NCBI RefSeq assembly: GCF_011089885.1
Contig: NZ_JAANBD010000015.1
Location: 62,001 to 126,000, forward strand
Source: Thioalkalivibrio sp. XN279
GTDB taxonomy: Bacteria > Pseudomonadota > Gammaproteobacteria > Steroidobacterales > XN24
Direction: 5' to 3'
Length of the DNA stretch: 64,000 bases
Below, in pieces: positions 1-64,000 of this stretch (positions within the stretch are counted from its first letter, which is position 1; every line of letters starts with the position of its first letter). Position numbers and translations under genes: made by a program. The notes below the pieces were generated by a model, which saw only the letters and a list, made by a program, of their open reading frames with translations, had not been told where the DNA came from and ran no database searches.

Positions 1-2393
1 GCGCCCGGGACCAGGCCGTACTTCCAGTACACCGTGTCGGGTGCCAGCTCTTCGCTGAATGTCAGCGTCACGTCGATCGAGCCGCCGGGCTTGACCTTGC
101 TGACGGTGAACTCGAGCACGCCGTAGGGGAAGACATAGCCTTCGGGCGGAGGCTCGTATGCGTCGAGCGAGTTCCACACCGCATCGTCGATGCGCGCGTC
201 GGAGTCAGACTCGGGCATCACGCTGAGCTTGGTCTGCACGCCGCTCTGGGTCTCGAGGTCCATGGCGTCGCCAAGGATGCGCCCGCGCCGGAACATGGCA
301 TTGTTGCCGCTGCCATCGTCGCCGGACCACACCGTGTAGCTGGCCCGGCCGTCCGGACGCAGCTTGATCTGGGTCTCGAAATCGCCGAAATCGTCCGCGA
401 GGCCGTTCAGCGCGTCGCCGGCCGTGATGGCCTGCGGCTCGGTGAAGGTGGCGCCGAAGTCCGGCGTCATCAGCATGTAGAGATCGACGTCGGCCGCTTC
501 TTCATAGTGCCGCACGTTGGTCTGCATGCCGAAGGCCACGTAGAGGACGTTCGAGTCCTGGCAGTCGGTGGGGTCAACAAGGCACTTCGGGCCGTCGCCA
601 GGGGTCGGCACGATGCGTGGTTCCTTGGCGGTGTAACCGGAGGCCGCGTCCATCATTGGCGTCAGGTCGAGCGCGTCCGTCCAGGTCGCGCCGCCGTCGG
701 TCGAGCGCCGCACGTAGAAGCGGTACGGCTCCTGGTCGTTGAGCAGCGAGAAGGCCGCGAGGTCGGGCACGTAGCTGAAGCCGATGAGGATATTGCTGCC
801 GCGCATGGCGCCGCGATGCGCCAGCGCGTTCTCGATGTAGTTCTCGTCGGTGTCGATGTACTCGCCCATGACGCCCGTGCCGACGGCATCAGCCACTTCA
901 ACCACTTCGCCAAGCTCGTTGACGGTCGTGTAGGGGATGAAGCGCGTGCCGCTGAAATTCATCGCCGGGCCGTGCTGCTCCAGGTCGATGTCATACAGTG
1001 GGTCGCCGCCGGAGATGATGTGGGAGTAGCAGCCTCCAACGTGCACCTGCGGCTCGAGACGATCTGGCGTGAGGCCGCCCACGGCGCGCCGCAGCATGAC
1101 ATCCGATTCGCCGCCGCCCGTGAAGTTGCCCTGCTTGTAGATGAACAGCAGCGGCACCTCGTTGGTCTTGGCGGACTGGACCAGGAAGCGCACGCGGCGG
1201 GCGTTCTCCCACGGGTCGCTGAGGATGCAGCCATGCTCGCCGTACAGCGGCGGAGTCATGTAGTGGAAGCTGTGGTAGCGGACATACTTGCCGTCGTCCC
1301 AGCCCATCGTGCCCTTGGTTTCCTCGTAGGCGATCACCACCTGGTCGTCGACCTGGCCGATGTTCGGCCGCGAGGCGCCGACGTTGCCCTGGTCGTAGTC
1401 GCCGGCGGGATGCGTGATGAGGCTGGTGCCCGTCAACTTCTTGTTGCCGAAGATGTTCTTCGTGATGCGTGTCGGGACGCTCCACTGCCCGGCGACGAAC
1501 CTGGGCGTGCTGATCTTGCCCGTGGCGGCGTCGTACGCATCGAGGTAGGTGTACCAGATGTCCGTGCCATGGTTGACGTTCGCGCCCGAGGCGCCGGAAC
1601 CCGGCCCTTCCGCCTCGCCCAGCTTCAGGCCCAGCGGGTCTTCCTGCCAATTGAGGACGAAGCCGTACATGTTGCCGCGGTTGGCGTCCTGCTTGGCGTC
1701 ACGAATACCGGTGCTCAGCTGGTCGGTCTTGAAGACTGCGCCCTCCCACTCTGTCCGTGCCTGGAACCTCTTACTGGTGCTATCCCACACCAGGCGCGAA
1801 GCGTACTGGCAGCTGTAGGGCACCGTGATGCCAAACAACTCCGGATACACGACGAAACGCTGCTCGCCGCCCGGGCAGAACTTGCTGTTGAAGGTCACCA
1901 GGATGTGGTTGCCGACGTTGAACACGTTCGGCTTGTCCGAGTCACCGTGGTAGGGAACGGCGTTCTCGTCCAGCCCGAGGTCCGGAGTCCCCTCCGGGCC
2001 GAGCATGGGCGGGCCTTCCTGCACCAGGATGCCGTATGCCGAGGTGCGCATCGCCGTGTTGTCGATGTTCAGCGGCGCGCTCCAGGTGTCCCCGTTGTCC
2101 AGGGAGTACTTGATGACGATATCGTAGGGCTTGCGCGTGTGGCTGCCCTTGGCATCCCAGACCTGTGCGTTCAAGTCGTAACCGACACTCTGGGCCTCGC
2201 CATAAACGGCGAACAGCGTGCCGTCCGGCGTGCGCAGGATCTTGACCTTGTTGGTGGATGCTATGCCGTCGGAGACCATGAGTGGTCCATCCGGCGGGTC
2301 GAATGCCATGGTGTCGCCGAGAGCCGGACCGGCCATGGCGGAGATGCTGAACACGGCCGCAGCCGTCAGCGCTGGCAATAACGAGCGTTTCAT
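1..2393 (-). CDS. Secreted sialidase-like (Asp-box) beta-propeller protein, 3' end cut by window edge
   Basis: Reading the minus strand from ATG 2393 gives an uninterrupted frame of about 797 codons that leaves the window without a stop, so the C-terminus is missing. Residues 1-25 form a signal peptide (MKRSLLPALTAAAVFSISAMA). Two Asp-box motifs of the sialidase/BNR type are visible, SLDNGDTW near residue 98 and STDGGATW near residue 565, as in six-bladed propellers. The visible C-terminal part resembles the choice-of-anchor U type (a PGGSIDVTLTF stretch, then VYWKYG), which precedes cell-surface sorting. The N-terminal half recalls proteins named choice-of-anchor O, an assignment made from memory only. 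Substrate and enzymatic activity are not evident, and no sialidase catalytic arginines were assigned. It is transcribed away from the Crp/Fnr gene. The opposite strand has a 624-codon open frame that I regard as a shadow. Confidence 0.75.
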   Translation of the reverse strand, partial: MKRSLLPALTAAAVFSISAMAGPALGDTMAFDPPDGPLMVSDGIASTNKVKILRTPDGTLFAVYGEAQSVGYDLNAQVWDAKGSHTRKPYDIVIKYSLDNGDTWSAPLNIDNTAMRTSAYGILVQEGPPMLGPEGTPDLGLDENAVPYHGDSDKPNVFNVGNHILVTFNSKFCPGGEQRFVVYPELFGITVPYSCQYASRLVWDSTSKRFQARTEWEGAVFKTDQLSTGIRDAKQDANRGNMYGFVLNWQEDPLGLKLGEAEGPGSGASGANVNHGTDIWYTYLDAYDAATGKISTPRFVAGQWSVPTRITKNIFGNKKLTGTSLITHPAGDYDQGNVGASRPNIGQVDDQVVIAYEETKGTMGWDDGKYVRYHSFHYMTPPLYGEHGCILSDPWENARRVRFLVQSAKTNEVPLLFIYKQGNFTGGGESDVMLRRAVGGLTPDRLEPQVHVGGCYSHIISGGDPLYDIDLEQHGPAMNFSGTRFIPYTTVNELGEVVEVADAVGTGVMGEYIDTDENYIENALAHRGAMRGSNILIGFSYVPDLAAFSLLNDQEPYRFYVRRSTDGGATWTDALDLTPMMDAASGYTAKEPRIVPTPGDGPKCLVDPTDCQDSNVLYVAFGMQTNVRHYEEAADVDLYMLMTPDFGATFTEPQAITAGDALNGLADDFGDFETQIKLRPDGRASYTVWSGDDGSGNNAMFRRGRILGDAMDLETQSGVQTKLSVMPESDSDARIDDAVWNSLDAYEPPPEGYVFPYGVLEFTVSKVKPGGSIDVTLTFSEELAPDTVYWKYGLVPG

Positions 2394-2493
2394 GATTTTG
2401 CCCCCCTTCGGGACTCCGGGGCCGACAGCCCTGCCGGCCAGGAACCGGAGCGTTCGGGCTAAGGCTAGGCAGGGGGGCGAGAGACGTCGGACC

Positions 2494-2515
2494 AAAACTG
2501 ACGGCCGTCAGTTTT
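2494..2515. promoter_or_regulatory. Perfect 22-bp palindrome, operator- or terminator-like
   Basis: An uninterrupted inverted repeat with 11-nt arms (AAAACTGACGG and its complement) lies 55 bp downstream of the Crp/Fnr stop and about 100 bp upstream of the secreted propeller gene. As DNA it resembles a TetR-family operator (CTGAC-N4-GTCAG core). As RNA it would be a 9-bp stem with a GGCC loop ending in a U-tract in both directions, so a weak bidirectional terminator is equally possible. Confidence 0.5.
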
Positions 2516-2570
2516 TGGATGAATTCCGCGCGAAAAGGTGAAATTTTTCACATTTTGGGGTGCGACGGAC

Positions 2571-3275
2571 TCAAGCCAGGGGCAGCTGGCCGCGCTCGAA
2601 GCGCATCTCGTGCGCGCTCTCAGTGAGGATGCCCGCGTGCTTCAGGTCGGCGATGACCCGCGCGGCGGTCTCCGGGGCGATGTCCAGGGCCGCCGCCATG
2701 TCGAGACGGCGGATCCGCGGGCAGGGCTCCGGCGCCGCCAGGTCCGCCAGGTGGGCGAGGAACTTCAGCACGCGTTGCCGCGCCGGGCCATTCAATACTT
2801 CCAGCAGCAGGGAGTCGGTGCGCTCGAGCTGGGCGTGCCAGCGGCGCTCGATATCGCGATAGATAGAAGGCCGCTCGCGCTCGAGGCGTTCCAGCAAGTC
2901 GCGCGGGATCATGCACAGCTGGCAGGGTGTCACGGCGGTGGAATTCAGCCCGTAAGCCGGCTGCAGCAGGGCCTCGAGGCCGACCATGTCGCCCGGCCCG
3001 AGCATGCGCACGATCCGGCACTTGCCGGCGCAGTCGGTGCGCCAGAGCTTGATGAACCCGCGGCGGATCGAGTACACGCTCCGAGCGGGGTCACCCGCGT
3101 TGAACAGCGCCGCGCCCGCCGGCAGCGAATAGGCCTCCGCCTCGAGCATGGCCCGGTTGCCGAGATAGGTGGGTACGGGCTGCAGGGGCATGACGATCGG
3201 CGCCTGGCAGGCGCTGCAGTTCGCGCGCCCGCTCCAGTAGCCGGAGAGGCATGGTCGTGTAATCGCCCCGTCCAT
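2571..3275 (-). CDS. Crp/Fnr family transcriptional regulator
   Basis: 234 residues, the usual length of the FNR/CRP family. Residues about 45-130 are a cyclic-nucleotide-binding-type beta-roll (LPAGAALFNAGDPARSVYSI, then GPGDMVG). The C-terminal 70 residues are a winged helix with a plausible recognition helix (PETAARVIADLKHAGIL). The N-terminus carries C9, C20 and C23 in a CSAC context, and more cysteines occur at 82, 86, 118 and 121. FNR of E. coli binds a 4Fe-4S cluster through C20-x2-C23-x5-C29 and C122; here residue 29 is Met, so the third ligand is absent or supplied elsewhere. Redox sensing is plausible but not shown. The gene is divergent from the RND operon (185 bp shared upstream region), which it may control. 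Confidence 0.85.
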   Translation of the reverse strand: MDGAITRPCLSGYWSGRANCSACQAPIVMPLQPVPTYLGNRAMLEAEAYSLPAGAALFNAGDPARSVYSIRRGFIKLWRTDCAGKCRIVRMLGPGDMVGLEALLQPAYGLNSTAVTPCQLCMIPRDLLERLERERPSIYRDIERRWHAQLERTDSLLLEVLNGPARQRVLKFLAHLADLAAPEPCPRIRRLDMAAALDIAPETAARVIADLKHAGILTESAHEMRFERGQLPLA

Positions 3276-3484
3276 GGTGGCGCATCCTTGAGTGGCTTGG
3301 ACTCTAGGCTACCACTGACACGAAGGCGCCGGGAGAATATCGGCGCTGCGGCGCAGCGTGCGTCGGCGCGGGACGTCGTGTGGAATTTTCGTGGATTCCT
3401 CAAGCCTGGATCCGTTTCCGACCGCGGCACGATTACAATGCCGTACTTTCCGCCCCGCGGATGACCCGATTCAGGCGAAACCAG

Positions 3485-4729
3485 ATGATTGGCAAGTTGC
3501 TCAAGTGGATTCTCCCCCTCGTGGTGCTGCTGGCCGCGCTGGCGGGAGGCCGCTACATCATTTCCCAGCGCCCCGAGGCGCCGCAGTTCAATCCGCCCGT
3601 GGTGCCGGTGGCGATCGACGCCATCCGCGTCCAGCCGGTGGACTATCGCGTCGTCGTGCGCAGCGAGGGCACGGTCGAGCCCCGCACCGAGAGCACGCTG
3701 ATTCCGCAGGTCTCCGGCAAGATCGTCGAGATCTCGCCGTCCTTCCGCGAGGGCGGCTTCTTTGCCGCGGGAGACCTGCTGGTGCGCCTCGACCCGCGCG
3801 ACTACCAGCTCGCGATCGCCAGCGCGGAGGCGCAGGTGGCGCAGGCCGAATCCGCCCTGGAGCAGGAGATCGCACAGGCCAAGGTGGTCGAGAACGACTG
3901 GCGCATGCTCGGCAAAGAGGCGCCCGAGCTGGGCCTGCGCAAGCCGCAGATCGCTGCGGCCCGCGCCGCGCTGCTGTCGGCGCAGGCGCAGCTGGAGCGC
4001 GCCAGGGTGGACCTGCAGCGGACCCAGATCCGCGCGCCCTACGAGGGCCAGGTGCTGGAAAAGAACGTCGACATCGGCCAGTTCGTCTCCCCGGGCACCG
4101 TGCTGGCCCGGGTGTACGCCACGGATTTCGTCGAGATCCGCCTGCCCCTGTCCAGCCGCCAGCTGGAGTTCGTCGACCTGCCCGAGCGTTTCCGTGACGA
4201 CACGACTGGCGGCTCCGAGGGCCCGGCGGTGCGGCTCAAGGCGTCCCTGGGGCGTGAGACCTGGGCTTGGGAAGGGCGCATCGTGCGTGCCGAGGGCGCC
4301 ATCGACACCCGCAGCCGCCAGCTGTTCGTCGTGGCCCAGGTCGACAATCCCTACCGCCGCGGCGTGGGCGACCGCCCGCCGCTGCGCATCGGCCAGTTCG
4401 TCGAGGCCGAGATCGACGGCCGCGTCCTGCCCGGCGCTTACGTCATTCCCCGCGGCGCGCTGCGCGACGGCGATGGCGTGCTGGTGATCGACGCGGAGAG
4501 TCGCTTGCAGCGCCGCCAGGTCGAAGTGGCCTGGACCGACGGCGAGAATGCGGTGATCGTGGCCGGCCTGGCGCCGGGCGAGGTGGTGAACGTGACGCCG
4601 CTGGCCGTGGCCACGGACGGCACGTTGGTCAGCGCGACCATCGACGGCGTCCCGCCGGCCCCGCGTGAGCGGCCCGGTGAGGGTGGTCCCCCGGGCGACC
4701 GCGTCGCGGCCCAGGAGCGTCCGCAGTGA
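3485..4729 (+). CDS. RND efflux periplasmic adaptor subunit (membrane fusion protein)
   Basis: The adaptor links an inner-membrane RND pump to the outer-membrane exit duct. From ATG 3485 (an AGGCGA element lies 7-12 nt upstream) it has 414 residues. A single N-terminal membrane anchor (KLLKWILPLVVLLAALAGG) is followed by the lipoyl half-motif, a long Ala/Gln-rich coiled-coil hairpin (about residues 100-165), the second lipoyl half (IRAPYEGQVLEKNVDIGQFV) and beta-barrel/membrane-proximal domains. An in-frame ATG at 3461 would add eight residues. The stop overlaps the pump gene's GTG start by 4 bp, so the two are probably translationally coupled. No outer-membrane factor gene is nearby. The substrate cannot be read from sequence. 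Confidence 0.9.
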   Translation: MIGKLLKWILPLVVLLAALAGGRYIISQRPEAPQFNPPVVPVAIDAIRVQPVDYRVVVRSEGTVEPRTESTLIPQVSGKIVEISPSFREGGFFAAGDLLVRLDPRDYQLAIASAEAQVAQAESALEQEIAQAKVVENDWRMLGKEAPELGLRKPQIAAARAALLSAQAQLERARVDLQRTQIRAPYEGQVLEKNVDIGQFVSPGTVLARVYATDFVEIRLPLSSRQLEFVDLPERFRDDTTGGSEGPAVRLKASLGRETWAWEGRIVRAEGAIDTRSRQLFVVAQVDNPYRRGVGDRPPLRIGQFVEAEIDGRVLPGAYVIPRGALRDGDGVLVIDAESRLQRRQVEVAWTDGENAVIVAGLAPGEVVNVTPLAVATDGTLVSATIDGVPPAPRERPGEGGPPGDRVAAQERPQ

Positions 4730-7700
4730 AGGGCATGATCGCCTGGTTCGCGCGCAACGACGTGGCCGCGAACCTGCTCATGCTGACCATCCTCGGCCTG
4801 GGCGCCTGGGGCCTCACCGCCAAGATCCCGCTGGAAGTGTTCCCCGCCTTCGAGCTGCGCAACGTCATCGTGCGCGTGCCTTTCCCCGGCGCCACGCCGT
4901 CCGAGGTCGAAGAGGGCATCACGGTCAAGATCGAGGAGGCGGTGCAGGACCTCGAGGGCATCAAGACGCTGCGCTCCACCGCGGTGGAGAATCTCGGCAC
5001 CGTGGTGATCGAGGTGGAAAACAGTGCCGACCCGCGCGAACTCATGAACGACGTCAAGGCGCGCGTGGACGCGATCTCGACCTTCCCGGTCGACAGCGAG
5101 CGCCCGACGGTCTACATCCCGGAGATCCGTCGCGACGTCATCACCGTGGTGGTGTCGGGCGAGCTGCCGGAGTCCGAGTTGCGCCTCGTGGCCGAGCGCG
5201 TTCGCGACGAGCTGGTCGACCTGCCCGAGATCACCCAGGTGGAACTGGACGGTGTGCGGCCCTACGAGATTTCCATCGAGGTCTCCGAGCAGACCTTGCG
5301 TGAATACGGACTGACGCTGGAGCAGGTGGCTTCTGCAGTACGCAGCACCTCGCTGGACCTCGCGGCCGGTTCCGTGCGCACCTCGGGCGGCGAGATTCTC
5401 ATCCGCACCCAGGGCCTGGCGCGCGTCGGCACGGAATTCGAGGACATCGTGGTGCGTAGCACCGAAGGCGGCGCCAAGCTGACCATCGCCGACATCGGCC
5501 GCGTGCGCGACGGCTTCAGCGAAGACCCGCTGGAGTTCCGCTATAACGGCCGCTCCGCGGCCTTCATCGACGTCTACCGGGTCGGCGAGCAGAGCGCGAT
5601 CGAGGTGGCCGAAGTCGTGCGCGACTACATTGCCGCCACCCCGGCCTGGTTGCCGCCCGGCGTCAAGCTCGACTACTGGCGCGACCAGTCCCGTGTCGTT
5701 GAGGCGCGCCTGAACACACTGGTCAAGAGCGCCGTCCAGGGCGGCATCCTCATCATGGTGCTGCTGACGCTGTTCCTGCGGCCGGCGGTCGCTGCCTGGG
5801 TGGTGATCGGTATCCCCGTGGCGTTCATGGGCGGCATTGCACTGATGCCGGTGTTCGGCGTCACCATCAACCTCATCAGCCTGTTCGCCTTCATCCTGGT
5901 GCTGGGCATCGTGGTGGACGACGCCATCGTCACCGGTGAGAACATTTTCTCCCGGCTGCAGAAGGGCGAGGACCCGCTCCAGGCCTCTATCCGCGGCACG
6001 CAGGAAATCGCGGTGCCGGTCACCTTCGGCGTGCTGACGACCGTGGTGGCGTTCACGCCGCTGCTGATGATCGAAGGCGTGCGCGGCCAGATCTTTGCCC
6101 AGATCCCGCTCATCGTGATCCCGGTGCTGCTGTTCTCGCTGGTCGAATCCAAGCTGATCCTGCCGGCCCACCTGAAGCACGTGCGCATCCGCAACCAGCA
6201 GAACGAGCGCGGCTTCACGCGCCTGCAGGCGATGGTGCAGCGCGGCCTGGAGCGCAGCACGCGCGCGGCCTACACGCCGGTCCTGAACTGGTCGCTGCAC
6301 AACCGCTACCTGGCCGGAGCGCTGTTCACCGCCGTACTGATCATCCTGTTGAGCGTCGCCATCGGCGGCCACCTGCGCTTCATCTTCTTCCCGCGCATCC
6401 AGGCCGAGACCGCCTCCGCCACCGTGACCATGCCGCCCGGCACGCCCTTCGAGGCCACCCAGGCAGCCATTCAGCGCATCAACGCCGAAGCCGAGAGCCT
6501 GAGAGAGCGCTACACGGACCCCGACACTGGCGAGAGCGTGATCAAGGGCATCCTGTCCACGGTCGGCTCGTCCGGTGGCGGCAGCACCCCGCGTACCGAC
6601 ATCGGTCGCGTTGTGTTCGAGATCACGCCGCCGGAGCAGCGCACCCTCGACGTCACCAGTTCCGACCTGGTGCGCGAGTGGCGGCGTGGTATCGGCCAAA
6701 TCCCAGGCGCCAAGGAGGTCAGCTTCCGCGCCGAGATCGGCGGCGGCGGCTCGCCGCTGGACGTGCAGATCACAGGCCCGGACTTTCCCGCCCTGCGCAC
6801 CCTGGCAGGGCAGGTGCGCGAGCGCCTGGAGACGTACCCGGGTGTATTCGACATCACCGACAGTTTCGAGGATGGCAAGGAAGAGATCCGGCTGCAGATC
6901 CGGCCCGAGGCCGAGTTGCTCGGGATCACGTTGGAAGACCTGGCCCGACAGGTCCGGCACGCCTTCTTCGGCTTCGAGGTCCAGCGCATCCAGCGCGGAC
7001 GGGAGGAAGTGCGGGTCTACGTTCGCTATCCGGAGACCGAGCGGCGCTCGCTGGAGAGCCTGGACTCGATGCGCATCCGTACCCCGGGCGGCGCGGAGGT
7101 GCCGTTTGCCGACGTCGCCGTGGCGGAGTACGGCCGCGGCTTTTCACAGATTCGTCGCGTCGATCGGAACCGCACCATCAACGTGACGGCCGACGTCAAC
7201 AAGGAGAGCGCGGACGTCGAGGCCATCAAGCGGGACATCAACGAGTTCCTCTCCGCCGAGGTGAAGCGCTATGCCGGCGTCAGCTTCAGCCTGGAAGGCG
7301 AGGCGCGGGAACAGCGCGAGTCCTTCGGCAGCCTGGGCTACGGCCTGCTGTTCGTCCTGTTCACCATCTACTGCCTGCTGGCGATCCCGTTCCGTTCATA
7401 CCTGCAGCCGCTGATCGTCATGAGCGTGATCCCCTTCGGCGCCGCCGGCGCCATGCTGGGACACATGATCATGGGAATGAGCCTGACCATCATGAGCCTG
7501 ATGGGCATGCTGGCCCTGACCGGCGTGGTGGTGAACGACAGCCTGGTGCTGGTGGACTACATCAACCGGCGGCGTGCCGAGGGCATGGCGCTGCTGGAGG
7601 CGGTCGCCACGGCCGGCGTAGCGCGCCTGCGCCCGGTGCTGCTGACTTCCCTGACGACCTTCGCCGGCCTCACGCCGCTGATCTTCGAGAAGTCCACCCA

Positions 7701-7881
7701 GGCCCAGTTCCTCATCCCCATGGCCGTGTCGCTCGGCTTCGGCATCCTGTTCGCGACTTTCATCACCCTGGTGCTGGTGCCGCTGAACTACCTCATGCTG
7801 GAGGACGCCCGCGGCTTCTTCGGCCGGCTGTTCGGTCGTGGAAGCCGCGCCGGCACTGGATCTGCTGCGGCGCACACCTAG
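4726..7881 (+). CDS. RND efflux transporter permease subunit (AcrB/HAE family)
   Basis: 1051 residues, matching full-length RND pumps of twelve membrane segments and two large periplasmic loops. TM1 starts at residue 12 (NLLMLTILGLGAWGLTAKIP), followed by the porter domain motif (FPGATPSEVEEGITVKIEEAV). TM4 carries the proton-relay acidic pair (LGIVVDDAIVTGENIF), and the second half has GVVVNDSLVLVDYINRR. Start is GTG 4726, overlapping the adaptor stop as GTGA. The subgroup resembles pumps that lack a linked TolC gene. It is likely the functional partner of the adaptor in drug, metal or lipid-type efflux, but the substrate is unknown. After the stop there is only a weak GC hairpin (about 7925-7939) before the octaheme gene. 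Confidence 0.93.
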   Translation: MKGMIAWFARNDVAANLLMLTILGLGAWGLTAKIPLEVFPAFELRNVIVRVPFPGATPSEVEEGITVKIEEAVQDLEGIKTLRSTAVENLGTVVIEVENSADPRELMNDVKARVDAISTFPVDSERPTVYIPEIRRDVITVVVSGELPESELRLVAERVRDELVDLPEITQVELDGVRPYEISIEVSEQTLREYGLTLEQVASAVRSTSLDLAAGSVRTSGGEILIRTQGLARVGTEFEDIVVRSTEGGAKLTIADIGRVRDGFSEDPLEFRYNGRSAAFIDVYRVGEQSAIEVAEVVRDYIAATPAWLPPGVKLDYWRDQSRVVEARLNTLVKSAVQGGILIMVLLTLFLRPAVAAWVVIGIPVAFMGGIALMPVFGVTINLISLFAFILVLGIVVDDAIVTGENIFSRLQKGEDPLQASIRGTQEIAVPVTFGVLTTVVAFTPLLMIEGVRGQIFAQIPLIVIPVLLFSLVESKLILPAHLKHVRIRNQQNERGFTRLQAMVQRGLERSTRAAYTPVLNWSLHNRYLAGALFTAVLIILLSVAIGGHLRFIFFPRIQAETASATVTMPPGTPFEATQAAIQRINAEAESLRERYTDPDTGESVIKGILSTVGSSGGGSTPRTDIGRVVFEITPPEQRTLDVTSSDLVREWRRGIGQIPGAKEVSFRAEIGGGGSPLDVQITGPDFPALRTLAGQVRERLETYPGVFDITDSFEDGKEEIRLQIRPEAELLGITLEDLARQVRHAFFGFEVQRIQRGREEVRVYVRYPETERRSLESLDSMRIRTPGGAEVPFADVAVAEYGRGFSQIRRVDRNRTINVTADVNKESADVEAIKRDINEFLSAEVKRYAGVSFSLEGEAREQRESFGSLGYGLLFVLFTIYCLLAIPFRSYLQPLIVMSVIPFGAAGAMLGHMIMGMSLTIMSLMGMLALTGVVVNDSLVLVDYINRRRAEGMALLEAVATAGVARLRPVLLTSLTTFAGLTPLIFEKSTQAQFLIPMAVSLGFGILFATFITLVLVPLNYLMLEDARGFFGRLFGRGSRAGTGSAAAHT

Positions 7882-8047
7882 TGGAAATCGCCTAGGCACA
7901 AACTGACTTGAGTCAAACATGACAGCCCGCTGAGTGGGCACATTTCACCCGCAACTAAATGAGAGTTCTCTAATTGAGAATCGTCTGCATTTAGGGGGAC
8001 TGCCCCGCGACAACGGGGCTTAACAAGAAATGTGCAAGGGGTTGATC

Positions 8048-9688
8048 ATGAACACTTCCAGGTGCGGACTGCCTGCCCGCTGGACAGGAATACTGCTCGC
8101 CGCCGCCATCCTGGCGCTCGGCGGGTGTAGTGGTGACGACGGTGACGATGGCGTGGCGGGTCCGCCGGGCGCCGACGGTTCCGACGGTATCAATTGCTGG
8201 GACCTGAACGAAAACGGCGTGGCCGATCCTGAAGAGGACAGGAACGGCGACGGCACGATCGACGTGTTCGACTGCCAGACGCCGCCGCCTTCGATTGCCG
8301 ATCCCGAAACGCTGCACGCGGCGTATTTCGCGGACCGGGCTTACGAGGACGGCGCCTGCCTGGCCTGCCACGGCAAGATCGGCGACGACATCCTCACCAC
8401 CGGCCACTGGAAGTGGGAAGGCGTGGCTGCGGGTATCGAGGGCTTCGAGGCCGGCATCCACGGCAAGACGGACATCATCAACAACTTCTGCGTCGCCGTG
8501 CCGACCAACGAGGGGCGCTGCACCCAGTGCCACATCGGCTACGACTGGAAGGACGACACCTACGACTTCGGCAACGCCAAGCTGATCGACTGCTTCGCCT
8601 GCCATGACCAGACCGGCACCTACTCCAAGGCCCCGCCCGCGGCCGGCCGGCCGCCGGCCACCGTGGACCTGCAGGCCGTGGCGCAGAGCGTGGGCGAGAA
8701 CAACGGCGTGCCGACCCGCAAAGCCTGCCTGTTCTGCCACCAGAACGCCGGCGGCGGTGACAACGTCAAGCACGGCGACCTGTCGAGCGATCTCATCGCG
8801 ACCACGCGCGAGTACGACGTCCACATGGGCGTCGATGGCGGCGACCTGAACTGCGGCGCCTGCCACGACGTCAAGCGCGACCTCGACGGCAACCTGCTGT
8901 CCCACGGTATCGGCGGCATGCCCTACCACTCGGTGGACGAGGGCGTGATGCGCCAGTGCGACGACTGCCACAGCCCGAGCGTCCATGTCGGTACCTCGGT
9001 TGAAGCCATCTTCAACTCGCATGAACGGCTCGCGTGCCAGGCCTGCCACATCCCGGCGATTTCCCGCAAGCTGCCCACCAAGACCGAGTGGTACTGGGCG
9101 GACGCGGGCCAGGACATCGATCCGATCCCGATCGACGCGGACACCGGCAAGCCGGCGTACGACAAGATGAAGGGTTCCTTCAATTGGGAGCTGAACGTCC
9201 GGCCGACGCTGCGCTTCTATGACGGCAAGTGGATCAAGTCACTGATCGGCGAGAACGACACCGTGGCCTCGCTCCCCTCCGAGGACGGCAAGGTCTATCT
9301 CGGCGGGCCGGCGGCGGATTACACCAACCCGGACGCCAAGATCTATCCCTTCAAGAAGCTGATCGGCAACCAGCCGGCGGACGCGAACAACGGCACCATC
9401 CTTGTGCCCCACCTGTTCGGCACGGCCGGCGGCCCGAACCCCTACTGGGGCGCGTATGACTGGAACCTCGCCCTGCAGGACGGCGCGGACCGTACCGGTC
9501 AGCCCTACACGGGTGAGTTCGAGTTCGTCGACACCGTCAGCTACTGGGCCGTGAACCACGAGGTCGCGCCGGCGGCAGATGCGCTCGGCCAGGGCGGCAA
9601 CTGCGGTGACTGCCACTTCAGCGACCAGATCGACTGGGCCGGCCTCGGCTGGACAGCTGATCCGGTTGAAGGCGGTACCCGCCCTTAA
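8048..9688 (+). CDS. Octaheme c-type cytochrome, tetrathionate reductase family, lipoprotein
   Basis: 546 residues from ATG 8048, with AAGGGG about 6 nt upstream (an ATG at 8030 is less likely). A lipoprotein signal ends in LALGGC with Cys27. A short collagen-like Gly-rich stretch (GPPGADGSDG) and an Asp/Asn-rich calcium-loop-like segment (DLNENGVADPEED) follow, so the heme domain is held off the membrane. I count eight CXXCH motifs: CLACH, CTQCH, CFACH, CLFCH, CGACH, CDDCH, CQACH and CGDCH. The text around hemes 2-4 (INNFCVAVPTNEGRCTQCH, DQTGTYSK, GGGDNVKHGDL) matches my recollection of the Shewanella octaheme tetrathionate reductase (Otr) family. Otr reduces tetrathionate, nitrite and hydroxylamine in vitro; the physiological substrate here is unknown. 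No quinol oxidase partner gene is adjacent. Confidence 0.88.
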   Translation: MNTSRCGLPARWTGILLAAAILALGGCSGDDGDDGVAGPPGADGSDGINCWDLNENGVADPEEDRNGDGTIDVFDCQTPPPSIADPETLHAAYFADRAYEDGACLACHGKIGDDILTTGHWKWEGVAAGIEGFEAGIHGKTDIINNFCVAVPTNEGRCTQCHIGYDWKDDTYDFGNAKLIDCFACHDQTGTYSKAPPAAGRPPATVDLQAVAQSVGENNGVPTRKACLFCHQNAGGGDNVKHGDLSSDLIATTREYDVHMGVDGGDLNCGACHDVKRDLDGNLLSHGIGGMPYHSVDEGVMRQCDDCHSPSVHVGTSVEAIFNSHERLACQACHIPAISRKLPTKTEWYWADAGQDIDPIPIDADTGKPAYDKMKGSFNWELNVRPTLRFYDGKWIKSLIGENDTVASLPSEDGKVYLGGPAADYTNPDAKIYPFKKLIGNQPADANNGTILVPHLFGTAGGPNPYWGAYDWNLALQDGADRTGQPYTGEFEFVDTVSYWAVNHEVAPAADALGQGGNCGDCHFSDQIDWAGLGWTADPVEGGTRP

Positions 9689-9712
9689 GCTGAGCGGAGC
9701 TTCCCCTCCATC

Positions 9713-9744
9713 AAGGCGCCCACACTTCGGTGTGGGCGCCTTTC
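9713..9744 (+). terminator. Rho-independent terminator after the octaheme cytochrome gene
   Basis: A perfect 11-bp stem (GGCGCCCACAC / GTGTGGGCGCC) closes on a TTCG tetraloop (C-UUCG-G), one of the most stable loops, with AA before and TTT after. It starts 24 bp downstream of the stop codon. Confidence 0.88.
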
Positions 9745-9760
9745 TCGTGGTCGCGTGACG

Positions 9761-9788
9761 CGGCGCAAGAAATACTCGCGCCGTTTTT
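9761..9788 (+). terminator. Second hairpin with T-run upstream of fabA
   Basis: CGGCGC and GCGCCG arms (9761-9766, 9778-9783) are separated by 11 nt and followed by TTTTT. It may back up the stronger terminator just upstream, or be an operator in the fabA promoter region, since fabA starts 44 bp further on. Confidence 0.4.
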
Positions 9789-9831
9789 GCTGCACAATAT
9801 GGGCCGGGACCATGCCTAGCCGGAGCCGGCC

Positions 9832-10344
9832 TTGAAGAAGAACGCGTACAGTCGGGATGAATTGCTGCAGGCCGGCCACGGCACGTTGTTCGGGTCCGAG
9901 GGCGCGCGGCTGCCGTTGCCGCCGATGTTGATGGTCGATCGTATCACCAGCATCACCGGCGACGGCGGTGCCCACGGCTTCGGCCAGATCACGGCGGAGC
10001 TCGACATCCACCCCGACCTCTGGTTCTTCAAGTGCCACTTCGAGTCCGACCCGGTGATGCCGGGCTGCCTGGGGCTCGATGCGATGTGGCAGCTGATCGG
10101 CTTCTTCCTGTGCTGGAGCGGCGGCCCGGGTCGCGGTCGCGCGCTGGGCGTGGGCGAGGTCAAGTTCAGCGGCCAGGTGCTGCCGACGGCCAGCCTGGTC
10201 ACCTACCGCATCGACCTCAAGCGGGTGCTGCTGCGCCGGCTTTACATGGGCATCGCGGACGCCACCATGGAAGTCGACGGGCGTCGCATCTACAGCGCCA
10301 CCGACCTCAAGGTCGGCCTGTTCACCTCAACCGATTCTTTCTAA
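9832..10344 (+). CDS. fabA: 3-hydroxydecanoyl-[ACP] dehydratase/isomerase
   Basis: FabA dehydrates 3-hydroxydecanoyl-ACP and isomerises trans-2- to cis-3-decenoyl-ACP, the branch point of anaerobic unsaturated fatty acid synthesis in the cytoplasm. The 170-residue protein has the hot-dog helix motif [19 protein letters not shown] with catalytic His69 and Asp83 (H70/D84 in E. coli). The start is a TTG codon at 9832 with a GGAG element nearby; no in-frame ATG gives a complete N-terminus. The gene is followed 10 bp later by fabB with its own strong Shine-Dalgarno, the usual fabAB pair. Confidence 0.96.
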
Positions 10345-10354
10345 GGAGCTCTCC

Positions 10355-11566
10355 ATGCGACGCGTGGTGGTCACGGGTTACGGCATCGTATCGAGCATCG
10401 GTAACACGGCCGCGGAAGTGCTGTCCGCGCTGCGCGAGGGACGCTCCGGCGTGCGTTTCAGCGAGGAGTATCGCGAGCTCGGCTTCCGCAGCCACGTGTT
10501 CGCGCCCGTGGACATCGACCTGGCGGCACTGATCGACCGCAAGCTGAAGCGCTTCATGAGCGATTCCAGCGGCTACGCCTGGGTCGCGATGGCCGAGGCC
10601 CTGGCGCATGCCGGCCTGGGTGAGGACGACATCGTCGATCCGCGCGTCGGCCTGGTGGTCGGGACCGGCGGCGCCTCGAACGAATACGTCCTCATGAACG
10701 CCGACATCGTGCGCAGCAAGGGTGCGCGCAAGGTCGGTCCCTACATGGTGACGCGCTGCATGTCCTCCGCCGTGGCCGCCAACCTCGCCACCGCTTTCCG
10801 CATCAAGGGCGCCAGCTACAGCATCAGCTCCGCCTGCGCCACCAGCGCGCACTGCATCGGCCATGCCGCCGAGCTCATCCAGTGGGGCAAGCAGGACATG
10901 GTGTTCGCCGGCGGCGCCGACGAGGTGCACTGGGGCAGCTCGGCGATGTTCGACGGCATGGGCGCGCTCTCGTCCAAATACAACGACACTCCCGAGCGCG
11001 CCTCGCGCACCTACGACGCCGATCGCGACGGCTTCGTCATCTCCGGCGGCGGCGGCATCCTGGTGCTGGAGGCGCTGGAACACGCCCAGGCCCGCGGTGC
11101 GCCGATCATCGCGGAACTGGTCGGCTACGGCGCCACGTCCGACGGCGCCGACATGGTGCAACCCTCGGGCGAGGGCGCCGCGCGCTGCATGCGCATGGCA
11201 CTGCAGGACCTGGACGACCCGGTGGATTACCTGAACTCGCACGGCACCAGCACCCCGGTGGGCGACGTGCGCGAGCTCGAGGCGGTGCGCGAGGTGTTCG
11301 GCGCCGCTGCGCCGCCGATCAGCTCCACCAAGTCGCTGGGCGGCCATGCGCTGGGCGCCGCCGGCGTCAACGAGGCCATTCACTGCCTGCTGATGATGGA
11401 GCACGGCTTCATCAGCGCCTCGGCCAACATCGAGAACCTCGATCCCGCCGCCACGGGCTTCGACATCGTGCGCGAGCGGCGCGACGGGGCGCAGCTCAAT
11501 ACCGTCATGTCGAACAGCTTCGGCTTCGGCGGCGCGAACGCCACCCTGGTGTTCCGGCGCTTCTAA
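10355..11566 (+). CDS. fabB: 3-oxoacyl-[ACP] synthase I
   Basis: 403 residues. FabB elongates cis-3-decenoyl-ACP made by FabA, committing carbon to unsaturated fatty acids. The Cys-His-His triad is visible: C161 in [11 protein letters not shown]296 in [11 protein letters not shown] and H331 in [10 protein letters not shown]. The C-terminal glycine-rich [11 protein letters not shown] is intact. The ATG follows an AAGGAG element that overlaps the fabA stop region, so the two are co-transcribed. Downstream is a 401-bp convergent intergenic region with two palindromic repeats and no recognisable simple terminator. Confidence 0.97.
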
Positions 11567-11597
11567 CCCCCGGCCTCCGGGCGCCGTGCCGTGCGGA

Positions 11598-11680
11598 TGC
11601 CTGTTTGCGGGGACGCTGTGAATACATCCCTGTACGCTCGCTCGCGCACGTCCTGTGCGCGAGCGCCCCGCAAACAGGCA
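11598..11680. repeat. Long palindromic (REP-like) repeat, copy 1
   Basis: Perfect 15-bp outer arms (TGCCTGTTTGCGGGG and complement, 11598-11612 and 11666-11680) enclose an inner perfect 10-bp hairpin (GCTCGCGCAC / GTGCGCGAGC, 11640-11649 and 11655-11664, loop GTCCT). Between outer and inner left arms is a unique segment containing GTGAATACATCCCTGTA. It lies just after fabB. Confidence 0.8.
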
Positions 11681-11859
11681 TTCCACCCGGCACGCGGCAG
11701 GCATCGGGGCGAACGAAGCGCAGCCCCATGGCGCCGCATCGCCTTGCTTCCGCGCCCTACCTTCCGCCAGTCGCACGACGACGGCCTCCGCCTCGGCACG
11801 TGGTTCCGTGAGCGCAGGTCGGGCCTGGTCTGAATTTGCCGGTGGGGGTTGCGGGTAGT
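11681..11859. other. Spacer between the two inverted palindromic repeats
   Basis: 179 bp with no convincing ORF, RBS or RNA gene. It is GC-rich like the neighbourhood. With the flanking repeats it makes up almost all of the 401-bp gap between the convergent fabB and MMPL genes. Confidence 0.5.
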
Positions 11860-11934
11860 CCTGTTCGGGGTGCTCGCGCACAGGACGTGCGCGAGCAAGC
11901 CTACAGGGACGTATTCACGGCGTCCCCGAACAGG
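11860..11934. repeat. Long palindromic (REP-like) repeat, copy 2, inverted relative to copy 1
   Basis: Outer 11-bp arms (CCTGTTCGGGG and complement, 11860-11870 and 11924-11934) enclose the same 10-bp inner hairpin as copy 1 (11872-11881, 11887-11896) with the complementary loop AGGAC. On the minus strand it contains GTGAATACGTCCCTGTA, one substitution from copy 1. It ends 33 bp from the MMPL stop codon. Confidence 0.8.
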
Positions 11935-11967
11935 GCTGCGCGCAACGCCCGGGCACGATAGCGCAGG

Positions 11968-14478
11968 TCAGGCGGGGGCGCGCTCGGTCTTTGCCAGCAA
12001 CACCGGCAACAGCGTCATGTTCCCCAGCAGCGCCGCCGTCATGGCAAGGCCGGTGAGCAGGCCGAACATGATGGTCGGGATGAAGGCTGACAGGGCCAGC
12101 ACCGAGAAGCCGAGCACGATGGTGATCATGGTGTAGTAGAGCGCGCGGCCGATGGAGGTGTGGCAGCGCATGATCGCGGCCCAGGGGTCGCCGTCGACGC
12201 GGATCTCTTCCTGGTAGCGGTGCACGTAGTGGATGGTGTTGTCCACGCCGATGCCGATGGTGATGGCGGCGATGGTCACTGTCATCAGGTCGAGCGGAAT
12301 GCGCGCCCAGCCCATGAGGCCGAGCACCAGGGCGGCGGAAAGGAGGTTGGGCAGGATGCCGAGGACGGAGTAGCGCACCGAGCGGAACAGCACCAGGAAC
12401 ATCACCATGATGGCGCCGAAGACCACCCCGAGGGTGAGGATCTGGGAGCGGAACAGGCCCTGCAGCATGTTGTTGTACAGCACCATCATGCCCGACAGGT
12501 GCACGTTGTCCGCGCCGTAGCCCATTTCCTCCTCGAGATGCCGCTCGATCTCCTGCAGCATCTGGTTGCGTCGCAGGTCCGGCGCCGACTCGTAGACGCG
12601 GATGCTGAAGCGCAGCTGGTTGCCGTCCTCCGACATGTAGGGGTCGAACAGCACTTCCTTCACGTTCTCGGGCAAGCGCTGGTAGAACACCGAGATGAAG
12701 AAGTCCTCGCTGAGCACGCGCGGCTCCAGCTTGCCGAACATCTCCATGGCGGTGCTGATGGACAGCACCTTGCCGGTGCCCTCGAGCGACTCGAGGTATT
12801 CGTGGATACGCTTCGCCTCGCGCAGGCCGGCACTGTTCATCCAGTAACTGGTGCTGGCGATGCCGCTGCCGTCTTCCACCTCGAGCTCCTCGAAGCCGGA
12901 GAGGAAATCGGGCTCTTCGAAATCGTCCTTTGCTCCCTCCGGCTCTGCCGCCGGGGCGTCGACCAGCACGTCCAGCGGGGTGGTGCCGCCGAGTTGCTCG
13001 TCGATCAGCCGCATGCCCTGGTAGATCTCGGTGGATTTCTTGAAGTAGTCGATGAAGCGGTTCTCGATGGAGAGCTGGAAGGTGCCGGCGACGCCGGCGA
13101 CCGCGAGTACCGCGCCGGCCAGCAAGGTCAGGCCCGGCCGGGCCGTGATGCCGCGCGCCAGCGCGCCGGTCATGGCGCCGGTGACGTTGCGCAGCTGCGG
13201 CGACTTGCCGGCCTTCAGCATCACCAGGGCGGCGGGAAACAGCGTGAAGGACAGCACGAACGCCACGCCCAGGCCGAGGACCATCATCCAGCCGAAGTCG
13301 ATCACGGGGCGGATGCCGCTCACCAGCAGTGAGCCGAAGGCCACCATGGTCGTGAGCGCGGTGTAGAGGCAGGGCACGAACTTGCTGTGCACGGTGTCGC
13401 GCACCAGCGTGTACTGGTCGGCGTCGGGGTGCAGTTCGTGCAGCTCGCGATAACGCACCACCAGGTGAACGCACAGCGCCAGGTTGAGGATCAGCAGCAG
13501 CGAGACGAAGTTGGAGGAGACCACGGTCACGGGCCAGCCCATCAGGCCGAGCAGCCCCAGCATGGCCACGACGGACGAGGCGCAGGTGATGACGGGCAGC
13601 ACGACCCAGCGGGGCTGGCGGAAGGCGACGAACAGGATCAGCACGATGAAGGCGCCGACGGCCGCGCCGAACACCACCAGGTCCGAGCGCACGAAGGCGA
13701 TCGAGTCCACGGCGATCATGGGCACGCCGCCGAGATGGATCTCGGCCTGGTCGCGGAACCTGTCCAGCACCGCGCGCACATCCGCGATCGCCTGCGTCTC
13801 CTGCTCGCGCAGTTCGGCGCCGCGTGCGGCGATCTTCTGGTCCAGCTCCGCCAGGCGCGCCTGCTCGCCCTCGTCCAGTCCCTCCTCCTGGGCCTTGATG
13901 CGCAGCTGGTCCCGTTCGCGCTGCATGGCGCGGTAGGACTCGTCCTGCACGAACTCGACGCGGATGCCGCTGGTGCGCCCTTCCGGACTGACCAGCAGGT
14001 TGCGGTAGAGATCGCTTTCCAGCAGCCGGCGACAGTCCTGCGCCCGGTCCGGCCCGTCGCAGGTCAGCGCCTCGGGCTCGGTCGGCAGCTCGGTGAGACT
14101 CGCGTCCAGCCCGTCGAGCACGGGCACGTCCAGCAGGGTGGTGACCGCGGCGATGTGCGGGAGCTCGGCGAGGGCGTCACGCAGCGCGGCGAGGCGGGCC
14201 AGGGCCGGCTCCGTGAACAGGCCGTCTTCGGGCGTATAGGTGACGACGAGGAAATCATCGGACTCGTAGCGCGCGCGCACGGTGCGGTAGAACGTCACCG
14301 CCTCGTCCCCTTCCATCACCAGCGTCTCGGAGGAGGCGTCGAGCTGGAAACGCGGCGCGAACAGGGCCAGCACGCCGACCACGAAGGCGACCGCCACCAG
14401 CGTCACTATGGGGCGTTGCAGCACGACGGTGTCGTAGGCTGCGGTGAGGCGGCGCGCAGCGCGCCCGGCGATGCTCAT
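11968..14478 (-). CDS. MMPL/RND family transporter (predicted exporter)
   Basis: 836 residues in two homologous halves, each with one membrane span followed by an extracytoplasmic loop and a five-helix bundle, as in MMPL/HpnN-type RND exporters. TM1 is at about residues 24-42. The first loop contains a charged coiled-coil-like segment at about 190-245. The second-half core helix has GIGVDNTIHYVHRYQEE, the family's acidic TM motif. It follows DUF3014 by 22 bp in one minus-strand transcription unit. Family members move lipids or hydrophobic compounds; the cargo here is not determinable. Confidence 0.88.
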   Translation of the reverse strand: MSIAGRAARRLTAAYDTVVLQRPIVTLVAVAFVVGVLALFAPRFQLDASSETLVMEGDEAVTFYRTVRARYESDDFLVVTYTPEDGLFTEPALARLAALRDALAELPHIAAVTTLLDVPVLDGLDASLTELPTEPEALTCDGPDRAQDCRRLLESDLYRNLLVSPEGRTSGIRVEFVQDESYRAMQRERDQLRIKAQEEGLDEGEQARLAELDQKIAARGAELREQETQAIADVRAVLDRFRDQAEIHLGGVPMIAVDSIAFVRSDLVVFGAAVGAFIVLILFVAFRQPRWVVLPVITCASSVVAMLGLLGLMGWPVTVVSSNFVSLLLILNLALCVHLVVRYRELHELHPDADQYTLVRDTVHSKFVPCLYTALTTMVAFGSLLVSGIRPVIDFGWMMVLGLGVAFVLSFTLFPAALVMLKAGKSPQLRNVTGAMTGALARGITARPGLTLLAGAVLAVAGVAGTFQLSIENRFIDYFKKSTEIYQGMRLIDEQLGGTTPLDVLVDAPAAEPEGAKDDFEEPDFLSGFEELEVEDGSGIASTSYWMNSAGLREAKRIHEYLESLEGTGKVLSISTAMEMFGKLEPRVLSEDFFISVFYQRLPENVKEVLFDPYMSEDGNQLRFSIRVYESAPDLRRNQMLQEIERHLEEEMGYGADNVHLSGMMVLYNNMLQGLFRSQILTLGVVFGAIMVMFLVLFRSVRYSVLGILPNLLSAALVLGLMGWARIPLDLMTVTIAAITIGIGVDNTIHYVHRYQEEIRVDGDPWAAIMRCHTSIGRALYYTMITIVLGFSVLALSAFIPTIMFGLLTGLAMTAALLGNMTLLPVLLAKTERAPA

Positions 14479-14500
14479 CTGCGTTCCTGTTCCGGGGCGG

Positions 14501-15328
14501 TCAATCGGCGTCGGGCGCGCCAGGCAACTGTTCGAGCGCGGTGCGTAACTGGATCAGCTTGGTGCGGGCGATGGCGGCGTTTTCCGGGCCGATGCGCAAC
14601 AGGATCTTCTGCCCGGGCGACAGCGCCTCCAGCTCCGGATCCGCGAACTGGTACAGGACGTGCGGGCGCGCCAGGGCCAACGGGCCGGACACCCGCGGCG
14701 TCGCCAGCAGGTGGTCGATGATTTCCAGCGCGCGGTTGTGGAACTGCCGGCCCGGATAGCCGAGCTCCTCGTAGGCCTGTTGCAGCAGCGGGTAGTGGCG
14801 CCGATAGGCGTCGGCCAGCATGCCGATGTCGACGGCCTCCACGAGCCGGAACAGGGGCGCATAACGCTCGTAGTTCGCGGGCGCAATGTACAGCTCGTCT
14901 TCCTCGCCCTCGACCAGGAACAGCCCGCCGATCGGCGGCACGACGCGCGCCTGGATCCAGAGCCCGTCGCGACTGAGGTTGTCGGTGGTGGCTACCAGCT
15001 TGCGAATGACGTCGTTCGCGGCCAGGTGCTGGCTCGCCAGCGTCTCCCCGGCGGCAGCCGCAATCACCGCGCGCGCCTCGGCGTCGCTCTCGTCCAGGGA
15101 CGGCAGCGGGGCGGCGGGCTCGGCCTCCGGCTCGGCCACGAAGGCCGGCTCGGGCTCGGGCTCACGCGCGACCGGGGCCGCGGCGGGCGCCTGCTCTGCG
15201 CCTGCATCCGGCGCGTCGGGCAGCTGCACGGGCTGGGGCGCCGGCTCGTGCACCTGGCGCGGATAGCAGAAGGCCACCAGGCCGATCACCGCCAGTGCCA
15301 GCAAACCCCATGCCAGGTGCTTGTGCAT
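14501..15328 (-). CDS. DUF3014 domain-containing membrane-anchored protein
   Basis: 275 residues. One N-terminal membrane anchor (residues about 5-21, LAWGLLALAVIGLVAFC) is followed by a Pro/Ala/Glu-rich linker (to about 75) and a conserved C-terminal domain I recognise as DUF3014 (NDVIRKLVATTDNLSRDG, then a segment with GLFLVEGEEDELYI). Its function is unknown; it probably faces the periplasm. It sits 18 bp after a small unknown gene and 22 bp before the MMPL exporter, so it may be an accessory of that transporter. Confidence 0.82.
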   Translation of the reverse strand: MHKHLAWGLLALAVIGLVAFCYPRQVHEPAPQPVQLPDAPDAGAEQAPAAAPVAREPEPEPAFVAEPEAEPAAPLPSLDESDAEARAVIAAAAGETLASQHLAANDVIRKLVATTDNLSRDGLWIQARVVPPIGGLFLVEGEEDELYIAPANYERYAPLFRLVEAVDIGMLADAYRRHYPLLQQAYEELGYPGRQFHNRALEIIDHLLATPRVSGPLALARPHVLYQFADPELEALSPGQKILLRIGPENAAIARTKLIQLRTALEQLPGAPDAD

Positions 15329-15346
15329 AAACGTTCCGCTCCGGCC

Positions 15347-15652
15347 TCAGGTGGCCGCGACCAGGAGCCGCGAGTCGAAGCTGCGGGTCGTGCCGTCCTT
15401 CGCTTCCAGGCTGACTTCCCACAGGTCCTCGTCCGGGATGCTGGTGCGTTCGCGCCCAGGCAGTTCGCGCTCGTCGTCCACCTGCAGGCCCCACACCCGC
15501 ACGTGGCGGATGTTGCGTACCGGAATGCGCTCGGCATCGAACTTTTCGCGCAACCCCGGCGCCACCGCGTCGCCGGCCCAGGTAGCGAACCCGGCGTCCC
15601 GGATGGCCGCGACTGCGGGCGGCATGGGGAAATCCTGGGCGGTGCTGGTCAC
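15347..15652 (-). CDS. Small conserved-looking protein of unknown function
   Basis: 101 residues from GTG 15652, supported by an AAGGAGG Shine-Dalgarno (15661-15667) eight nt upstream, which is strong for this genome. Acidic, soluble, no signal peptide or membrane segment. The C-terminal half (VRVWGLQVDDERELPG, then EDLWEVSLEAKDG) looks like a small beta-rich domain. First gene of the unit continuing into DUF3014 and the MMPL exporter; divergent from the S9 peptidase. I do not recognise the family. Confidence 0.7.
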   Translation of the reverse strand: MTSTAQDFPMPPAVAAIRDAGFATWAGDAVAPGLREKFDAERIPVRNIRHVRVWGLQVDDERELPGRERTSIPDEDLWEVSLEAKDGTTRSFDSRLLVAAT

Positions 15653-15782
15653 GGTCCGATCCTCCTTGGCGGCGAGTGTTGAGCTAGACTAACCCCCCAT
15701 CATGAGCCTCGCCACCCCCCGTGCCCCGCTATGGGCGGGATGCCGAGTGCTCGCAGAGACTGCCAAGCAGAGGAGGCCCGTC

Positions 15783-17936
15783 GTGGTCGTGGACTCAGTC
15801 AAGAACAGATCATTTCTCGCCGTGCTCGCGGCCGTGAGCATGTCCCTGGCCCTGGCGGGCTGCGCCAAGGAAGAGGCAGCCACCGCGCCGCAGCAGGCCG
15901 CACCGTCTCAGGACGCCGCGCCCGCCCCTGCGCCCGCGGCGGCGGCTGCGCCCGCAGCCGCACAGGCCACGGCTGCGGAGCCCGCGGCGCTGATCGAGCG
16001 CGACAAGCTGTTCGGCAACCCGGCGCGCTCCAGCGCCCAGCTCAGCCCGGACGGCAAGCGCATCGCCTACCTGGCGCCGCGCGACGGCGTCATGAACGTG
16101 TGGGTGGCGCCGCTGGACGACATCGCCGCGGCGCAGCCGGTGACGGCAGAAAAGGTCCGCCCCATCCGCGGTTACTCCTGGTCGCCTGACGGCACGCAGA
16201 TCCTGTACGTACAGGACAAGGGGGGCGACGAGAACTTCCTGCTCTACGGCGTGAACCTGGAGAGCGGCGAGACGCGCGACTACACGCCGTTCGACAATGT
16301 GCGCGTCACCATCGTCGGGGTCAGTAACAAGGTCAAGGACGAGATCCTGATCGGGCTCAACAACCGGGATCCGCGCTGGCACGACGTGCACCGGCTCAAC
16401 CTGGACAGCGGAGAGATCACCCTGGTGCGCCAGAACGACGGCTATGCCGGGTTCGCCGCCGACCAGGACCTGGAGCTGCGCATTGCCGCCAAGCCGACGC
16501 CGGACGGCGGGCTGCTGGTGGAGCGCATCGGCGCGGACGGGGAGACGTCCCTGCTGACGACCATCCCGTCGGAGGACTCGCTCACCAGCAACGTCCTCTC
16601 CATCCCGCAGGGCGCTGATTTCGCCTACATGCTGGATTCGCGGGGCCGCAACCTCGGCGCGCTGGTCAAGCTGGACCTCGAGAGCGGCGAGACCGAGGTC
16701 ATCGCCAGCGGGCAGCGCGCCGACATCGGCGGCATCATGAGCCATCCGGTGACCGGCGAAGTGCAGGCCTATGCCGAGAACTACCTGTCCAACCGCTGGT
16801 ACCCCATCGGTGACGCCCTCAAGGCGGACATCGAGTTCCTGGACCGCGAGGCCGGCGGCGAGTGGTCCGTCACCAGCCGCACCGACGACGACCGCTACTG
16901 GTCGCTGGTGATCGACCGGGTGACCGAGCCTGCGGCCTACTGGCTGTACGACCGGGAGGACAAGACGCTGGAGCGGCTGTTCACCATTCGGCCGGAGCTG
17001 GAGGGCGAGACGCTGGCCGCGATGCACGCGGTCGAGATCAAGAGTCGCGACGGCCTGACGCTGGTCAGCTATCTTTCGCTGCCGCCGCACCTGGACCCGG
17101 AGGGCAAGGGCGTGCCGGTGGAGCCGGTGCCCATGGTGCTCAACGTGCACGGCGGGCCCTGGGCGCGCGACGGCTTCGGCTTCCGTGGCGATCACCAGTG
17201 GCTGGCCAACCGCGGCTACGCCGTGCTGTCGGTGAACTTCCGCGGCTCGACCGGCTTCGGCAAGGACTTCGTCAACGCCAGCAACCTCGAGTGGGGCCGC
17301 AAGATGCACGACGACCTGATCGACGCGGTCGACTGGGCCGTCGAGCAGGGCATCACCACGCGCGACCAGGTCGCGATCTTCGGCGGCTCCTACGGCGGCT
17401 ATGCCGTGCTGTGGGGCATGACCAACACGCCCGAGCGCTTCGCCTGTGGCGTCGACATCGTCGGCCCGTCCAACCTCAAGACGCTGCTCGACAGCATCCC
17501 GCCCTACTGGGCGTCCTTCTTCGAGCAGTTTGCGCGCCGTGTCGGCGACCCGCGCACCGAGGAGGGCCAGGCCCTGCTGGCGGAGCGTTCGCCGCTGACC
17601 TACGTGGAGAACATTCAGAAGCCGCTGCTGATCGCCCAGGGCGCCAATGACCCGCGCGTGAAGCAGGCCGAGAGCGACCAGATCGTGGCGGCGATGGAAG
17701 AGCGCGAGATCCCCGTGACCTACGTGCTGTATCCGGACGAGGGCCACGGCTTTGCCGTGCCGCAGAACCGGCTGAGCTTCTTCGCCGTGGCCGAGGCCTT
17801 CCTGGCCGACTGCCTGGGCGGGCGCTACGAGCCGGTCGGCGACGATTTCGCCGGCTCGAGCATCCAGGTGCCGGCGGGCGCGAAGTTCGTGCCCGGCCTG
17901 GAGGACGCCCTGGGGTCGGTCAAGGAGGCCGAGTGA
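15783..17936 (+). CDS. S9 family (prolyl oligopeptidase-type) serine peptidase, lipoprotein
   Basis: 717 residues from GTG 15783, chosen because GGAGG lies 6 nt upstream and the resulting N-terminus is a lipoprotein signal (LALAGC, Cys27). The open frame extends back to an ATG at 15702 without an SD. An Ala/Pro-rich linker is followed by a seven-bladed propeller (SPDGKRIAYLAPRDG, SPDGTQILYV) and an alpha/beta hydrolase domain with Ser536 in GGSYGGYA, Asp623 in ANDPRVK and His655 in DEGHGF. Such enzymes cleave short peptides after Pro or Ala, here presumably in the periplasm. The stop overlaps the next lipoprotein gene as GTGA. Confidence 0.93.
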   Translation: MVVDSVKNRSFLAVLAAVSMSLALAGCAKEEAATAPQQAAPSQDAAPAPAPAAAAAPAAAQATAAEPAALIERDKLFGNPARSSAQLSPDGKRIAYLAPRDGVMNVWVAPLDDIAAAQPVTAEKVRPIRGYSWSPDGTQILYVQDKGGDENFLLYGVNLESGETRDYTPFDNVRVTIVGVSNKVKDEILIGLNNRDPRWHDVHRLNLDSGEITLVRQNDGYAGFAADQDLELRIAAKPTPDGGLLVERIGADGETSLLTTIPSEDSLTSNVLSIPQGADFAYMLDSRGRNLGALVKLDLESGETEVIASGQRADIGGIMSHPVTGEVQAYAENYLSNRWYPIGDALKADIEFLDREAGGEWSVTSRTDDDRYWSLVIDRVTEPAAYWLYDREDKTLERLFTIRPELEGETLAAMHAVEIKSRDGLTLVSYLSLPPHLDPEGKGVPVEPVPMVLNVHGGPWARDGFGFRGDHQWLANRGYAVLSVNFRGSTGFGKDFVNASNLEWGRKMHDDLIDAVDWAVEQGITTRDQVAIFGGSYGGYAVLWGMTNTPERFACGVDIVGPSNLKTLLDSIPPYWASFFEQFARRVGDPRTEEGQALLAERSPLTYVENIQKPLLIAQGANDPRVKQAESDQIVAAMEEREIPVTYVLYPDEGHGFAVPQNRLSFFAVAEAFLADCLGGRYEPVGDDFAGSSIQVPAGAKFVPGLEDALGSVKEAE

Positions 17937-18505
17937 GCCGCGCATTGCGGAGCCGCCCCCGACGGGGGCGGCTGCAGCGCCTCGTGGCCATCTTGGGCGG
18001 CACGGCGCTGCTCGCCGGCTGTGCAGCGACCCCTTCGCTCACGGTCGATAAGCTCGATGAGCCCTGGCGCTGCGCCAGCGTGGCCTGGATGGAACTGACG
18101 GACCGTCCTGCCTCGATTGCGGAGCAACGCATCCGGGCCGAGGTCATGCGCGCGCTGGAAGGGAAGGGGTATACGGTGGACGAGACCGCCCCGGACTGCC
18201 TCGTCGCCGGGCTGATCTTCACCGGCGCGCGTCCAGGTTCGCCAGTGAGTGTCGGCGTCGGGGCCGGGAGCTGGGGCGGGAATTTCGGCGGCAGTGTCGG
18301 TATCAGCCTCCCGCTGGGTGGCGGTCCGCGCACCTACGGCAACCTGGGCGTGGACTTCATCGACCGGGAGCTCAACGCGCAGGTCTGGCGCGGCACGCTG
18401 GAAGCAGCGTTCCCCACGCCTGAGCCGGACGATGCGCAGGTGGCGGCGGCCGTACAGCAGGTGCTGGCGTCCTTGCCCGCGCCTGCCGCTGCCACCGCCC
18501 CGTAG
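17933..18505 (+). CDS. DUF4136-like lipoprotein
   Basis: 190 residues from GTG 17933, overlapping the peptidase stop by 4 bp. An Arg-rich N-terminus leads to a lipobox (ALLAGC, Cys30). The domain resembles DUF4136: an AEVMRALEGKGYTV segment, a glycine-rich middle (VGVGAGSWGGNFGGSVG) and an acidic, Ala-rich end. Probably an outer-membrane-anchored periplasmic protein co-expressed with the S9 peptidase. No biochemical role is known for the family. Confidence 0.78.
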   Translation: MSRALRSRPRRGRLQRLVAILGGTALLAGCAATPSLTVDKLDEPWRCASVAWMELTDRPASIAEQRIRAEVMRALEGKGYTVDETAPDCLVAGLIFTGARPGSPVSVGVGAGSWGGNFGGSVGISLPLGGGPRTYGNLGVDFIDRELNAQVWRGTLEAAFPTPEPDDAQVAAAVQQVLASLPAPAAATAP

Positions 18506-18516
18506 GTCGTCCCCGC

Positions 18517-18532
18517 GCGGGCTACGGCCCGC
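18517..18532. terminator. GC hairpin at a convergent gene junction
   Basis: GCGGGC and GCCCGC arms with a TACG loop overlap the last codons of the minus-strand gene and follow the DUF4136 stop by 11 bp. No T-run on either side, so termination is only a guess. Confidence 0.35.
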
Positions 18533-19166
18533 TGCGCACTGACTGATTGAGCAGGGCGCCGTCGTCCGCGATGCGGCGCAGGCTCCAGTTGAGCACGTAA
18601 GGCGTCACGACACCGTCGGACGGCGCGGCCATCACGACCGCGTCGTGGCCGCCGGCCCCGCCCGGGCCGCAGCCGCCGCTCTTCAGGCTGACGCGCAGCT
18701 GGTACTGCGCCGGCCGGCCGGAGTCGGGCAGCGGGCAGGCGATCGCCGGGTCACGCTGCCAGCCGGGCCGCGCCGGGCGATCGGCCCAGCAGATCATGGC
18801 GCCGGCCGAGTCGATCACCTGCAGGCACATCCCGCCGGGCCCGCCGGCGTCGTCGTGGTCTTCATGGTCGTCCGCGGCTGCAGTGACGACTTCGCCGCTG
18901 TCGTGCCCGCCGCAGTCTTCCTCGTCGTCATGCGAGCCGCCTTTGCGGCCCTTGACCTGGAAGATCTCGGCGTCGACGTCGGCAAACAGCACCTCGCCGC
19001 CCTTGCTCTGGAAGGTGAAGCTGTCGTCCGGATTCCAGTTGGAATCCAGCACGCCGGCCAGTGAATGCGTATCCGACTCGCGCACCACCTGGCCCAGGGC
19101 CGGGGTCGCGAGCAGCGCCGCGGCCATGCAGGCCAGCGTCGCCAGTCCCAGTGGTTTCGTGTTCAT
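18522..19166 (-). CDS. Secreted protein of unknown function
   Basis: 214 residues from ATG 19166, preceded by an AAGGGGG element at about 7 nt. Residues 1-25 form a cleavable signal peptide ending in TPALGQ. The mature part has a central His/Asp/Glu-rich segment (GSHDDEEDCGGHDSGE, then DDHEDHDD) that could bind metal, and several cysteines that could form disulfides. The overall pattern (a beta-rich start SLAGVLDSNWNPDDSFTFQ and an ICWADRPARPG segment) suggests a PPC-like or surface domain, but I do not recognise a family. It lies 93 bp downstream of the glycine-rich secreted protein, likely one transcript. Confidence 0.75.
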   Translation of the reverse strand: MNTKPLGLATLACMAAALLATPALGQVVRESDTHSLAGVLDSNWNPDDSFTFQSKGGEVLFADVDAEIFQVKGRKGGSHDDEEDCGGHDSGEVVTAAADDHEDHDDAGGPGGMCLQVIDSAGAMICWADRPARPGWQRDPAIACPLPDSGRPAQYQLRVSLKSGGCGPGGAGGHDAVVMAAPSDGVVTPYVLNWSLRRIADDGALLNQSVRSGP

Positions 19167-19187
19167 GGTGTTGCCCCCTTGTGGCAT

Positions 19188-19214
19188 GGGCGGCCCGCAT
19201 CGGGCGGGCCGCCC
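19188..19214 (-). other. Intercistronic hairpin between two secreted-protein genes
   Basis: A perfect 10-bp stem (GGGCGGCCCG / CGGGCCGCCC) with a 7-nt loop lies between the stop of the upstream gene and the Shine-Dalgarno of the downstream one. Without a T-run it is more likely to act on mRNA stability or differential expression than as a full terminator. Confidence 0.5.
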
Positions 19215-19259
19215 CTGGTGTCAACCGGAACGGTGTTCCGGCTTGGGTTCAAGCCGCGG

Positions 19260-20582
19260 TCACTCGACCGGTGTCTCGACGCAGTACTGCAACAGCTCGA
19301 CCGGCACCGGGTGCTCGTGCACGAAGAAGATCACGGCACGGGCGTCGTCGACGGCCTGCGCGAAGCCCCAGGCGTTGTCACCGTAGAAGTCGGTATAGCT
19401 GTCGCCTTCCTCCGTGGTCGCCGCTGCGAGGCCGCCTACATAGCCGCCCTCGTCAGCCAGTGGCGGAAACACCAGCTTCAGGATCGATTCACGCGCCACC
19501 TGCACGGTGACCTCGGGCGGATCGCCGCTCACGTCGATGACTTTCAGGTAGCACACGTCGCCGGCATAGGTCTCGCCGCGGTCATAGCTGTACTTCACGA
19601 AGTTGAAGTACGGGAAGGGCACCTTGCCTTCTTCCTGGCCCGTATTGGGCAGCCCGAACAGCGTCGTCGCTTCACCGGTCATCTCGGCACCGATGTTCAT
19701 GATCACCGTCGTGTACATCAGCTCGTCCAGCCCCATGGGATGGAACTTGTCCGCGGCGGCGCCCAGCATCGCTGCTGCACGGTCCATGAGGTGCAGCGCC
19801 CGCGCGTCGTCGCCCTCGTGCTCCGGCCATTCCGGCAGCACGACGTCGTCGCCCGGGTTCACCTCGGGATGCGACAGTGCGGCCGTCTCCAGCAACCGCT
19901 CGAAGCCGGCCAGGTTCTCGCGCGGCGCATCGATGGTCTTCAGCACCGGTATGCCGTCTTCCATGTAGCTCACGACCAGCCGACCGGCTTCGTCCAGCGC
20001 GATCGAGCTTTCGGGCGTGGTCAGTGTCGTCAGCAGTTCGATCAGGGCGGAGTCGAGCACCTTCGGCGGCGAACGCACGGCGCTCAGGCGGCCGAAATCG
20101 GCCTCCGTCACGCAGCCCGTGTACTGCGGGTCGACCTCGCCGTCGAGGAAGGGAACGCGATAGGCCGTAATGCCCAGCTCGCTGTAGATCGAGCCGGTCC
20201 CGAGCTGCACATAGCCGGAAGAAGTGTCTGCGAGCAGGGCATCGATATCTTCGACCGTCAGCGGGCATTCTTCCGTGCCCAGCTTTTCAGGAAACACGAT
20301 CGGCGAGCGCACCCAAGTCTCCTTGTCCTTTGGTCCGAGGCCCCAGGTCATCAACGGCACGCCGTTCACGTCGCGGTCGAGCAGCGCCATGTCGCCGAGA
20401 AAGTCGTCCGGGGAGGAGCCCGGCTTGCCGCCGCCACCCCCACCACCGCCACCGCCACCGATGCCGCCGCCCCCATTGCCACCACCACCACCGCTACCGC
20501 CACCACCACTGGGGCCGGCCACGGCGAGGGACGTGACGAGCGCCACGACCAATGCCATCAGTATCTTTCTTGCCCCCAACAT
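19260..20582 (-). CDS. Secreted protein with a polyglycine N-terminal linker, unknown function
   Basis: 440 residues; ATG 20582 follows GGAGG at about 9 nt. A signal peptide (to about residue 22, ending VAGP) is followed by some thirty residues that are almost all glycine, then a roughly 385-residue domain of ordinary composition. That domain has only a few cysteines (ECPL, TGCVTE, GDVCYLK, QYCVE), compatible with disulfides, and no motif I recognise. The glycine run probably acts as a flexible tether. It is divergent from the sensor-kinase gene across a 255-bp region and likely co-transcribed with the secreted protein downstream. Confidence 0.8.
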   Translation of the reverse strand: MLGARKILMALVVALVTSLAVAGPSGGGGSGGGGGNGGGGIGGGGGGGGGGGKPGSSPDDFLGDMALLDRDVNGVPLMTWGLGPKDKETWVRSPIVFPEKLGTEECPLTVEDIDALLADTSSGYVQLGTGSIYSELGITAYRVPFLDGEVDPQYTGCVTEADFGRLSAVRSPPKVLDSALIELLTTLTTPESSIALDEAGRLVVSYMEDGIPVLKTIDAPRENLAGFERLLETAALSHPEVNPGDDVVLPEWPEHEGDDARALHLMDRAAAMLGAAADKFHPMGLDELMYTTVIMNIGAEMTGEATTLFGLPNTGQEEGKVPFPYFNFVKYSYDRGETYAGDVCYLKVIDVSGDPPEVTVQVARESILKLVFPPLADEGGYVGGLAAATTEEGDSYTDFYGDNAWGFAQAVDDARAVIFFVHEHPVPVELLQYCVETPVE

Positions 20583-20752
20583 GATTGGTCACCTCCGTGT
20601 CCCGGGAGTACGGCCTGCGCAGTTACCGTTTCTCCTTGTCAGAAGGCGGCGCAGGCTTGCCACGGAGGGGGTTGTCGGCCCTGGGACCGGGGCCTGCGCC
20701 AGGCCTGCGCCGCCCCGTGAGCTATGTATGGTTGCTGGCGGCAAGGAGCGCC

Positions 20753-20770
20753 ATGGGGTGAATCACCCAT
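20753..20770. promoter_or_regulatory. 18-bp inverted-repeat motif, copy 1 (candidate operator)
   Basis: ATGGGG-N6-ACCCAT, containing the 13-bp palindrome GGGTGAATCACCC, lies 67 bp upstream of the kinase start and 170 bp upstream of the divergent glycine-rich protein gene. It covers the -35 position expected for a TAGACT -10 candidate at 20786-20791. A second copy with identical length occurs at 24744-24761. Confidence 0.6.
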
Positions 20771-20837
20771 GCCCGCAGCGGGTGCTAGACTCAGGCCGTG
20801 ATTCCGGCATATCCGGCTGGAATTGAGGCAGGGGCCG

Positions 20838-22631
20838 ATGGCCAGGGACAGGACGAGCGACGCATCGATCAGGCGCTGGCTGCTTGCGGCCGTGCTGGCC
20901 GCGGTGGCGATGCTCGGCTGGCTTTCCTGGCATGCCATCGAGGCCTCAGTCACCGTCGGCCAGCTGCGCCAGTCCCATGCCGAGGCCGCCCAGGCCCACG
21001 ACGCCATGCTGCGCCTTGAGGCGGAGATCCAGCGCACCGCGCAGCTGGCGATGGCTACCGGCCGGCCCGAGTGGCTGGAACGTCATGCCGAGACGGAGCA
21101 GCGCCTGCGCGAGCAGATCCACGCGCTGAGGGCGGATACGGTGGCAGGCCACGAAATTCTCGCCGAGGCGGTGAGCGCACTCGACGAGATGAGCCGTATC
21201 GAGCAGCAGGCACTTGCGCTGCAGGCAGCGGGGCAGGCGGAAACGGCCTTCGAGCTCGTTACCAGCCTCGAATATTCCACCCAGCTCATGACGCTCGGCC
21301 GGGCCATGCGCGGTTTCGATGACGCCTATCACGGCTGGATGCTCGAGAAATCACTCGGCCTGACCCGGGGCGAGGTCATCTCGCTGCTGGGAGCCATGGT
21401 GTTGTTCGGCCTCGCGATCGCGGCCTGGGTCCTGCTGGTGCGGCGGCTGCGCCAGGAACAGGCGGCGTTGCTCACGGAAATGGAGGCACGGACGCGTGCC
21501 GAGGCCGAGCTGTTGCGCGCGCAAAAGTTCGAAGTCCTGGGCGAGCTGTCTGGTACGGTCGCCCACGACGTGGACAACGTGCTCAGCGCTGTCGCTGGGT
21601 ATACCTCTCTGGCAGCGAGAGCCGCGACCGGGCAGGCCAGGCGCGCCGCGCTGGAGGGTCTCGAGCGCGCAGTGCGCCACGGGCGCGGCCTGACGCGCAA
21701 CCTGATGTCCTTCGTTCGTCATGAGCAGGCCAGCCTGCAGCCGGTCGAGCTCGGCGCCCTGGTGGAACAGGCGCGCGCATGGCTCGCACCGCTGCTGCCC
21801 GAGAACATCCAGTTGCAGGTGGTCAACCACGCGACTGAACCGCTCTGGGTCGAGGCGAACGCGGTGAACCTGGAGCAGGCGCTGCTCAACCTGGCGCTGA
21901 ACGCGCGTGACGCCATGCCCGACGGCGGCGAGCTGACCCTGGCGCTGTGCCGCCGACAAAGCACCTCGGAGTCCGGCCGCGGCCCGGGTGCCGCGCTCGC
22001 GTGCCTCGGCGTCAAGGACACCGGCTACGGCATGGATGCAGAGACCTTGCAGCGGGCGCGCGAACCGTTCTTCAGCACGAAGCCGGCGGGGAAGGGCACC
22101 GGGCTGGGCCTGGTGTCCGCCGGCCGGATTGCCGAGTCCGTGGGTGGAGAGATGGAGATCGAGTCCCAACCGGGCGCCGGTACGCATGTCCGGCTGCTGC
22201 TGCCCGAGCGCGCGGACCTGGCGCCCGTACGGACTGGTGTGCCAGTTGGCGGCTCGCGGGTGGTGCTGGTTTCAGCGGGCGCCTTTTGGGGCGAGCTGCT
22301 GGCAGACACATTCGAGGACCAGGGCCTCTCGGTCGCGCGCTATCACAGCCTGGCGACCGCACGGGGTGACCCAACTCGCGCCGCCTTGCTGGTGCTGGAC
22401 TGGCGCGGTTCGGTTGCAGAAGCAGTGACTGCACTGCAGGGCCTGCGGGCCGACGGGTTCACGGCCCCGGTGCTGCTGCTGCTCGACGCGGAGTTGGTCG
22501 GGCGGGATGCAGAACTGGAGTCCAGGCTGGCCGGCCTCGCGCTGGTGGTTTCGCGTGGCGTCCGGCTGGGAGAGCTCGGCAACCTGGCGCGGCGTCTTGC
22601 CATGGAGCAGGCAGCGGAGACAGCGGCATGA
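20838..22631 (+). CDS. Membrane sensor histidine kinase with degenerate C-terminal receiver
   Basis: 597 residues from ATG 20838 (GAGGCAGGGG upstream; a TTG at 20823 is also in frame). Two membrane spans (about residues 12-33 and 182-204) flank a roughly 150-residue, mostly helical sensor loop with no recognised PAS or CHASE signature. Then comes a HisKA-like phosphoacceptor (GTVAHDVDNVLSA, His243), a GHKL ATPase with the N box NLALNARDAMPDGG and G boxes KDTGYGM and GKGTGLGL, and a C-terminal receiver-like domain. That receiver keeps an Asp (LVLDWRG) but has VSAG where the acidic pair should be, so phosphotransfer there is doubtful. The ATGA overlap with the next gene pairs it with the response regulator. 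Confidence 0.9.
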   Translation: MARDRTSDASIRRWLLAAVLAAVAMLGWLSWHAIEASVTVGQLRQSHAEAAQAHDAMLRLEAEIQRTAQLAMATGRPEWLERHAETEQRLREQIHALRADTVAGHEILAEAVSALDEMSRIEQQALALQAAGQAETAFELVTSLEYSTQLMTLGRAMRGFDDAYHGWMLEKSLGLTRGEVISLLGAMVLFGLAIAAWVLLVRRLRQEQAALLTEMEARTRAEAELLRAQKFEVLGELSGTVAHDVDNVLSAVAGYTSLAARAATGQARRAALEGLERAVRHGRGLTRNLMSFVRHEQASLQPVELGALVEQARAWLAPLLPENIQLQVVNHATEPLWVEANAVNLEQALLNLALNARDAMPDGGELTLALCRRQSTSESGRGPGAALACLGVKDTGYGMDAETLQRAREPFFSTKPAGKGTGLGLVSAGRIAESVGGEMEIESQPGAGTHVRLLLPERADLAPVRTGVPVGGSRVVLVSAGAFWGELLADTFEDQGLSVARYHSLATARGDPTRAALLVLDWRGSVAEAVTALQGLRADGFTAPVLLLLDAELVGRDAELESRLAGLALVVSRGVRLGELGNLARRLAMEQAAETAA

Positions 22632-23284
22632 GCGCCCGGACGCGCATCCTGCTTGCGGACGACCATGCCATCCTGCGCGACATGCTGGCAGAACGGCTCG
22701 CACTGGAGCCCGATTTCGAGATCGTGGCGGCGGTGCCTGATGCCGACCAGGCGCTCGCGCTGGTACGCGCCCGGCCGGTGGACCTGCTGGTGCTGGATAT
22801 CGATATGCCGGGACTGTCACCTTTCGCTGCTGCGCGACAGGTGCGCGAGGAATGCCCGGCGACGCGGGTCGTCTTCCTCAGTGCTTACCTGCGCGACGGC
22901 TACCTGGCGCAGGCGTTGGCGGTGGAGGCGGCCGGCTACCTGGTTAAAGAGGATGCGCCCGAAGCCATTGTCGACGGCCTGCGCCGTGCCGCGCGCGGGC
23001 GGGTCGCGTTTTCCCCCGCGGTGCGGGCGCGGCTGGTATCGCATCGCGAGAGTGTCGAACTATCGGATGCGCCGGCGGGCAGGCTGTCACTCCTCACGCC
23101 GCGCGAACTCGAAGTGCTGCGGTACCTGGCGAGCGGGCTCAGCCGCAAGGAGCTGGCCCGCACCATGCAGATCAGCGCCAAGACCGTTGAGCAGCACTGC
23201 GATCACTTGATGCAGAAGCTCGGCATCCACGACCGCGTCGAGCTGGCGCGCTTCGCCATTCGCGAGGGGCTGGTCGAGCCCTGA
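22628..23284 (+). CDS. NarL/FixJ family response regulator (LuxR-type HTH)
   Basis: 218 residues. The receiver domain has the acidic pair ADDH (Asp11, Asp12), phosphoacceptor Asp57 (LVLDIDMPG) and Lys in YLVKED. The output is a LuxR-type HTH (LTPRELEVLRYLASGLSRKE, then SAKTVEQHCDHLMQKLG). Start ATG 22628 overlaps the kinase stop as ATGA, so it is the cognate regulator. The shared 18-bp inverted repeat upstream of the kinase and of the envelope operon at 24.7 kb is a reasonable binding-site candidate. Confidence 0.93.
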   Translation: MSARTRILLADDHAILRDMLAERLALEPDFEIVAAVPDADQALALVRARPVDLLVLDIDMPGLSPFAAARQVREECPATRVVFLSAYLRDGYLAQALAVEAAGYLVKEDAPEAIVDGLRRAARGRVAFSPAVRARLVSHRESVELSDAPAGRLSLLTPRELEVLRYLASGLSRKELARTMQISAKTVEQHCDHLMQKLGIHDRVELARFAIREGLVEP

Positions 23285-23300
23285 TACCGGACCGCCCGGC

Positions 23301-24140
23301 TCAGCGGCGGGATACGAAAGTCAGTCCGAGACCCCAGTCCGGCGCGCTGTCGCTGAGACCCACCGAAGCCGTCACGTAGGCGCCCCATCCATCCATGCGC
23401 CAGCCGACCATGCCCAGCGCCTCGAGGCGGTCGTCGTTGAACTCGTAGCCGGCCTCCCGGTAGTCGAGGAATGCGCCGACTCGCATGCCGCGGGAGCCGC
23501 TGTTGGAGAGGCCGCCCACGGAGGCGATCAGGCCGTCGTCCAGCGTGAAGCCGTCCGGGTCGCCGCGAAAGACATAGCCGACAGAACCGATGGCCGTAAA
23601 GCCCGGCAGGAACTTGACCAGGTCGGCCTGCAGAGTGAAATCCGTCTGCCCGGTGCCGAGGCCCTTGTCCTCGTCGGCAGTGCCCAGCTTGATGCTGCCG
23701 CCCAGGTCCAGCGCAAGATCGCCGGCGCGGTTCTTCCAGGCGTCGTACAGGGTCATGCCGAGCACCACGTCTCCGAGCCCGCTCTCCGTCACGTCCGGGC
23801 CGTCGCCGGGTATGGGCTGGCCCCCGGGGCCCTCGATGATGGTGCCGGCGGGAGCGTCTACGCGGAGGTAAGGCACGGTCAGGCGCAGCGACATCCGGTC
23901 GCTGCGATACCAGCCGGTCAGGGGGATATAAAGCTCGTCCACCGAGCGGTCGCCGCCGTACTCGCCCGTGGTGAATTCGGTGCCGACGGACAGCTGGAAG
24001 CTGCCCGGTGAAGTCGCTCTCGGCGACTCCGCGGCTGGCGCCGCAGCAGCGGCCAGGGCGGTGATGGTTGCAAGCAAGAGGACGCCGGCGTCCTTGCCGG
24101 CGTCCCGCGAACGTACGTGTTTAGCGTTGTTAGCGTTCAT
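23301..24140 (-). CDS. Predicted outer-membrane beta-barrel protein
   Basis: 279 residues. A signal-like hydrophobic Ala-rich segment (about residues 17-38) is followed by alternating hydrophobic/polar strands ending in a phenylalanine-containing terminal strand (GLGLTFVSRR). The pattern (FQLSVGTEFTTGEYGG, SDRMSLRLTVPYLRV, GLGDVVLGMTLY) resembles the outer-membrane transporter-like family that includes MetA-pathway phenol-degradation proteins. Periplasmic-loop Gly/Asp-rich turns support a barrel. It lies 31 bp downstream of the charged periplasmic protein gene and converges on the response regulator. Function unknown. Confidence 0.75.
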   Translation of the reverse strand: MNANNAKHVRSRDAGKDAGVLLLATITALAAAAAPAAESPRATSPGSFQLSVGTEFTTGEYGGDRSVDELYIPLTGWYRSDRMSLRLTVPYLRVDAPAGTIIEGPGGQPIPGDGPDVTESGLGDVVLGMTLYDAWKNRAGDLALDLGGSIKLGTADEDKGLGTGQTDFTLQADLVKFLPGFTAIGSVGYVFRGDPDGFTLDDGLIASVGGLSNSGSRGMRVGAFLDYREAGYEFNDDRLEALGMVGWRMDGWGAYVTASVGLSDSAPDWGLGLTFVSRR

Positions 24141-24171
24141 CGCAATATCCGCGTGTCAGGATCTTCGCGGG

Positions 24172-24672
24172 TTAACCCGTCGGCTCTTCGAGCTTCACGC
24201 CACGCTCCCGCGCGCGCTTCATCATCTCCTCGTGGTGCCGGGCGCGAATCTGCTCGCGCTCCGCGTCACTGCCGGCATTGCGCATCTGTTCCATGTGCTG
24301 CAGACGCTCCTGCTCGGTCATCATCTCGCTGCCGAAGATCTCCTCGTCCTGGTGGATGCGCTCGCGCAGCTGGTCCTGGTCGCGATCCTGCTGCTGCAGG
24401 CGGTCCTGGTCCTTGTCCTGGTCGCGGTCGCGGTCCTGATCCTGGTTACGATCCTTGTCCTGGTCACGATCCTGCTGCTGCAGGCGGTCCTGGTCCTTCA
24501 TTGCCACCTTGTCGGGCGATACCACCCGCTCGCGGCTCTGGACCCGTTCCATTTGCCGTTCCTGCGTCGTCTGGCCGGCACGCTCCTTGGCGCCCTGTTG
24601 CGCCCAGGCCCCTGCAGACACGACAAGCGCGGAGGTGGCCAGTGCCATCAGTATGAATGTCCTCGTTTTCAC
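24172..24672 (-). CDS. Periplasmic Gln/Asp/Arg-rich repeat protein, unknown function
   Basis: 166 residues from GTG 24672, preceded by AAGGAGG at 8 nt; an upstream ATG at 24711 lacks this. The signal peptide ends at about residue 24 (SAGAWAQ). The mature protein is extremely polar, a run of QD, RD and KD dipeptides in which LQQQDRDQD recurs 28 residues apart; the encoding DNA has a 32-bp identical direct repeat (24383-24414 and 24467-24498). It is predicted to be a charged helix or disordered. First gene of a two-gene envelope operon with the downstream outer-membrane protein. Confidence 0.75.
   Translation of the reverse strand: MKTRTFILMALATSALVVSAGAWAQQGAKERAGQTTQERQMERVQSRERVVSPDKVAMKDQDRLQQQDRDQDKDRNQDQDRDRDQDKDQDRLQQQDRDQDQLRERIHQDEEIFGSEMMTEQERLQHMEQMRNAGSDAEREQIRARHHEEMMKRARERGVKLEEPTG
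24383..24498 (-). repeat. 32-bp identical direct repeats inside the charged periplasmic protein gene
   Basis: The segments 24383-24414 and 24467-24498 are identical over 32 bp at an 84-bp offset, an exact multiple of three, so unit gain or loss would keep the frame. The DNA between them is built from degenerate CCTGGTC/GCGGTC hexamers. Confidence 0.75.
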
Positions 24673-24743
24673 GGTACTACCTCCTTCGAGCTGTATGTCA
24701 GCTCGTCCCACTCACAGCATCGGTCCTGGCCGCCTTGCTGGCT

Positions 24744-24761
24744 ATGGGGCTTTCACCCCAT
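24744..24761. promoter_or_regulatory. 18-bp inverted-repeat motif, copy 2 (candidate operator)
   Basis: ATGGGG-N6-CCCCAT with perfect 6-bp arms lies 71 bp upstream of the charged periplasmic protein start. Length and arms match the copy 67 bp upstream of the histidine kinase gene. A separate 7-bp hairpin (CGAGCTG/CAGCTCG, 24687-24705) sits immediately upstream of this gene's Shine-Dalgarno. Confidence 0.6.
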
Positions 24762-24788
24762 TCCGGGCCCAATGAGACGGGATGGAGG

Positions 24789-27506
24789 TCAGCCCGTGTT
24801 CTGCAGCCCGTGGGCGATGCCGTTGACCGACAACAGGAGGGCGCGAAACAGCGCCTCGTCCTCGCGCCCGCCTTCGCGCCAGCGCCGCAGCAGGTCCACC
24901 TGCAGCAGGCTCATGGGGTCGACGTAGGGATTGCGCAGGCGGATGGTGCGGTTGAGGGTTGCATCGTTCGCCAGCAGCTCGTCGGTGCCCTTCAGCCGCA
25001 GCACCAGGTCGACGGTACGCCGGTATTCGGCCTCGATGAGCTCGGCATAAGGCCGTGCCGGCGACTCGGCGAGCTCGGCATAGCGCCGCGCAATGCCCAG
25101 GTCGCACTTGGCCAGCACCATCTCGAGGTCGTCGAGCATGGCGCGCATGAACATCCAGCGCTCGAACATCTCCTTGAGCGGCGCTTCGCCGTGGCGTGCC
25201 ACCGCGGCCTCGAGGCCGTGGCCGACGCCGTACCAGCCCGGCAGGATGGCGCGTGTCTGTGTCCACGCGAACACCCAGGGAATGGCGCGCAGGTCGCGAA
25301 TGCCCTGCATCTGGCGCCGCGCCGGCGGGCGCGAGCCGATGCGCATGCGCTCAATGACGTCGATCGGCGTGGCCTGGCGGAAATAGGCGTAGAAGCCGTC
25401 GTCCTCGTGGACCAGCGCGCGGTAGGCGCTGCGGCTCTCGGCGCTGATGTCTTCCATCACCTGGCGCCACAGCGGCGGCGGCGCGTCGCCGCCGTCCCGC
25501 AGCGTGGCCTCGGCCACGGAGCTGGCGGCCTGCTCCAGGGTGCGGATGGCGATGCCGCGCAGGCCGTACTTGGCGTTGATGATCTCGCCCTGCTCGGTGA
25601 CACGCAGGCGCCCGCGCACGGCGCCGCGGGGAGCCGCCAATGCTGCAGTGTGCGTGCGCCCGCCGCCGCGGCTGATGGTGCCGCCGCGGCCGTGAAACAG
25701 CGTCAGGTCGAGGTTGCGGGACTCGGCCACCGCCACCAGGCGTTCCTCGGCCTGGTGCAGCGCCCAGCGTGCTGCTGCGATGCCGGAGCCCTTGTTGGAG
25801 TCGGAATAGCCGATCATCACCATCTGCCGCCGCCGGCGGGTCTCGAGATGCGCCTGGTAGACGCGGTCGTCGAGCAGCTCGGCGAAGATCTCCGGCCCGC
25901 GCTCGAGGTCGTCCACCGTCTCGAGCAGCGGTGCGATGTCGAGCGGCACCACGCCGTTTTCATCCGCCAGTCCGGCCCAGCGCGCCAGCAGCAGCACCGA
26001 GAGCACGTCGTCCGCGCCCTGTGCCATGGAGATGATGTAGGGACCGATCGCCCGCTCGCCGTAGGTCGCCAGGCATTCGCCGGCGGCGCGGAACACCTCC
26101 AGGGTCTTCTCCGCCGCCGCGTCGTCCACCAGCGGGCACAGCGCGCCCTCGTCCAGCAGCTGCTGCAGGCGGGCGGTGCGCTCGGCGCGCGGGCGCTGCA
26201 TCCAGGCCTCGTCGCGCAGGCAATGGGCGATGCACTGCCGGTGCACTTCGGAGTCCTGGCGCAGGTCGAGGGTGGCGAGATGGAAGCGGAAGGTCTCGGC
26301 CCGGCGCTGCAACCGTTTCACGGCGTAAAGCCCGGCATGCTCGCCCTTGTTCTGCGCCAGGCTGCGGGACATCAGGGCCAGGTCCACGAGAAACACTTCG
26401 GCGTTGGCATAGCCGTTGGCGGCGCCGCGTGCGGTGGCGGCGAGGCGGCGGCGCAGCAGCGCGCACCAGACGCGGTAGGGCATGTCGCGGTGGCGCGGCG
26501 CGACGTCTTCCAGCGCCTCCGGGAACAGCGCCTGGCAGGTCTCGATGCGCTCCAGCAGCTCAGGGGCGAAACCGATGCGGCTGGGCGCCTGCGACAGCTC
26601 GCGCGCGACCTGGCGCAGCTCCGCGCGGTACAGCTCCAGCGCGGTGCGCCGGTGCAGGGCGAGGGTCTCGCGGATGGTGTCGGGACCGACGTTGGGGTTG
26701 CCGTCCATGTCGCCGCCGACCCAGCTGCCGAAGCGGAAGATGATCCCGGGCTCGGGACGCGCCGAGGCCTCGCCCCACACCTCGGCGATGGCCTGTTCGA
26801 GGTGCTCGTACACGGCCGGGATGACGCGGTACAGGCTCTCGGCGAGAAAGAACAGCACCTGCTCGCGTTCGTCGCCGACGGTGATGCCGGTGCTGGGGTG
26901 CTCCTCGGTCTGCCAGCCGGCAGTGACCTGGGCGCGGATGTTGGCCAGCAGCACCGCATGCTCCTGGGGCGTCAGCGCCGGGTTCATTCGTTCCACCAGG
27001 CGGCGCGCCACCTGCTGCTGCTTGAGCAGGATGGTGCGGCGGGTCGGCTCGGTGGGATGGGCCGTGAATACCGGCTCGATCAGCAGTCCGTCGAGGAAGG
27101 CCATTGCCGCGCGCGGGTCCGGCCGGTGCTCGGCCAGCAGCCGCATGGCGGCCTCGAGGCTGTCGGAGCGCAGCTGGCGCGTGTCGCGCAGCCACTCGCG
27201 GCGCCGGCGGATGCGGTGCACTTTCTCGGCGATGTTCACCACCTGGAAGTAGGTGGAGAAGCCGCGGATGACGTCGCTGGCCGCGGCGGTGTCGAGGGAG
27301 TCGAGCAGGCCGCCGAGGTCGCCGCGCTGTCCGGTCTCGCGCTGGGTGATGGCCGCCTGGCGGATCTGTTCCACGGCGGCGAAAACCGCTTCGCCGCACT
27401 GCTCCGCGATGACTTCGCCGACGATGGCGCCGAGCTCACGCACGTCGTCGCGCAGGGCCGCGTCCTTGGGCTCGAAGTGGACGGGCTCGCGCTGGGTATC
27501 GGTCAT
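24789..27506 (-). CDS. ppc: Phosphoenolpyruvate carboxylase
   Basis: 905 residues from ATG 27506. PEPC carboxylates PEP with bicarbonate to oxaloacetate, replenishing the TCA cycle. Conserved motifs are intact: VFTAHPTEPTRRT with the catalytic histidine, GSWVGGDMDGNPNV, YSDSNKGSGI, FHGRGGTISRGGG, RAIPWVFAWTQTR and the invariant C-terminal QNTG. The open frame continues upstream of 27506 through the GST gene, but that part is a shadow. It starts 5 bp after the GST stop, making a yajQ-gst-ppc unit. Confidence 0.97.
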   Translation of the reverse strand: MTDTQREPVHFEPKDAALRDDVRELGAIVGEVIAEQCGEAVFAAVEQIRQAAITQRETGQRGDLGGLLDSLDTAAASDVIRGFSTYFQVVNIAEKVHRIRRRREWLRDTRQLRSDSLEAAMRLLAEHRPDPRAAMAFLDGLLIEPVFTAHPTEPTRRTILLKQQQVARRLVERMNPALTPQEHAVLLANIRAQVTAGWQTEEHPSTGITVGDEREQVLFFLAESLYRVIPAVYEHLEQAIAEVWGEASARPEPGIIFRFGSWVGGDMDGNPNVGPDTIRETLALHRRTALELYRAELRQVARELSQAPSRIGFAPELLERIETCQALFPEALEDVAPRHRDMPYRVWCALLRRRLAATARGAANGYANAEVFLVDLALMSRSLAQNKGEHAGLYAVKRLQRRAETFRFHLATLDLRQDSEVHRQCIAHCLRDEAWMQRPRAERTARLQQLLDEGALCPLVDDAAAEKTLEVFRAAGECLATYGERAIGPYIISMAQGADDVLSVLLLARWAGLADENGVVPLDIAPLLETVDDLERGPEIFAELLDDRVYQAHLETRRRRQMVMIGYSDSNKGSGIAAARWALHQAEERLVAVAESRNLDLTLFHGRGGTISRGGGRTHTAALAAPRGAVRGRLRVTEQGEIINAKYGLRGIAIRTLEQAASSVAEATLRDGGDAPPPLWRQVMEDISAESRSAYRALVHEDDGFYAYFRQATPIDVIERMRIGSRPPARRQMQGIRDLRAIPWVFAWTQTRAILPGWYGVGHGLEAAVARHGEAPLKEMFERWMFMRAMLDDLEMVLAKCDLGIARRYAELAESPARPYAELIEAEYRRTVDLVLRLKGTDELLANDATLNRTIRLRNPYVDPMSLLQVDLLRRWREGGREDEALFRALLLSVNGIAHGLQNTG

Positions 27507-27511
27507 GCGCT

Positions 27512-28180
27512 TCACACCAGGATCTTGCGGGCGCCGCTGACGAACTTCTCGACGTCCGGACGCGGGTTCCAGGGTTTGGGTACGTTCATGCCGCGTTGCA
27601 CCGCCGGGCGCTCCCCGATCACCCCGAGCCAGCGCTGCAGGTGCTCGAGGCCGTCGACCGGGATGCCCGACCACTCGTACGACACGATCCAGGGCCAGGT
27701 CGCCATGTCCGCGATGGAGTAGTCGCCGGCAAGATAGTCGTTGTCGGCCAGGCGGCGGTCGTAGACCTCGAACAGCCGCCGCCCCTCGCGCTGGTAGCGC
27801 TCGATGGCGTAGGGGATTTTCTCTTCGGCGTAGCGGTAGAACACGTTGGCCTGCCCCATCATCGGGCCGACGCCGCCGACCTGGAAGAACAGCCACTGCA
27901 GCACCACCGAGCGCGCCTTGGCTTCCGTCGGCAGGAACAGCCCGGACTTTTCCGCCAGCCACAGCAGGATGGCCCCGGACTCGAACAGCGGGAAATCCCC
28001 GGCGGCGCGATCCACGATGGCCGGGATGCGGCCGTTCGGGTTGATGGCGAGGAACTCCGGCGTCTTCTGCTCGCCCTGCGCGAGATCGACGGCGTGCACG
28101 GTGTAGGGCAGCGCCATCTCTTCGAGCGCGATGGACACCTTGCGTCCGTTCGGCGTCGGCGCCGTGTAGAGCTCGATCAT
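27512..28180 (-). CDS. Glutathione S-transferase family protein (YghU/YfcG-like)
   Basis: 222 residues. The thioredoxin-fold N-terminal domain starts [21 protein letters not shown] and has the cis-Pro/glutathione-binding region ([11 protein letters not shown], then [13 protein letters not shown]). The helical C-terminal domain contains [16 protein letters not shown]. The N-terminal TPNGRKV pattern is typical of the Nu class (YfcG/YghU), which act as disulfide-bond reductases on glutathionyl substrates. Stop-to-start gaps of 3 bp to yajQ and 5 bp to ppc indicate co-transcription. The in vivo substrate is unknown. Confidence 0.92.
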
Positions 28181-28183
28181 CGC

Positions 28184-28666
28184 TCAGTCCCGGAAGTTGG
28201 TGAACTGCAGCGGCAGTTCGAGCTCGGCCTGCTTCAGCAGGGCGATGGCGTCCTGCAGGTCATCGCGCTTCTTGCCGGTGACGCGCACCTGCTCGCCCTG
28301 GACCTGGGACTGCACCTTGAGCTTGGACTCCTTCACCAGCTTGACGATCTTGCGTGCGTCGTCGCTGCCGATGCCGTGGCGCAGGATCACCTTCTGGCGC
28401 GCCTTGTTGAGCGCGATCTCGGGCTCTTCCACCTTCATGCAGGCGACGTCGATGCCGCGCTTCGCCAGCTTCTGCGTCAGGATGTCGACCATCTGCTTGA
28501 GCTGGAAGTCGGCCGGCGCCTCCATGCTGACGACGAAATCGCCCAGCTCGAATTTCGCCCCGGTGCCCTTGAAGTCGAAGCGGGTCGCCACCTCGCGATT
28601 GGCCTGGTCCACGGCGTTGGCCACCTCGTGGCCGTCGAGTTCTGATACCACGTCGAATGAAGGCAT
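28184..28666 (-). CDS. yajQ: YajQ family nucleotide-binding protein
   Basis: 160 residues from ATG 28666 (GGAGG about 10 nt upstream). MPSFDVVSELDGHEVANAVDQANREV and the terminal LPLQFTNFRD are signatures of the YajQ/UPF0234 family, two ferredoxin-like repeats that bind nucleotides. In Xanthomonas the homologue binds cyclic di-GMP and modulates a LysR regulator; whether that holds here is unknown. It is the first gene of the minus-strand unit leading to gst and ppc. Confidence 0.95.
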   Translation of the reverse strand: MPSFDVVSELDGHEVANAVDQANREVATRFDFKGTGAKFELGDFVVSMEAPADFQLKQMVDILTQKLAKRGIDVACMKVEEPEIALNKARQKVILRHGIGSDDARKIVKLVKESKLKVQSQVQGEQVRVTGKKRDDLQDAIALLKQAELELPLQFTNFRD

Positions 28667-28870
28667 GTCGTGTTCACCTCCGCCACCCGGGGCGAGGCGC
28701 TCCTGTCTCAAGCGGGGCCGTCAATCATGGTGGCCGCAGCGCTTCGCTGCAAGGCGGGCCGCGCTGCGCAGCGTGTTTCCGGGGTGCGAAGCCGGATTGG
28801 CGGCCTTCATCCTGCACGCCGGCTGCGGGACACTGCGGTCCCTGCAACGCACATGTACGGGGGACCATGG

Positions 28871-30025
28871 ATGGTGGACCTGGAAGCGATCCGGGCGCTG
28901 GCGACACGGACGCCGCCGGCGCCCGCCCGGGTGGTGACGCTGGATTCGGCCTGCTGCCCGGAAGGACTGGAAGCGACCCTGGCGTCGGTCGACACGGCGC
29001 ACGCTGCCGGATGCCGGGTCACGTTGCGGATCAGCGGCAGCTGCGAGCCTCATGAGTGCGATGCGCTCGTGGCGGCGCTGCGGCAGGACGGCGCGGCGCG
29101 CCGCAGTGCCCTGCAGGTTGCCGCGCTGGCCTTGCCCGGCGCCGCAGCGGCGCCCGACGGCCTGCTGCGCGGGGTGGGGGCGCTGTGCACCGCGTCGCCC
29201 GCACGGTACCTGCTGCTGCCCGGTGCCGCGCTGGAAGCGATCCAGCGGCGCGGCGGCGTGCGCCTGGCGCACGGCGACGAGGTCGACGGCCGCCGCTGGT
29301 GGCAGGGGCTGCTCGCGCTGGCGCACGGCGAGCACGAGGTCAGCCTGGTGCCGGAGGCGCCCGGACCGGGCGTGTCCCGCTTCGCGCCGGGGGGCTGCTG
29401 GGCCGGTCCTTCGCCCGGCGCCGGCGAGCTGATCCCGGCGCACGCGCGCCGCTTGCGCCTGCCGCTCGATTTCGGCGCCCTGGTGGCGGCGGCCGGCGAT
29501 CATCCCGTCGCTCTCGGCCGGTTGGCGGGACAGCTGGTCGAGCTGGCCGACGGCTTGCTCGACGCCCAGGGGGCGGGGGCGCGACGCCTTGCGCTGCAGC
29601 TGGACGGCATCGCCCACGCGGTGGTGGCGCACGGCCACGACCCGCGCAGCTTCGCCGCGTTGCGCTGGGTCAAGGCCCGCCTCGGCGCCTTCCGCGACGG
29701 CGCATGCGCGGCATCGGTACGCCTGGCGCGCATGCATGGCGTGGGCGGCGGGCTGGACCCGTTTCCCTTGCCCGGCCGGCTCGAGGTCAGCGAGGCCGGC
29801 CCGAGGGAGCGGGCGGTGCTGGCGCACGGCGCGCGCCACTCTCACCTGGTCAGTCTTTCGCCCTGGAGCCTGGCCCCGCCCGGGCTCGGTCGCGACGCCT
29901 TCGGCCTGTTGCCGGCGCTTGCCTGTGCCGACAGCATCTGCTGGCGACGACCCGCGGGCGAGCACGGCATCGACTGGTATGGAGAAGCGCTTCGATTCGC
30001 ATGGGCCGTGGCCCTGCGCGGCTAG
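28871..30025 (+). CDS. Hypothetical protein
   Basis: 384 residues from ATG 28871, preceded by GGGGGA at about 7 nt; the frame is open to 28670 but that part has no convincing start. No signal peptide or membrane span. Rich in Ala, Gly, Arg and Leu, with a CC pair near residue 28, a CEPHEC motif near residue 60, and a leucine-rich segment (LARLAGQLVELADGLLDAQG type) in the middle. I do not recognise a domain. Against being a shadow: codon third positions are GC-rich in this frame and the opposite frame reads as low-complexity His/Gln/Arg. It precedes the SLC13 transporter by 54 bp. Confidence 0.6.
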   Translation: MVDLEAIRALATRTPPAPARVVTLDSACCPEGLEATLASVDTAHAAGCRVTLRISGSCEPHECDALVAALRQDGAARRSALQVAALALPGAAAAPDGLLRGVGALCTASPARYLLLPGAALEAIQRRGGVRLAHGDEVDGRRWWQGLLALAHGEHEVSLVPEAPGPGVSRFAPGGCWAGPSPGAGELIPAHARRLRLPLDFGALVAAAGDHPVALGRLAGQLVELADGLLDAQGAGARRLALQLDGIAHAVVAHGHDPRSFAALRWVKARLGAFRDGACAASVRLARMHGVGGGLDPFPLPGRLEVSEAGPRERAVLAHGARHSHLVSLSPWSLAPPGLGRDAFGLLPALACADSICWRRPAGEHGIDWYGEALRFAWAVALRG

Positions 30026-30079
30026 CGACTTCATGCCCGGCATGGTAAAGGTGGCGTCCCCCAGCCCACCACAGGCCTG

Positions 30080-31945
30080 ATGGAAACGATTGCAACGCTA
30101 GCGCTGCCGGACACCCACGGACTGGCCGTCATCGGGCTCGCGCTGTTCGCCCTCGTGGCCCTGACGCGACCCGCCGTGCCGCAGGAATCCACCAGCCTCA
30201 TGGTGTTGATGCTGCTGGTGCTGGGTTTTGAGATCTTCCCTTACGAGGGCCCGGGCGGCCCGGTCAGCGCAGGCATTTTCCTCTCCGTATTCGGCAACCC
30301 CGGCCTGATCACCATCCTTGCATTGCTGGTGGTCGGCCGCGCGCTGGAAGTGACCGGCGCCATGCAACCGCTCACCCGCCTGCTGCTGCGCGCCTGGAGC
30401 GGGCCGCGTTCCCTGGCGCTGGTCGTCACCCTGCTGGTGGCCATGCTGCTGTCCGCCTTCCTCTCCAACACCCTGGTGGTGCTGGCGTTGCTGCCGGTGC
30501 TGGTGGGCGCGTCGACGCGGCTGCGGTTCCCCGCCTCGCGCGTCCTCATGCCCGCCGGCTTTGCCGCCCTGCTGGGGGGCATGACCACGACCATCGGCAC
30601 GTCCACCAACCTGCTCGTGGTGACCGAGGCCGAGGCGCTGGGGCTGCCCGCTTTCGGCATGTTCAGCTTCCTCGCCCCGGCGGCTTTCGGCGCCGCTGTC
30701 GGGCTGCTGTTCCTGTGGCTCGTCGCGCCGCACATGCTGCCGGAGCGGGACGCGCCCATCCGCCAGGCTGCCCCGCGTATCTTCAAGGCCATGTTCTTCG
30801 TCGGCGAGGACAGCTGGGCGGTCGGCAAGACGCTGGCGGAGCTGCGCGAGCGCACCGGCCGCCGCATGAACGTCTCGCGCGTGCAGCGTGGCGACGGCCT
30901 GCAGGTGGCCAAGCTGCCCGCCATGCGCCTGCAGGCGGGCGACCGGCTGATGGTGGCGGACACCCGCGAGCACCTGAAGGAATTCGAGCGCCTGCTCGGC
31001 GTGCGCATGCACAGCGAGTTCGCCGGCGAGGGTGACGATCCGGGCGACGAGGCTGCGGCGGAGCAGCAGCTGGCAGAGCTCGTGGTCACGCCCGACTCGC
31101 CACTGTACGGCCGCACCCTGTCGACAACGCACTTCCGCCAGCGCTTCCGGCTGCTGCCGCTGGCCATCCACCGCGCCACGTCCACCGGCATGAGCGAGGT
31201 GACGGGCGATTTCGAGGACGCCGTGCTGCAGGCCGGCGACGTGATCCTGGTGCAGGGTGCCCCGGACCGCATCCGGGAGCTGCGCGCCAGCGGCAGCATG
31301 CTGGTGCTGGACGGGCGCATGGACCTGCCGAAGACCTCGCGCGCCCCGCTGGCGCTCGGCATCGGCCTGGCCGTGGTGATCACCGCTGCCGCCGGGTGGC
31401 TGCCGATCAGCGTCAGCGCCACGGCAGGCGCGGCGCTGCTCATCGCCAGCGGCTGCATCGGCTGGCGCGAGGTGGCCGGCGCCCTGTCGGCGCCGCTGGT
31501 GCTGATGGTGGTCATGAGTCTCGCCCTGGTCGAGGCCAGCGTGGCCACCGGCGCCGCGGCGTTCGTCGCCGACCTGTTCCTCGCCGGTTTCAGCGGGCTG
31601 CCGGCGGCCGCGTCGCTGGCGCTGGTGCTGTTGCTGGTGGCGGTGGGCGGCAGCCTGGCGCCCAACGTGGCGGTGGCGCTGCTCGCCGTGCCGGTCGCGG
31701 TGGCGGTCGCCGCGGGGCTGGGCGTGGGCCCGGAGCCCTTCGTGCTGGCCGTGCTGTTCGGCGCCAACCTCAGCTTCGCCACCGCGATCGGCTCGCGGCC
31801 CAACCTGGTCGTGGCCACTGCGGGGGGCTACCTGGCGCGGGACTTCCTGCGCGTGGGGTTGCCGCTGACGGTGCTGGTCTGGCTCGCCGTGTCTCTCGCC
31901 CTGGTGTGGCGCTATGGCATCCCCTGGGGCCTCGGTGGCATGTGA
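30080..31945 (+). CDS. SLC13/DASS family permease with two RCK_C domains
   Basis: 621 residues. An N-terminal membrane half (about residues 12-215) has the paired SNT and GTSTN motifs of the divalent-anion/sodium symporter family (AFLSNTLVVLALLPV, TTTIGTSTNLLV). Two cytoplasmic TrkA-C (RCK_C) domains follow (about 230-310 and 325-410), then the second membrane half (about 425-615) with the matching ATAIGSRPNLVV. This architecture is shared with putative sulfate or dicarboxylate permeases. The RCK_C domains suggest gating by a small ligand. No gene nearby names the substrate. Confidence 0.9.
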   Translation: METIATLALPDTHGLAVIGLALFALVALTRPAVPQESTSLMVLMLLVLGFEIFPYEGPGGPVSAGIFLSVFGNPGLITILALLVVGRALEVTGAMQPLTRLLLRAWSGPRSLALVVTLLVAMLLSAFLSNTLVVLALLPVLVGASTRLRFPASRVLMPAGFAALLGGMTTTIGTSTNLLVVTEAEALGLPAFGMFSFLAPAAFGAAVGLLFLWLVAPHMLPERDAPIRQAAPRIFKAMFFVGEDSWAVGKTLAELRERTGRRMNVSRVQRGDGLQVAKLPAMRLQAGDRLMVADTREHLKEFERLLGVRMHSEFAGEGDDPGDEAAAEQQLAELVVTPDSPLYGRTLSTTHFRQRFRLLPLAIHRATSTGMSEVTGDFEDAVLQAGDVILVQGAPDRIRELRASGSMLVLDGRMDLPKTSRAPLALGIGLAVVITAAAGWLPISVSATAGAALLIASGCIGWREVAGALSAPLVLMVVMSLALVEASVATGAAAFVADLFLAGFSGLPAAASLALVLLLVAVGGSLAPNVAVALLAVPVAVAVAAGLGVGPEPFVLAVLFGANLSFATAIGSRPNLVVATAGGYLARDFLRVGLPLTVLVWLAVSLALVWRYGIPWGLGGM

Positions 31946-31971
31946 ACGAGCGCTCAGGGAGATCCCGGGGG

Positions 31972-31999
31972 TTGACCGGCGTCCGGCGACGGGTAACAT
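31972..31999 (+). promoter_or_regulatory. Sigma-70-type promoter of the trp operon
   Basis: TTGACC (31972-31977) and TAACAT (31994-31999) are separated by 16 bp. The predicted start point falls near 32006, four bases before the leader-peptide ATG. No TrpR-like operator was recognised over the promoter. Confidence 0.6.
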
Positions 32000-32009
32000 C
32001 CCTCACAGC

Positions 32010-32096
32010 ATGAACGCCGACAGAAACAGCGCGCGCGGCCACTGGTGGTGGCGTCCCGGGTCCCCGGAGGGGGTCCGGTCGCGCGCTGCCGGCTGA
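32010..32096 (+). CDS. trpL: trp operon leader peptide
   Basis: A 28-codon ORF with three consecutive Trp codons at positions 12-14 (32043-32051), ending in TGA at 32096, 94 bp before trpE. Tandem Trp codons directly upstream of trpE are the hallmark of ribosome-mediated trp attenuation. There is no Shine-Dalgarno, and the predicted promoter puts the transcript start about 4 nt before the ATG, so it is probably translated from a leaderless mRNA. A longer in-frame extension back to 31914 is possible on paper but runs through the promoter and the end of the transporter gene. Confidence 0.85.
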   Translation: MNADRNSARGHWWWRPGSPEGVRSRAAG

Positions 32097-32186
32097 AGCA
32101 GTCCACGCACCGAACCCGACTCCGGAGCCCTCCGGGGAAGGGTGCACGCGACCTCCTCCCGGACGGCTCCGGCTCGCTGGAGGAGG
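32028..32186 (+). promoter_or_regulatory. trp attenuator region with alternative helices
   Basis: Four pairings can be drawn. 1:2 joins 32028-32035 to 32080-32087 (8 bp) with the Trp codons between. 2:3 joins 32066-32078 to 32122-32133 (11 pairs with a small internal loop). 3:4 joins 32122-32129 to 32165-32172 and 32131-32136 to 32158-32163 (14 pairs, one mismatch). A fourth joins CCTCCTCC (32152-32159) to the trpE Shine-Dalgarno GGAGGAGG (32179-32186). Pairings 2:3 and 3:4 exclude one another, as in a classical attenuator. No U-run follows the 3:4 stem, so control may be Rho-dependent or translational. Confidence 0.65.
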
Positions 32187-32190
32187 AATG

Positions 32191-33548
<1,358 letters not shown>

Positions 33549-33552
<4 letters not shown>

Positions 33553-34139
33553 GCGCGCGCGTGCTGATGGTCGATAACTACGATTCCTTCACCTACAACC
33601 TGGTGCAGTACCTGCGCATGCTCGGCGCCGAGGTCCTGGTCCATCGCAACGACGCCTTGACGGTGGACGAGGCGCAGGCGCTCGGCGCGACGCACCTGGT
33701 GGTCTCGCCCGGGCCCGGGACGCCGCGCGACGCCGGCCGCTCCATCGAGCTGATCCGCGCTTTTGCCGGGCGCATTCCCGTGCTCGGCGTGTGCCTCGGG
33801 CACCAGGCCATCGTCGAGGCCTGGGGTGGACGCGTGATCCCGGCCAAGACGCTGATGCACGGCAAGACTTCGCTGGTGTACCACGACGGCCGCGGCGTCT
33901 TTGCCGGCCTGCCGCAGCCCTTCGAGGCCGGGCGCTATCATTCGCTGGCGGTGGGCGCGAACGAGCTGCCCGCCGCGCTGGAAGCCAGCGCGCACACCGA
34001 GGATGGCGAGGTGATGGGCGTCCGCCATCGCGAGCTGCCGGTCGAGGGCGTGCAGTTCCATCCCGAGAGCGTGCTCACGCCGCAGGGGCTGGAAATGTTG
34101 CGCAACTTCCTCGCGCCGCGCACGGAGGAGCGCGCATGA
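33549..34139 (+). CDS. trpG: Anthranilate synthase component II (glutamine amidotransferase)
   Basis: 196 residues from GTG 33549, overlapping the trpE stop by 4 bp. A class I glutamine amidotransferase that supplies ammonia to TrpE. It has VDNYDSFTYNLVQYL at the start, the oxyanion strand SPGPGTP, the nucleophile Cys82 in GVCLGHQ, and the His-Glu pair in VQFHPESVLTPQG. Because it belongs to the TrpE-linked operon, the Trp rather than the folate role (PabA) is primary, though it may serve both. The stop overlaps trpD as ATGA. Confidence 0.96.
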
Positions 34140-35170
34140 AAGAGCTGACCGCCCTGCTGGAGAAGCTGCTGGCCCGGGTCGACCTGGACGAAGACGAGGC
34201 CGGGCAATTGATGGTGGCCCTGACGCGCGAGGACCTGCCGCCGGCGCTGGCCGCCGCACTGCTGGTCGCGCTGCGCGCCAAGGGCGAAACGGCGGCCGAG
34301 GTGCGCGGCTTCGCCCGCGCCATGCGTGGCCTGGCGCGCAAGCCCACGGTGCCGGCCGACGCACCGCTGCTGGATATCGTCGGCACCGGCGGCGACGGCT
34401 CCGGCAGCCTCAACATTTCCACCGGTGCCTCGCTGCTGGCGGCCGCCTGCGGTATCCCCGTGGTCAAGCACGGCAACCGCAGCGTCTCCAGCCGCAGCGG
34501 CAGCGCGGACGTGCTCGAGGCGCTGGGCATGCGCCTGCCGGCCGACGCGGCGGAGGCGGGTGCCTGCCTGGCGGCGACCGGCTACACCTTCCTCTTCGCG
34601 CCCCATTTCCATCCCGCCATGAAGGCCGTGGCACCGGTGCGCAAGGCCATGGGCGTGCGCACGGTCTTCAACCTGCTCGGTCCCCTCACCAATCCAGCGG
34701 CGCCGCCCTACCTGCTGCTGGGCGCATTCAGTCCCGCGGCGGCCCGGCTGATGGCGGAGGCGCTGGCCGGGTTCGAGGGCCTGGCGCGCGCTTTCGTGGT
34801 GCATGGCTCACCCGGCTGGGACGAGGCCACGCCCGTCGGTCCCTTCGTGCTGTACGAGGTGTGTGGTGAGGAGGTCAGCGAGACCACGCGCGACCCCGCG
34901 GAGTGGGGCCTGGCGCGCTGCACGGCGGAGGACCTGGCCGGTGGCGACGCGACCGTGAACGCGACCCGCCTGCGCGCGGCCCTCGCGGGCGAGGACACGG
35001 GCCCGCACCTCGACGCGCTGCTGCTCGGGACGGCGCTGGCGCTGGAACTCACAGGCCGCGCCGACAGCCCGGCGAACGCCATCGGCGTGGCCCGCGCCGC
35101 GGTCGAGGACGGCCGCGCCCGCGCCCTGCTCGAGGCGCTGGCATGCCACGGCCGGGAAGCGTCGGCGTGA
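34136..35170 (+). CDS. trpD: Anthranilate phosphoribosyltransferase
   Basis: 344 residues from ATG 34136, the full length of stand-alone TrpD. Transfers phosphoribose from PRPP to anthranilate. The conserved GTGGDGSGSLNIST loop, KHGNRSVSSRSGSADVLEALG and FAPHFHPAMK segments are present. A helical N-terminal domain contains the DLPPALAAALLVALRAKGET motif. Not fused to trpG, unlike in enterics. Overlaps trpG (ATGA) upstream and trpC (GTGA) downstream. Confidence 0.96.
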   Translation: MKELTALLEKLLARVDLDEDEAGQLMVALTREDLPPALAAALLVALRAKGETAAEVRGFARAMRGLARKPTVPADAPLLDIVGTGGDGSGSLNISTGASLLAAACGIPVVKHGNRSVSSRSGSADVLEALGMRLPADAAEAGACLAATGYTFLFAPHFHPAMKAVAPVRKAMGVRTVFNLLGPLTNPAAPPYLLLGAFSPAAARLMAEALAGFEGLARAFVVHGSPGWDEATPVGPFVLYEVCGEEVSETTRDPAEWGLARCTAEDLAGGDATVNATRLRAALAGEDTGPHLDALLLGTALALELTGRADSPANAIGVARAAVEDGRARALLEALACHGREASA

Positions 35171-35991
35171 GCTTCCTGGCGCAGATGGCGCAGGGCTCGG
35201 CGGAGCGCGTGCGCGTGGCGCGCGCTGCCAGCGGTGAAGCGGCCCTGCTGGCCGCGTGCCGTGCGCGTCCGGCGCCGCCGCGGCTGGTGCTGGCAGGTTT
35301 CGACTTGATCGCAGAGATCAAGCGCCATTCGCCGGCCGAGGGCGCGCTGGGCCCGGCCACGGACGTGGTGGCCCGCGCCCGCGCCTACGCGGACGCTGGC
35401 GCCGCCGCTGTCTCGGTGCTGACGGAGCCGGAGCGTTTCGGCGGCAGCCTCGACGATCTCTCGGCGGCGACCCGGGCGCTCGAGGGCTCGGCCGTGCCGG
35501 TCATGCGCAAGGACTTCCTGGTCGACCCGTGGCAGGTGCTCGAAGCGCGCGCGGCCGGGGCCGGCGGGGTGTTGCTGATTATTGCCATGCTGAACGACGT
35601 GGTGCTGGCGGAGATGCTGGCCGCGGCGCGCGAGCACGGGCTGTTCGTGCTGCTGGAGGCATTCGACGAGGCCGACCTGGAGCGTGCCGGGCCATGCCTG
35701 GCAGGCGCGACGGCAACGGCGCCGGTGCTGGTGGGCGTGAACAGCCGCGACCTGCGCACGCTGGCGGTCGACCCGGCACGACTCGCGCGCCTCGCGCCGC
35801 GGCTGCCGCCGGGCGTGCCGGCCGTCGCCGAGAGCGGCCTGCATACCGCGGCGGACGCAGCGGAGGCCGCCGCGCTCGGCTATCGCCTGGCGCTCGTCGG
35901 TACGGCATTGATGCGGGCGCAGGACCCTGGAGCGCTGGTCGGGGTCATGCTGGCGGCCGGCCGGGACCAGGCAAGGGAGCAAGGACGATGA
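35167..35991 (+). CDS. trpC: Indole-3-glycerol phosphate synthase
   Basis: 274 residues from GTG 35167, chosen because it forms a GTGA overlap with the trpD stop like every other junction in the operon (an ATG at 35143 would add eight residues). A TIM barrel that cyclises CdRP to indole-3-glycerol phosphate. The catalytic lysines are visible in LIAEIKRHSPAEG and VMRKDFLVDPWQ, with a Glu in LLEAFDEADL. VGVNSRDLRTL and AESGLHTAADA close the phosphate site. It is not fused to trpF. The stop overlaps trpF as ATGA. Confidence 0.95.
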   Translation: MSFLAQMAQGSAERVRVARAASGEAALLAACRARPAPPRLVLAGFDLIAEIKRHSPAEGALGPATDVVARARAYADAGAAAVSVLTEPERFGGSLDDLSAATRALEGSAVPVMRKDFLVDPWQVLEARAAGAGGVLLIIAMLNDVVLAEMLAAAREHGLFVLLEAFDEADLERAGPCLAGATATAPVLVGVNSRDLRTLAVDPARLARLAPRLPPGVPAVAESGLHTAADAAEAAALGYRLALVGTALMRAQDPGALVGVMLAAGRDQAREQGR

Positions 35992-36601
35992 AGACATTCG
36001 TGAAGATCTGCGGCCTCACCACGCCCGAGGGCGTGGCTGCGGCAGTGCGGGCCGGCGCCGACGCGGTCGGCTTCGTGTTCGCGCCGTCGCCGCGCGAGGT
36101 CAGTCCCGCGCAGGCGCGGCAACTGGCGGCGGCCCTGCCTGCCGGCATCAAGCGCGTGGCGGTGTTCCGCCATCCCCCGCCGGGCAGGATCGCGGCGGTG
36201 TTGTCGGAGTTCCCCGCCGACTGGGTGCAGAGCGACGCCGTCGACCTGCACGGCGCCGACCTGGGCGGCGCCGAAGCGCTGCCGGTGTTTCGCTCCGGCG
36301 CCCCGCTGCCGCCCCTGCTGCCGGAGCTCATGCTGTTCGAGGGGCCTGACAGTGGCGTCGGGCGGCTGGCGGACTGGGAGGCGGCCCGCGGCGTGGCGCG
36401 GCAGACCCAGGTCATCCTGGCCGGAGGTTTGCACCCCGGCAACGTGCGCGCTGCGCTCCAGGCCGTACGGCCCTGGGGCGTGGACGTGTCGAGCGGGGTG
36501 GAATCGGCGCCGGGGGTGAAGGACCCGTCGCTGGTGGAAGATTTCGTCGCCGCCGTGCGACGAGCCGAGCAGAGCGAGCAGCAGAGCCAGGAAGGGGACG
36601 C

Positions 36602-36605
<4 letters not shown>
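35988..36605 (+). CDS. trpF: Phosphoribosylanthranilate isomerase
   Basis: 205 residues from ATG 35988. Carries out the Amadori rearrangement of PRA to CdRP. The general-base cysteine is Cys8 (VKICGLT), followed by AGADAVGFVFAPSPREVSP. The C-terminal phosphate motifs LAGGLHPGNV and GVDVSSGVESAPGVKD are standard. Where most TrpF have a LLLD general-acid aspartate, this one reads LMLFEGP (Phe117-Glu118), a variant worth noting. The C-terminus is acidic/Gln-rich. Overlaps trpC and trpB by 4 bp each. Confidence 0.93.
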
Positions 36606-37845
<1,240 letters not shown>

Positions 37846-37849
<4 letters not shown>

Positions 37850-38622
37850 AGCCGCACGAGCAGGTCAGCGCCGCGATCCGCGCGGCAGGAGCAGAGGGCC
37901 GCACGGCGCTGGTGGCTTTCATCACCGCCGGCTATCCGGACAAGTCGCGCTTCCGCGCGACCCTGGCCGAGGTCGCTGAGGCGGCCGACGTGGTCGAGGT
38001 CGGCGTGCCCTTCAGCGATCCCATGGCGGACGGCCTGACCATCCAGCGCGCCAGCCGCGGCGCCATCGAGCAGGGCGTGACGCTGTCGTGGATCCTGGAC
38101 GAGATTGCCGCCATGGAGCCGAAGCCTGCGGCCCCGGTGGTGCTCATGAGCTACCTCAACCCGTTGCTGGCCATGGGCTACGAGCGCCTCGCCGAGCGCG
38201 CGCTCGCCGCCGGGGTGGCGGGCTTCATCGTGCCGGACCTGCCGCTGGACGAGAGCGAGCCGCTGGACGAGGCGCTCGCCGCCGCGGGGCTGGCGCTGAT
38301 TCACCTGGTGAGCCCGGTGACCCCGCCGGTGCGGGTCGAGGCAGCCGCGCGCGCGACGCGGGGCTTCCTCTACGCGGTCAACGTCACCGGAATCACCGGC
38401 GGCGCCAAGGCGGCCGGCGAAGGCCTGCAGGCATACCTTGCGGGCGTCGCGGCGAAATCGCCGGTGCCGGTATGCGCCGGTTTCGGCGTGCGCAGCGCGG
38501 AGCAGGTCAAGGCGCTGGGCGCGATCGTGCCGGGTGTCATTGTCGGTTCGGCGCTGGTGGAAGCGCTGGAGCGGGGCGAGTCGCCGGCGGCCTTCCTGGC
38601 GGCTTTGCGCCCGGCCGGCTGA
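37846..38622 (+). CDS. trpA: Tryptophan synthase alpha chain
   Basis: 258 residues from ATG 37846. Cleaves indole-3-glycerol phosphate, passing indole to TrpB through the intersubunit tunnel. Catalytic Glu51 (VVEVGVPFSDP) and Asp62 (DPMADG) are present. Loop 6 (VTGITGGAK) and the phosphate-binding GFGVRSAEQV and IVGSALVEALE segments are intact. Last gene of the operon. A palindrome (TGCCGCA-A-TGCGGCA, 38636-38650) follows the stop but lacks a T-run. Confidence 0.97.
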
Positions 38623-38635
38623 CCACGCTGCACGC

Positions 38636-38650
38636 TGCCGCAATGCGGCA
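38636..38650. terminator. Palindrome after the trp operon, weak terminator candidate
   Basis: Seven-bp arms (TGCCGCA / TGCGGCA) around a single A, 13 bp after the trpA stop. A short stem with no T-run, so support is weak. Confidence 0.3.
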
Positions 38651-38684
38651 CGACAGCGGCTCGCGACCGGCCTAAACTCGAGGC

Positions 38685-39005
38685 ATGAAACGCGCCCGCC
38701 GAGCCCCCGCCCCCCAACCCCGCGATGCCGGGCTGGGCGTATTGCTGCGCCTGCAGGCCAGGCTCGAAGCGGAGGGGTTCCGCGTCACCATGCATATGCT
38801 TGCGCCGGGCACCAGGTTCGAAGCCCACTGTCCCTGTGAGTCCCGCATCGACGTGGTTTTCTCGGGGCTGCTCAGGGTCATGATCGAGGGCGAGGAGCGC
38901 CTGCTCGGGCCGGGCGACTGGCAACTGGTGCCGGCCGGCGTCTCCATGAGCGCGGAAGTGATCGGCGACGAGCCCGTGCTGGGTTTCGACGCCGTGCGCG
39001 ACTGA
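38685..39005 (+). CDS. Cupin domain-containing small protein
   Basis: 106 residues. A basic N-terminus (MKRARRAPAPQPRD) is followed by a single double-stranded beta-helix pattern: HMLAPGTRFEAHCPCESRIDVVFSGLLRVMIEGEERLLGPGDWQLVPAGVSMSAEV in outline. The usual two-His-one-Glu metal motif is reduced (one His then Cys-Pro-Cys), so metal binding may be altered. Function unknown. It is a single gene between the trp operon and the convergent doxX gene. Confidence 0.78.
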   Translation: MKRARRAPAPQPRDAGLGVLLRLQARLEAEGFRVTMHMLAPGTRFEAHCPCESRIDVVFSGLLRVMIEGEERLLGPGDWQLVPAGVSMSAEVIGDEPVLGFDAVRD

Positions 39006-39021
39006 CTTTTCTCGTCACGGC

Positions 39022-39043
39022 CGCCGGGCGTCCCTGCCCGGCG
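39022..39043. terminator. Hairpin between convergent cupin and doxX genes
   Basis: Perfect 8-bp arms CGCCGGGC / GCCCGGCG with a 6-nt loop in the 48-bp gap between two stop codons. No T-run. Confidence 0.4.
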
Positions 39044-39053
39044 CGCCCGCACT

Positions 39054-39434
39054 TCAGCGGCGACGTGCGTCCAGCGAATAGCGTCCGGCGCCGTGCACCA
39101 CCAGCAACAGGAAGCCGCCGCCAATGGCCAGGTTCTTAAGAAACTGGGTCTGCTCGTTCGGATCCAGCGGGCTGTGGAATATCAGCCCGGACAGGACCGA
39201 GAAGCCGGCCAGCAGGAAGGCGACCAGGCGGGTGCGGTAGCCGACCGCGATGGCGAGCCCGCCGACGATTTCCAGCGCGATCACCAGCGGCAGCAGGACG
39301 CCGGGCACGCCCATCGACTGCATGTAGCCGGCGGTGCCTTCGTAGCCGCCGATCTTGCCGAGCCCGGCGATGATGAACAGCGCCGCCAGGGCGACTCGCG
39401 CGGCCAGGTCGGCCCAGGGTTGCAGCTTGGTCAT
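39054..39434 (-). CDS. DoxX family membrane protein
   Basis: 126 residues with four membrane helices. The first carries ALFIIAGLGKIGGYEGTAGYM, the typical DoxX start, and the second includes PLVIALEIVGGLAIAVGYRTR. DoxX proteins are associated with thiosulfate:quinone oxidoreduction or redox stress, but most, including this one, have no tested role. It lies 32 bp downstream of the pirin gene, a common pirin-doxX pairing, and is presumably controlled by the divergent LysR regulator. Confidence 0.92.
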   Translation of the reverse strand: MTKLQPWADLAARVALAALFIIAGLGKIGGYEGTAGYMQSMGVPGVLLPLVIALEIVGGLAIAVGYRTRLVAFLLAGFSVLSGLIFHSPLDPNEQTQFLKNLAIGGGFLLLVVHGAGRYSLDARRR

Positions 39435-39466
39435 GGTTTTTCTCCTCAGGTGTTGGTGCTTGGTAT

Positions 39467-40339
39467 TCAGTTCGCGACAAGCGCGCCTGACTGGTAGTCG
39501 CGGATGGCTTGGCGAATCTCTTCCGTCGTGTTCATGACGAAGGGGCCGTACTGCACGATGGGCTCGCCGAGCGGCCGGCCGGAGAGCAGCAGCATGCCGC
39601 TGCCGGAACGCTCGCCGGATGACGCGTCGCCGCTGTCGGCCGCGAGCGTGATTTCCCCGTCGCCCTCGAGGACGGCCATGCGCCCGCTGGCCACATGCGT
39701 CTCGCCGCCGTCAGCGCCGATGATGCGCACGCCGCCGTGGAAGGGCCGCACCAGTGCGCGATGCCCGGCGGGCGGCGTCCATGCAAAGCGGCCGCCGGGT
39801 TCGAGCCGCAGGTCCAGCACCGCGGCCTCGCACGCAGGGTCGGCGATCGGCGAGACGGCGTCGCCGTAACGTCCGGCCAGCACGCGCAGCCGGCCCGCGG
39901 CGAAAGCGACTTCCGGCAATTCGGCTGCCTCGGCCTGGGCGTAGCCGGGCGCGCGCAGCTTGTCGGCGGCCGGCAGGTTGATCCACAGCTGGAAGCCGTG
40001 AATCCGTCCCTCGCCGGGCAGCGGCATCTCGGAATGGATGACGCCGCGGCCGGCCGACATCCATTGCGCGCCGCCGGCACGGATCGCCGCGCGGTGGCCC
40101 ATGTGGTCGCGGTGCTCGAAGCCGCCCTCCAGCATCACGGTCAGGGTCTCGATGCCGCGGTGGGGGTGGGAAGGGAAGCCGGCGACGAAATCCTCGCGTT
40201 TGTCGGAACGGATCTCGTCGAGCATCAGGAACGGGTCCATGTCGTGCTGCCCGTGGCCGACGATGCGCACGATCCGGACGCCGGCGCCGTCGGATGCGGG
40301 GCGCCCCTGCAGCAGGTGTCGAATGTGGCGATGAGTCAT
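39467..40339 (-). CDS. Pirin family protein
   Basis: 290 residues from ATG 40339 (GGGGG about 8 nt upstream; the frame is open to 40405). A bicupin: the N-terminal domain has the metal-binding histidines in FPSHPHRGIETLTVMLEGGFEHRDHMG, followed by WMSAGRGVIHSEMP and the C-terminal pirin domain ending in GPFVMNTTEEIRQAIRDYQ. Pirins bind iron and include quercetin 2,3-dioxygenases and redox-sensing cofactors. The activity here is not known. First gene of the pirin-doxX unit. Confidence 0.94.
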   Translation of the reverse strand: MTHRHIRHLLQGRPASDGAGVRIVRIVGHGQHDMDPFLMLDEIRSDKREDFVAGFPSHPHRGIETLTVMLEGGFEHRDHMGHRAAIRAGGAQWMSAGRGVIHSEMPLPGEGRIHGFQLWINLPAADKLRAPGYAQAEAAELPEVAFAAGRLRVLAGRYGDAVSPIADPACEAAVLDLRLEPGGRFAWTPPAGHRALVRPFHGGVRIIGADGGETHVASGRMAVLEGDGEITLAADSGDASSGERSGSGMLLLSGRPLGEPIVQYGPFVMNTTEEIRQAIRDYQSGALVAN

Positions 40340-40377
40340 TGGGTTGTCCCCCGGGAGTGAACTTGCGTGCACATTAA

Positions 40378-40394
40378 CTTCGACCAATTCGAAG
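40378..40394. promoter_or_regulatory. TTCGA inverted repeat 1 between pirin and lysR genes
   Basis: CTTCGA-CCAAT-TCGAAG, perfect 6-bp arms with a 5-nt spacer, in the 97-bp divergent region. It is likely a binding site for the adjacent LysR-type regulator. Confidence 0.6.
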
Positions 40395-40421
40395 ATAAAT
40401 GGCAAAATCTCGCCTTATGTG

Positions 40422-40436
40422 TTCGATTAAATCGAA
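40422..40436. promoter_or_regulatory. TTCGA inverted repeat 2 abutting the lysR start codon
   Basis: TTCGAT-TAA-ATCGAA, perfect 6-bp arms, ends directly against the ATG of the LysR gene. It shares the TTCGA half-site with repeat 1, 44 bp away. Its position suggests autorepression. Confidence 0.6.
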
Positions 40437-41324
40437 ATGAGGCCGCGCGTCACGCTGGAGCAGTGGCGCATGCTCCAGGCCGTGGTCGACCATGGCGGCT
40501 ACGCCGGGGCAGCCGAGGCGCTGTCAAAGTCAGTCTCGACCGTTAACTACGGCATCCGGCGGCTGGAAGCCGGCCTCGGCGTCGAGCTGCTCGAGCTCGA
40601 CGGCCGGCGCGCGGTGCTGACCCGGGCGGGACGGGAGCTGCTGCGCCGCTCGCGCCACCTGCTGGATGAAGCGGTGGCGCTCGAGCGCGCGGCGGGTGCG
40701 CTGGCGCGCGGGTGGGAAGCCGTGGTGACCCTGGCGGTGGAAGTGATTTTTCCCCAGGAGCGACTGCTGCACAGCCTGGATGCTTTTGCCCGGCTCACCG
40801 GGACGACGCGGGTCGAGCTGATCGAGTCCGTGCTCTCGGGCACCACCGAGCAACTGTTCAACGGCGCCGCCGACCTGGCCATCACCGCCTGGGTGCCACC
40901 CGGCTTTCTCGGCGACCCGCTGGTCACGGTGGAGTTCGTCGCCGTGGCGCACCCGGACCACCCGCTGCACCAGGTCGGGCGGCCGCTGACGCAGCGGGAC
41001 CTGCGCCAGCATCGCCAACTGGTGGTGCGCGACTCGGGCGTGCGGGAAAGCCGCGATGCGGGCTGGCTGGAAGCCGAGCAGCGCTGGACGGTCAGCCACC
41101 TGTCGACCTCGCTGGAGGCCGTGGCGCGCGGGATGGGTTTCGCCTGGTTGCCGCGCCACCGCATCGAGGCCCGCCTGGCGGACGGCAGCCTGCGCGCCCT
41201 GCCCCTGCTGGAGGGCGGCGTGCGGCACCACGAGCTTTACCTGGTGTTCGCCGATCGCGACGACGCCGGGCCCGCCACGCGGGCGCTGGCGGACTGCCTC
41301 AGGAAGAGCTGCCCGGCCGACTGA
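40437..41324 (+). CDS. LysR family transcriptional regulator
   Basis: 295 residues. The N-terminal winged HTH (LEQWRMLQAVVDHGGYAGAAEALSKSVSTVNYGIRRLEAGLG) is followed by the periplasmic-binding-like effector domain (residues about 90-290). It is divergent from the pirin-doxX genes, which it probably regulates through the two TTCGA inverted repeats between them. The effector is unknown. Its 3' end overlaps the convergent ubiB by 26 bp. Confidence 0.94.
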   Translation: MRPRVTLEQWRMLQAVVDHGGYAGAAEALSKSVSTVNYGIRRLEAGLGVELLELDGRRAVLTRAGRELLRRSRHLLDEAVALERAAGALARGWEAVVTLAVEVIFPQERLLHSLDAFARLTGTTRVELIESVLSGTTEQLFNGAADLAITAWVPPGFLGDPLVTVEFVAVAHPDHPLHQVGRPLTQRDLRQHRQLVVRDSGVRESRDAGWLEAEQRWTVSHLSTSLEAVARGMGFAWLPRHRIEARLADGSLRALPLLEGGVRHHELYLVFADRDDAGPATRALADCLRKSCPAD

Positions 41325-42951
41325 GCAGGAACAGCGCGAGGCCGGCGATGAGCAGCGCCCAGCCGGCGGCCGGTGGCGTGGTTTGCAGTCCGAGCCAGAG
41401 GACGCCGCCGATCAGCAGCGCGCCGCCGGCACTGCTGCGCCAGCGCTGCCGTCGCCCCGCGCGCAGCTCGGCCCGCAGCGGCTCGAGGCCCGGATGCTTC
41501 ACCTCGACCTGCAACTTCCCCGCGGCCGCACGCTGCAGGATGGCGTGCAGGGCCTGCGGCAGTTCCTGGATGGTCTCGCCGACCTCCGGCAATTGCTCGC
41601 GCAGGCGCTCGACGATGGCGCGGCCGCTGACGCGCTCGCGCATCCACTCCTCGAGGATCGGCTGCGCCGTCTCCCACAGGTCCAGGTCGGGGTAGAGTTC
41701 GCGGCCCAGGCCCTCGACATTGAGCAGGGTCTTCTCCAGCAGTATCAGCTGCGGTTGCACTTCCATCTCGAACTGGCGCGCCACCGTGAACAGGCGCACC
41801 AGGAACTGGCCGAAGGAAATGTCTTTCAGCGGCTTGTTGAAAATCGGTTCGCACACGGTGCGGAAAGCCGACTCCACCTCGTCGATGCGCGTGCCGGGCG
41901 CGAGCCAGCCGGATTCGACGTGCAGCCGCGCCACGCGCTGGTAATCACGCTTGAAGAAGGCGAGGAAACTCTCCGCCAGGTATTGCTGGTCGCTGGCGCT
42001 GAGGCTGCCGACGATGCCGAAGTCCACGGCGATGTATTGCGGCTGGGCGGGATTCTCGGGGTTGACGAAAATGTTCCCCGGGTGCATGTCGGCGTGGAAG
42101 AAGTTGTGCCGGAACACCTGGGTGAAAAAGATCTCGACGCCGTTGGCGGCGAGGCGGCGCATGTCGATCCCGGCCTCGTGCAGGCGCGCGGTCTGGCCGA
42201 TGTTGATGCCGTGGATGCGCTCCATCACCAGCACGCCCGGCCGGCACCAGTCCCAGTACACTTCGGGCACGTAGAGCAGCGGCGAGCCCTCGAAGTTGCG
42301 CCTGAGCTGCGCGGCATTGGCCGCTTCGCGCATCAGGTCCAGTTCGTTCATCAGGGTGTTGTCGAACTCGCGCACCACTTCGCGCGGCCGCAGCCGGCGC
42401 GCCTCGCTCCAGTAACGCTCGGCCAGCCCGGCCAGCGCGTGCAGCACGTCCACGTCGCGCCGGATCTGTGCGCGTACGCCGGGGCGCAGCACTTTTACGA
42501 TGGCCTCGCGTCCGTCCGGCAGGCATGCCGTGTGCACCTGGGCGATGGAGGCGGCCGCGAGCGGCTCGTCGTCAAAACGCGCGAACAGCTCCTCGAGCGG
42601 GCGCTTGTAGGCCGCGGCGAGCTGGCGATGCGTTTCCTCGGCCGGGAACGGCGGCACCCGGTCCTGCAGTTTCGCCAGCTCGTCGGCGATCTCGCGCGGC
42701 AGCAGGTCGCGCCGCGTCGACAGGGCCTGGCCGAACTTGACGAAAATCGGCCCCAGTTCGACCATGGCCTCGCGGATGCGCACCCCCATGGGCCGGGCGC
42801 GCGCCGCCTTGCTGATACCGAGCCCCGGGATCCGGCGCAGCCAGGCGACGGGCCGGAACAGGTGCGTGGCGCTGACCAGCTCATCCAGGCCGTGCTTCAG
42901 CAGCACGCGCTGGATGTGCAGCATCCGCCACACCTGGCGCGGTCGGATCAC
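41299..42951 (-). CDS. ubiB: Ubiquinone biosynthesis regulatory protein kinase UbiB
   Basis: 550 residues from GTG 42951, which overlaps the ubiJ stop as GTGA. An ABC1/ADCK-type atypical kinase/ATPase required for ubiquinone synthesis, probably helping extract lipid precursors from the membrane. The KxGQ motif (FVKFGQALSTRRDLLP), the Ala-rich loop (LAAASIAQVHTA), the catalytic HADMHPGNIFVN and VDFGIVG are present, and two C-terminal membrane spans follow (about 505-545). The sequence follows E. coli UbiB over its length. Last gene of the long minus-strand run from dapF. Confidence 0.97.
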   Translation of the reverse strand: MIRPRQVWRMLHIQRVLLKHGLDELVSATHLFRPVAWLRRIPGLGISKAARARPMGVRIREAMVELGPIFVKFGQALSTRRDLLPREIADELAKLQDRVPPFPAEETHRQLAAAYKRPLEELFARFDDEPLAAASIAQVHTACLPDGREAIVKVLRPGVRAQIRRDVDVLHALAGLAERYWSEARRLRPREVVREFDNTLMNELDLMREAANAAQLRRNFEGSPLLYVPEVYWDWCRPGVLVMERIHGINIGQTARLHEAGIDMRRLAANGVEIFFTQVFRHNFFHADMHPGNIFVNPENPAQPQYIAVDFGIVGSLSASDQQYLAESFLAFFKRDYQRVARLHVESGWLAPGTRIDEVESAFRTVCEPIFNKPLKDISFGQFLVRLFTVARQFEMEVQPQLILLEKTLLNVEGLGRELYPDLDLWETAQPILEEWMRERVSGRAIVERLREQLPEVGETIQELPQALHAILQRAAAGKLQVEVKHPGLEPLRAELRAGRRQRWRSSAGGALLIGGVLWLGLQTTPPAAGWALLIAGLALFLLSRPGSSS

Positions 42952-43529
42952 CGCACCTGCTCCAGCCGGCGCAGGCGCGCCTCGGCCCGGGCGACGTCTT
43001 CCGCAAGGCGGTCGACGCGGTCGAGGAAGGCTTCCACCTCGGCGCGCGCCGGCAGGTCGCGGCTCTCCTCCTGCAGGTACTCGGCCACGGTGCGCGACAG
43101 CCGGTCGGCGGCATCCCGGCCCCAGCTGCCGAGCCCGCGCAGCAGGTTGCCGGCCTGGCGTGCCGTCACGTCGCCCACCAGCCGCGCCAGCTCTTCCTCG
43201 AAGTCGGGCGCGGCGATGTCGATGAGGTCGCGAAAATCCTTCGCCACCAGCGGGTCTCCGCTGATGCGCACGGCGCGGCTGCGCAGCAGTCCCTCGTCGC
43301 CGCTGGCGGCGAGCCGGGCGAGCGCGCCGGGCGAGCCGCTGAGGCAGGCGTCCGCTGTGTCCGTGCGCGACAGCGATACGTGGTCCCCGCGCGAGACCAG
43401 CGTCAGGCCGAGGTTGAGGCCGTCGAGCTCGATGCGGAAGCTGCGGCCTGCCAGCTCGCGGCAACGCCGGGTGGCGTCGGTGGAGCCGCGGATGCCGCGA
43501 TTCAGCAGGCTTTCCAGCGGCCCGAACAT
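42948..43529 (-). CDS. ubiJ: Ubiquinone biosynthesis accessory factor UbiJ (SCP2 domain)
   Basis: 193 residues. An N-terminal SCP2-type lipid-binding domain (FRIELDGLNLGLTLVS, then LARLAASGDEGLLRSRAVRISGDP) is followed by a C-terminal coiled coil (VEAFLDRVDRLAEDVARAEARLRRLEQ). UbiJ with UbiK forms part of the soluble Ubi complex that binds hydrophobic ubiquinone intermediates. Located between ubiE and ubiB exactly as in other gammaproteobacteria. Start ATG 43529 overlaps the ubiE stop by one base (TGATG). Confidence 0.95.
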   Translation of the reverse strand: MFGPLESLLNRGIRGSTDATRRCRELAGRSFRIELDGLNLGLTLVSRGDHVSLSRTDTADACLSGSPGALARLAASGDEGLLRSRAVRISGDPLVAKDFRDLIDIAAPDFEEELARLVGDVTARQAGNLLRGLGSWGRDAADRLSRTVAEYLQEESRDLPARAEVEAFLDRVDRLAEDVARAEARLRRLEQVR

Positions 43530-44281
43530 CAGTACTTCCAGCCGCGGTGCAGCGCGACGATACCGCCGGTGAGGTTGTGGTAGCGGCAGTCCTCGAAGCC
43601 CTGCGCCGCCATCATGGCGCGCAGCGTGTCCTGGTCGGGGTGCATGCGGATCGATTCGGCGAGGTAGCGGTAGCTGTCCGCGTCGCCGGCCACCAGCTTG
43701 CCGATGGCGGGCAGCACGCGAAAGGAATACAGGTCGTAGGCGGGCGCCAGCGCCGGCACCGGGCGCGAGAACTCGAGCACCAGCAGCTGGCCGCCGGGCT
43801 TGAGCACGCGGAACATCTCGCCCAGCGCCGTTTCCTTGTGGGTCACGTTGCGCAGGCCGAAGGCGATGGTGACGACGTCGAAACGCTCGCCCACGAAAGG
43901 CAGCCGCTCGGCGTCGGCGAGGCAGTATTCCACCTGGTCGCCGGCGAGGCCGCGATCCAGCATGCGTTCGCGGCCGCGCGACAGCATGGCCTCGTTGATG
44001 TCCGACAGCACCACCTTGCCGCCGGGCGCGACGCGCGGCGCCATCAGGGCGGCCAGGTCGCCGGTGCCGCCGGCCAGGTCGAGCACTTCCATGCCCGGCC
44101 GCAGCCCGGCCTTCTCCACGGTGAAGCGCTTCCAGGCGCGGTGGATGCCGAGCGACATCAGGTCGTTCATGACGTCGTAGCGCGCGGCCACGGAGTCGAA
44201 CACGCCGCGCACCTTGCGGGCCTTTTCGGCCACCGGCACCTCGGTGAAGCCGAAGTGCGTCGTGTCCTTGTCGGCGCTCAT
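43529..44281 (-). CDS. ubiE: Ubiquinone/menaquinone C-methyltransferase UbiE
   Basis: 250 residues. SAM-dependent C-methylation of the benzoquinone (or naphthoquinone) ring. Starts [25 protein letters not shown], with family motifs [18 protein letters not shown], the SAM-binding [12 protein letters not shown], and [24 protein letters not shown]. The C-terminal [12 protein letters not shown] is conserved. Overlaps the DUF971 stop by 4 bp (ATGA). Confidence 0.97.
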
Positions 44282-44655
44282 CCGGCCGGGACGTCCTTGC
44301 GCTTGTAACCGACTTCCGCGCAGCGCTCCAGGTAGGTGGCCCAGTTCTCGTCGTAGTTGGCGCCGAGCCAGTGCAGGTAGGCCCAGGAGAACAACCCCGA
44401 GTCGTGCTTGTCGTCGAAGATCAGTTTCACCGCGTAGTTGCCCACCGGCTCGATGGCCGCGATGCTCACTTTTTCCTTGCCTACCAGCGTGACCGCCTGG
44501 CCGGGACCGTGTCCCTGCACCTCGGCCGAGGGCGAGAACACCCGCAGGTACTCGCAGGGCAGGTTGAAGGAGGTGCCGTCCTCCCAGTCGACCTGGAGCA
44601 CGCGCGACTTGCGGTGCATGCGGATGGCGGACGGGCTTGGGATCTCAGCGCTCAT
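44278..44655 (-). CDS. DUF971 domain-containing protein
   Basis: 125 residues. One DUF971 domain, related to the N-terminal part of gamma-butyrobetaine hydroxylase: [32 protein letters not shown], then [28 protein letters not shown]. Cys and His residues in this family can form an iron- or zinc-binding site. In many gammaproteobacteria it lies between hslU and ubiE, as here. Role unproven. Confidence 0.93.
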
Positions 44656-44708
44656 GGCGTCACCGTGCTGGGGCGGAAAAAGACCGCCATTTTAACTGAA
44701 TGCAGCGT

Positions 44709-44721
44709 GGGGACGGTCCCC
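44709..44721. repeat. Short palindrome GGGGAC-G-GTCCCC
   Basis: A 13-bp palindrome in the 87-bp gap between hslU and the DUF971 gene. The motif is a frequent component of dispersed intergenic repeats in proteobacteria. Only one copy is seen here. Confidence 0.4.
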
Positions 44722-44742
44722 GACGACGGCAGTCCCGGCGAA

Positions 44743-46092
44743 TCAAAGGATATAGCGCGACAGGTCCTCGTCGGCGGCCAGTTCGCCCAGCGCCTGCTCG
44801 ACGTAAGCGGCGTCGACGACCACCTCCGTGCCCTCGCGGTCCGCCGCCTCGTAGGAGACGGCGTCCAGCAGCCGCTCCAGCACCGTGTGCAGGCGCCGGG
44901 CGCCGATGTTCTCGGAGCGCTCGTTCACCTGGTCGGCGATCTCCGCGATGCGCTTGACGCCGTCGGCAGTGAAGCCAAGCTTCACGCCCTCGGTGGCCAT
45001 CAGGGCCTGGTACTGGACCGTCAGCGAGTGGTCCGGCTCGGTCAGGATGCGCACGAAGTCGTCCGCCCTGAGGGCGTCCAGTTCGACACGGATCGGCAGG
45101 CGGCCCTGCAGCTCGGGGATCAGGTCCGCGGGCTTGGCGAGGTGGAAGGCGCCGGAGGCGATGAACAGGATGTGGTCGGTGCGCACCATGCCGTAGCGCG
45201 TGCTCACGGTGCAGCCCTCGACCAGCGGCAGCAGGTCGCGCTGCACGCCTTCGCGCGACACGTCGGCGCCGGAGCCCATGGCGCCCTCGCGGCGGGTGAC
45301 CTTGTCGATCTCGTCGATGAACACGATGCCGTTCTGCTCGACGTTGGTGATCGCCTTGAGCTTGATCTCCTCGTCGTTGACCATGCGCCCGGCTTCCTCG
45401 TCCACCAGCAGCTTCATGGCGTCGCGCACCTTGAGCTTGCGCGGCTTGCTGCGCCGGCCCATGTTGCTGAACAGGCCCTGCAGCTGGTTCGCCATCTCTT
45501 CCATGCCGGGTGGCGCCATGATGTTCACGCCCGCCGGTGCGGCGCTCACCTCGACCTCGATCTCCTTCTCGTCGAGGCGGCCCTCGCGCAGCATCTTGCG
45601 GAACTTCTGCCGCGTCTCGGCGCCGCGCGCGGCGTCGACGTCGTCGCCCTTCGCTTCCCAGCCGGACTTCGTGCCCGGCAGCAGGGCGTCCAGCACGCGC
45701 TCCTCGGCAGAGTCCTCGGCGCGGTGGCGCACGCGGTCCATCTCCTGCTCGCGGGTCATCTTCACCGCGGCGTCGGCGAGGTCGCGGATGATGCTGTCCA
45801 CCTCGCGCCCGACGTAGCCGACCTCGGTGAACTTGGTGGCCTCGACCTTGATAAAGGGGGCGCGCGCCAGCTTCGCCAGCCGGCGCGCGATCTCGGTCTT
45901 GCCCACGCCGGTGGGGCCGATCATGAGAATGTTCTTGGGCGTGATCTCGGAGCGCAGCGGCTCGTCAATCTGCATGCGGCGCCAGCGGTCGCGCAGGGCG
46001 ATGGCGACGGCGCGCTTGGCGGCCTCCTGGCCGACGATGTGCTTGTCGAGTTCCTGCACGATCTCGCGCGGGGTCATGGGGGTGGTGGTCAT
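44743..46092 (-). CDS. hslU: ATP-dependent protease ATPase subunit HslU
   Basis: 449 residues from ATG 46092. A hexameric AAA+ unfoldase that feeds substrates to Hsl[35 protein letters not shown] in outline, Walker [12 protein letters not shown], the pore motif [14 protein letters not shown], the I-domain (about residues 110-240), Walker [10 protein letters not shown], sensor GRLPIRVEL and the conserved C-terminus DEDLSRYIL that inserts into HslV. One-base overlap with hslV (TGATG). Confidence 0.97.
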
Positions 46093-46622
46093 CACAGGGT
46101 CTCGATCGTCAGGTGGCGGTTGGTGTAGACGCAGATGTCGGCGGCGATGCCCAGCGCCTTCTCGACCACGGCGGCCGCATCCAGCTCGGTGTTTTCCAGC
46201 AGGGCGCGCGCCGCAGCCTGGGCGAAGGGGCCGCCGGAGCCGATGGCCATGAGGTCGTCCTCCGGCTCGATGACGTCGCCGTTGCCGGAAATGATGAAGC
46301 TCTTCTCCTTGTCGGCCACGCACAGCAGCGCCTCGAGCCGGCGCAGCATGCGGTCCGTGCGCCAGTCCTTGGCCAGCTCGATGGCGGCGCGGGTGAGGTT
46401 GCCGTGCTGCTGCAGCTTGGCTTCGAAGCGCTCGAACAGGGTGAAGGCGTCGGCGGTGCCGCCGGCGAAGCCCGCCAGCACCTTGCCGTCGTACAGGCGG
46501 CGCACCTTGCGCGCGTTGCCCTTCATGACGGTGTTGCCCATGGAGACCTGCCCGTCGCCGCCGACGGCGACGACGCCGTTGCGGCGCACGGACAGGATGG
46601 TGGTGCCGCGAAACTGTTCCAT
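46092..46622 (-). CDS. hslV: ATP-dependent protease peptidase subunit HslV
   Basis: 176 residues from ATG 46622; the open frame reaches 46691 but the extra residues are not conserved. A threonine peptidase related to proteasome beta subunits. The start [16 protein letters not shown] has the active-site Thr after a short propeptide (Thr7, in GTTI). [23 protein letters not shown] and [20 protein letters not shown] are diagnostic. It precedes hslU, its partner, and follows xerC by 31 bp. Confidence 0.97.
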
Positions 46623-46653
46623 CTTGGCTCCGGAGTTCGGGTGGGTGGGCGCC

Positions 46654-47562
46654 TCAGCGGCGCTTGCGCGCCCGCGGGTGTGCCTGGTCATAGATGCGGG
46701 CTAAATGCTGGAAATCAAGGTGGGTGTAGATCTGGGTGGTGCTGATGTCGGCGTGGCCGAGCAGTTCCTGCACGGCGCGCAGGTCGCCGCTGGACTCCAG
46801 CAGGTGGGTGGCGAAGGAATGGCGGAAGGTGTGCGGACTGACGCCCTGCGGCAGGCCGAGACGGCGCGCCCAGTGCTCGACGCGGGCCTGGATGTTGCGC
46901 ATGGACAGGGGCCGGCCGATGCGGCTGATGAACATCGCGCTGCTCGGCGTCTTCAAGAGTTGCGGGCGCACCTTGATCCAGTCGCGCAGGGCCTCGCGCG
47001 CCTTGGCGCCCACCGGCACGATGCGGGTCTTGGCGCCCTTGCCGGTGACGCGCACGGTGCCCTCGCCGAAGTCGACGTCCGTGGTCTCCAGGGCGGCCAG
47101 CTCCGCCAGCCGCAGCCCGGAGGAGTACAGCAGCTCCATGATGGCGCGATCGCGCGTCGCGATCGGGTGGTCGCCGCGCACGTCCAGCAGCCGCCCCATG
47201 GCGTCGGCGTCCAGCGTGCCCGGCAGCCGCCGGGGCGCCTTGGGCGCGGTGATGTCGACGCCGGGATTGGCTTGCACCACGCCCTCGCGCAGCAGGAAGG
47301 CGAACAGGTTGCGCACCGCCGCGAGGCGTCGCTGGATGCTGCGCGGCGCCTGGCCGCGACGGTGCAGGCGGGCGGCGAAAGAACGCACGTGGCCGCTGTC
47401 GACGCGCCCCCAGTCAGGCACCTCGGCATTGCAGAGAAAGGTGTAGAGCGCCTCGATGTCGCGGTGGTAATTCTTTACCGTCAGCCCCGACAGGCGGCGC
47501 TCGTAGCGCAGGTGGTCCAGCCACTTCTCCAGCCAGGCGCGGTCGGGACCGGCAGCGTTCAT
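46654..47562 (-). CDS. xerC: Site-specific tyrosine recombinase XerC
   Basis: 302 residues. Resolves chromosome dimers at dif together with XerD. The N-terminal SAM-like core-binding domain (about 5-95) contains [12 protein letters not shown]. The catalytic set is visible: Arg in SSGLRLAEL, Lys in GKGAKTR, HTFRH, His in [11 protein letters not shown] and Tyr in IYTH. The DUF484-xerC junction is a 4-bp overlap (ATGA), and dapF-DUF484-xerC is the classical gammaproteobacterial order, supporting XerC rather than XerD. Confidence 0.96.
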
Positions 47563-48299
47563 GCGCGGCGGACAGCGCCCGCCCGTCGCTCGCGCGATGC
47601 CGCCAGCGCGGCTGCCGTGAGTTCGCCGATGCGCGCCAGGAAATCTGTGCTCATGGTGGGGTTGAAGCGGTGTGGGTCGTTGCTGCCGATGGCCAGCATG
47701 CCCTGTTCGCAGCCGGCGCCCAGGGGCACCATCGCCACGGAGGCGATCACGGCGCTCTCGCCGGGGAACAGGAACTCGCGCTGCACGTCGCGGATGCGGC
47801 CGCAGCGCGGCTTGTTCTGCTGGATGAAGGTGGCGAATGCGCGCAGCGCAGCGTCGCCGCGGCGGGCATGTTTCAGGAAGCGCGAGCCCTCCGGCGGCAG
47901 CGTCTCGTCGCTGCCGTAGAGCAGCACCACCACCGCCTGGTTGGCGCCGAAGTCTTCGCGCAGCCCGGCTTCCAGGGCCGCGAGAACAGCGTCGCTGTCG
48001 CCGGCGCGCAGCAGGCGGATGGCGAGGGCATGGATTTTGTCTGACAGGGTGGAGTTGTCGCGCGCCACCTCGACCAGTTCGCGCAGGCGCCGCTCCAGCG
48101 AGCGGTTTTTTTCCTGCAGCACGCTGACCTGGCGCTCCACCAGCGACACGGTGGCCGCACCGCTGCGATGCGGCAGCCGCAGCTGTTCTAGCAGGCCGGC
48201 ATGGCGCTCGAAAAAATCCGGGTGATCGGACAGGTAATCCGCGACCCCCTGGTCGTTGTGTTCCGCGGCGGCCGGGCCGCCCTGTTCTGTGCTGCTCAC
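47559..48299 (-). CDS. DUF484 family protein
   Basis: 246 residues from GTG 48299, overlapping the dapF stop as GTGA. GAF-like fold: an N-terminal helix with VADYLSDHPDFFERHAGLLEQLRLPH, a coiled coil (RQVSVLQEKNRSLERRLRELVEVARDN), then a GAF-like sensor domain ending in MLAIGSNDPHRFNPTMSTDFLARIGE. The family is nearly always beside xerC. Ligand and role are unknown. Overlaps xerC by 4 bp. Confidence 0.95.
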   Translation of the reverse strand: MSSTEQGGPAAAEHNDQGVADYLSDHPDFFERHAGLLEQLRLPHRSGAATVSLVERQVSVLQEKNRSLERRLRELVEVARDNSTLSDKIHALAIRLLRAGDSDAVLAALEAGLREDFGANQAVVVLLYGSDETLPPEGSRFLKHARRGDAALRAFATFIQQNKPRCGRIRDVQREFLFPGESAVIASVAMVPLGAGCEQGMLAIGSNDPHRFNPTMSTDFLARIGELTAAALAASRERRAGAVRRA

Positions 48300-49168
48300 A
48301 GCTCGATGCTTCCTTCGAATGCCTTCCTGGACGGCCCGCTGAGCCAGGCCGGCGTGCCGCGTCCCTGCCATTCCACCACCAGTCGGCCGCCGGGCAGGTC
48401 CACGTTCACCCGGGAGTCTACCCTGCCGGCGTCCCGGAGTACCGCCACCGCCGCGCAGGCGCCAGTGCCGCAGGCCTGGGTCTCGCCGCAACCGCGCTCC
48501 CACACGCGCAGTGCGACGTGGCTGCGGTCGCGCACCTCGGCAAAGCCGACGTTCACCCGGCGCGGGAAATCCGGGTGGCTCTCGATGGCGGGACCGAGGG
48601 TCGTCACCGGGGCCGTGGCGACCGCACCGAAGCCGAGTTCGTCCAGCACCAGCACGGCGTGCGGGTTGCCCATCGAGACGGCGCCGAAGCGGACGCTGCG
48701 GCCGGCGGCCTCGAGCTCGTAGCGCGCCGCTGCGGCCGCCGCGCGCAGCGGGATGCGCCCCGGTTCGAAGTCGGGCACGCCCATGGCCACGGCCGCGTGG
48801 CCGTCGCGCAACCGGGCCGCCACGACTCCGCCGGCGCTGTGCATGCGAAACTCGGCACGACCGGGCGACAACTCGGTGCCCCACAGGAGGGCGAGGCAGC
48901 GGGCGCCGTTGCCGCACTGCTCGACCTCGCCGCCGTCGGCGTTCCAGATGCGGTAGCTGAAAGCCGTGTCGGGGTCCGGCGCCGGCCCGATGACGAGCAG
49001 CTGGTCGCAGCCGACGCCTTCGCGGCGGTCGGCCAGGCGCCGCACCAGGGCGGGGTCGGGCGTGAAGGGCTCCGTGCGCGCGTCGACGACCACGAAATCG
49101 TTGCCGGCGCCGACCATCTTGTGGAAGGTGAGGGTGCGGGGCGCGGCGCTGGCGGATGTTTGGCTCAT
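48296..49168 (-). CDS. dapF: Diaminopimelate epimerase
   Basis: 290 residues from ATG 49168; the frame extends to 49201 through the divergent promoter region. PLP-independent racemisation of LL- to meso-diaminopimelate for lysine and peptidoglycan. The two catalytic cysteines lie in EQCGNGARC and TQACGTGAC. FHKMVGAGNDFVVVDAR and MGNPHAV are family motifs. The sequence TATAAT is 13 bp upstream on its strand, but no good -35 is evident. Confidence 0.96.
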   Translation of the reverse strand: MSQTSASAAPRTLTFHKMVGAGNDFVVVDARTEPFTPDPALVRRLADRREGVGCDQLLVIGPAPDPDTAFSYRIWNADGGEVEQCGNGARCLALLWGTELSPGRAEFRMHSAGGVVAARLRDGHAAVAMGVPDFEPGRIPLRAAAAAARYELEAAGRSVRFGAVSMGNPHAVLVLDELGFGAVATAPVTTLGPAIESHPDFPRRVNVGFAEVRDRSHVALRVWERGCGETQACGTGACAAVAVLRDAGRVDSRVNVDLPGGRLVVEWQGRGTPAWLSGPSRKAFEGSIEL

Positions 49169-49188
49169 GACTGGGGCGCAATTATAGT
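49160..49188 (+). promoter_or_regulatory. Candidate sigma-70 promoter for ubiD
   Basis: TTGGCT (49160-49165) and TATAGT (49183-49188) have a 17-bp spacer and lead to ubiD 27 bp on. The same AT-rich island holds a TATAAT on the opposite strand for dapF, so the two divergent promoters are superimposed. Confidence 0.5.
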
Positions 49189-49215
49189 GGGCGCGCCGCA
49201 ACCAGGGTGGCTTGG

Positions 49216-50682
49216 ATGAAATACACCGACCTCAGGGACTTCATGCGCCTGCTCGAGCAGCAGGGGGAGCTGAAGCGCATCACCGCACCGGTCAGCCCGG
49301 TGCTGGAGATGACGGAGATCTGCGACCGCACGCTGAAGCGCGGCGGCCCGGCGCTGTTGTTCGAGCGGCCCACGGGTTTCGACATCCCGGTGCTCGGGAA
49401 CCTGTTCGGCACGCCGCGGCGCGTGGCCCTGGGCATGGGCCAGGACTCGGTCGAGGCGCTGCGCGAAGTCGGCAAGCTGCTGGCCTTCCTCAAGGAGCCC
49501 GACCCGCCCAAGGGCATGCGCGACGCCTGGGACAAGCTGCCCATCTTCCGCCAAGTGCTGAACATGGCGCCGAAGACGGTGCGCTCGGCGCCCTGCCAGC
49601 AGAACTTCGTCGAGGGGCCGGACGTGGACCTGGAGAAGCTGCCGATCCAGACCTGCTGGCCGGGCGACGCGGGGCCGCTGCTCACCTGGGGCCTGGTCAT
49701 CACCCGGGGCCCCGAGCGGCCGCGCCAGAACCTCGGCATCTACCGCCAGCAGCTGATCGGCAAGAACCGGCTCATCATGCGCTGGCTGTCGCACCGCGGC
49801 GGCGCGCTGGACTTCCGCGACTGGCAGCAGAAGCACCCCGGCCAGCCCTTCCCCGTGGCGGTGGCGCTGGGTGCGGACCCGGCGACCATCCTCGGCGCCG
49901 TGACGCCGGTGCCGGACACCCTGTCGGAGTACGCCTTCGCCGGGCTGCTGCGCGGCGGGCGCACCGAGGTGGTGAAGTGCTCGCATGCGGACCTCGAGGT
50001 GCCGGCCAGCGCCGAGATCGTGCTGGAGGGTCATCTCCATCCCGGCGACACCGCGCCCGAGGGGCCGTTCGGCGACCACACCGGCTACTACAACGAGGTG
50101 GACGATTTCCCGGTCTTCACCGTGGACCGGGTCAGCTGGCGCGACAACCCGATCTACCACAGCACCTACACCGGCCGGCCGCCGGACGAGCCGGCGGTGC
50201 TGGGCGTGGCGCTGAACGAGGTGTTCGTGCCCATCCTGCAGAAGCAGTTCCCGGAGATCGTGGACTTCTACCTGCCGCCGGAGGGCTGCTCCTACCGCAT
50301 GGCGGTGGTGAGCATGAAAAAGCAGTACCCGGGCCATGCCAAGCGCGTCATGCTCGGCATCTGGTCCTTCCTCAGGCAATTCATGTACACCAAGTTCGTC
50401 GTGGTCACCGACGACGACGTCGACGTGCGCAACTGGCAGGACGTGATCTGGGCCATGACCACGCGCATGGATCCGGCGCGCGACACGGTGATCATCGAGA
50501 ACACGCCGATCGACTACCTGGACTTCGCCTCGCCGGTGTCCGGGTTGGGCTCCAAGATCGGTTTCGACGCCACCAACAAGTGGCCGGGCGAGACGCAGCG
50601 GGAGTGGGGCCGGCCCATCAGCATGGACCCCGAGGTCAAGGCCCGCGTCGATGCGTTGTGGCCGGAGCTGGGCATCGACTAG
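49216..50682 (+). CDS. ubiD: 4-hydroxy-3-polyprenylbenzoate decarboxylase UbiD
   Basis: 488 residues from ATG 49216 (AGGGTGG about 6 nt upstream; GTG 49207 is in frame). Decarboxylates 3-polyprenyl-4-hydroxybenzoate in ubiquinone synthesis using prenylated FMN supplied by UbiX, which is not in the window. The sequence follows E. coli Ubi[23 protein letters not shown] in outline, [10 protein letters not shown], the prFMN/metal-binding [13 protein letters not shown], the catalytic region [26 protein letters not shown] in outline, and [18 protein letters not shown]. Probably expressed alone from its own promoter. Confidence 0.97.
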
Positions 50683-50748
50683 ATTGAACATAACGCGCTG
50701 CCGCGGTGGTAGTCTTGCGTGCGCGCACAACTGGAAGGGGAGACGTGC

Positions 50749-51387
50749 ATGCGGCATATCCTGGTGATGAATCCCAAGGGCGGGTGCGGCAAGAGCACCG
50801 TGGCGACCAACCTGGCCAGCTGGTACGCGACGCGGGGCGCGCAGGTGGCCCTGGCGGATTTCGACCCGCAGCGCTCGAGCATGGACTGGGCCGGGCTGCG
50901 CCCCGCGGATGCGCCGCCGGTGGCAGCCGTGGCGGCTTATGAAGAGGGGCTGCGCAGCGTGCCGCGCAACGCCGACGTCGTGGTCATCGACGCCCCCGCC
51001 CGCGCGCACGGCCGCGAGCTGACCGAGCTGGTGCGCCGCGCCGAAACGGTGCTCATCCCAGTGCTGCCGTCGGCCATCGACATGCGCGCGGCCTCGAATT
51101 TCATCACCGAGCTGCTGGACGTCGGCCGCGTCGCCCGGCAGCAGGCCCGGATCGCCGTCATCGCCAACCGCATCAAGGAGAACACGCTCAGCTTCGACGA
51201 GCTGGACTCCTACCTGCGCAAGCTCGGCGTGCCCTACGTGGCGACCCTGCGGGATGCGCAGAACTACGTGCGCGCCTACGGCCGCGGGCTCGGCGTGTTC
51301 GAGCTGCCGCACTACCTGGCGTGGCAGGACTGGGAGCAGTGGGCGCCGCTCACCGACTGGCTGGCAAGTCCCGCCAGCCGGCCCTGA
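50749..51387 (+). CDS. Orphan ParA/MinD-type ATPase
   Basis: 212 residues from ATG 50749 with GGGGAG at about 7 nt. The deviant Walker A KGGCGKST (signature lysine first), the Walker A' region DFDPQRSS, and Walker B VVVIDAPAR are clear. There is no parB or parS next to it, and it follows ubiD by 66 bp on the same strand. Orphan ParA proteins position chemoreceptors, carboxysomes or other cargo, or partition other molecules; the cargo here is unknown. Confidence 0.9.
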   Translation: MRHILVMNPKGGCGKSTVATNLASWYATRGAQVALADFDPQRSSMDWAGLRPADAPPVAAVAAYEEGLRSVPRNADVVVIDAPARAHGRELTELVRRAETVLIPVLPSAIDMRAASNFITELLDVGRVARQQARIAVIANRIKENTLSFDELDSYLRKLGVPYVATLRDAQNYVRAYGRGLGVFELPHYLAWQDWEQWAPLTDWLASPASRP

Positions 51388-51400
51388 GCTGGCGACGGCC

Positions 51401-52057
51401 TCAGCCCGCGGCGGCGTGCGGGCCCTGGATCCAGGCGACGACCGGCCGGATCTCGCCGACCCAGTGCCGCAGCACCGCCTCGGCCGCCGGTTCCAGCTGT
51501 CCCGCGGCCAGCAGGCGCGCGATTTCCGCATGCTCCTCCCGCGCCGTCTCCACGTCGCGCGCGCTGCGTTCCCAGCTCCCGGCATAGGGCCGCAGGCGGC
51601 TGCGCACGCGCTCCAGCATCTGGCCGAGCTCGCGGTTCGGGTTCCGGCTGACGAGGGTCTCGTGCCAGCGCCGGTCCAGGTCGGCACGCTGCATCGGGGT
51701 GAGATGGGCTGAGCCGAGGCGCTCGTTGAGGCTGCCGAGCTGGCCGGCCAGGTGCGCCGCCTGGGCGCCGCTCAGGCGTAGCGCCAGCCCTTCCAGCGCT
51801 CCCACGACCGGGTGGAGATTGCGCACCCGCTCGGCCGACAGCTTGGGCACCCGGAAGCCGCGCCGCGGCACGGCTTCCACCAGGCCGTCGCTGGCGAGGC
51901 TGGTGAGCGCTTCGCGCAGGGGCGTGCGGCTGACCCCCATGGCCCGGCTGATGCGCTCCTCTTCCAGCCGCTGGCCCGGTGGGAGGCGGCCGTCGGACAG
52001 CCAGTTGAGCAGCTCCTCGCGCACCTGGTCACGCAGGTTGGCGTGCTGGATCGCCAT
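51401..52057 (-). CDS. GntR family regulator, FCD (FadR) subfamily
   Basis: 218 residues. The N-terminal winged HTH (LRDQVREELLNWLSDGRLPPGQRLEEERISRAMGVSRTPLREAL in outline) is followed by an all-helical FCD ligand domain with candidate metal ligands (DRRWHETLVS, EEHAEIARLLAAGQ, AVLRHWVGE). The region just upstream contains TTGTATACGG around 52092-52101, a partial match to FCD-type operators, so autoregulation is possible. Its target is not evident; the divergence partner is absent, as the next gene upstream is on the same strand. Confidence 0.92.
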   Translation of the reverse strand: MAIQHANLRDQVREELLNWLSDGRLPPGQRLEEERISRAMGVSRTPLREALTSLASDGLVEAVPRRGFRVPKLSAERVRNLHPVVGALEGLALRLSGAQAAHLAGQLGSLNERLGSAHLTPMQRADLDRRWHETLVSRNPNRELGQMLERVRSRLRPYAGSWERSARDVETAREEHAEIARLLAAGQLEPAAEAVLRHWVGEIRPVVAWIQGPHAAAG

Positions 52058-52105
52058 ATCCGGACACCTCGCAGGCAGGAAATACTGTGGATTGTATACG
52101 GTATT

Positions 52106-53014
52106 TCAGGACCTGTCCTGGGTCAGGCTGGCGGCGACGCCGGCGGCAAGCGAGTCGTAACGCGGGATGAAGCCCAGCTCCGTGCGCATGCGCGTGGTGT
52201 CGACGCGCCGGCTTTCGACCAGGAACCCGCGCATGGCAGGCGAGACCCGGGCCAGCAAGTCCTGCAGCGGCAACTCGGGTGGGGGCGCCAGGCCGGCCGC
52301 GTCAGCCACGGCGCGGAAGTATTCGGTCGTGCTGGCATGATCGCCGTCGCCGACGTTGAATATGCGCTGCGCACCCGGGTAATCGACGGCGGCAAGGCAG
52401 GCCGCCGCGAGGTCGTCGACGTGGATCCGGTTCCCCGGGCCCGCGTCCTCGGCCCGCACCACGGGCGCCCCCTGCCGGATGCGGTCGGTGGGCAGGCGCC
52501 CGGGGCCGTAGATCCCGGGCACACGCAGGATGCGCACCGGCACTCCCGTGGCCTCGCCCCACTGCAGCGCGGCGCGCTCCGCGTCCAGGCGCCGTGCGCC
52601 GCGTTCCGAGGCGGGCGCCGCAGGCGTCTCCTCGGTCACCAGCGCGCCGCCGGTATCGCCGTAGACCGCGGTGGTGCTGAGGTAGACTAGGCTCGCGGGT
52701 AAAGCCGGCAGGGCCGAGAGGAAGTTGCGCAGGCGCGGGTCGTCAGCCCCCGCCTGCGGCGGCGGCGTCATGTACACCAGGGCACGCCCGGCGCAACAGT
52801 CGCGCGGCAGCCGCGCGGCAGGCAGGTCGAGGTCAAGCCGCAGCGCGCGGCCGCCGAGGGCGCGGATTTGCGCCAGGCTGTCGTCGCCACGGGCTGTGCC
52901 GACGACGTCGCGGCCGGGTTCGCGGCAAAGTTTCAGCAGGCGGCGGCCGGTATAGCCGCAGCCCACCACGGTCAGGCCGGCTTGAACGGCCGCGGGATGT
53001 TCCGGATGAGTCAT
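52106..53014 (-). CDS. NAD(P)-dependent epimerase-like protein (YeeZ-type extended SDR)
   Basis: 302 residues. A Rossmann N-terminus (LTVVGCGYTGRRLLKL) with a glycine-rich dinucleotide loop, SLVYLSTTAVYGDTGG with the SDR Ser and Tyr region, and GNRIHVDDLAAACLAAVDYPGAQRIFNVGDG, matching atypical SDRs such as YeeZ. Substrate unknown. Start ATG 53014 overlaps the start of the divergent reductase gene; a later GTG near the LTVVG segment is a possible alternative. Confidence 0.88.
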   Translation of the reverse strand: MTHPEHPAAVQAGLTVVGCGYTGRRLLKLCREPGRDVVGTARGDDSLAQIRALGGRALRLDLDLPAARLPRDCCAGRALVYMTPPPQAGADDPRLRNFLSALPALPASLVYLSTTAVYGDTGGALVTEETPAAPASERGARRLDAERAALQWGEATGVPVRILRVPGIYGPGRLPTDRIRQGAPVVRAEDAGPGNRIHVDDLAAACLAAVDYPGAQRIFNVGDGDHASTTEYFRAVADAAGLAPPPELPLQDLLARVSPAMRGFLVESRRVDTTRMRTELGFIPRYDSLAAGVAASLTQDRS

Positions 53015-54025
53015 TGCGTCAGATTACATCCAGGCGGCGAGACCTTCGAGGTCGTCGACGACGAGCCGGTGCTGGCGGCCGGCCTGCGCGCCGGACTGCA
53101 CCTGCCCCACAGTTGCCGCGGCGGGAGTTGCGGCGCCTGCGAGGCACGCATCGTCCGCGGCGAGGTCACCTACCCGAACGGCCTGCCGCCCGGCATCACC
53201 GCGGCGGAAGCCGCCGGCGGGCGTGCCCTGCTGTGCCAGGCGCGCGCTGTCACCGATCTCGAGCTGGAGGCGCGGGCGCTCGCCGTGCCCGAAGAGGTGC
53301 GCATCCGCCGCCTGCCCTGCCGGGTCGAGACCCACGAGCTCCTGTGTCACGACGTGGTGCGCCTGGTGGTGAAACTGCCGGCGCTGGAGCCGTTCGTGTT
53401 CCTGGCCGGGCAGTACGTCGACTTCCTGCTCCCGGGCGGGCAGCGGCGCAGCTATTCCATCGCCAGCCCGCCGCACCAGCCCGATCGCCTCGAGCTGCAC
53501 GTGCGCAAGGTGGCCGGCGGGGTGTTCACGACGCAGGTGTTCGAGCAGCTCGGCGAGCGGGCCCTGTTGCGCATCGAGGGGCCGCTGGGCGGCTTCTGGT
53601 TGCGCGAGGAGGCCACGCGTCCGGTCGTCATGGTGGCCGGGGGCACCGGCTTTGCCCCGATCAAGTCCATGCTGCAGCACTTGCTGCACACCGGGGCGAG
53701 CCGGCCGGTGCATTTCTACTGGGGCGTGCGCCGTCCCCGCGACCTGTACGAAGGGGAACTGGTAACGCACTGGGCGGCCGCACATGACTGGCTCACCTTC
53801 ACGCCCGTCATGTCGGCGCCCCAGCCCGAGGACGCGTGGAGCGGGCGGCGCGGCTGGGTGCACGAGGCGGTGCTGGCCGACCACCCGTCGCTGGCGGCAG
53901 TGGATGTGTACGCGGCCGGGCCGCCCCCCATGATCGGCGTCATCCAGGAACTGTTCCCGGCACACGGCTTGCCGCAGGGTCGCCTGTACTTCGATTCCTT
54001 CGAGTTTTCTGCGCCGTCGGCCTGA
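53006..54025 (+). CDS. 2Fe-2S ferredoxin-flavin NAD(P)H reductase
   Basis: 339 residues from ATG 53006. An N-terminal plant-type ferredoxin domain (residues 1-92) has cluster cysteines in CRGGSCGAC and LLCQ. An FAD-binding barrel (RRSYSIASPP) and an NAD(P)-binding domain (VMVAGGTGFAPIKSM, then VYAAGPPPMI) follow. The architecture is that of CDP-6-deoxy-glucoseen reductase, phenol hydroxylase reductase and methane monooxygenase component C. It is a free-standing electron-transfer protein here; the acceptor is not encoded alongside. It converges on hemY with a 25-bp gap. Confidence 0.92.
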   Translation: MSHCVRLHPGGETFEVVDDEPVLAAGLRAGLHLPHSCRGGSCGACEARIVRGEVTYPNGLPPGITAAEAAGGRALLCQARAVTDLELEARALAVPEEVRIRRLPCRVETHELLCHDVVRLVVKLPALEPFVFLAGQYVDFLLPGGQRRSYSIASPPHQPDRLELHVRKVAGGVFTTQVFEQLGERALLRIEGPLGGFWLREEATRPVVMVAGGTGFAPIKSMLQHLLHTGASRPVHFYWGVRRPRDLYEGELVTHWAAAHDWLTFTPVMSAPQPEDAWSGRRGWVHEAVLADHPSLAAVDVYAAGPPPMIGVIQELFPAHGLPQGRLYFDSFEFSAPSA

Positions 54026-54050
54026 ACGGCCTGGACGACGCGCGGGCCGC

Positions 54051-55250
54051 TCAGCTCCGGCCGGGCTGGGCCGGTGGGGCCAGCGCCGGCGTGCCGTCCG
54101 CCGCCGCGGTCAGGCCCTGCCGGAATGCTTCGGACGCGGCGCCGGACTCGCCCAGCTTCACCAGCAGCTCGCCGTAGATGCGCCAGGTCTCGGGGCGCGG
54201 GCGTATCGCCAGGCTGGTCTCGAGATAGCTGCGCGCCTTGCCCCAGAGCTCGCTGCGCAAACACAGGCGGCCGCAGGCGAGCAGCAGTTCGGCGTCTTCC
54301 GGACGTTCGTTGAGCCATTTTTCCAGCGTCGCGAGCTGCGTCGAGGGGTCCGGGGTCTCCAGCCGCCCGTACAGCGCGACCAGCGAGGCGGACCAGGACG
54401 ACTTGAGCGCCTTGCGCAGCACGGATTCCACTTGCTCCGACGCGCCGAGACGCACGCCGTTGCGGGCATAGCTCTCCACCACCTCCACACGCTGGCGCAA
54501 CTTGCGCGCCAGGGCCTTCCAGGCTTGCTCCAGCGCAGCCGTGTCGGGCGTGCGGTCCAGCGAGGCCTGCGCAACACGCACTTCGAGCGTCGCCAGCGCG
54601 TCGCCATCCAGGACCTTGGCGCTGCGCAAGCGCGGCAGCAGCGCCTCCAGCGCCGGCCAGTCGCCGAGCCGCTCCAGCACGCGGGCCTGCAACACCAGCC
54701 CCCTGGGATGCGTGGCGTTGCGCTGCTCGAGCTGGCGCAGGGTCGCCAATGCTTCCTCGAGCTGGCCGTAGTCGAGCTGGAGTTCCGCCTGCGTCAGCAG
54801 CACCGCCGGGGTGGCGGCGGGGTCGGCCTCGTAGGCGAGGCGCAGCCACTCGTCGCGCCGGTCCACCGCCTGTTGTTCCTGCGCCGCGCGCGCCGCGGAG
54901 AGGTACCCCGCCAGCGAGGCCGGGCCGCGCGCGGCGCGCCCCAGCAGTTTCTCGCCGCGTCCCCATTGCCCCTCGGCAATGGCGGCAAAGGCATGGTCGA
55001 GGTGGCGCTGCGAGCGACGGGCGCGATACTCACCGACAGCCTGCCCCATGCGGCGCGGCGCGCGGAACAGCCAGCCCAGCAGCCGGACGAGGAGGTAGAG
55101 CAGCACCATTGCGATCACCAGTCCGGGCACCGAGGTCTCGAGCGTCCAGCCGCGGATGTCGACGAGCACGTAGCCCTGGTCGCCGAGCAGCCAGTGGGCC
55201 CCGACGGCGCCGAGCGCCAGGGCGAGCAGCAGGAGGAGTCCCCAGCGCAT
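54051..55250 (-). CDS. hemY: HemY-like TPR membrane protein
   Basis: 399 residues. Two N-terminal membrane spans (about 3-21 and 40-62) precede the HemY_N motif (DIRGWTLETSVPGLVIAMVLLYLL) and a cytoplasm- or periplasm-facing series of TPR helices, including GYLSAARAAQEQ and ALAIRPRPETWRIYGELLVKLGE-type repeats. It resembles gammaproteobacterial HemY (a Tpr protein of unknown role in tetrapyrrole metabolism), not the protoporphyrinogen oxidase also called HemY. Last gene of hemCDXY, 2 bp after hemX. Confidence 0.93.
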   Translation of the reverse strand: MRWGLLLLLALALGAVGAHWLLGDQGYVLVDIRGWTLETSVPGLVIAMVLLYLLVRLLGWLFRAPRRMGQAVGEYRARRSQRHLDHAFAAIAEGQWGRGEKLLGRAARGPASLAGYLSAARAAQEQQAVDRRDEWLRLAYEADPAATPAVLLTQAELQLDYGQLEEALATLRQLEQRNATHPRGLVLQARVLERLGDWPALEALLPRLRSAKVLDGDALATLEVRVAQASLDRTPDTAALEQAWKALARKLRQRVEVVESYARNGVRLGASEQVESVLRKALKSSWSASLVALYGRLETPDPSTQLATLEKWLNERPEDAELLLACGRLCLRSELWGKARSYLETSLAIRPRPETWRIYGELLVKLGESGAASEAFRQGLTAAADGTPALAPPAQPGRS

Positions 55251-55252
55251 CG

Positions 55253-56524
55253 CTATTCGCCGTTCCCGAGGTCGCGCAGCAGCCCCACGGAACGGGATAT
55301 GGCGGGCCAGCGCGGCGAGATGTCGCGCTGCTGCAGTTCGTCGATGGCGTCGATCACGGCCTCGACGGCGGGGTCGTCGTCCTGGAAATACTCTGCCAGC
55401 GCCGCACGCGCGGCACCCAGCCCGGCGGCATAGTTGGCGGCGTCGCCGGCCAGCGCCGCGAGGCGCGCGCTCTTCAGGTCGAGCTCGACGTTGCGATAAA
55501 GGAAGAAGGCCTCGTCCGGGGCCAGCAGCGGCGCGGCAGGCGCATCGCTGCGGCGCAGGCGGAACAGGCCGGTGGCGGCGTCCCGCACGCGGGAGAGGAA
55601 GCGATCCCAGCCGCTGGCCGGTTCTGCGCCGCCGCCGCCGGTTGCCGTAGGCACGGGGGTCAGGGCGCCGCGCAGGGGCAGGCCCTCGATGCGCCCGGCC
55701 AGGCTGTCCAGGCGCAGCGCGATCCCCGCGACGTCCACCTGCGTCACCGCCTCCACGGCCGCGATCTCGTCGTTCACCGCCGCCCGCACGCCGGCCAGCG
55801 CCGGGTCGTCGAGGCGCGCGATGCGGTCGTCGGCTTCCCGCAGGGCGGCCAGGGCCACGCGCGGATTGCCCGCCAGGCGCAGCTCGCGGTCGGCCAGCAG
55901 CAGCAGGAACTCGATTTCCGCCAGCGTGGGTGCGCGCTCCGCGGAAGCCTCTTCCTGCGCTGCCGCGGCGAGCCGGTTGCGCACCTGCCGCAGCTCGTCC
56001 TCGAGGGCGGACAGGGCCTGCCGCCGTTCACCCTGGGTGGCCTCGACCTCCCGGATGCGCTCCCGGGCGGCCTGCAGGTCCGCGCGCAGCTCGTCCAGGT
56101 TGCGCACCGCGGCCGCTTGCCGCAGGACTAGGTTTTCCTGTGCCGCACGATCCTGCTGCAGCAGCCAGTAGAGATAGCCCGTGCCGCCGGCAGCGGCCAG
56201 CGCCAGCAGCAGCGCCAGCAGGGCCACGGCGCCGCCGCGTTTCGGCGCGGGTGGCGGTGGCGACGGTTGCGACGATGGCCGTGTTGGTGGAGGCGGCGGT
56301 GGCGGCGGGGGAGTGTCTGCCGCAGCCGTTTCGGGCGGCATTTCGGCAGCTTCCGCCCTGGCGTCCACCTCGGTGCCTGCCGTCGCGGTGTCCGGCGTCG
56401 TTTCCGGCGTCGTTTCCGGCGTCGTTTCCGGCGTCGTTTCCGTCGTGGATTCCGTCGCGGCGTCTGCGGGGGGCGCGCCGTCGGTGGCGCCGTCCCTGGT
56501 CCGGTCAGTCCGGGAATCGTTCAT
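55253..56524 (-). CDS. hemX: HemX-like protein (uroporphyrinogen-III C-methyltransferase domain family)
   Basis: 423 residues. The N-terminal 105 residues are low complexity: four TTPE repeats near residues 29-46, then a polyproline segment. A single membrane span (about 98-118, VALLALLLALAAAGGTGYLYW) is followed by a coiled coil (LDELRADLQAARERIREVEATQGERRQALSALEDELRQ in outline) and a HemX domain (LLLADRELRLAGNPRVALAALREADDR). Despite the family name no methyltransferase motif is visible. It lies between hemD and hemY as in other gammaproteobacteria. Confidence 0.93.
   Translation of the reverse strand: MNDSRTDRTRDGATDGAPPADAATESTTETTPETTPETTPETTPDTATAGTEVDARAEAAEMPPETAAADTPPPPPPPPPTRPSSQPSPPPPAPKRGGAVALLALLLALAAAGGTGYLYWLLQQDRAAQENLVLRQAAAVRNLDELRADLQAARERIREVEATQGERRQALSALEDELRQVRNRLAAAAQEEASAERAPTLAEIEFLLLLADRELRLAGNPRVALAALREADDRIARLDDPALAGVRAAVNDEIAAVEAVTQVDVAGIALRLDSLAGRIEGLPLRGALTPVPTATGGGGAEPASGWDRFLSRVRDAATGLFRLRRSDAPAAPLLAPDEAFFLYRNVELDLKSARLAALAGDAANYAAGLGAARAALAEYFQDDDPAVEAVIDAIDELQQRDISPRWPAISRSVGLLRDLGNGE
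56391..56438. repeat. 12-bp tandem repeat, four perfect copies, in hemX
   Basis: The unit TCCGGCGTCGTT occurs four times in tandem and encodes the TTPE repeats on the minus strand. A degenerate fifth unit follows. Copy changes preserve the frame. Confidence 0.9.
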
Positions 56525-56544
56525 TCCGTCGCTCCCGTCCGGGC

Positions 56545-57318
56545 TTACGCCCCGGTTGCGTGCCAGCGGGCGATCGCCTCAGCAAGGCTCTGGTCGTCGG
56601 GCCCGTCTGCCAGTATACGCTCCGCGGCATGGCCCCAGTCCTCGGCAATTTGTAACACACGCTCGCTGACCGTCACCAGCGGCGTGCGGCGGAGGAGTAT
56701 CTCGCCTTCGGCGCCGAGCATGCCGCACAGGTTGCGGAAGATGTCGCCGCTGGTGGCCGTGAAGATGTGAATCTCGCCCGCCGCCCACCGTTCCAGGATG
56801 AACTGGCGCCGGTCGGGGTCGAGAGGCGCCTGCACGCGCCGGTAAACGTCGAGGTAGCGGACCCGTGCGCCGCGCTCCTTCAAGCCCGCCGCCAACGCCG
56901 CGCGCCCGCCTTCGCCCCTGATGATGAACACGCGCACGCCCGACAGGTTCTCGAACTCGGGCTGCGCCAGCATGTCTTCCGTGGTGAAGCCCGCGGGCCG
57001 CACGTCCGGCGTCAGGCCGAGCTCGGCCAGGGCCTTGGCAGTGGAGGGGCCGATGGCTGCCACGCGCGGGCGCGGCTGCGGCAGGTAGCGGGCGCCCCAG
57101 GCGACGGCGTTGCGGCTGGCGAAGATCACCAGGCCGCCGGCGGGCAGGGTGGCCAGCTCGGCGAGTTCCGAGGTGTCCGGCTGCACCGGCTCGATGCTGA
57201 TGCTGGGCATGAGGATGGCTTCGCCGCCGCGGGACTCGATCGCCTGCACCAGGTCTTCCCCCAGCCCCTGGGGCCGGGTGACGAGCACGGTGACGCCACG
57301 CAGGCTGGTCTCAGCCAT
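56545..57318 (-). CDS. hemD: Uroporphyrinogen-III synthase
   Basis: 257 residues from ATG 57318; the frame is open far upstream through hemC. Closes and inverts ring D of hydroxymethylbilane to make uroporphyrinogen III. VTVLVTRPQGLGEDLVQAIESRGGEAILMPSISIEP in outline, VIFASRNAVAWGARYL, AAIGPSTAKALAELGLTPD and IHIFTATSGDIFRNL are typical of this poorly conserved family. Four bp separate it from the hemC stop. Confidence 0.93.
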   Translation of the reverse strand: MAETSLRGVTVLVTRPQGLGEDLVQAIESRGGEAILMPSISIEPVQPDTSELAELATLPAGGLVIFASRNAVAWGARYLPQPRPRVAAIGPSTAKALAELGLTPDVRPAGFTTEDMLAQPEFENLSGVRVFIIRGEGGRAALAAGLKERGARVRYLDVYRRVQAPLDPDRRQFILERWAAGEIHIFTATSGDIFRNLCGMLGAEGEILLRRTPLVTVSERVLQIAEDWGHAAERILADGPDDQSLAEAIARWHATGA

Positions 57319-57322
57319 GTGC

Positions 57323-58240
57323 TCAGCCTTCCTGCAGCAGCGCTGCCGCTCCGCGCTCGAACAGGTCGCGCGCCAGCGCGGCGCCGATGGCCGCGGCGTC
57401 CGCTGCAGGTCCGCGTCGCTCGCCGTGGAGCACTGAGGCGCCGTCGCGCGTGGCCACCAGGCCGCGCAGGTAGAGTTCATCGCCGTCGATGACGGCGAAG
57501 CCGGCCACGGGCGATTCGCAGCTCGCGCCCAGCCCGCCGGCGAAGGCGCGCTCGGCGTCGACGCAGCGGCGGGTGTCCGCGTGCTCAAGCGGGGCCACCA
57601 GCTCGGCCACTGCGGCGTCGTCCTGCAGCGCCTCGATGCCGACCGCGCCCTGGCCCACGGCCGGGAGCGAAACTTCGTAGGGCAGGAAACCGGCAATGCG
57701 CTCGGCCAGGCCGAGCCGCTTGAGGCCGGCAGCTGCCAGCAGGATGGCGCTGAAATGACCGTGGTCGAGCTTGCGCAGGCGGGTCTCCACGTTGCCGCGT
57801 ATGGGCTCGACTTCCAGGTCGGGCCGGGCATGCTGCAGCTGGGCCTGGCGGCGCAGGCTGGAAGTGCCGACCACGCTGCCGGCCGGGATGTCCTCGATGC
57901 GCATGTAGTCGGCGGAGACCAGCGCATCGCGCGGGTCCTCGCGCTCCAGCACGGCCACGATGCCGAAGCCTTCCGGCATCTCGGCAGGGACGTCTTTCAT
58001 GGAATGCACGGCGATGTCCGCGCGGCCTTCCAGCATGGCGGTTTCCAGTTCCTTGATGAACAGGCCCTTGCCGCCGATCTTCGCCAGCGTGGTGTCGAGG
58101 ATCTGGTCGCCCTTGGTGGTCATCGGCACCAGTTCCACCGTGAGGTCCGGGTGGTGGCGGCACAGCTCGGCGGCCACGTGCTCGGCCTGCCACATGGCGA
58201 GGCGACTCTCCCGGGTGGCGATCCTGATGGTCTTTTTCAT
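57323..58240 (-). CDS. hemC: Hydroxymethylbilane synthase (porphobilinogen deaminase)
   Basis: 305 residues. Polymerises four porphobilinogens. IRIATRESRLAMWQAEHVA, KGLFIKELETAMLEGRADIAVHSMKDVPAEMP in outline (with the catalytic Asp), GTSSLRRQAQL and the dipyrromethane-cofactor cysteine in GASCESPVAGFA are all present. First hem gene in the run, 31 bp downstream of the dehydrogenase gene. Confidence 0.97.
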   Translation of the reverse strand: MKKTIRIATRESRLAMWQAEHVAAELCRHHPDLTVELVPMTTKGDQILDTTLAKIGGKGLFIKELETAMLEGRADIAVHSMKDVPAEMPEGFGIVAVLEREDPRDALVSADYMRIEDIPAGSVVGTSSLRRQAQLQHARPDLEVEPIRGNVETRLRKLDHGHFSAILLAAAGLKRLGLAERIAGFLPYEVSLPAVGQGAVGIEALQDDAAVAELVAPLEHADTRRCVDAERAFAGGLGASCESPVAGFAVIDGDELYLRGLVATRDGASVLHGERRGPAADAAAIGAALARDLFERGAAALLQEG

Positions 58241-58271
58241 GCTTCGTCGGTCCTCTGGCGCGCCCGTGAGT

Positions 58272-59147
58272 TCACTCGTCGGCGGAAGAAAACATATCTG
58301 ATTTGAGCCGGAAAAGCGCAGAGATGTCTTCCTCGGCGCTGGTGTCCGCGATGCGCGCGTAGTGCACCAGCGTCATCTCCACCACCGGCAGCTTGACGCC
58401 GAGTTCCTCCGCCATGCGGCGGCAGATCTCGAGGTCCTTGGCGTGCAGGCCGACCTTGAAGCCGAGCGGGTACTCGCCGCGCACCATGGTCGGGCCCCGT
58501 CGCGACAGGAACCAGTTGCCCGCGGCGCCCTTCTCCAGGGCCGCGATCAGCCTGTCCATCGGCAGCCCCTGGGCGCGGCCGAAGGCCAGCGCCTCGGTCA
58601 CCGCCTGGTTGATGCCCGCGACCATGATCTGGTTGGTCGCCTTCGCCGCCTGCCCGGCGCCGACCGGGCCCATGTGCACGATGGTGCTGCCCATGGCCTC
58701 CAGCGCCGGGCGCGCCCGTTCCAGGTGCGCCTCCTCGCCGCCGACCATGATCGACAGCGTGCCCGCCGCAGCACCCTCGGTCCCGCCGCTGACGGGGCAG
58801 TCAAGGAAGCCGGCGCCGCCCGCGGCCAGCCGTGCCGCCGCCTCACGCGCCGTGGCCGCGGCCACGGTGGAGCAGTCCACCACCACGGCATCCGGGCGCA
58901 GCGCCGGCGCCATGGCGTCGATGACATGGAGCAGGTCCGCGTCGGCCGAGACGCAGGTGACGACGACGTCGCATTGCGCCGCCAGGGCCGCCGGCGTCTC
59001 CGCCGCTACCGTGCCTGTCTCCGCGGCCAGCGCCTCGGCCTTGGCCGGCGTGCGGTTCCAGGCGCCGTGCAGCAGCCCGGCCCGATGCAGGTTGCGCGCC
59101 ATGGGCAGGCCCATGGCGCCGAGGCCGATGAATCCAACCCGCAGCAT
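58272..59147 (-). CDS. NAD(P)-dependent beta-hydroxyacid dehydrogenase
   Basis: 291 residues. A Rossmann N-terminus with GFIGLGAMGLPMARNL, a substrate loop DCPVSGGTEGAAAGTLSIMVGG and the catalytic lysine in GPVGAGQAAKATNQIMVAG, then a helical C-terminal domain (GFKVGLHAKDLEICRRMAEELG). This matches the 3-hydroxyisobutyrate dehydrogenase / tartronate semialdehyde reductase / glyoxylate reductase family. Exact substrate not assigned. One bp after the speA stop, so co-transcribed with it. Confidence 0.93.
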   Translation of the reverse strand: MLRVGFIGLGAMGLPMARNLHRAGLLHGAWNRTPAKAEALAAETGTVAAETPAALAAQCDVVVTCVSADADLLHVIDAMAPALRPDAVVVDCSTVAAATAREAAARLAAGGAGFLDCPVSGGTEGAAAGTLSIMVGGEEAHLERARPALEAMGSTIVHMGPVGAGQAAKATNQIMVAGINQAVTEALAFGRAQGLPMDRLIAALEKGAAGNWFLSRRGPTMVRGEYPLGFKVGLHAKDLEICRRMAEELGVKLPVVEMTLVHYARIADTSAEEDISALFRLKSDMFSSADE

Positions 59148-59148
59148 C

Positions 59149-61026
59149 TCAGTCCTCCAGGTAGGTGTAGCCGGAGAGGCCGTCGCTGAGCGCGCGCAGG
59201 AAGTAGCTCTGGTCTTCCTCGTCCAGGCCGGCGGCCGCGATCTTGCGCGCGTAGGAGGCGCGCAGTTCGTCGGCCGCGAAGTGCACGTAGCCCAGCAGTT
59301 GCTCGGCGGTGTCGCCGCTGCGCGGCATGCCGAGCACCGGGTCGCCCGCCGGGGACAGGTAGACGTCGACGCTGTCGGTGTCGCCGAACAGGTTGTGCAG
59401 GTCGCCGAGGATCTCCTGGTACGCGCCCACCATGAGAATGGCCAGCAGGTATTCCTCGTCGGCGCTCACCGCGTGCACCGGCAGGCTGTGCTCGATGCCT
59501 TCACCGTCCACGTACAGGTCGACGCGCCCGTCGGAGTCGCAGGTCAGGTCGCGCAGTACGCCGCGGCGTGTCGGTGCCTCGTCGAGGCGCTGCGCCGGGA
59601 TGATGGGGAACACCTGGTCGATGGCCCAGATGTCGGGCAGCGACTGGAACACCGACATGTTGATGAACAGCTTGTCGGCGGTGATCTGCTTGAGCTCGTC
59701 GAGGACGGCGCGCGGCGGGTTGCTCTGGCCCAGCAGGCGGTCGCGCACGGCGTGCATCAGGGCGCGCGCCAGGGCTTCGCCGCGGGCCCGCTCATGCAGG
59801 TCGATCTCGCCGCCGATGTAGCGCTGGTGCAGCTCCGCCATGAGGTGCTGCGTCTCGCGGTAGACCTCTTCCGGCGAGCTGTCCTCGAGACGCTGGAACT
59901 GGTCCCACAGGCCCTGCACCTCGGCGCCGCTGTCTTCGGGCGGCTCGACCGGGCGCGTGTTGGTCGGCACGTCGGTGTCGATGACGTTGGTGACCAGCAC
60001 GGCATGCTGCGCGGCCATGGCGCGGCCCGACTCGGAGACGATTTCCGGTCGCTCCATGTCCGCGGCGTCGCACACTTCAGCGATGGTGTCGACCACCGTG
60101 CGGGCATAATCCTCGATGCTGTAGTTGACCGAGTTGGCGCTGCGCGAGCGCGTGCCCTCGTAGTCGACGCCGAGCCCGCCGCCGACGTCCATCAGCCCCA
60201 GGTCGAGCCCGGCGCGGCGCAGGTCGACATACACGCGTGCGGCTTCCGTGAGACCGCGGCGGATGTCACGCAGGTTGGGCACCTGCGAACCGACGTGGAC
60301 GTGCAGCATACGGATGCAGTGGCCCATGCCGGCGCGGTTGGCGCGCTCGGCGGCGTCCAGCAGCTGGCCCGCGGTGAGTCCGAACTTGGACTTCTCGCCG
60401 CCGGTGTCCTGCCAGTTGCCGGCCCCCACGCTGGACAGCCGCAAACGCACGCCCAGCCGCGGCTCGAGCTCGAACTCCTGTGCCAGCTGGATGATGCGGT
60501 CCAGCTCGGAGAGCTTCTCCACCACGATGTAGACCTCGTGGCCGAGGCGCTGCGCGATCATCGCCAGCTCGAGGTACTCATGGTCCTTGTAGCCGTTGCA
60601 CACGATCATGCCGCCGGGCGGTGAAACGCCCAGCACGGCCATGAGCTCCGGCTTGCTGCCCGTCTCGAGCCCGACGCGCGCGCCGCCGTGGCCGACCAGG
60701 GTGTCCACCACGCTGCGCTGCTGGTTGACCTTGATCGGGTAAACCACGCGGTAGCGCGCCTCGTAACCGCGCGCCGACATGGCGTTGCGGAAGGCGTTGT
60801 GCAGGCGGTCGAGCCGGTCGCGCAGGATGTCCGTGAAGCGGAACAGGATCGGCGGCGCCAGCCCGGCGAGGCGGGCGCGGCGCACCAGTTCCACCAGGTC
60901 GACCTGCGCGCCGTTGCGGAACGGCCGCACCACCAGGCGACCCTGGGTACCGATGTCGAAGTAGCCGTCGCTCCAGCGGGAAATTCCGTAGAGGCGGCGA
61001 TTGGCTTCGATCTGTTCCTGGCTCAT
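59149..61026 (-). CDS. speA: Biosynthetic arginine decarboxylase
   Basis: 625 residues. A PLP-dependent fold III decarboxylase that converts arginine to agmatine for putrescine synthesis. VVYPIKVNQQRSVVDTLV has the PLP lysine; MLHVHVGSQVPNLRDIRRGL, LGVDYEGTRSRSANSVNYSIEDYA in outline and VSESGRAMAAQHAVLV are conserved, as is NMSVFQSLPDIWAIDQVFPIIP in outline. speB (agmatinase) is not adjacent. A TATACT -10 candidate lies 50 bp upstream of the start. Confidence 0.97.
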   Translation of the reverse strand: MSQEQIEANRRLYGISRWSDGYFDIGTQGRLVVRPFRNGAQVDLVELVRRARLAGLAPPILFRFTDILRDRLDRLHNAFRNAMSARGYEARYRVVYPIKVNQQRSVVDTLVGHGGARVGLETGSKPELMAVLGVSPPGGMIVCNGYKDHEYLELAMIAQRLGHEVYIVVEKLSELDRIIQLAQEFELEPRLGVRLRLSSVGAGNWQDTGGEKSKFGLTAGQLLDAAERANRAGMGHCIRMLHVHVGSQVPNLRDIRRGLTEAARVYVDLRRAGLDLGLMDVGGGLGVDYEGTRSRSANSVNYSIEDYARTVVDTIAEVCDAADMERPEIVSESGRAMAAQHAVLVTNVIDTDVPTNTRPVEPPEDSGAEVQGLWDQFQRLEDSSPEEVYRETQHLMAELHQRYIGGEIDLHERARGEALARALMHAVRDRLLGQSNPPRAVLDELKQITADKLFINMSVFQSLPDIWAIDQVFPIIPAQRLDEAPTRRGVLRDLTCDSDGRVDLYVDGEGIEHSLPVHAVSADEEYLLAILMVGAYQEILGDLHNLFGDTDSVDVYLSPAGDPVLGMPRSGDTAEQLLGYVHFAADELRASYARKIAAAGLDEEDQSYFLRALSDGLSGYTYLED

Positions 61027-61075
61027 GCGCGGCGGCCTCCGGCGTTGTCAGGGAGGACTGGAAAAAAGGGCGCGC

Positions 61076-61102
61076 AGTATAGCGCATCGCCGTGAACGGA
61101 AA
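61076..61102 (-). promoter_or_regulatory. Candidate promoter of the speA-hem unit
   Basis: On the minus strand TATACT occupies 61081-61076. The only -35-like element is TTTCCG at 61102-61097 with a short 15-bp spacer. The good -10 supports a promoter, but the -35 is weak. Confidence 0.4.
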
Positions 61103-61156
61103 GCGCTGCGCCACCGGCGGCGCGCGGCGGATTACGGTCGGCTGGAGTGCGGCAGG

Positions 61157-61618
61157 CTAGTTGGGGCCGTCGGGCTCGCAGTAGTCCGCGACGGCCTGGC
61201 GCGCCGCCTGGCGCGCCTGCACAGTTTCCTCGTCGGTGAGGAAGCGGCGTCCGCCGTCGGGCAGCTGCTCGTAGAGTCGCGGCGAGTTCTCGTAGGTTGC
61301 CAGCGTCCTGCGCGCCTCTTCGCAAGCGGCGGCCCTGAGCCGGGCCTGTTCCTCGCGCGCCGCGGCGAGCGCCTCGTCGCCCCCGGCCGCACCGGGGCGG
61401 GCCCCGGAGGGGTTCGCGCCGCCGGCTTCCGCCGCCGTGCGCGCCTCGCTGGTGGGCCGCGACTGCACCTGCACCCGCACGGAGTCGGCCGAAATCGGCC
61501 GGTCGCTGTAGACCACCGTGCCGTCCGGCTTCACGGTGCGATAGACCTCCTCGGCGTCGGCATACGCCACAGAAGTCGCGAGGGCGAGCAGCAGCAATGC
61601 GGACAGCAGCGTTTTCAT
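61157..61618 (-). CDS. DUF4124 domain-containing secreted protein
   Basis: 153 residues. A signal peptide (MKTLLSALLLLALATSVAYA) is followed by the DUF4124 motif (VYRTVKPDGTVVYSDRP), an Ala/Gly-rich linker and a helical C-terminal part containing two cysteines (ACEEARR, YCEPDG). DUF4124 proteins are small periplasmic proteins of gamma- and betaproteobacteria with no defined role. It follows a PII gene by 13 bp, an unexpected but probably co-transcribed pairing. Confidence 0.9.
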   Translation of the reverse strand: MKTLLSALLLLALATSVAYADAEEVYRTVKPDGTVVYSDRPISADSVRVQVQSRPTSEARTAAEAGGANPSGARPGAAGGDEALAAAREEQARLRAAACEEARRTLATYENSPRLYEQLPDGGRRFLTDEETVQARQAARQAVADYCEPDGPN

Positions 61619-61631
61619 CGTCCGGGCCTCC

Positions 61632-62006
<375 letters not shown>

Positions 62007-62039
62007 CTAGCACCGCCCCTGCGCCGGTGTGGAGCGGGC

Positions 62040-62073
62040 AAAAAAAAGGCCGGGGGCGAGAACGCCCCCGGCC
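62040..62073 (-). terminator. Rho-independent terminator after amtB
   Basis: A perfect 11-bp GC stem (GGCCGGGGGCG / CGCCCCCGGCC, loop of 4) is followed on the minus strand by eight T residues. It lies 40 bp beyond the amtB stop and separates it from the second PII gene. Confidence 0.95.
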
Positions 62074-62112
62074 GGGAAGCGGCGCATCCTGCGCCTGCCA
62101 TGCGAAAGACGA

Positions 62113-63366
62113 TCAGTCGCCGGACTTGGTGAACTCCGGGTAGGCCTCGAGGCCGCACTCGTGCAGGTCGACACCCTCGTACTCTTCCTGCTCGGAGACG
62201 CGGATGCCCGCCACCTTCTTGATGACGAACCACACCAGGAGGCTGGCGAAGAACACCCAGGAGAAGATCACCGCCAGGCCGATGAGCTGGCCGGAGAGCG
62301 TGGCGTCACCGTTGGAGAGCAGCACGGCGAGCACGCCCCAGATGCCGGCGGTGCCGTGCACGGAGATGGCGCCGACCGGGTCGTCGATGCGCAGCTTGCG
62401 ATCCAGGAACACGATCGAGCCCACCACCAGCAGGCCGCCGATGGCGCCGATGACCATGGCCAGCAGCGGCGACGGCGAGAGCGGGTCGGCGGTGATGGAC
62501 ACCAGGCCGGCGAGGGCGCCGTTCAGAGCCATGGTGAGATCGGCCTTGCCGAACCAGGCCTTGGCCAGCAGCAGCGCCGCCACCAGGCCGGCCGCGGCCG
62601 CCAGGTTGGTGTTGGTGAACACCAGCGCCACGTTGTTGGCCGACCCCACGTCCGACACTTTCAGCTCGGAGCCGCCGTTGAAGCCGAACCAGCCCATCCA
62701 CAGGATGAACATGCCCAGCGTGGCCAGTGGCAGGTTGGAGCCGGGAATGGCATTGACCTGGCCCTTGGCGCCGTACTTCCCTTTGCGCGCACCGAGCAGG
62801 ATGACGCCCGCCAGGGCCGCCGCAGCGCCGGCCAGGTGCACGATGCCCGAGCCCGCGTAGTCGGAGTAACCGAAGGTCTCGCCGAGGAAGCCACCGCCCC
62901 AGGTCCAGTAGCCCTGCACCGGGTAGATGACGGCCGTCATGACCACCGCGAAGGCGAAGAACGACCACAGCTTCATGCGCTCGGCCACCGCGCCCGAGAC
63001 GATCGACATGGCGGTGGCGACGAACACCACCTGGAAGAAGAAGTCCGCCAGGTTCGAGTAGTAGGGCGCGTCGTCCCCGCCGGCCACCACGTCCGCCACG
63101 GCGTTGTCAGCCGTGCCGAGCATGCTGATGCCGGGGATGATGCCGTTGCCGTCGCCGTACATGATCCCGTAGCCGACCAGCATGTACATCAGGCAGGCGA
63201 TGGAATACAGGCCGACGTTCTTGGTCAGGATCTCGGCGGTGTTCTTCGCCCGCACCAGGCCGGCTTCCAGCATGGTGAAGCCTGCGGCCATCCACATGAC
63301 CAGGGCCCCGGACATGAGGAAGTAGAAGGTGTCGAGCGCGTAGCTCAGTTCAAGTATCTGTTCCAC
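62113..63366 (-). CDS. amtB: Ammonium transporter AmtB
   Basis: 417 residues, eleven membrane helices. The Phe-gate region is DTFYFLMSGALVMWMAAGFTMLEAGLVRAKN in outline. The twin histidines of the pore are in SGIVHLAGAAAALAG and ISVHGTAGIWG. The GMFILWMGWFGFNGGS motif is present, and the cytoplasmic C-terminal tail that binds GlnK ends GLEAYPEFTKSGD. There is no cleavable leader, unlike E. coli AmtB. It is 13 bp downstream of glnK and is closed by a strong terminator. Confidence 0.97.
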   Translation of the reverse strand: MEQILELSYALDTFYFLMSGALVMWMAAGFTMLEAGLVRAKNTAEILTKNVGLYSIACLMYMLVGYGIMYGDGNGIIPGISMLGTADNAVADVVAGGDDAPYYSNLADFFFQVVFVATAMSIVSGAVAERMKLWSFFAFAVVMTAVIYPVQGYWTWGGGFLGETFGYSDYAGSGIVHLAGAAAALAGVILLGARKGKYGAKGQVNAIPGSNLPLATLGMFILWMGWFGFNGGSELKVSDVGSANNVALVFTNTNLAAAAGLVAALLLAKAWFGKADLTMALNGALAGLVSITADPLSPSPLLAMVIGAIGGLLVVGSIVFLDRKLRIDDPVGAISVHGTAGIWGVLAVLLSNGDATLSGQLIGLAVIFSWVFFASLLVWFVIKKVAGIRVSEQEEYEGVDLHECGLEAYPEFTKSGD

Positions 63367-63379
63367 TGTCTTCCTCCCC

Positions 63380-64000
<621 letters not shown>

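Follow-up and report, generated by a model that had tools for sequence, protein, structure and literature searches.

A putative leaderless trp leader peptide shared across an order, and a probable attenuator that lacks its U-tract in Thioalkalivibrio sp. XN279

Introduction

Attenuation was first defined in gammaproteobacteria, on a leader preceded by a Shine-Dalgarno (SD) sequence: the trp leader ORF of E. coli has an SD and a normal 5' UTR. The trp locus of Thioalkalivibrio sp. XN279 does not appear to follow this plan, and it raises two questions: how is a Trp-sensing peptide started when its ATG lies a few nucleotides from the predicted 5' end of the transcript, and what does the sensor control when part of the expected terminator is missing? 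In this study, we have followed up a first-pass annotation of a 64,000-nucleotide stretch of this genome (the window), which had proposed a leaderless trp leader peptide and assumed an ordinary attenuator behind it. For comparison we used relatives from the same order, collected by TrpE searches, and the upstream DNA of about 100 species was examined. All features described below lie on the + strand.

Results

The leader peptide, trpL (32010 to 32096), is encoded by 28 codons from the ATG at 32010-32012 to the UGA stop at 32094-32096 and reads MNADRNSARGHWWWRPGSPEGVRSRAAG; counterparts exist in about 100 relatives. Its codons 12 to 14 (32043 to 32051) are the three Trp codons that had been annotated, and form the predicted ribosome stall site. 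The next gene is trpE (32188 to 33552, starting at ATG 32188 or 32191), followed by trpG, trpD, trpC, trpF, trpB and trpA up to 38622, so that a short ORF with consecutive Trp codons stands upstream of trp genes, as in an attenuator. Of 100 relatives, 99 have two to four Trp codons. A close relative without the Trp run had been named as evidence against the proposal, and one congener, G002, shows such a loss: HGGW replaces HWWW, and one Trp codon remains. The other leaders, 99 of 100, keep at least two. The peptide of G002 (L004 2840-3110) is MNAEPCSARSHGGWRPGTPEGVRSRTAG, and two of its three Trp codons were apparently lost when a one-base deletion was offset by a one-base insertion, which restored the frame.

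The promoter of this ORF is well defined. A -35 element, TTGACC (31972 to 31977), whose TTGAC is conserved through the order, is separated by a 16-nt spacer from the -10 element TAACAT (31994 to 31999); together they match 9 of 12 consensus positions, with one site found against 0.0 expected from shuffles, and both hexamers are identical in the window's species (G000) and its congeners G001 and G002. The end of the -10 lies 10 nt from the ATG, and the interval, ccctcacagc, contains no SD. Judged from the -10 spacing, transcription would start at a purine, 32005 or 32007, and would therefore give a leader of 5 or 3 nt, which is consistent with the start about 4 nt before the ATG that had been predicted from the letters alone. 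The comparison of trpL upstream regions that had been suggested as a check shows the same layout throughout: the distance from the -10 end to the start codon is 6 to 11 nt in 98 of the 100 species of the order, where the choice of sites gave a mild preference to such distances, and in 38 of the 41 leaders of a first set whose selection was neutral to spacing, each promoter being the best one within the 110 nt upstream of the Trp codons and each start the first in frame after it. Recurrence of both this distance and the Trp run in about 100 species puts the layout far beyond chance. The absence of an SD likewise extends to the relatives, whose leader starts pair with 16S rRNA no better than random positions do (median energies of -3.0 and -2.8, as against -5.3 for trpE).

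Could the transcript nevertheless begin further upstream, at a distal promoter with a normal 5' UTR or by read-through from the upstream transporter operon? The 5' end is a prediction, and an SLC13-like membrane transporter gene (30080 to 31945) ends just 26 nt before the -35. Those 26 nt, however, are only 42-46% identical to the congeners while the hexamers are invariant within the genus, the spacing is the same throughout the order and the leader start has no SD, so we regard a conventional 5' UTR as very unlikely. It is instead well supported, by the conserved order-wide spacing together with the missing SD, that the peptide would be translated leaderless or from a predicted leader of 3-5 nt. 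Sequence similar to the transporter region of the window also occurs upstream in one relative (L030).

Such starts are not clearly enriched elsewhere in the genome, since the TTGAC promoter-to-ATG pattern gave 7 matches genome-wide, against 4 with a scrambled codon and 6 with the pattern reversed. On contig C27 of G000, a TTGAC promoter lies at leaderless distance from the ATG of two other genes (L256, L258), which encode a TetR-type regulator and a 76-aa coiled-coil-like protein. Outside the order, the trpE upstream regions of 80 other gammaproteobacterial genomes, nearly all from different families, had no leader with such promoter spacing. With about 100 species of the order on one side and none of the 80 sampled outsiders on the other, leaderless translation of trpL seems to be a trait of the whole order, characteristic of it within the genomes sampled. 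The leader is absent in L044, which has a related TrpE, and in L029 and L031 it is visible by eye where the script failed to parse it. A Woeseia MAG (L045) has a TrpE nearest to that of family f7 in this order, a tentative pointer to Woeseiales or its GTDB equivalent. Several of the 80 outsiders have RWRW-type peptides before trpE without such a promoter; short ORFs of this kind, with RWRW or WRW at the end (L085, L091, L093, L103, L104, L197, L226, L242), may encode trp leader peptides that are arranged differently.

Downstream of the Trp codons, the leader can form the mutually exclusive helices 1:2, 2:3 and 3:4 of an attenuator. The 1:2 hairpin, CCGGGUCCCC with GGGGUCCGG (32056 to 32078), comes from MFE folding alone and has equivalents of the form CTCTCC/GGAGAGG in relatives. 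In region 2 (32064 to 32074), CCGGAG and GGGU pair with the ACCC and CUCCGG of region 3, ACCCGACTCCGG (32114 to 32125), which is identical at 12 of 12 positions in G001; region 4 is CCGGGGAAGGGT (32132 to 32143). Nearly all relatives have a hairpin of region 3 (ACCCATCTCC) and region 4 (GGGGATGGGT), followed by U-runs. Over 100 species, the native 3:4 energies lie far below those of permuted partners (z = -21), and the same comparison for 2:3, taken as the segment just past the Trp codons with region 3, gives z = -5.4. Compensatory changes in 3:4 are many, among them CCCAUC/GAUGGG, CCCGUC/GACGGG and CCUAUC/GAUAGG. From the covariation of 2:3 and 3:4 across the order, we infer that the ancestral device was a classical ribosome-mediated transcription attenuator. 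The Rfam family Trp_leader (RF00513, cut-off 41 bits) has no match in the window, and one relative, L135, has a sub-threshold match of 21.4 bits; other Rfam matches to the leader, taken up to an E-value of 10, were unrelated and dismissed as chance. The leader as a whole folds just 1 standard deviation below shuffles, in a GC-rich sequence where chance complementarity comes easily.

The attenuator had at first been assumed to be ordinary, but its terminator is degenerate. The site of the relatives' U-tract (32144 to 32151) reads GCACGCGA, without a T-run, and among 100 species only the window's species and its sister G001 (GCCCGCGA) have no T at all in the 8 nt past the stem; the other 98 retain a full or partial U-tract, including G002 with a short one (GGGTTTTTCG). 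A sequencing error was rejected as the cause, the absence being common to two separate genomes. In the same two species, two pairs of the 3:4 stem have turned into mismatches. The stem followed by a U-tract, present in nearly all relatives, is lacking in both.

Would such a hairpin still terminate, by way of its GC-rich stem, NusA/NusG or Rho, leaving the leaderless start as the only unusual feature of an ordinary transcription attenuator? The stem keeps -18.4 kcal/mol in G000 despite its two internal mismatches, regions 3 and 4 are conserved in G001 (12/12 and 12/13), 98 relatives have at least part of the tract, and the trpL2 leader of Streptomyces lividans is reported with end hairpins and no U-rich stretch (PMC8079986). 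Against this, a terminator scan of the + strand finds no terminator-like site in G000 or G001 and one in L016, with the reservation that it misses G002 too and is therefore strict, and the stem mismatches fall in precisely the two species without the tract. We consider a U-less terminator unlikely, if far from negligible.

Loss of the U-tract has not been accompanied by drift of the leader. At four-fold sites of trpE, identity to the window is 63% in G001 and 54% in G002, whereas the leader after the Trp codons is identical at 41 of 45 positions in each of them, regions 3 and 4 together at 24/25 (G001) and 21/25 (G002), and region 5, which lies just downstream, at 15/15 and 14/15. By a binomial estimate, a match as good as that of region 5 has a chance of about 0.001 in each comparison, the two comparisons being mutually dependent. 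Leader, hairpin and downstream segment are thus far better kept than synonymous sites. These figures, to which the invariant promoter may be added, bear on the idea that this genus has handed trp control to another system, such as a TrpR-type repressor, and that the leader is a relic. In favour of a relic are the U-tract lost in two species, the two of three Trp codons lost in a third and a Trp_repressor-family gene in G000, G001 and G002, but relatives whose attenuators are intact have that gene too, and with the conservation just described we find a relic quite doubtful.

Region 5, CCTCCTCCCGGACGG (32152 to 32166), offers an alternative partner for region 4, and it contains an anti-SD, CCTCCTCC (32152-32159), which is complementary at 8 of 8 positions to region 6, the trpE SD GGAGGAGG (32179 to 32186). 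In constrained folding of G000, a ribosome at the stop codon lets 3:4 and 5:6 form, and a ribosome at the last Trp codon, with a clearance of 3 nt, yields 2:3 and 4:5 while 5:6 falls from 1.0 to 0.08. This modelled switch appears in G000 for one stall position and one clearance only; in G004 (L007) it appears at every Trp codon. Within the family, anti-SD and SD match more closely when both come from one species than when they come from different members (p 0.0012, for 7 species of which three belong to one genus; p 0.083 with one species per genus), and 4:5 pairing gives p 0.042 with one species per genus. The change in SD exposure in G000 is borderline against spacer shuffles (p 0.067), and in G001 the SD carries an insertion that weakens 5:6. 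Order-wide, constrained folding against dinucleotide shuffles shows a mean change of 0.078 as compared with 0.062, with no effect outside the family, and Fisher tests of 4:5 and 5:6 pairing were mixed, with no pairing signal in families f6 and f15. Scattered relatives from other families (L010, L023, L112 and L136, of f11, f4 and f2) have, beyond the terminator, a stretch able to pair with region 4 or the trpE SD, as in GCTCCTC/GAGGAGC of L136; such segments are not significant across the order.

Discussion

Our main reading, to which we give a probability of about 0.72, is that the window contains a leaderless Trp-sensing leader belonging to the family of ribosome-mediated trp attenuators. 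Transcription would begin 3-5 nt before the ATG, and initiation of the leaderless type would start synthesis of the peptide. When charged tRNA-Trp is scarce, the ribosome is expected to stall at UGG UGG UGG and to cover the 5' arm of 1:2, so that 2:3, rather than 3:4, would form; both of these pairings have the support of covariation. In nearly all relatives, 3:4 is an intrinsic terminator.

In this genus the output is less easily named. As a key part of the terminator is lost in the window's species, the sensor there probably works by a different route, perhaps by masking the ribosome-binding site of the gene that follows. With the U-tract gone in G000 and G001, and the leader and regions 2, 3, 4 and 5 kept, the likeliest single output is translation of trpE: with plentiful Trp, 3:4 and 5:6 would form and hide the trpE SD, and with scarce Trp, 2:3 and 4:5 would form and free it. 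Put in evolutionary terms, the genus may have been rewired: the U-tract would have been dispensed with, and a ladder of 1:2, 3:4 and 5:6 against 2:3 and 4:5 would let a ribosome stalled at the Trp codons uncover the ribosome-binding site of trpE. Other genera of the family would keep both ladder and terminator. We hold both the translational output and the rewiring tentatively, at well below even odds; the observations are compatible with attenuation having passed from transcription to translation, with folding statistics that are borderline.

Leaderless trp leaders have precedents in other groups. The trpL of Sinorhizobium meliloti (rnTrpL) is leaderless and lies directly upstream of trpE (PMC7298713), which bears out the rhizobial parallel drawn in the first-pass annotation. 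It resembles the leader of the window in its consecutive Trp codons, its alternative structures and a start codon at the RNA 5' end or immediately beside it, a position that is predicted here. The differences are that this alphaproteobacterium makes a 14-aa peptide from +1 and has a working transcription terminator, whereas the window has a predicted leader of 3-5 nt and an anti-SD segment facing trpE, and lacks the U-tract. The first-pass annotation also put forward the speculative idea that leaderless translation could couple trp control to 70S availability as well as to Trp; adding an SD to the S. meliloti trpL left peptide accumulation on tetracycline exposure unchanged (PMC7298713). In S. 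lividans, trpL1 and trpL2 are mapped leaderless trp leader peptides (PMC8079986). The former, MFAHSTRNWWWTAHPAAH, is upstream of trpE like the leader of the window, with a start that is mapped there and predicted here; the latter has no U-rich stretch, again as in the window, but precedes trpS (PMC8079986). S. lividans belongs to the Actinobacteria, where leaderless mRNAs are common, unlike the host of the window. The TrpL of Campylobacter jejuni was predicted by a search that demanded a ribosome-binding site (PMC3847290), and our literature search, with subscription papers mostly outside it, found no report of gammaproteobacterial leaderless trp leaders. Our results would add a whole order of gammaproteobacteria to the groups with leaderless trp leader peptides, so far alphaproteobacteria and actinobacteria.

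In its architecture, the leader of the window agrees with the E. coli trp attenuator (Rfam RF00513, Trp_leader), which has Trp codons, regions 1 to 4 and a choice of 2:3 or 3:4. What this genus and family add is a natural series running from attenuators with a terminator to attenuators without one, along which sensor and anti-SD segment remain under selection, so that it can be asked how a transcription switch becomes a translation switch. A parallel to the proposed outcome is found in the actinobacterial ileS T-boxes, which have SD-sequestering hairpins (PMC1262725): there an SD-hiding hairpin replaces the terminator, but the T-box senses tRNA directly, whereas the leader described here would use the translating ribosome.
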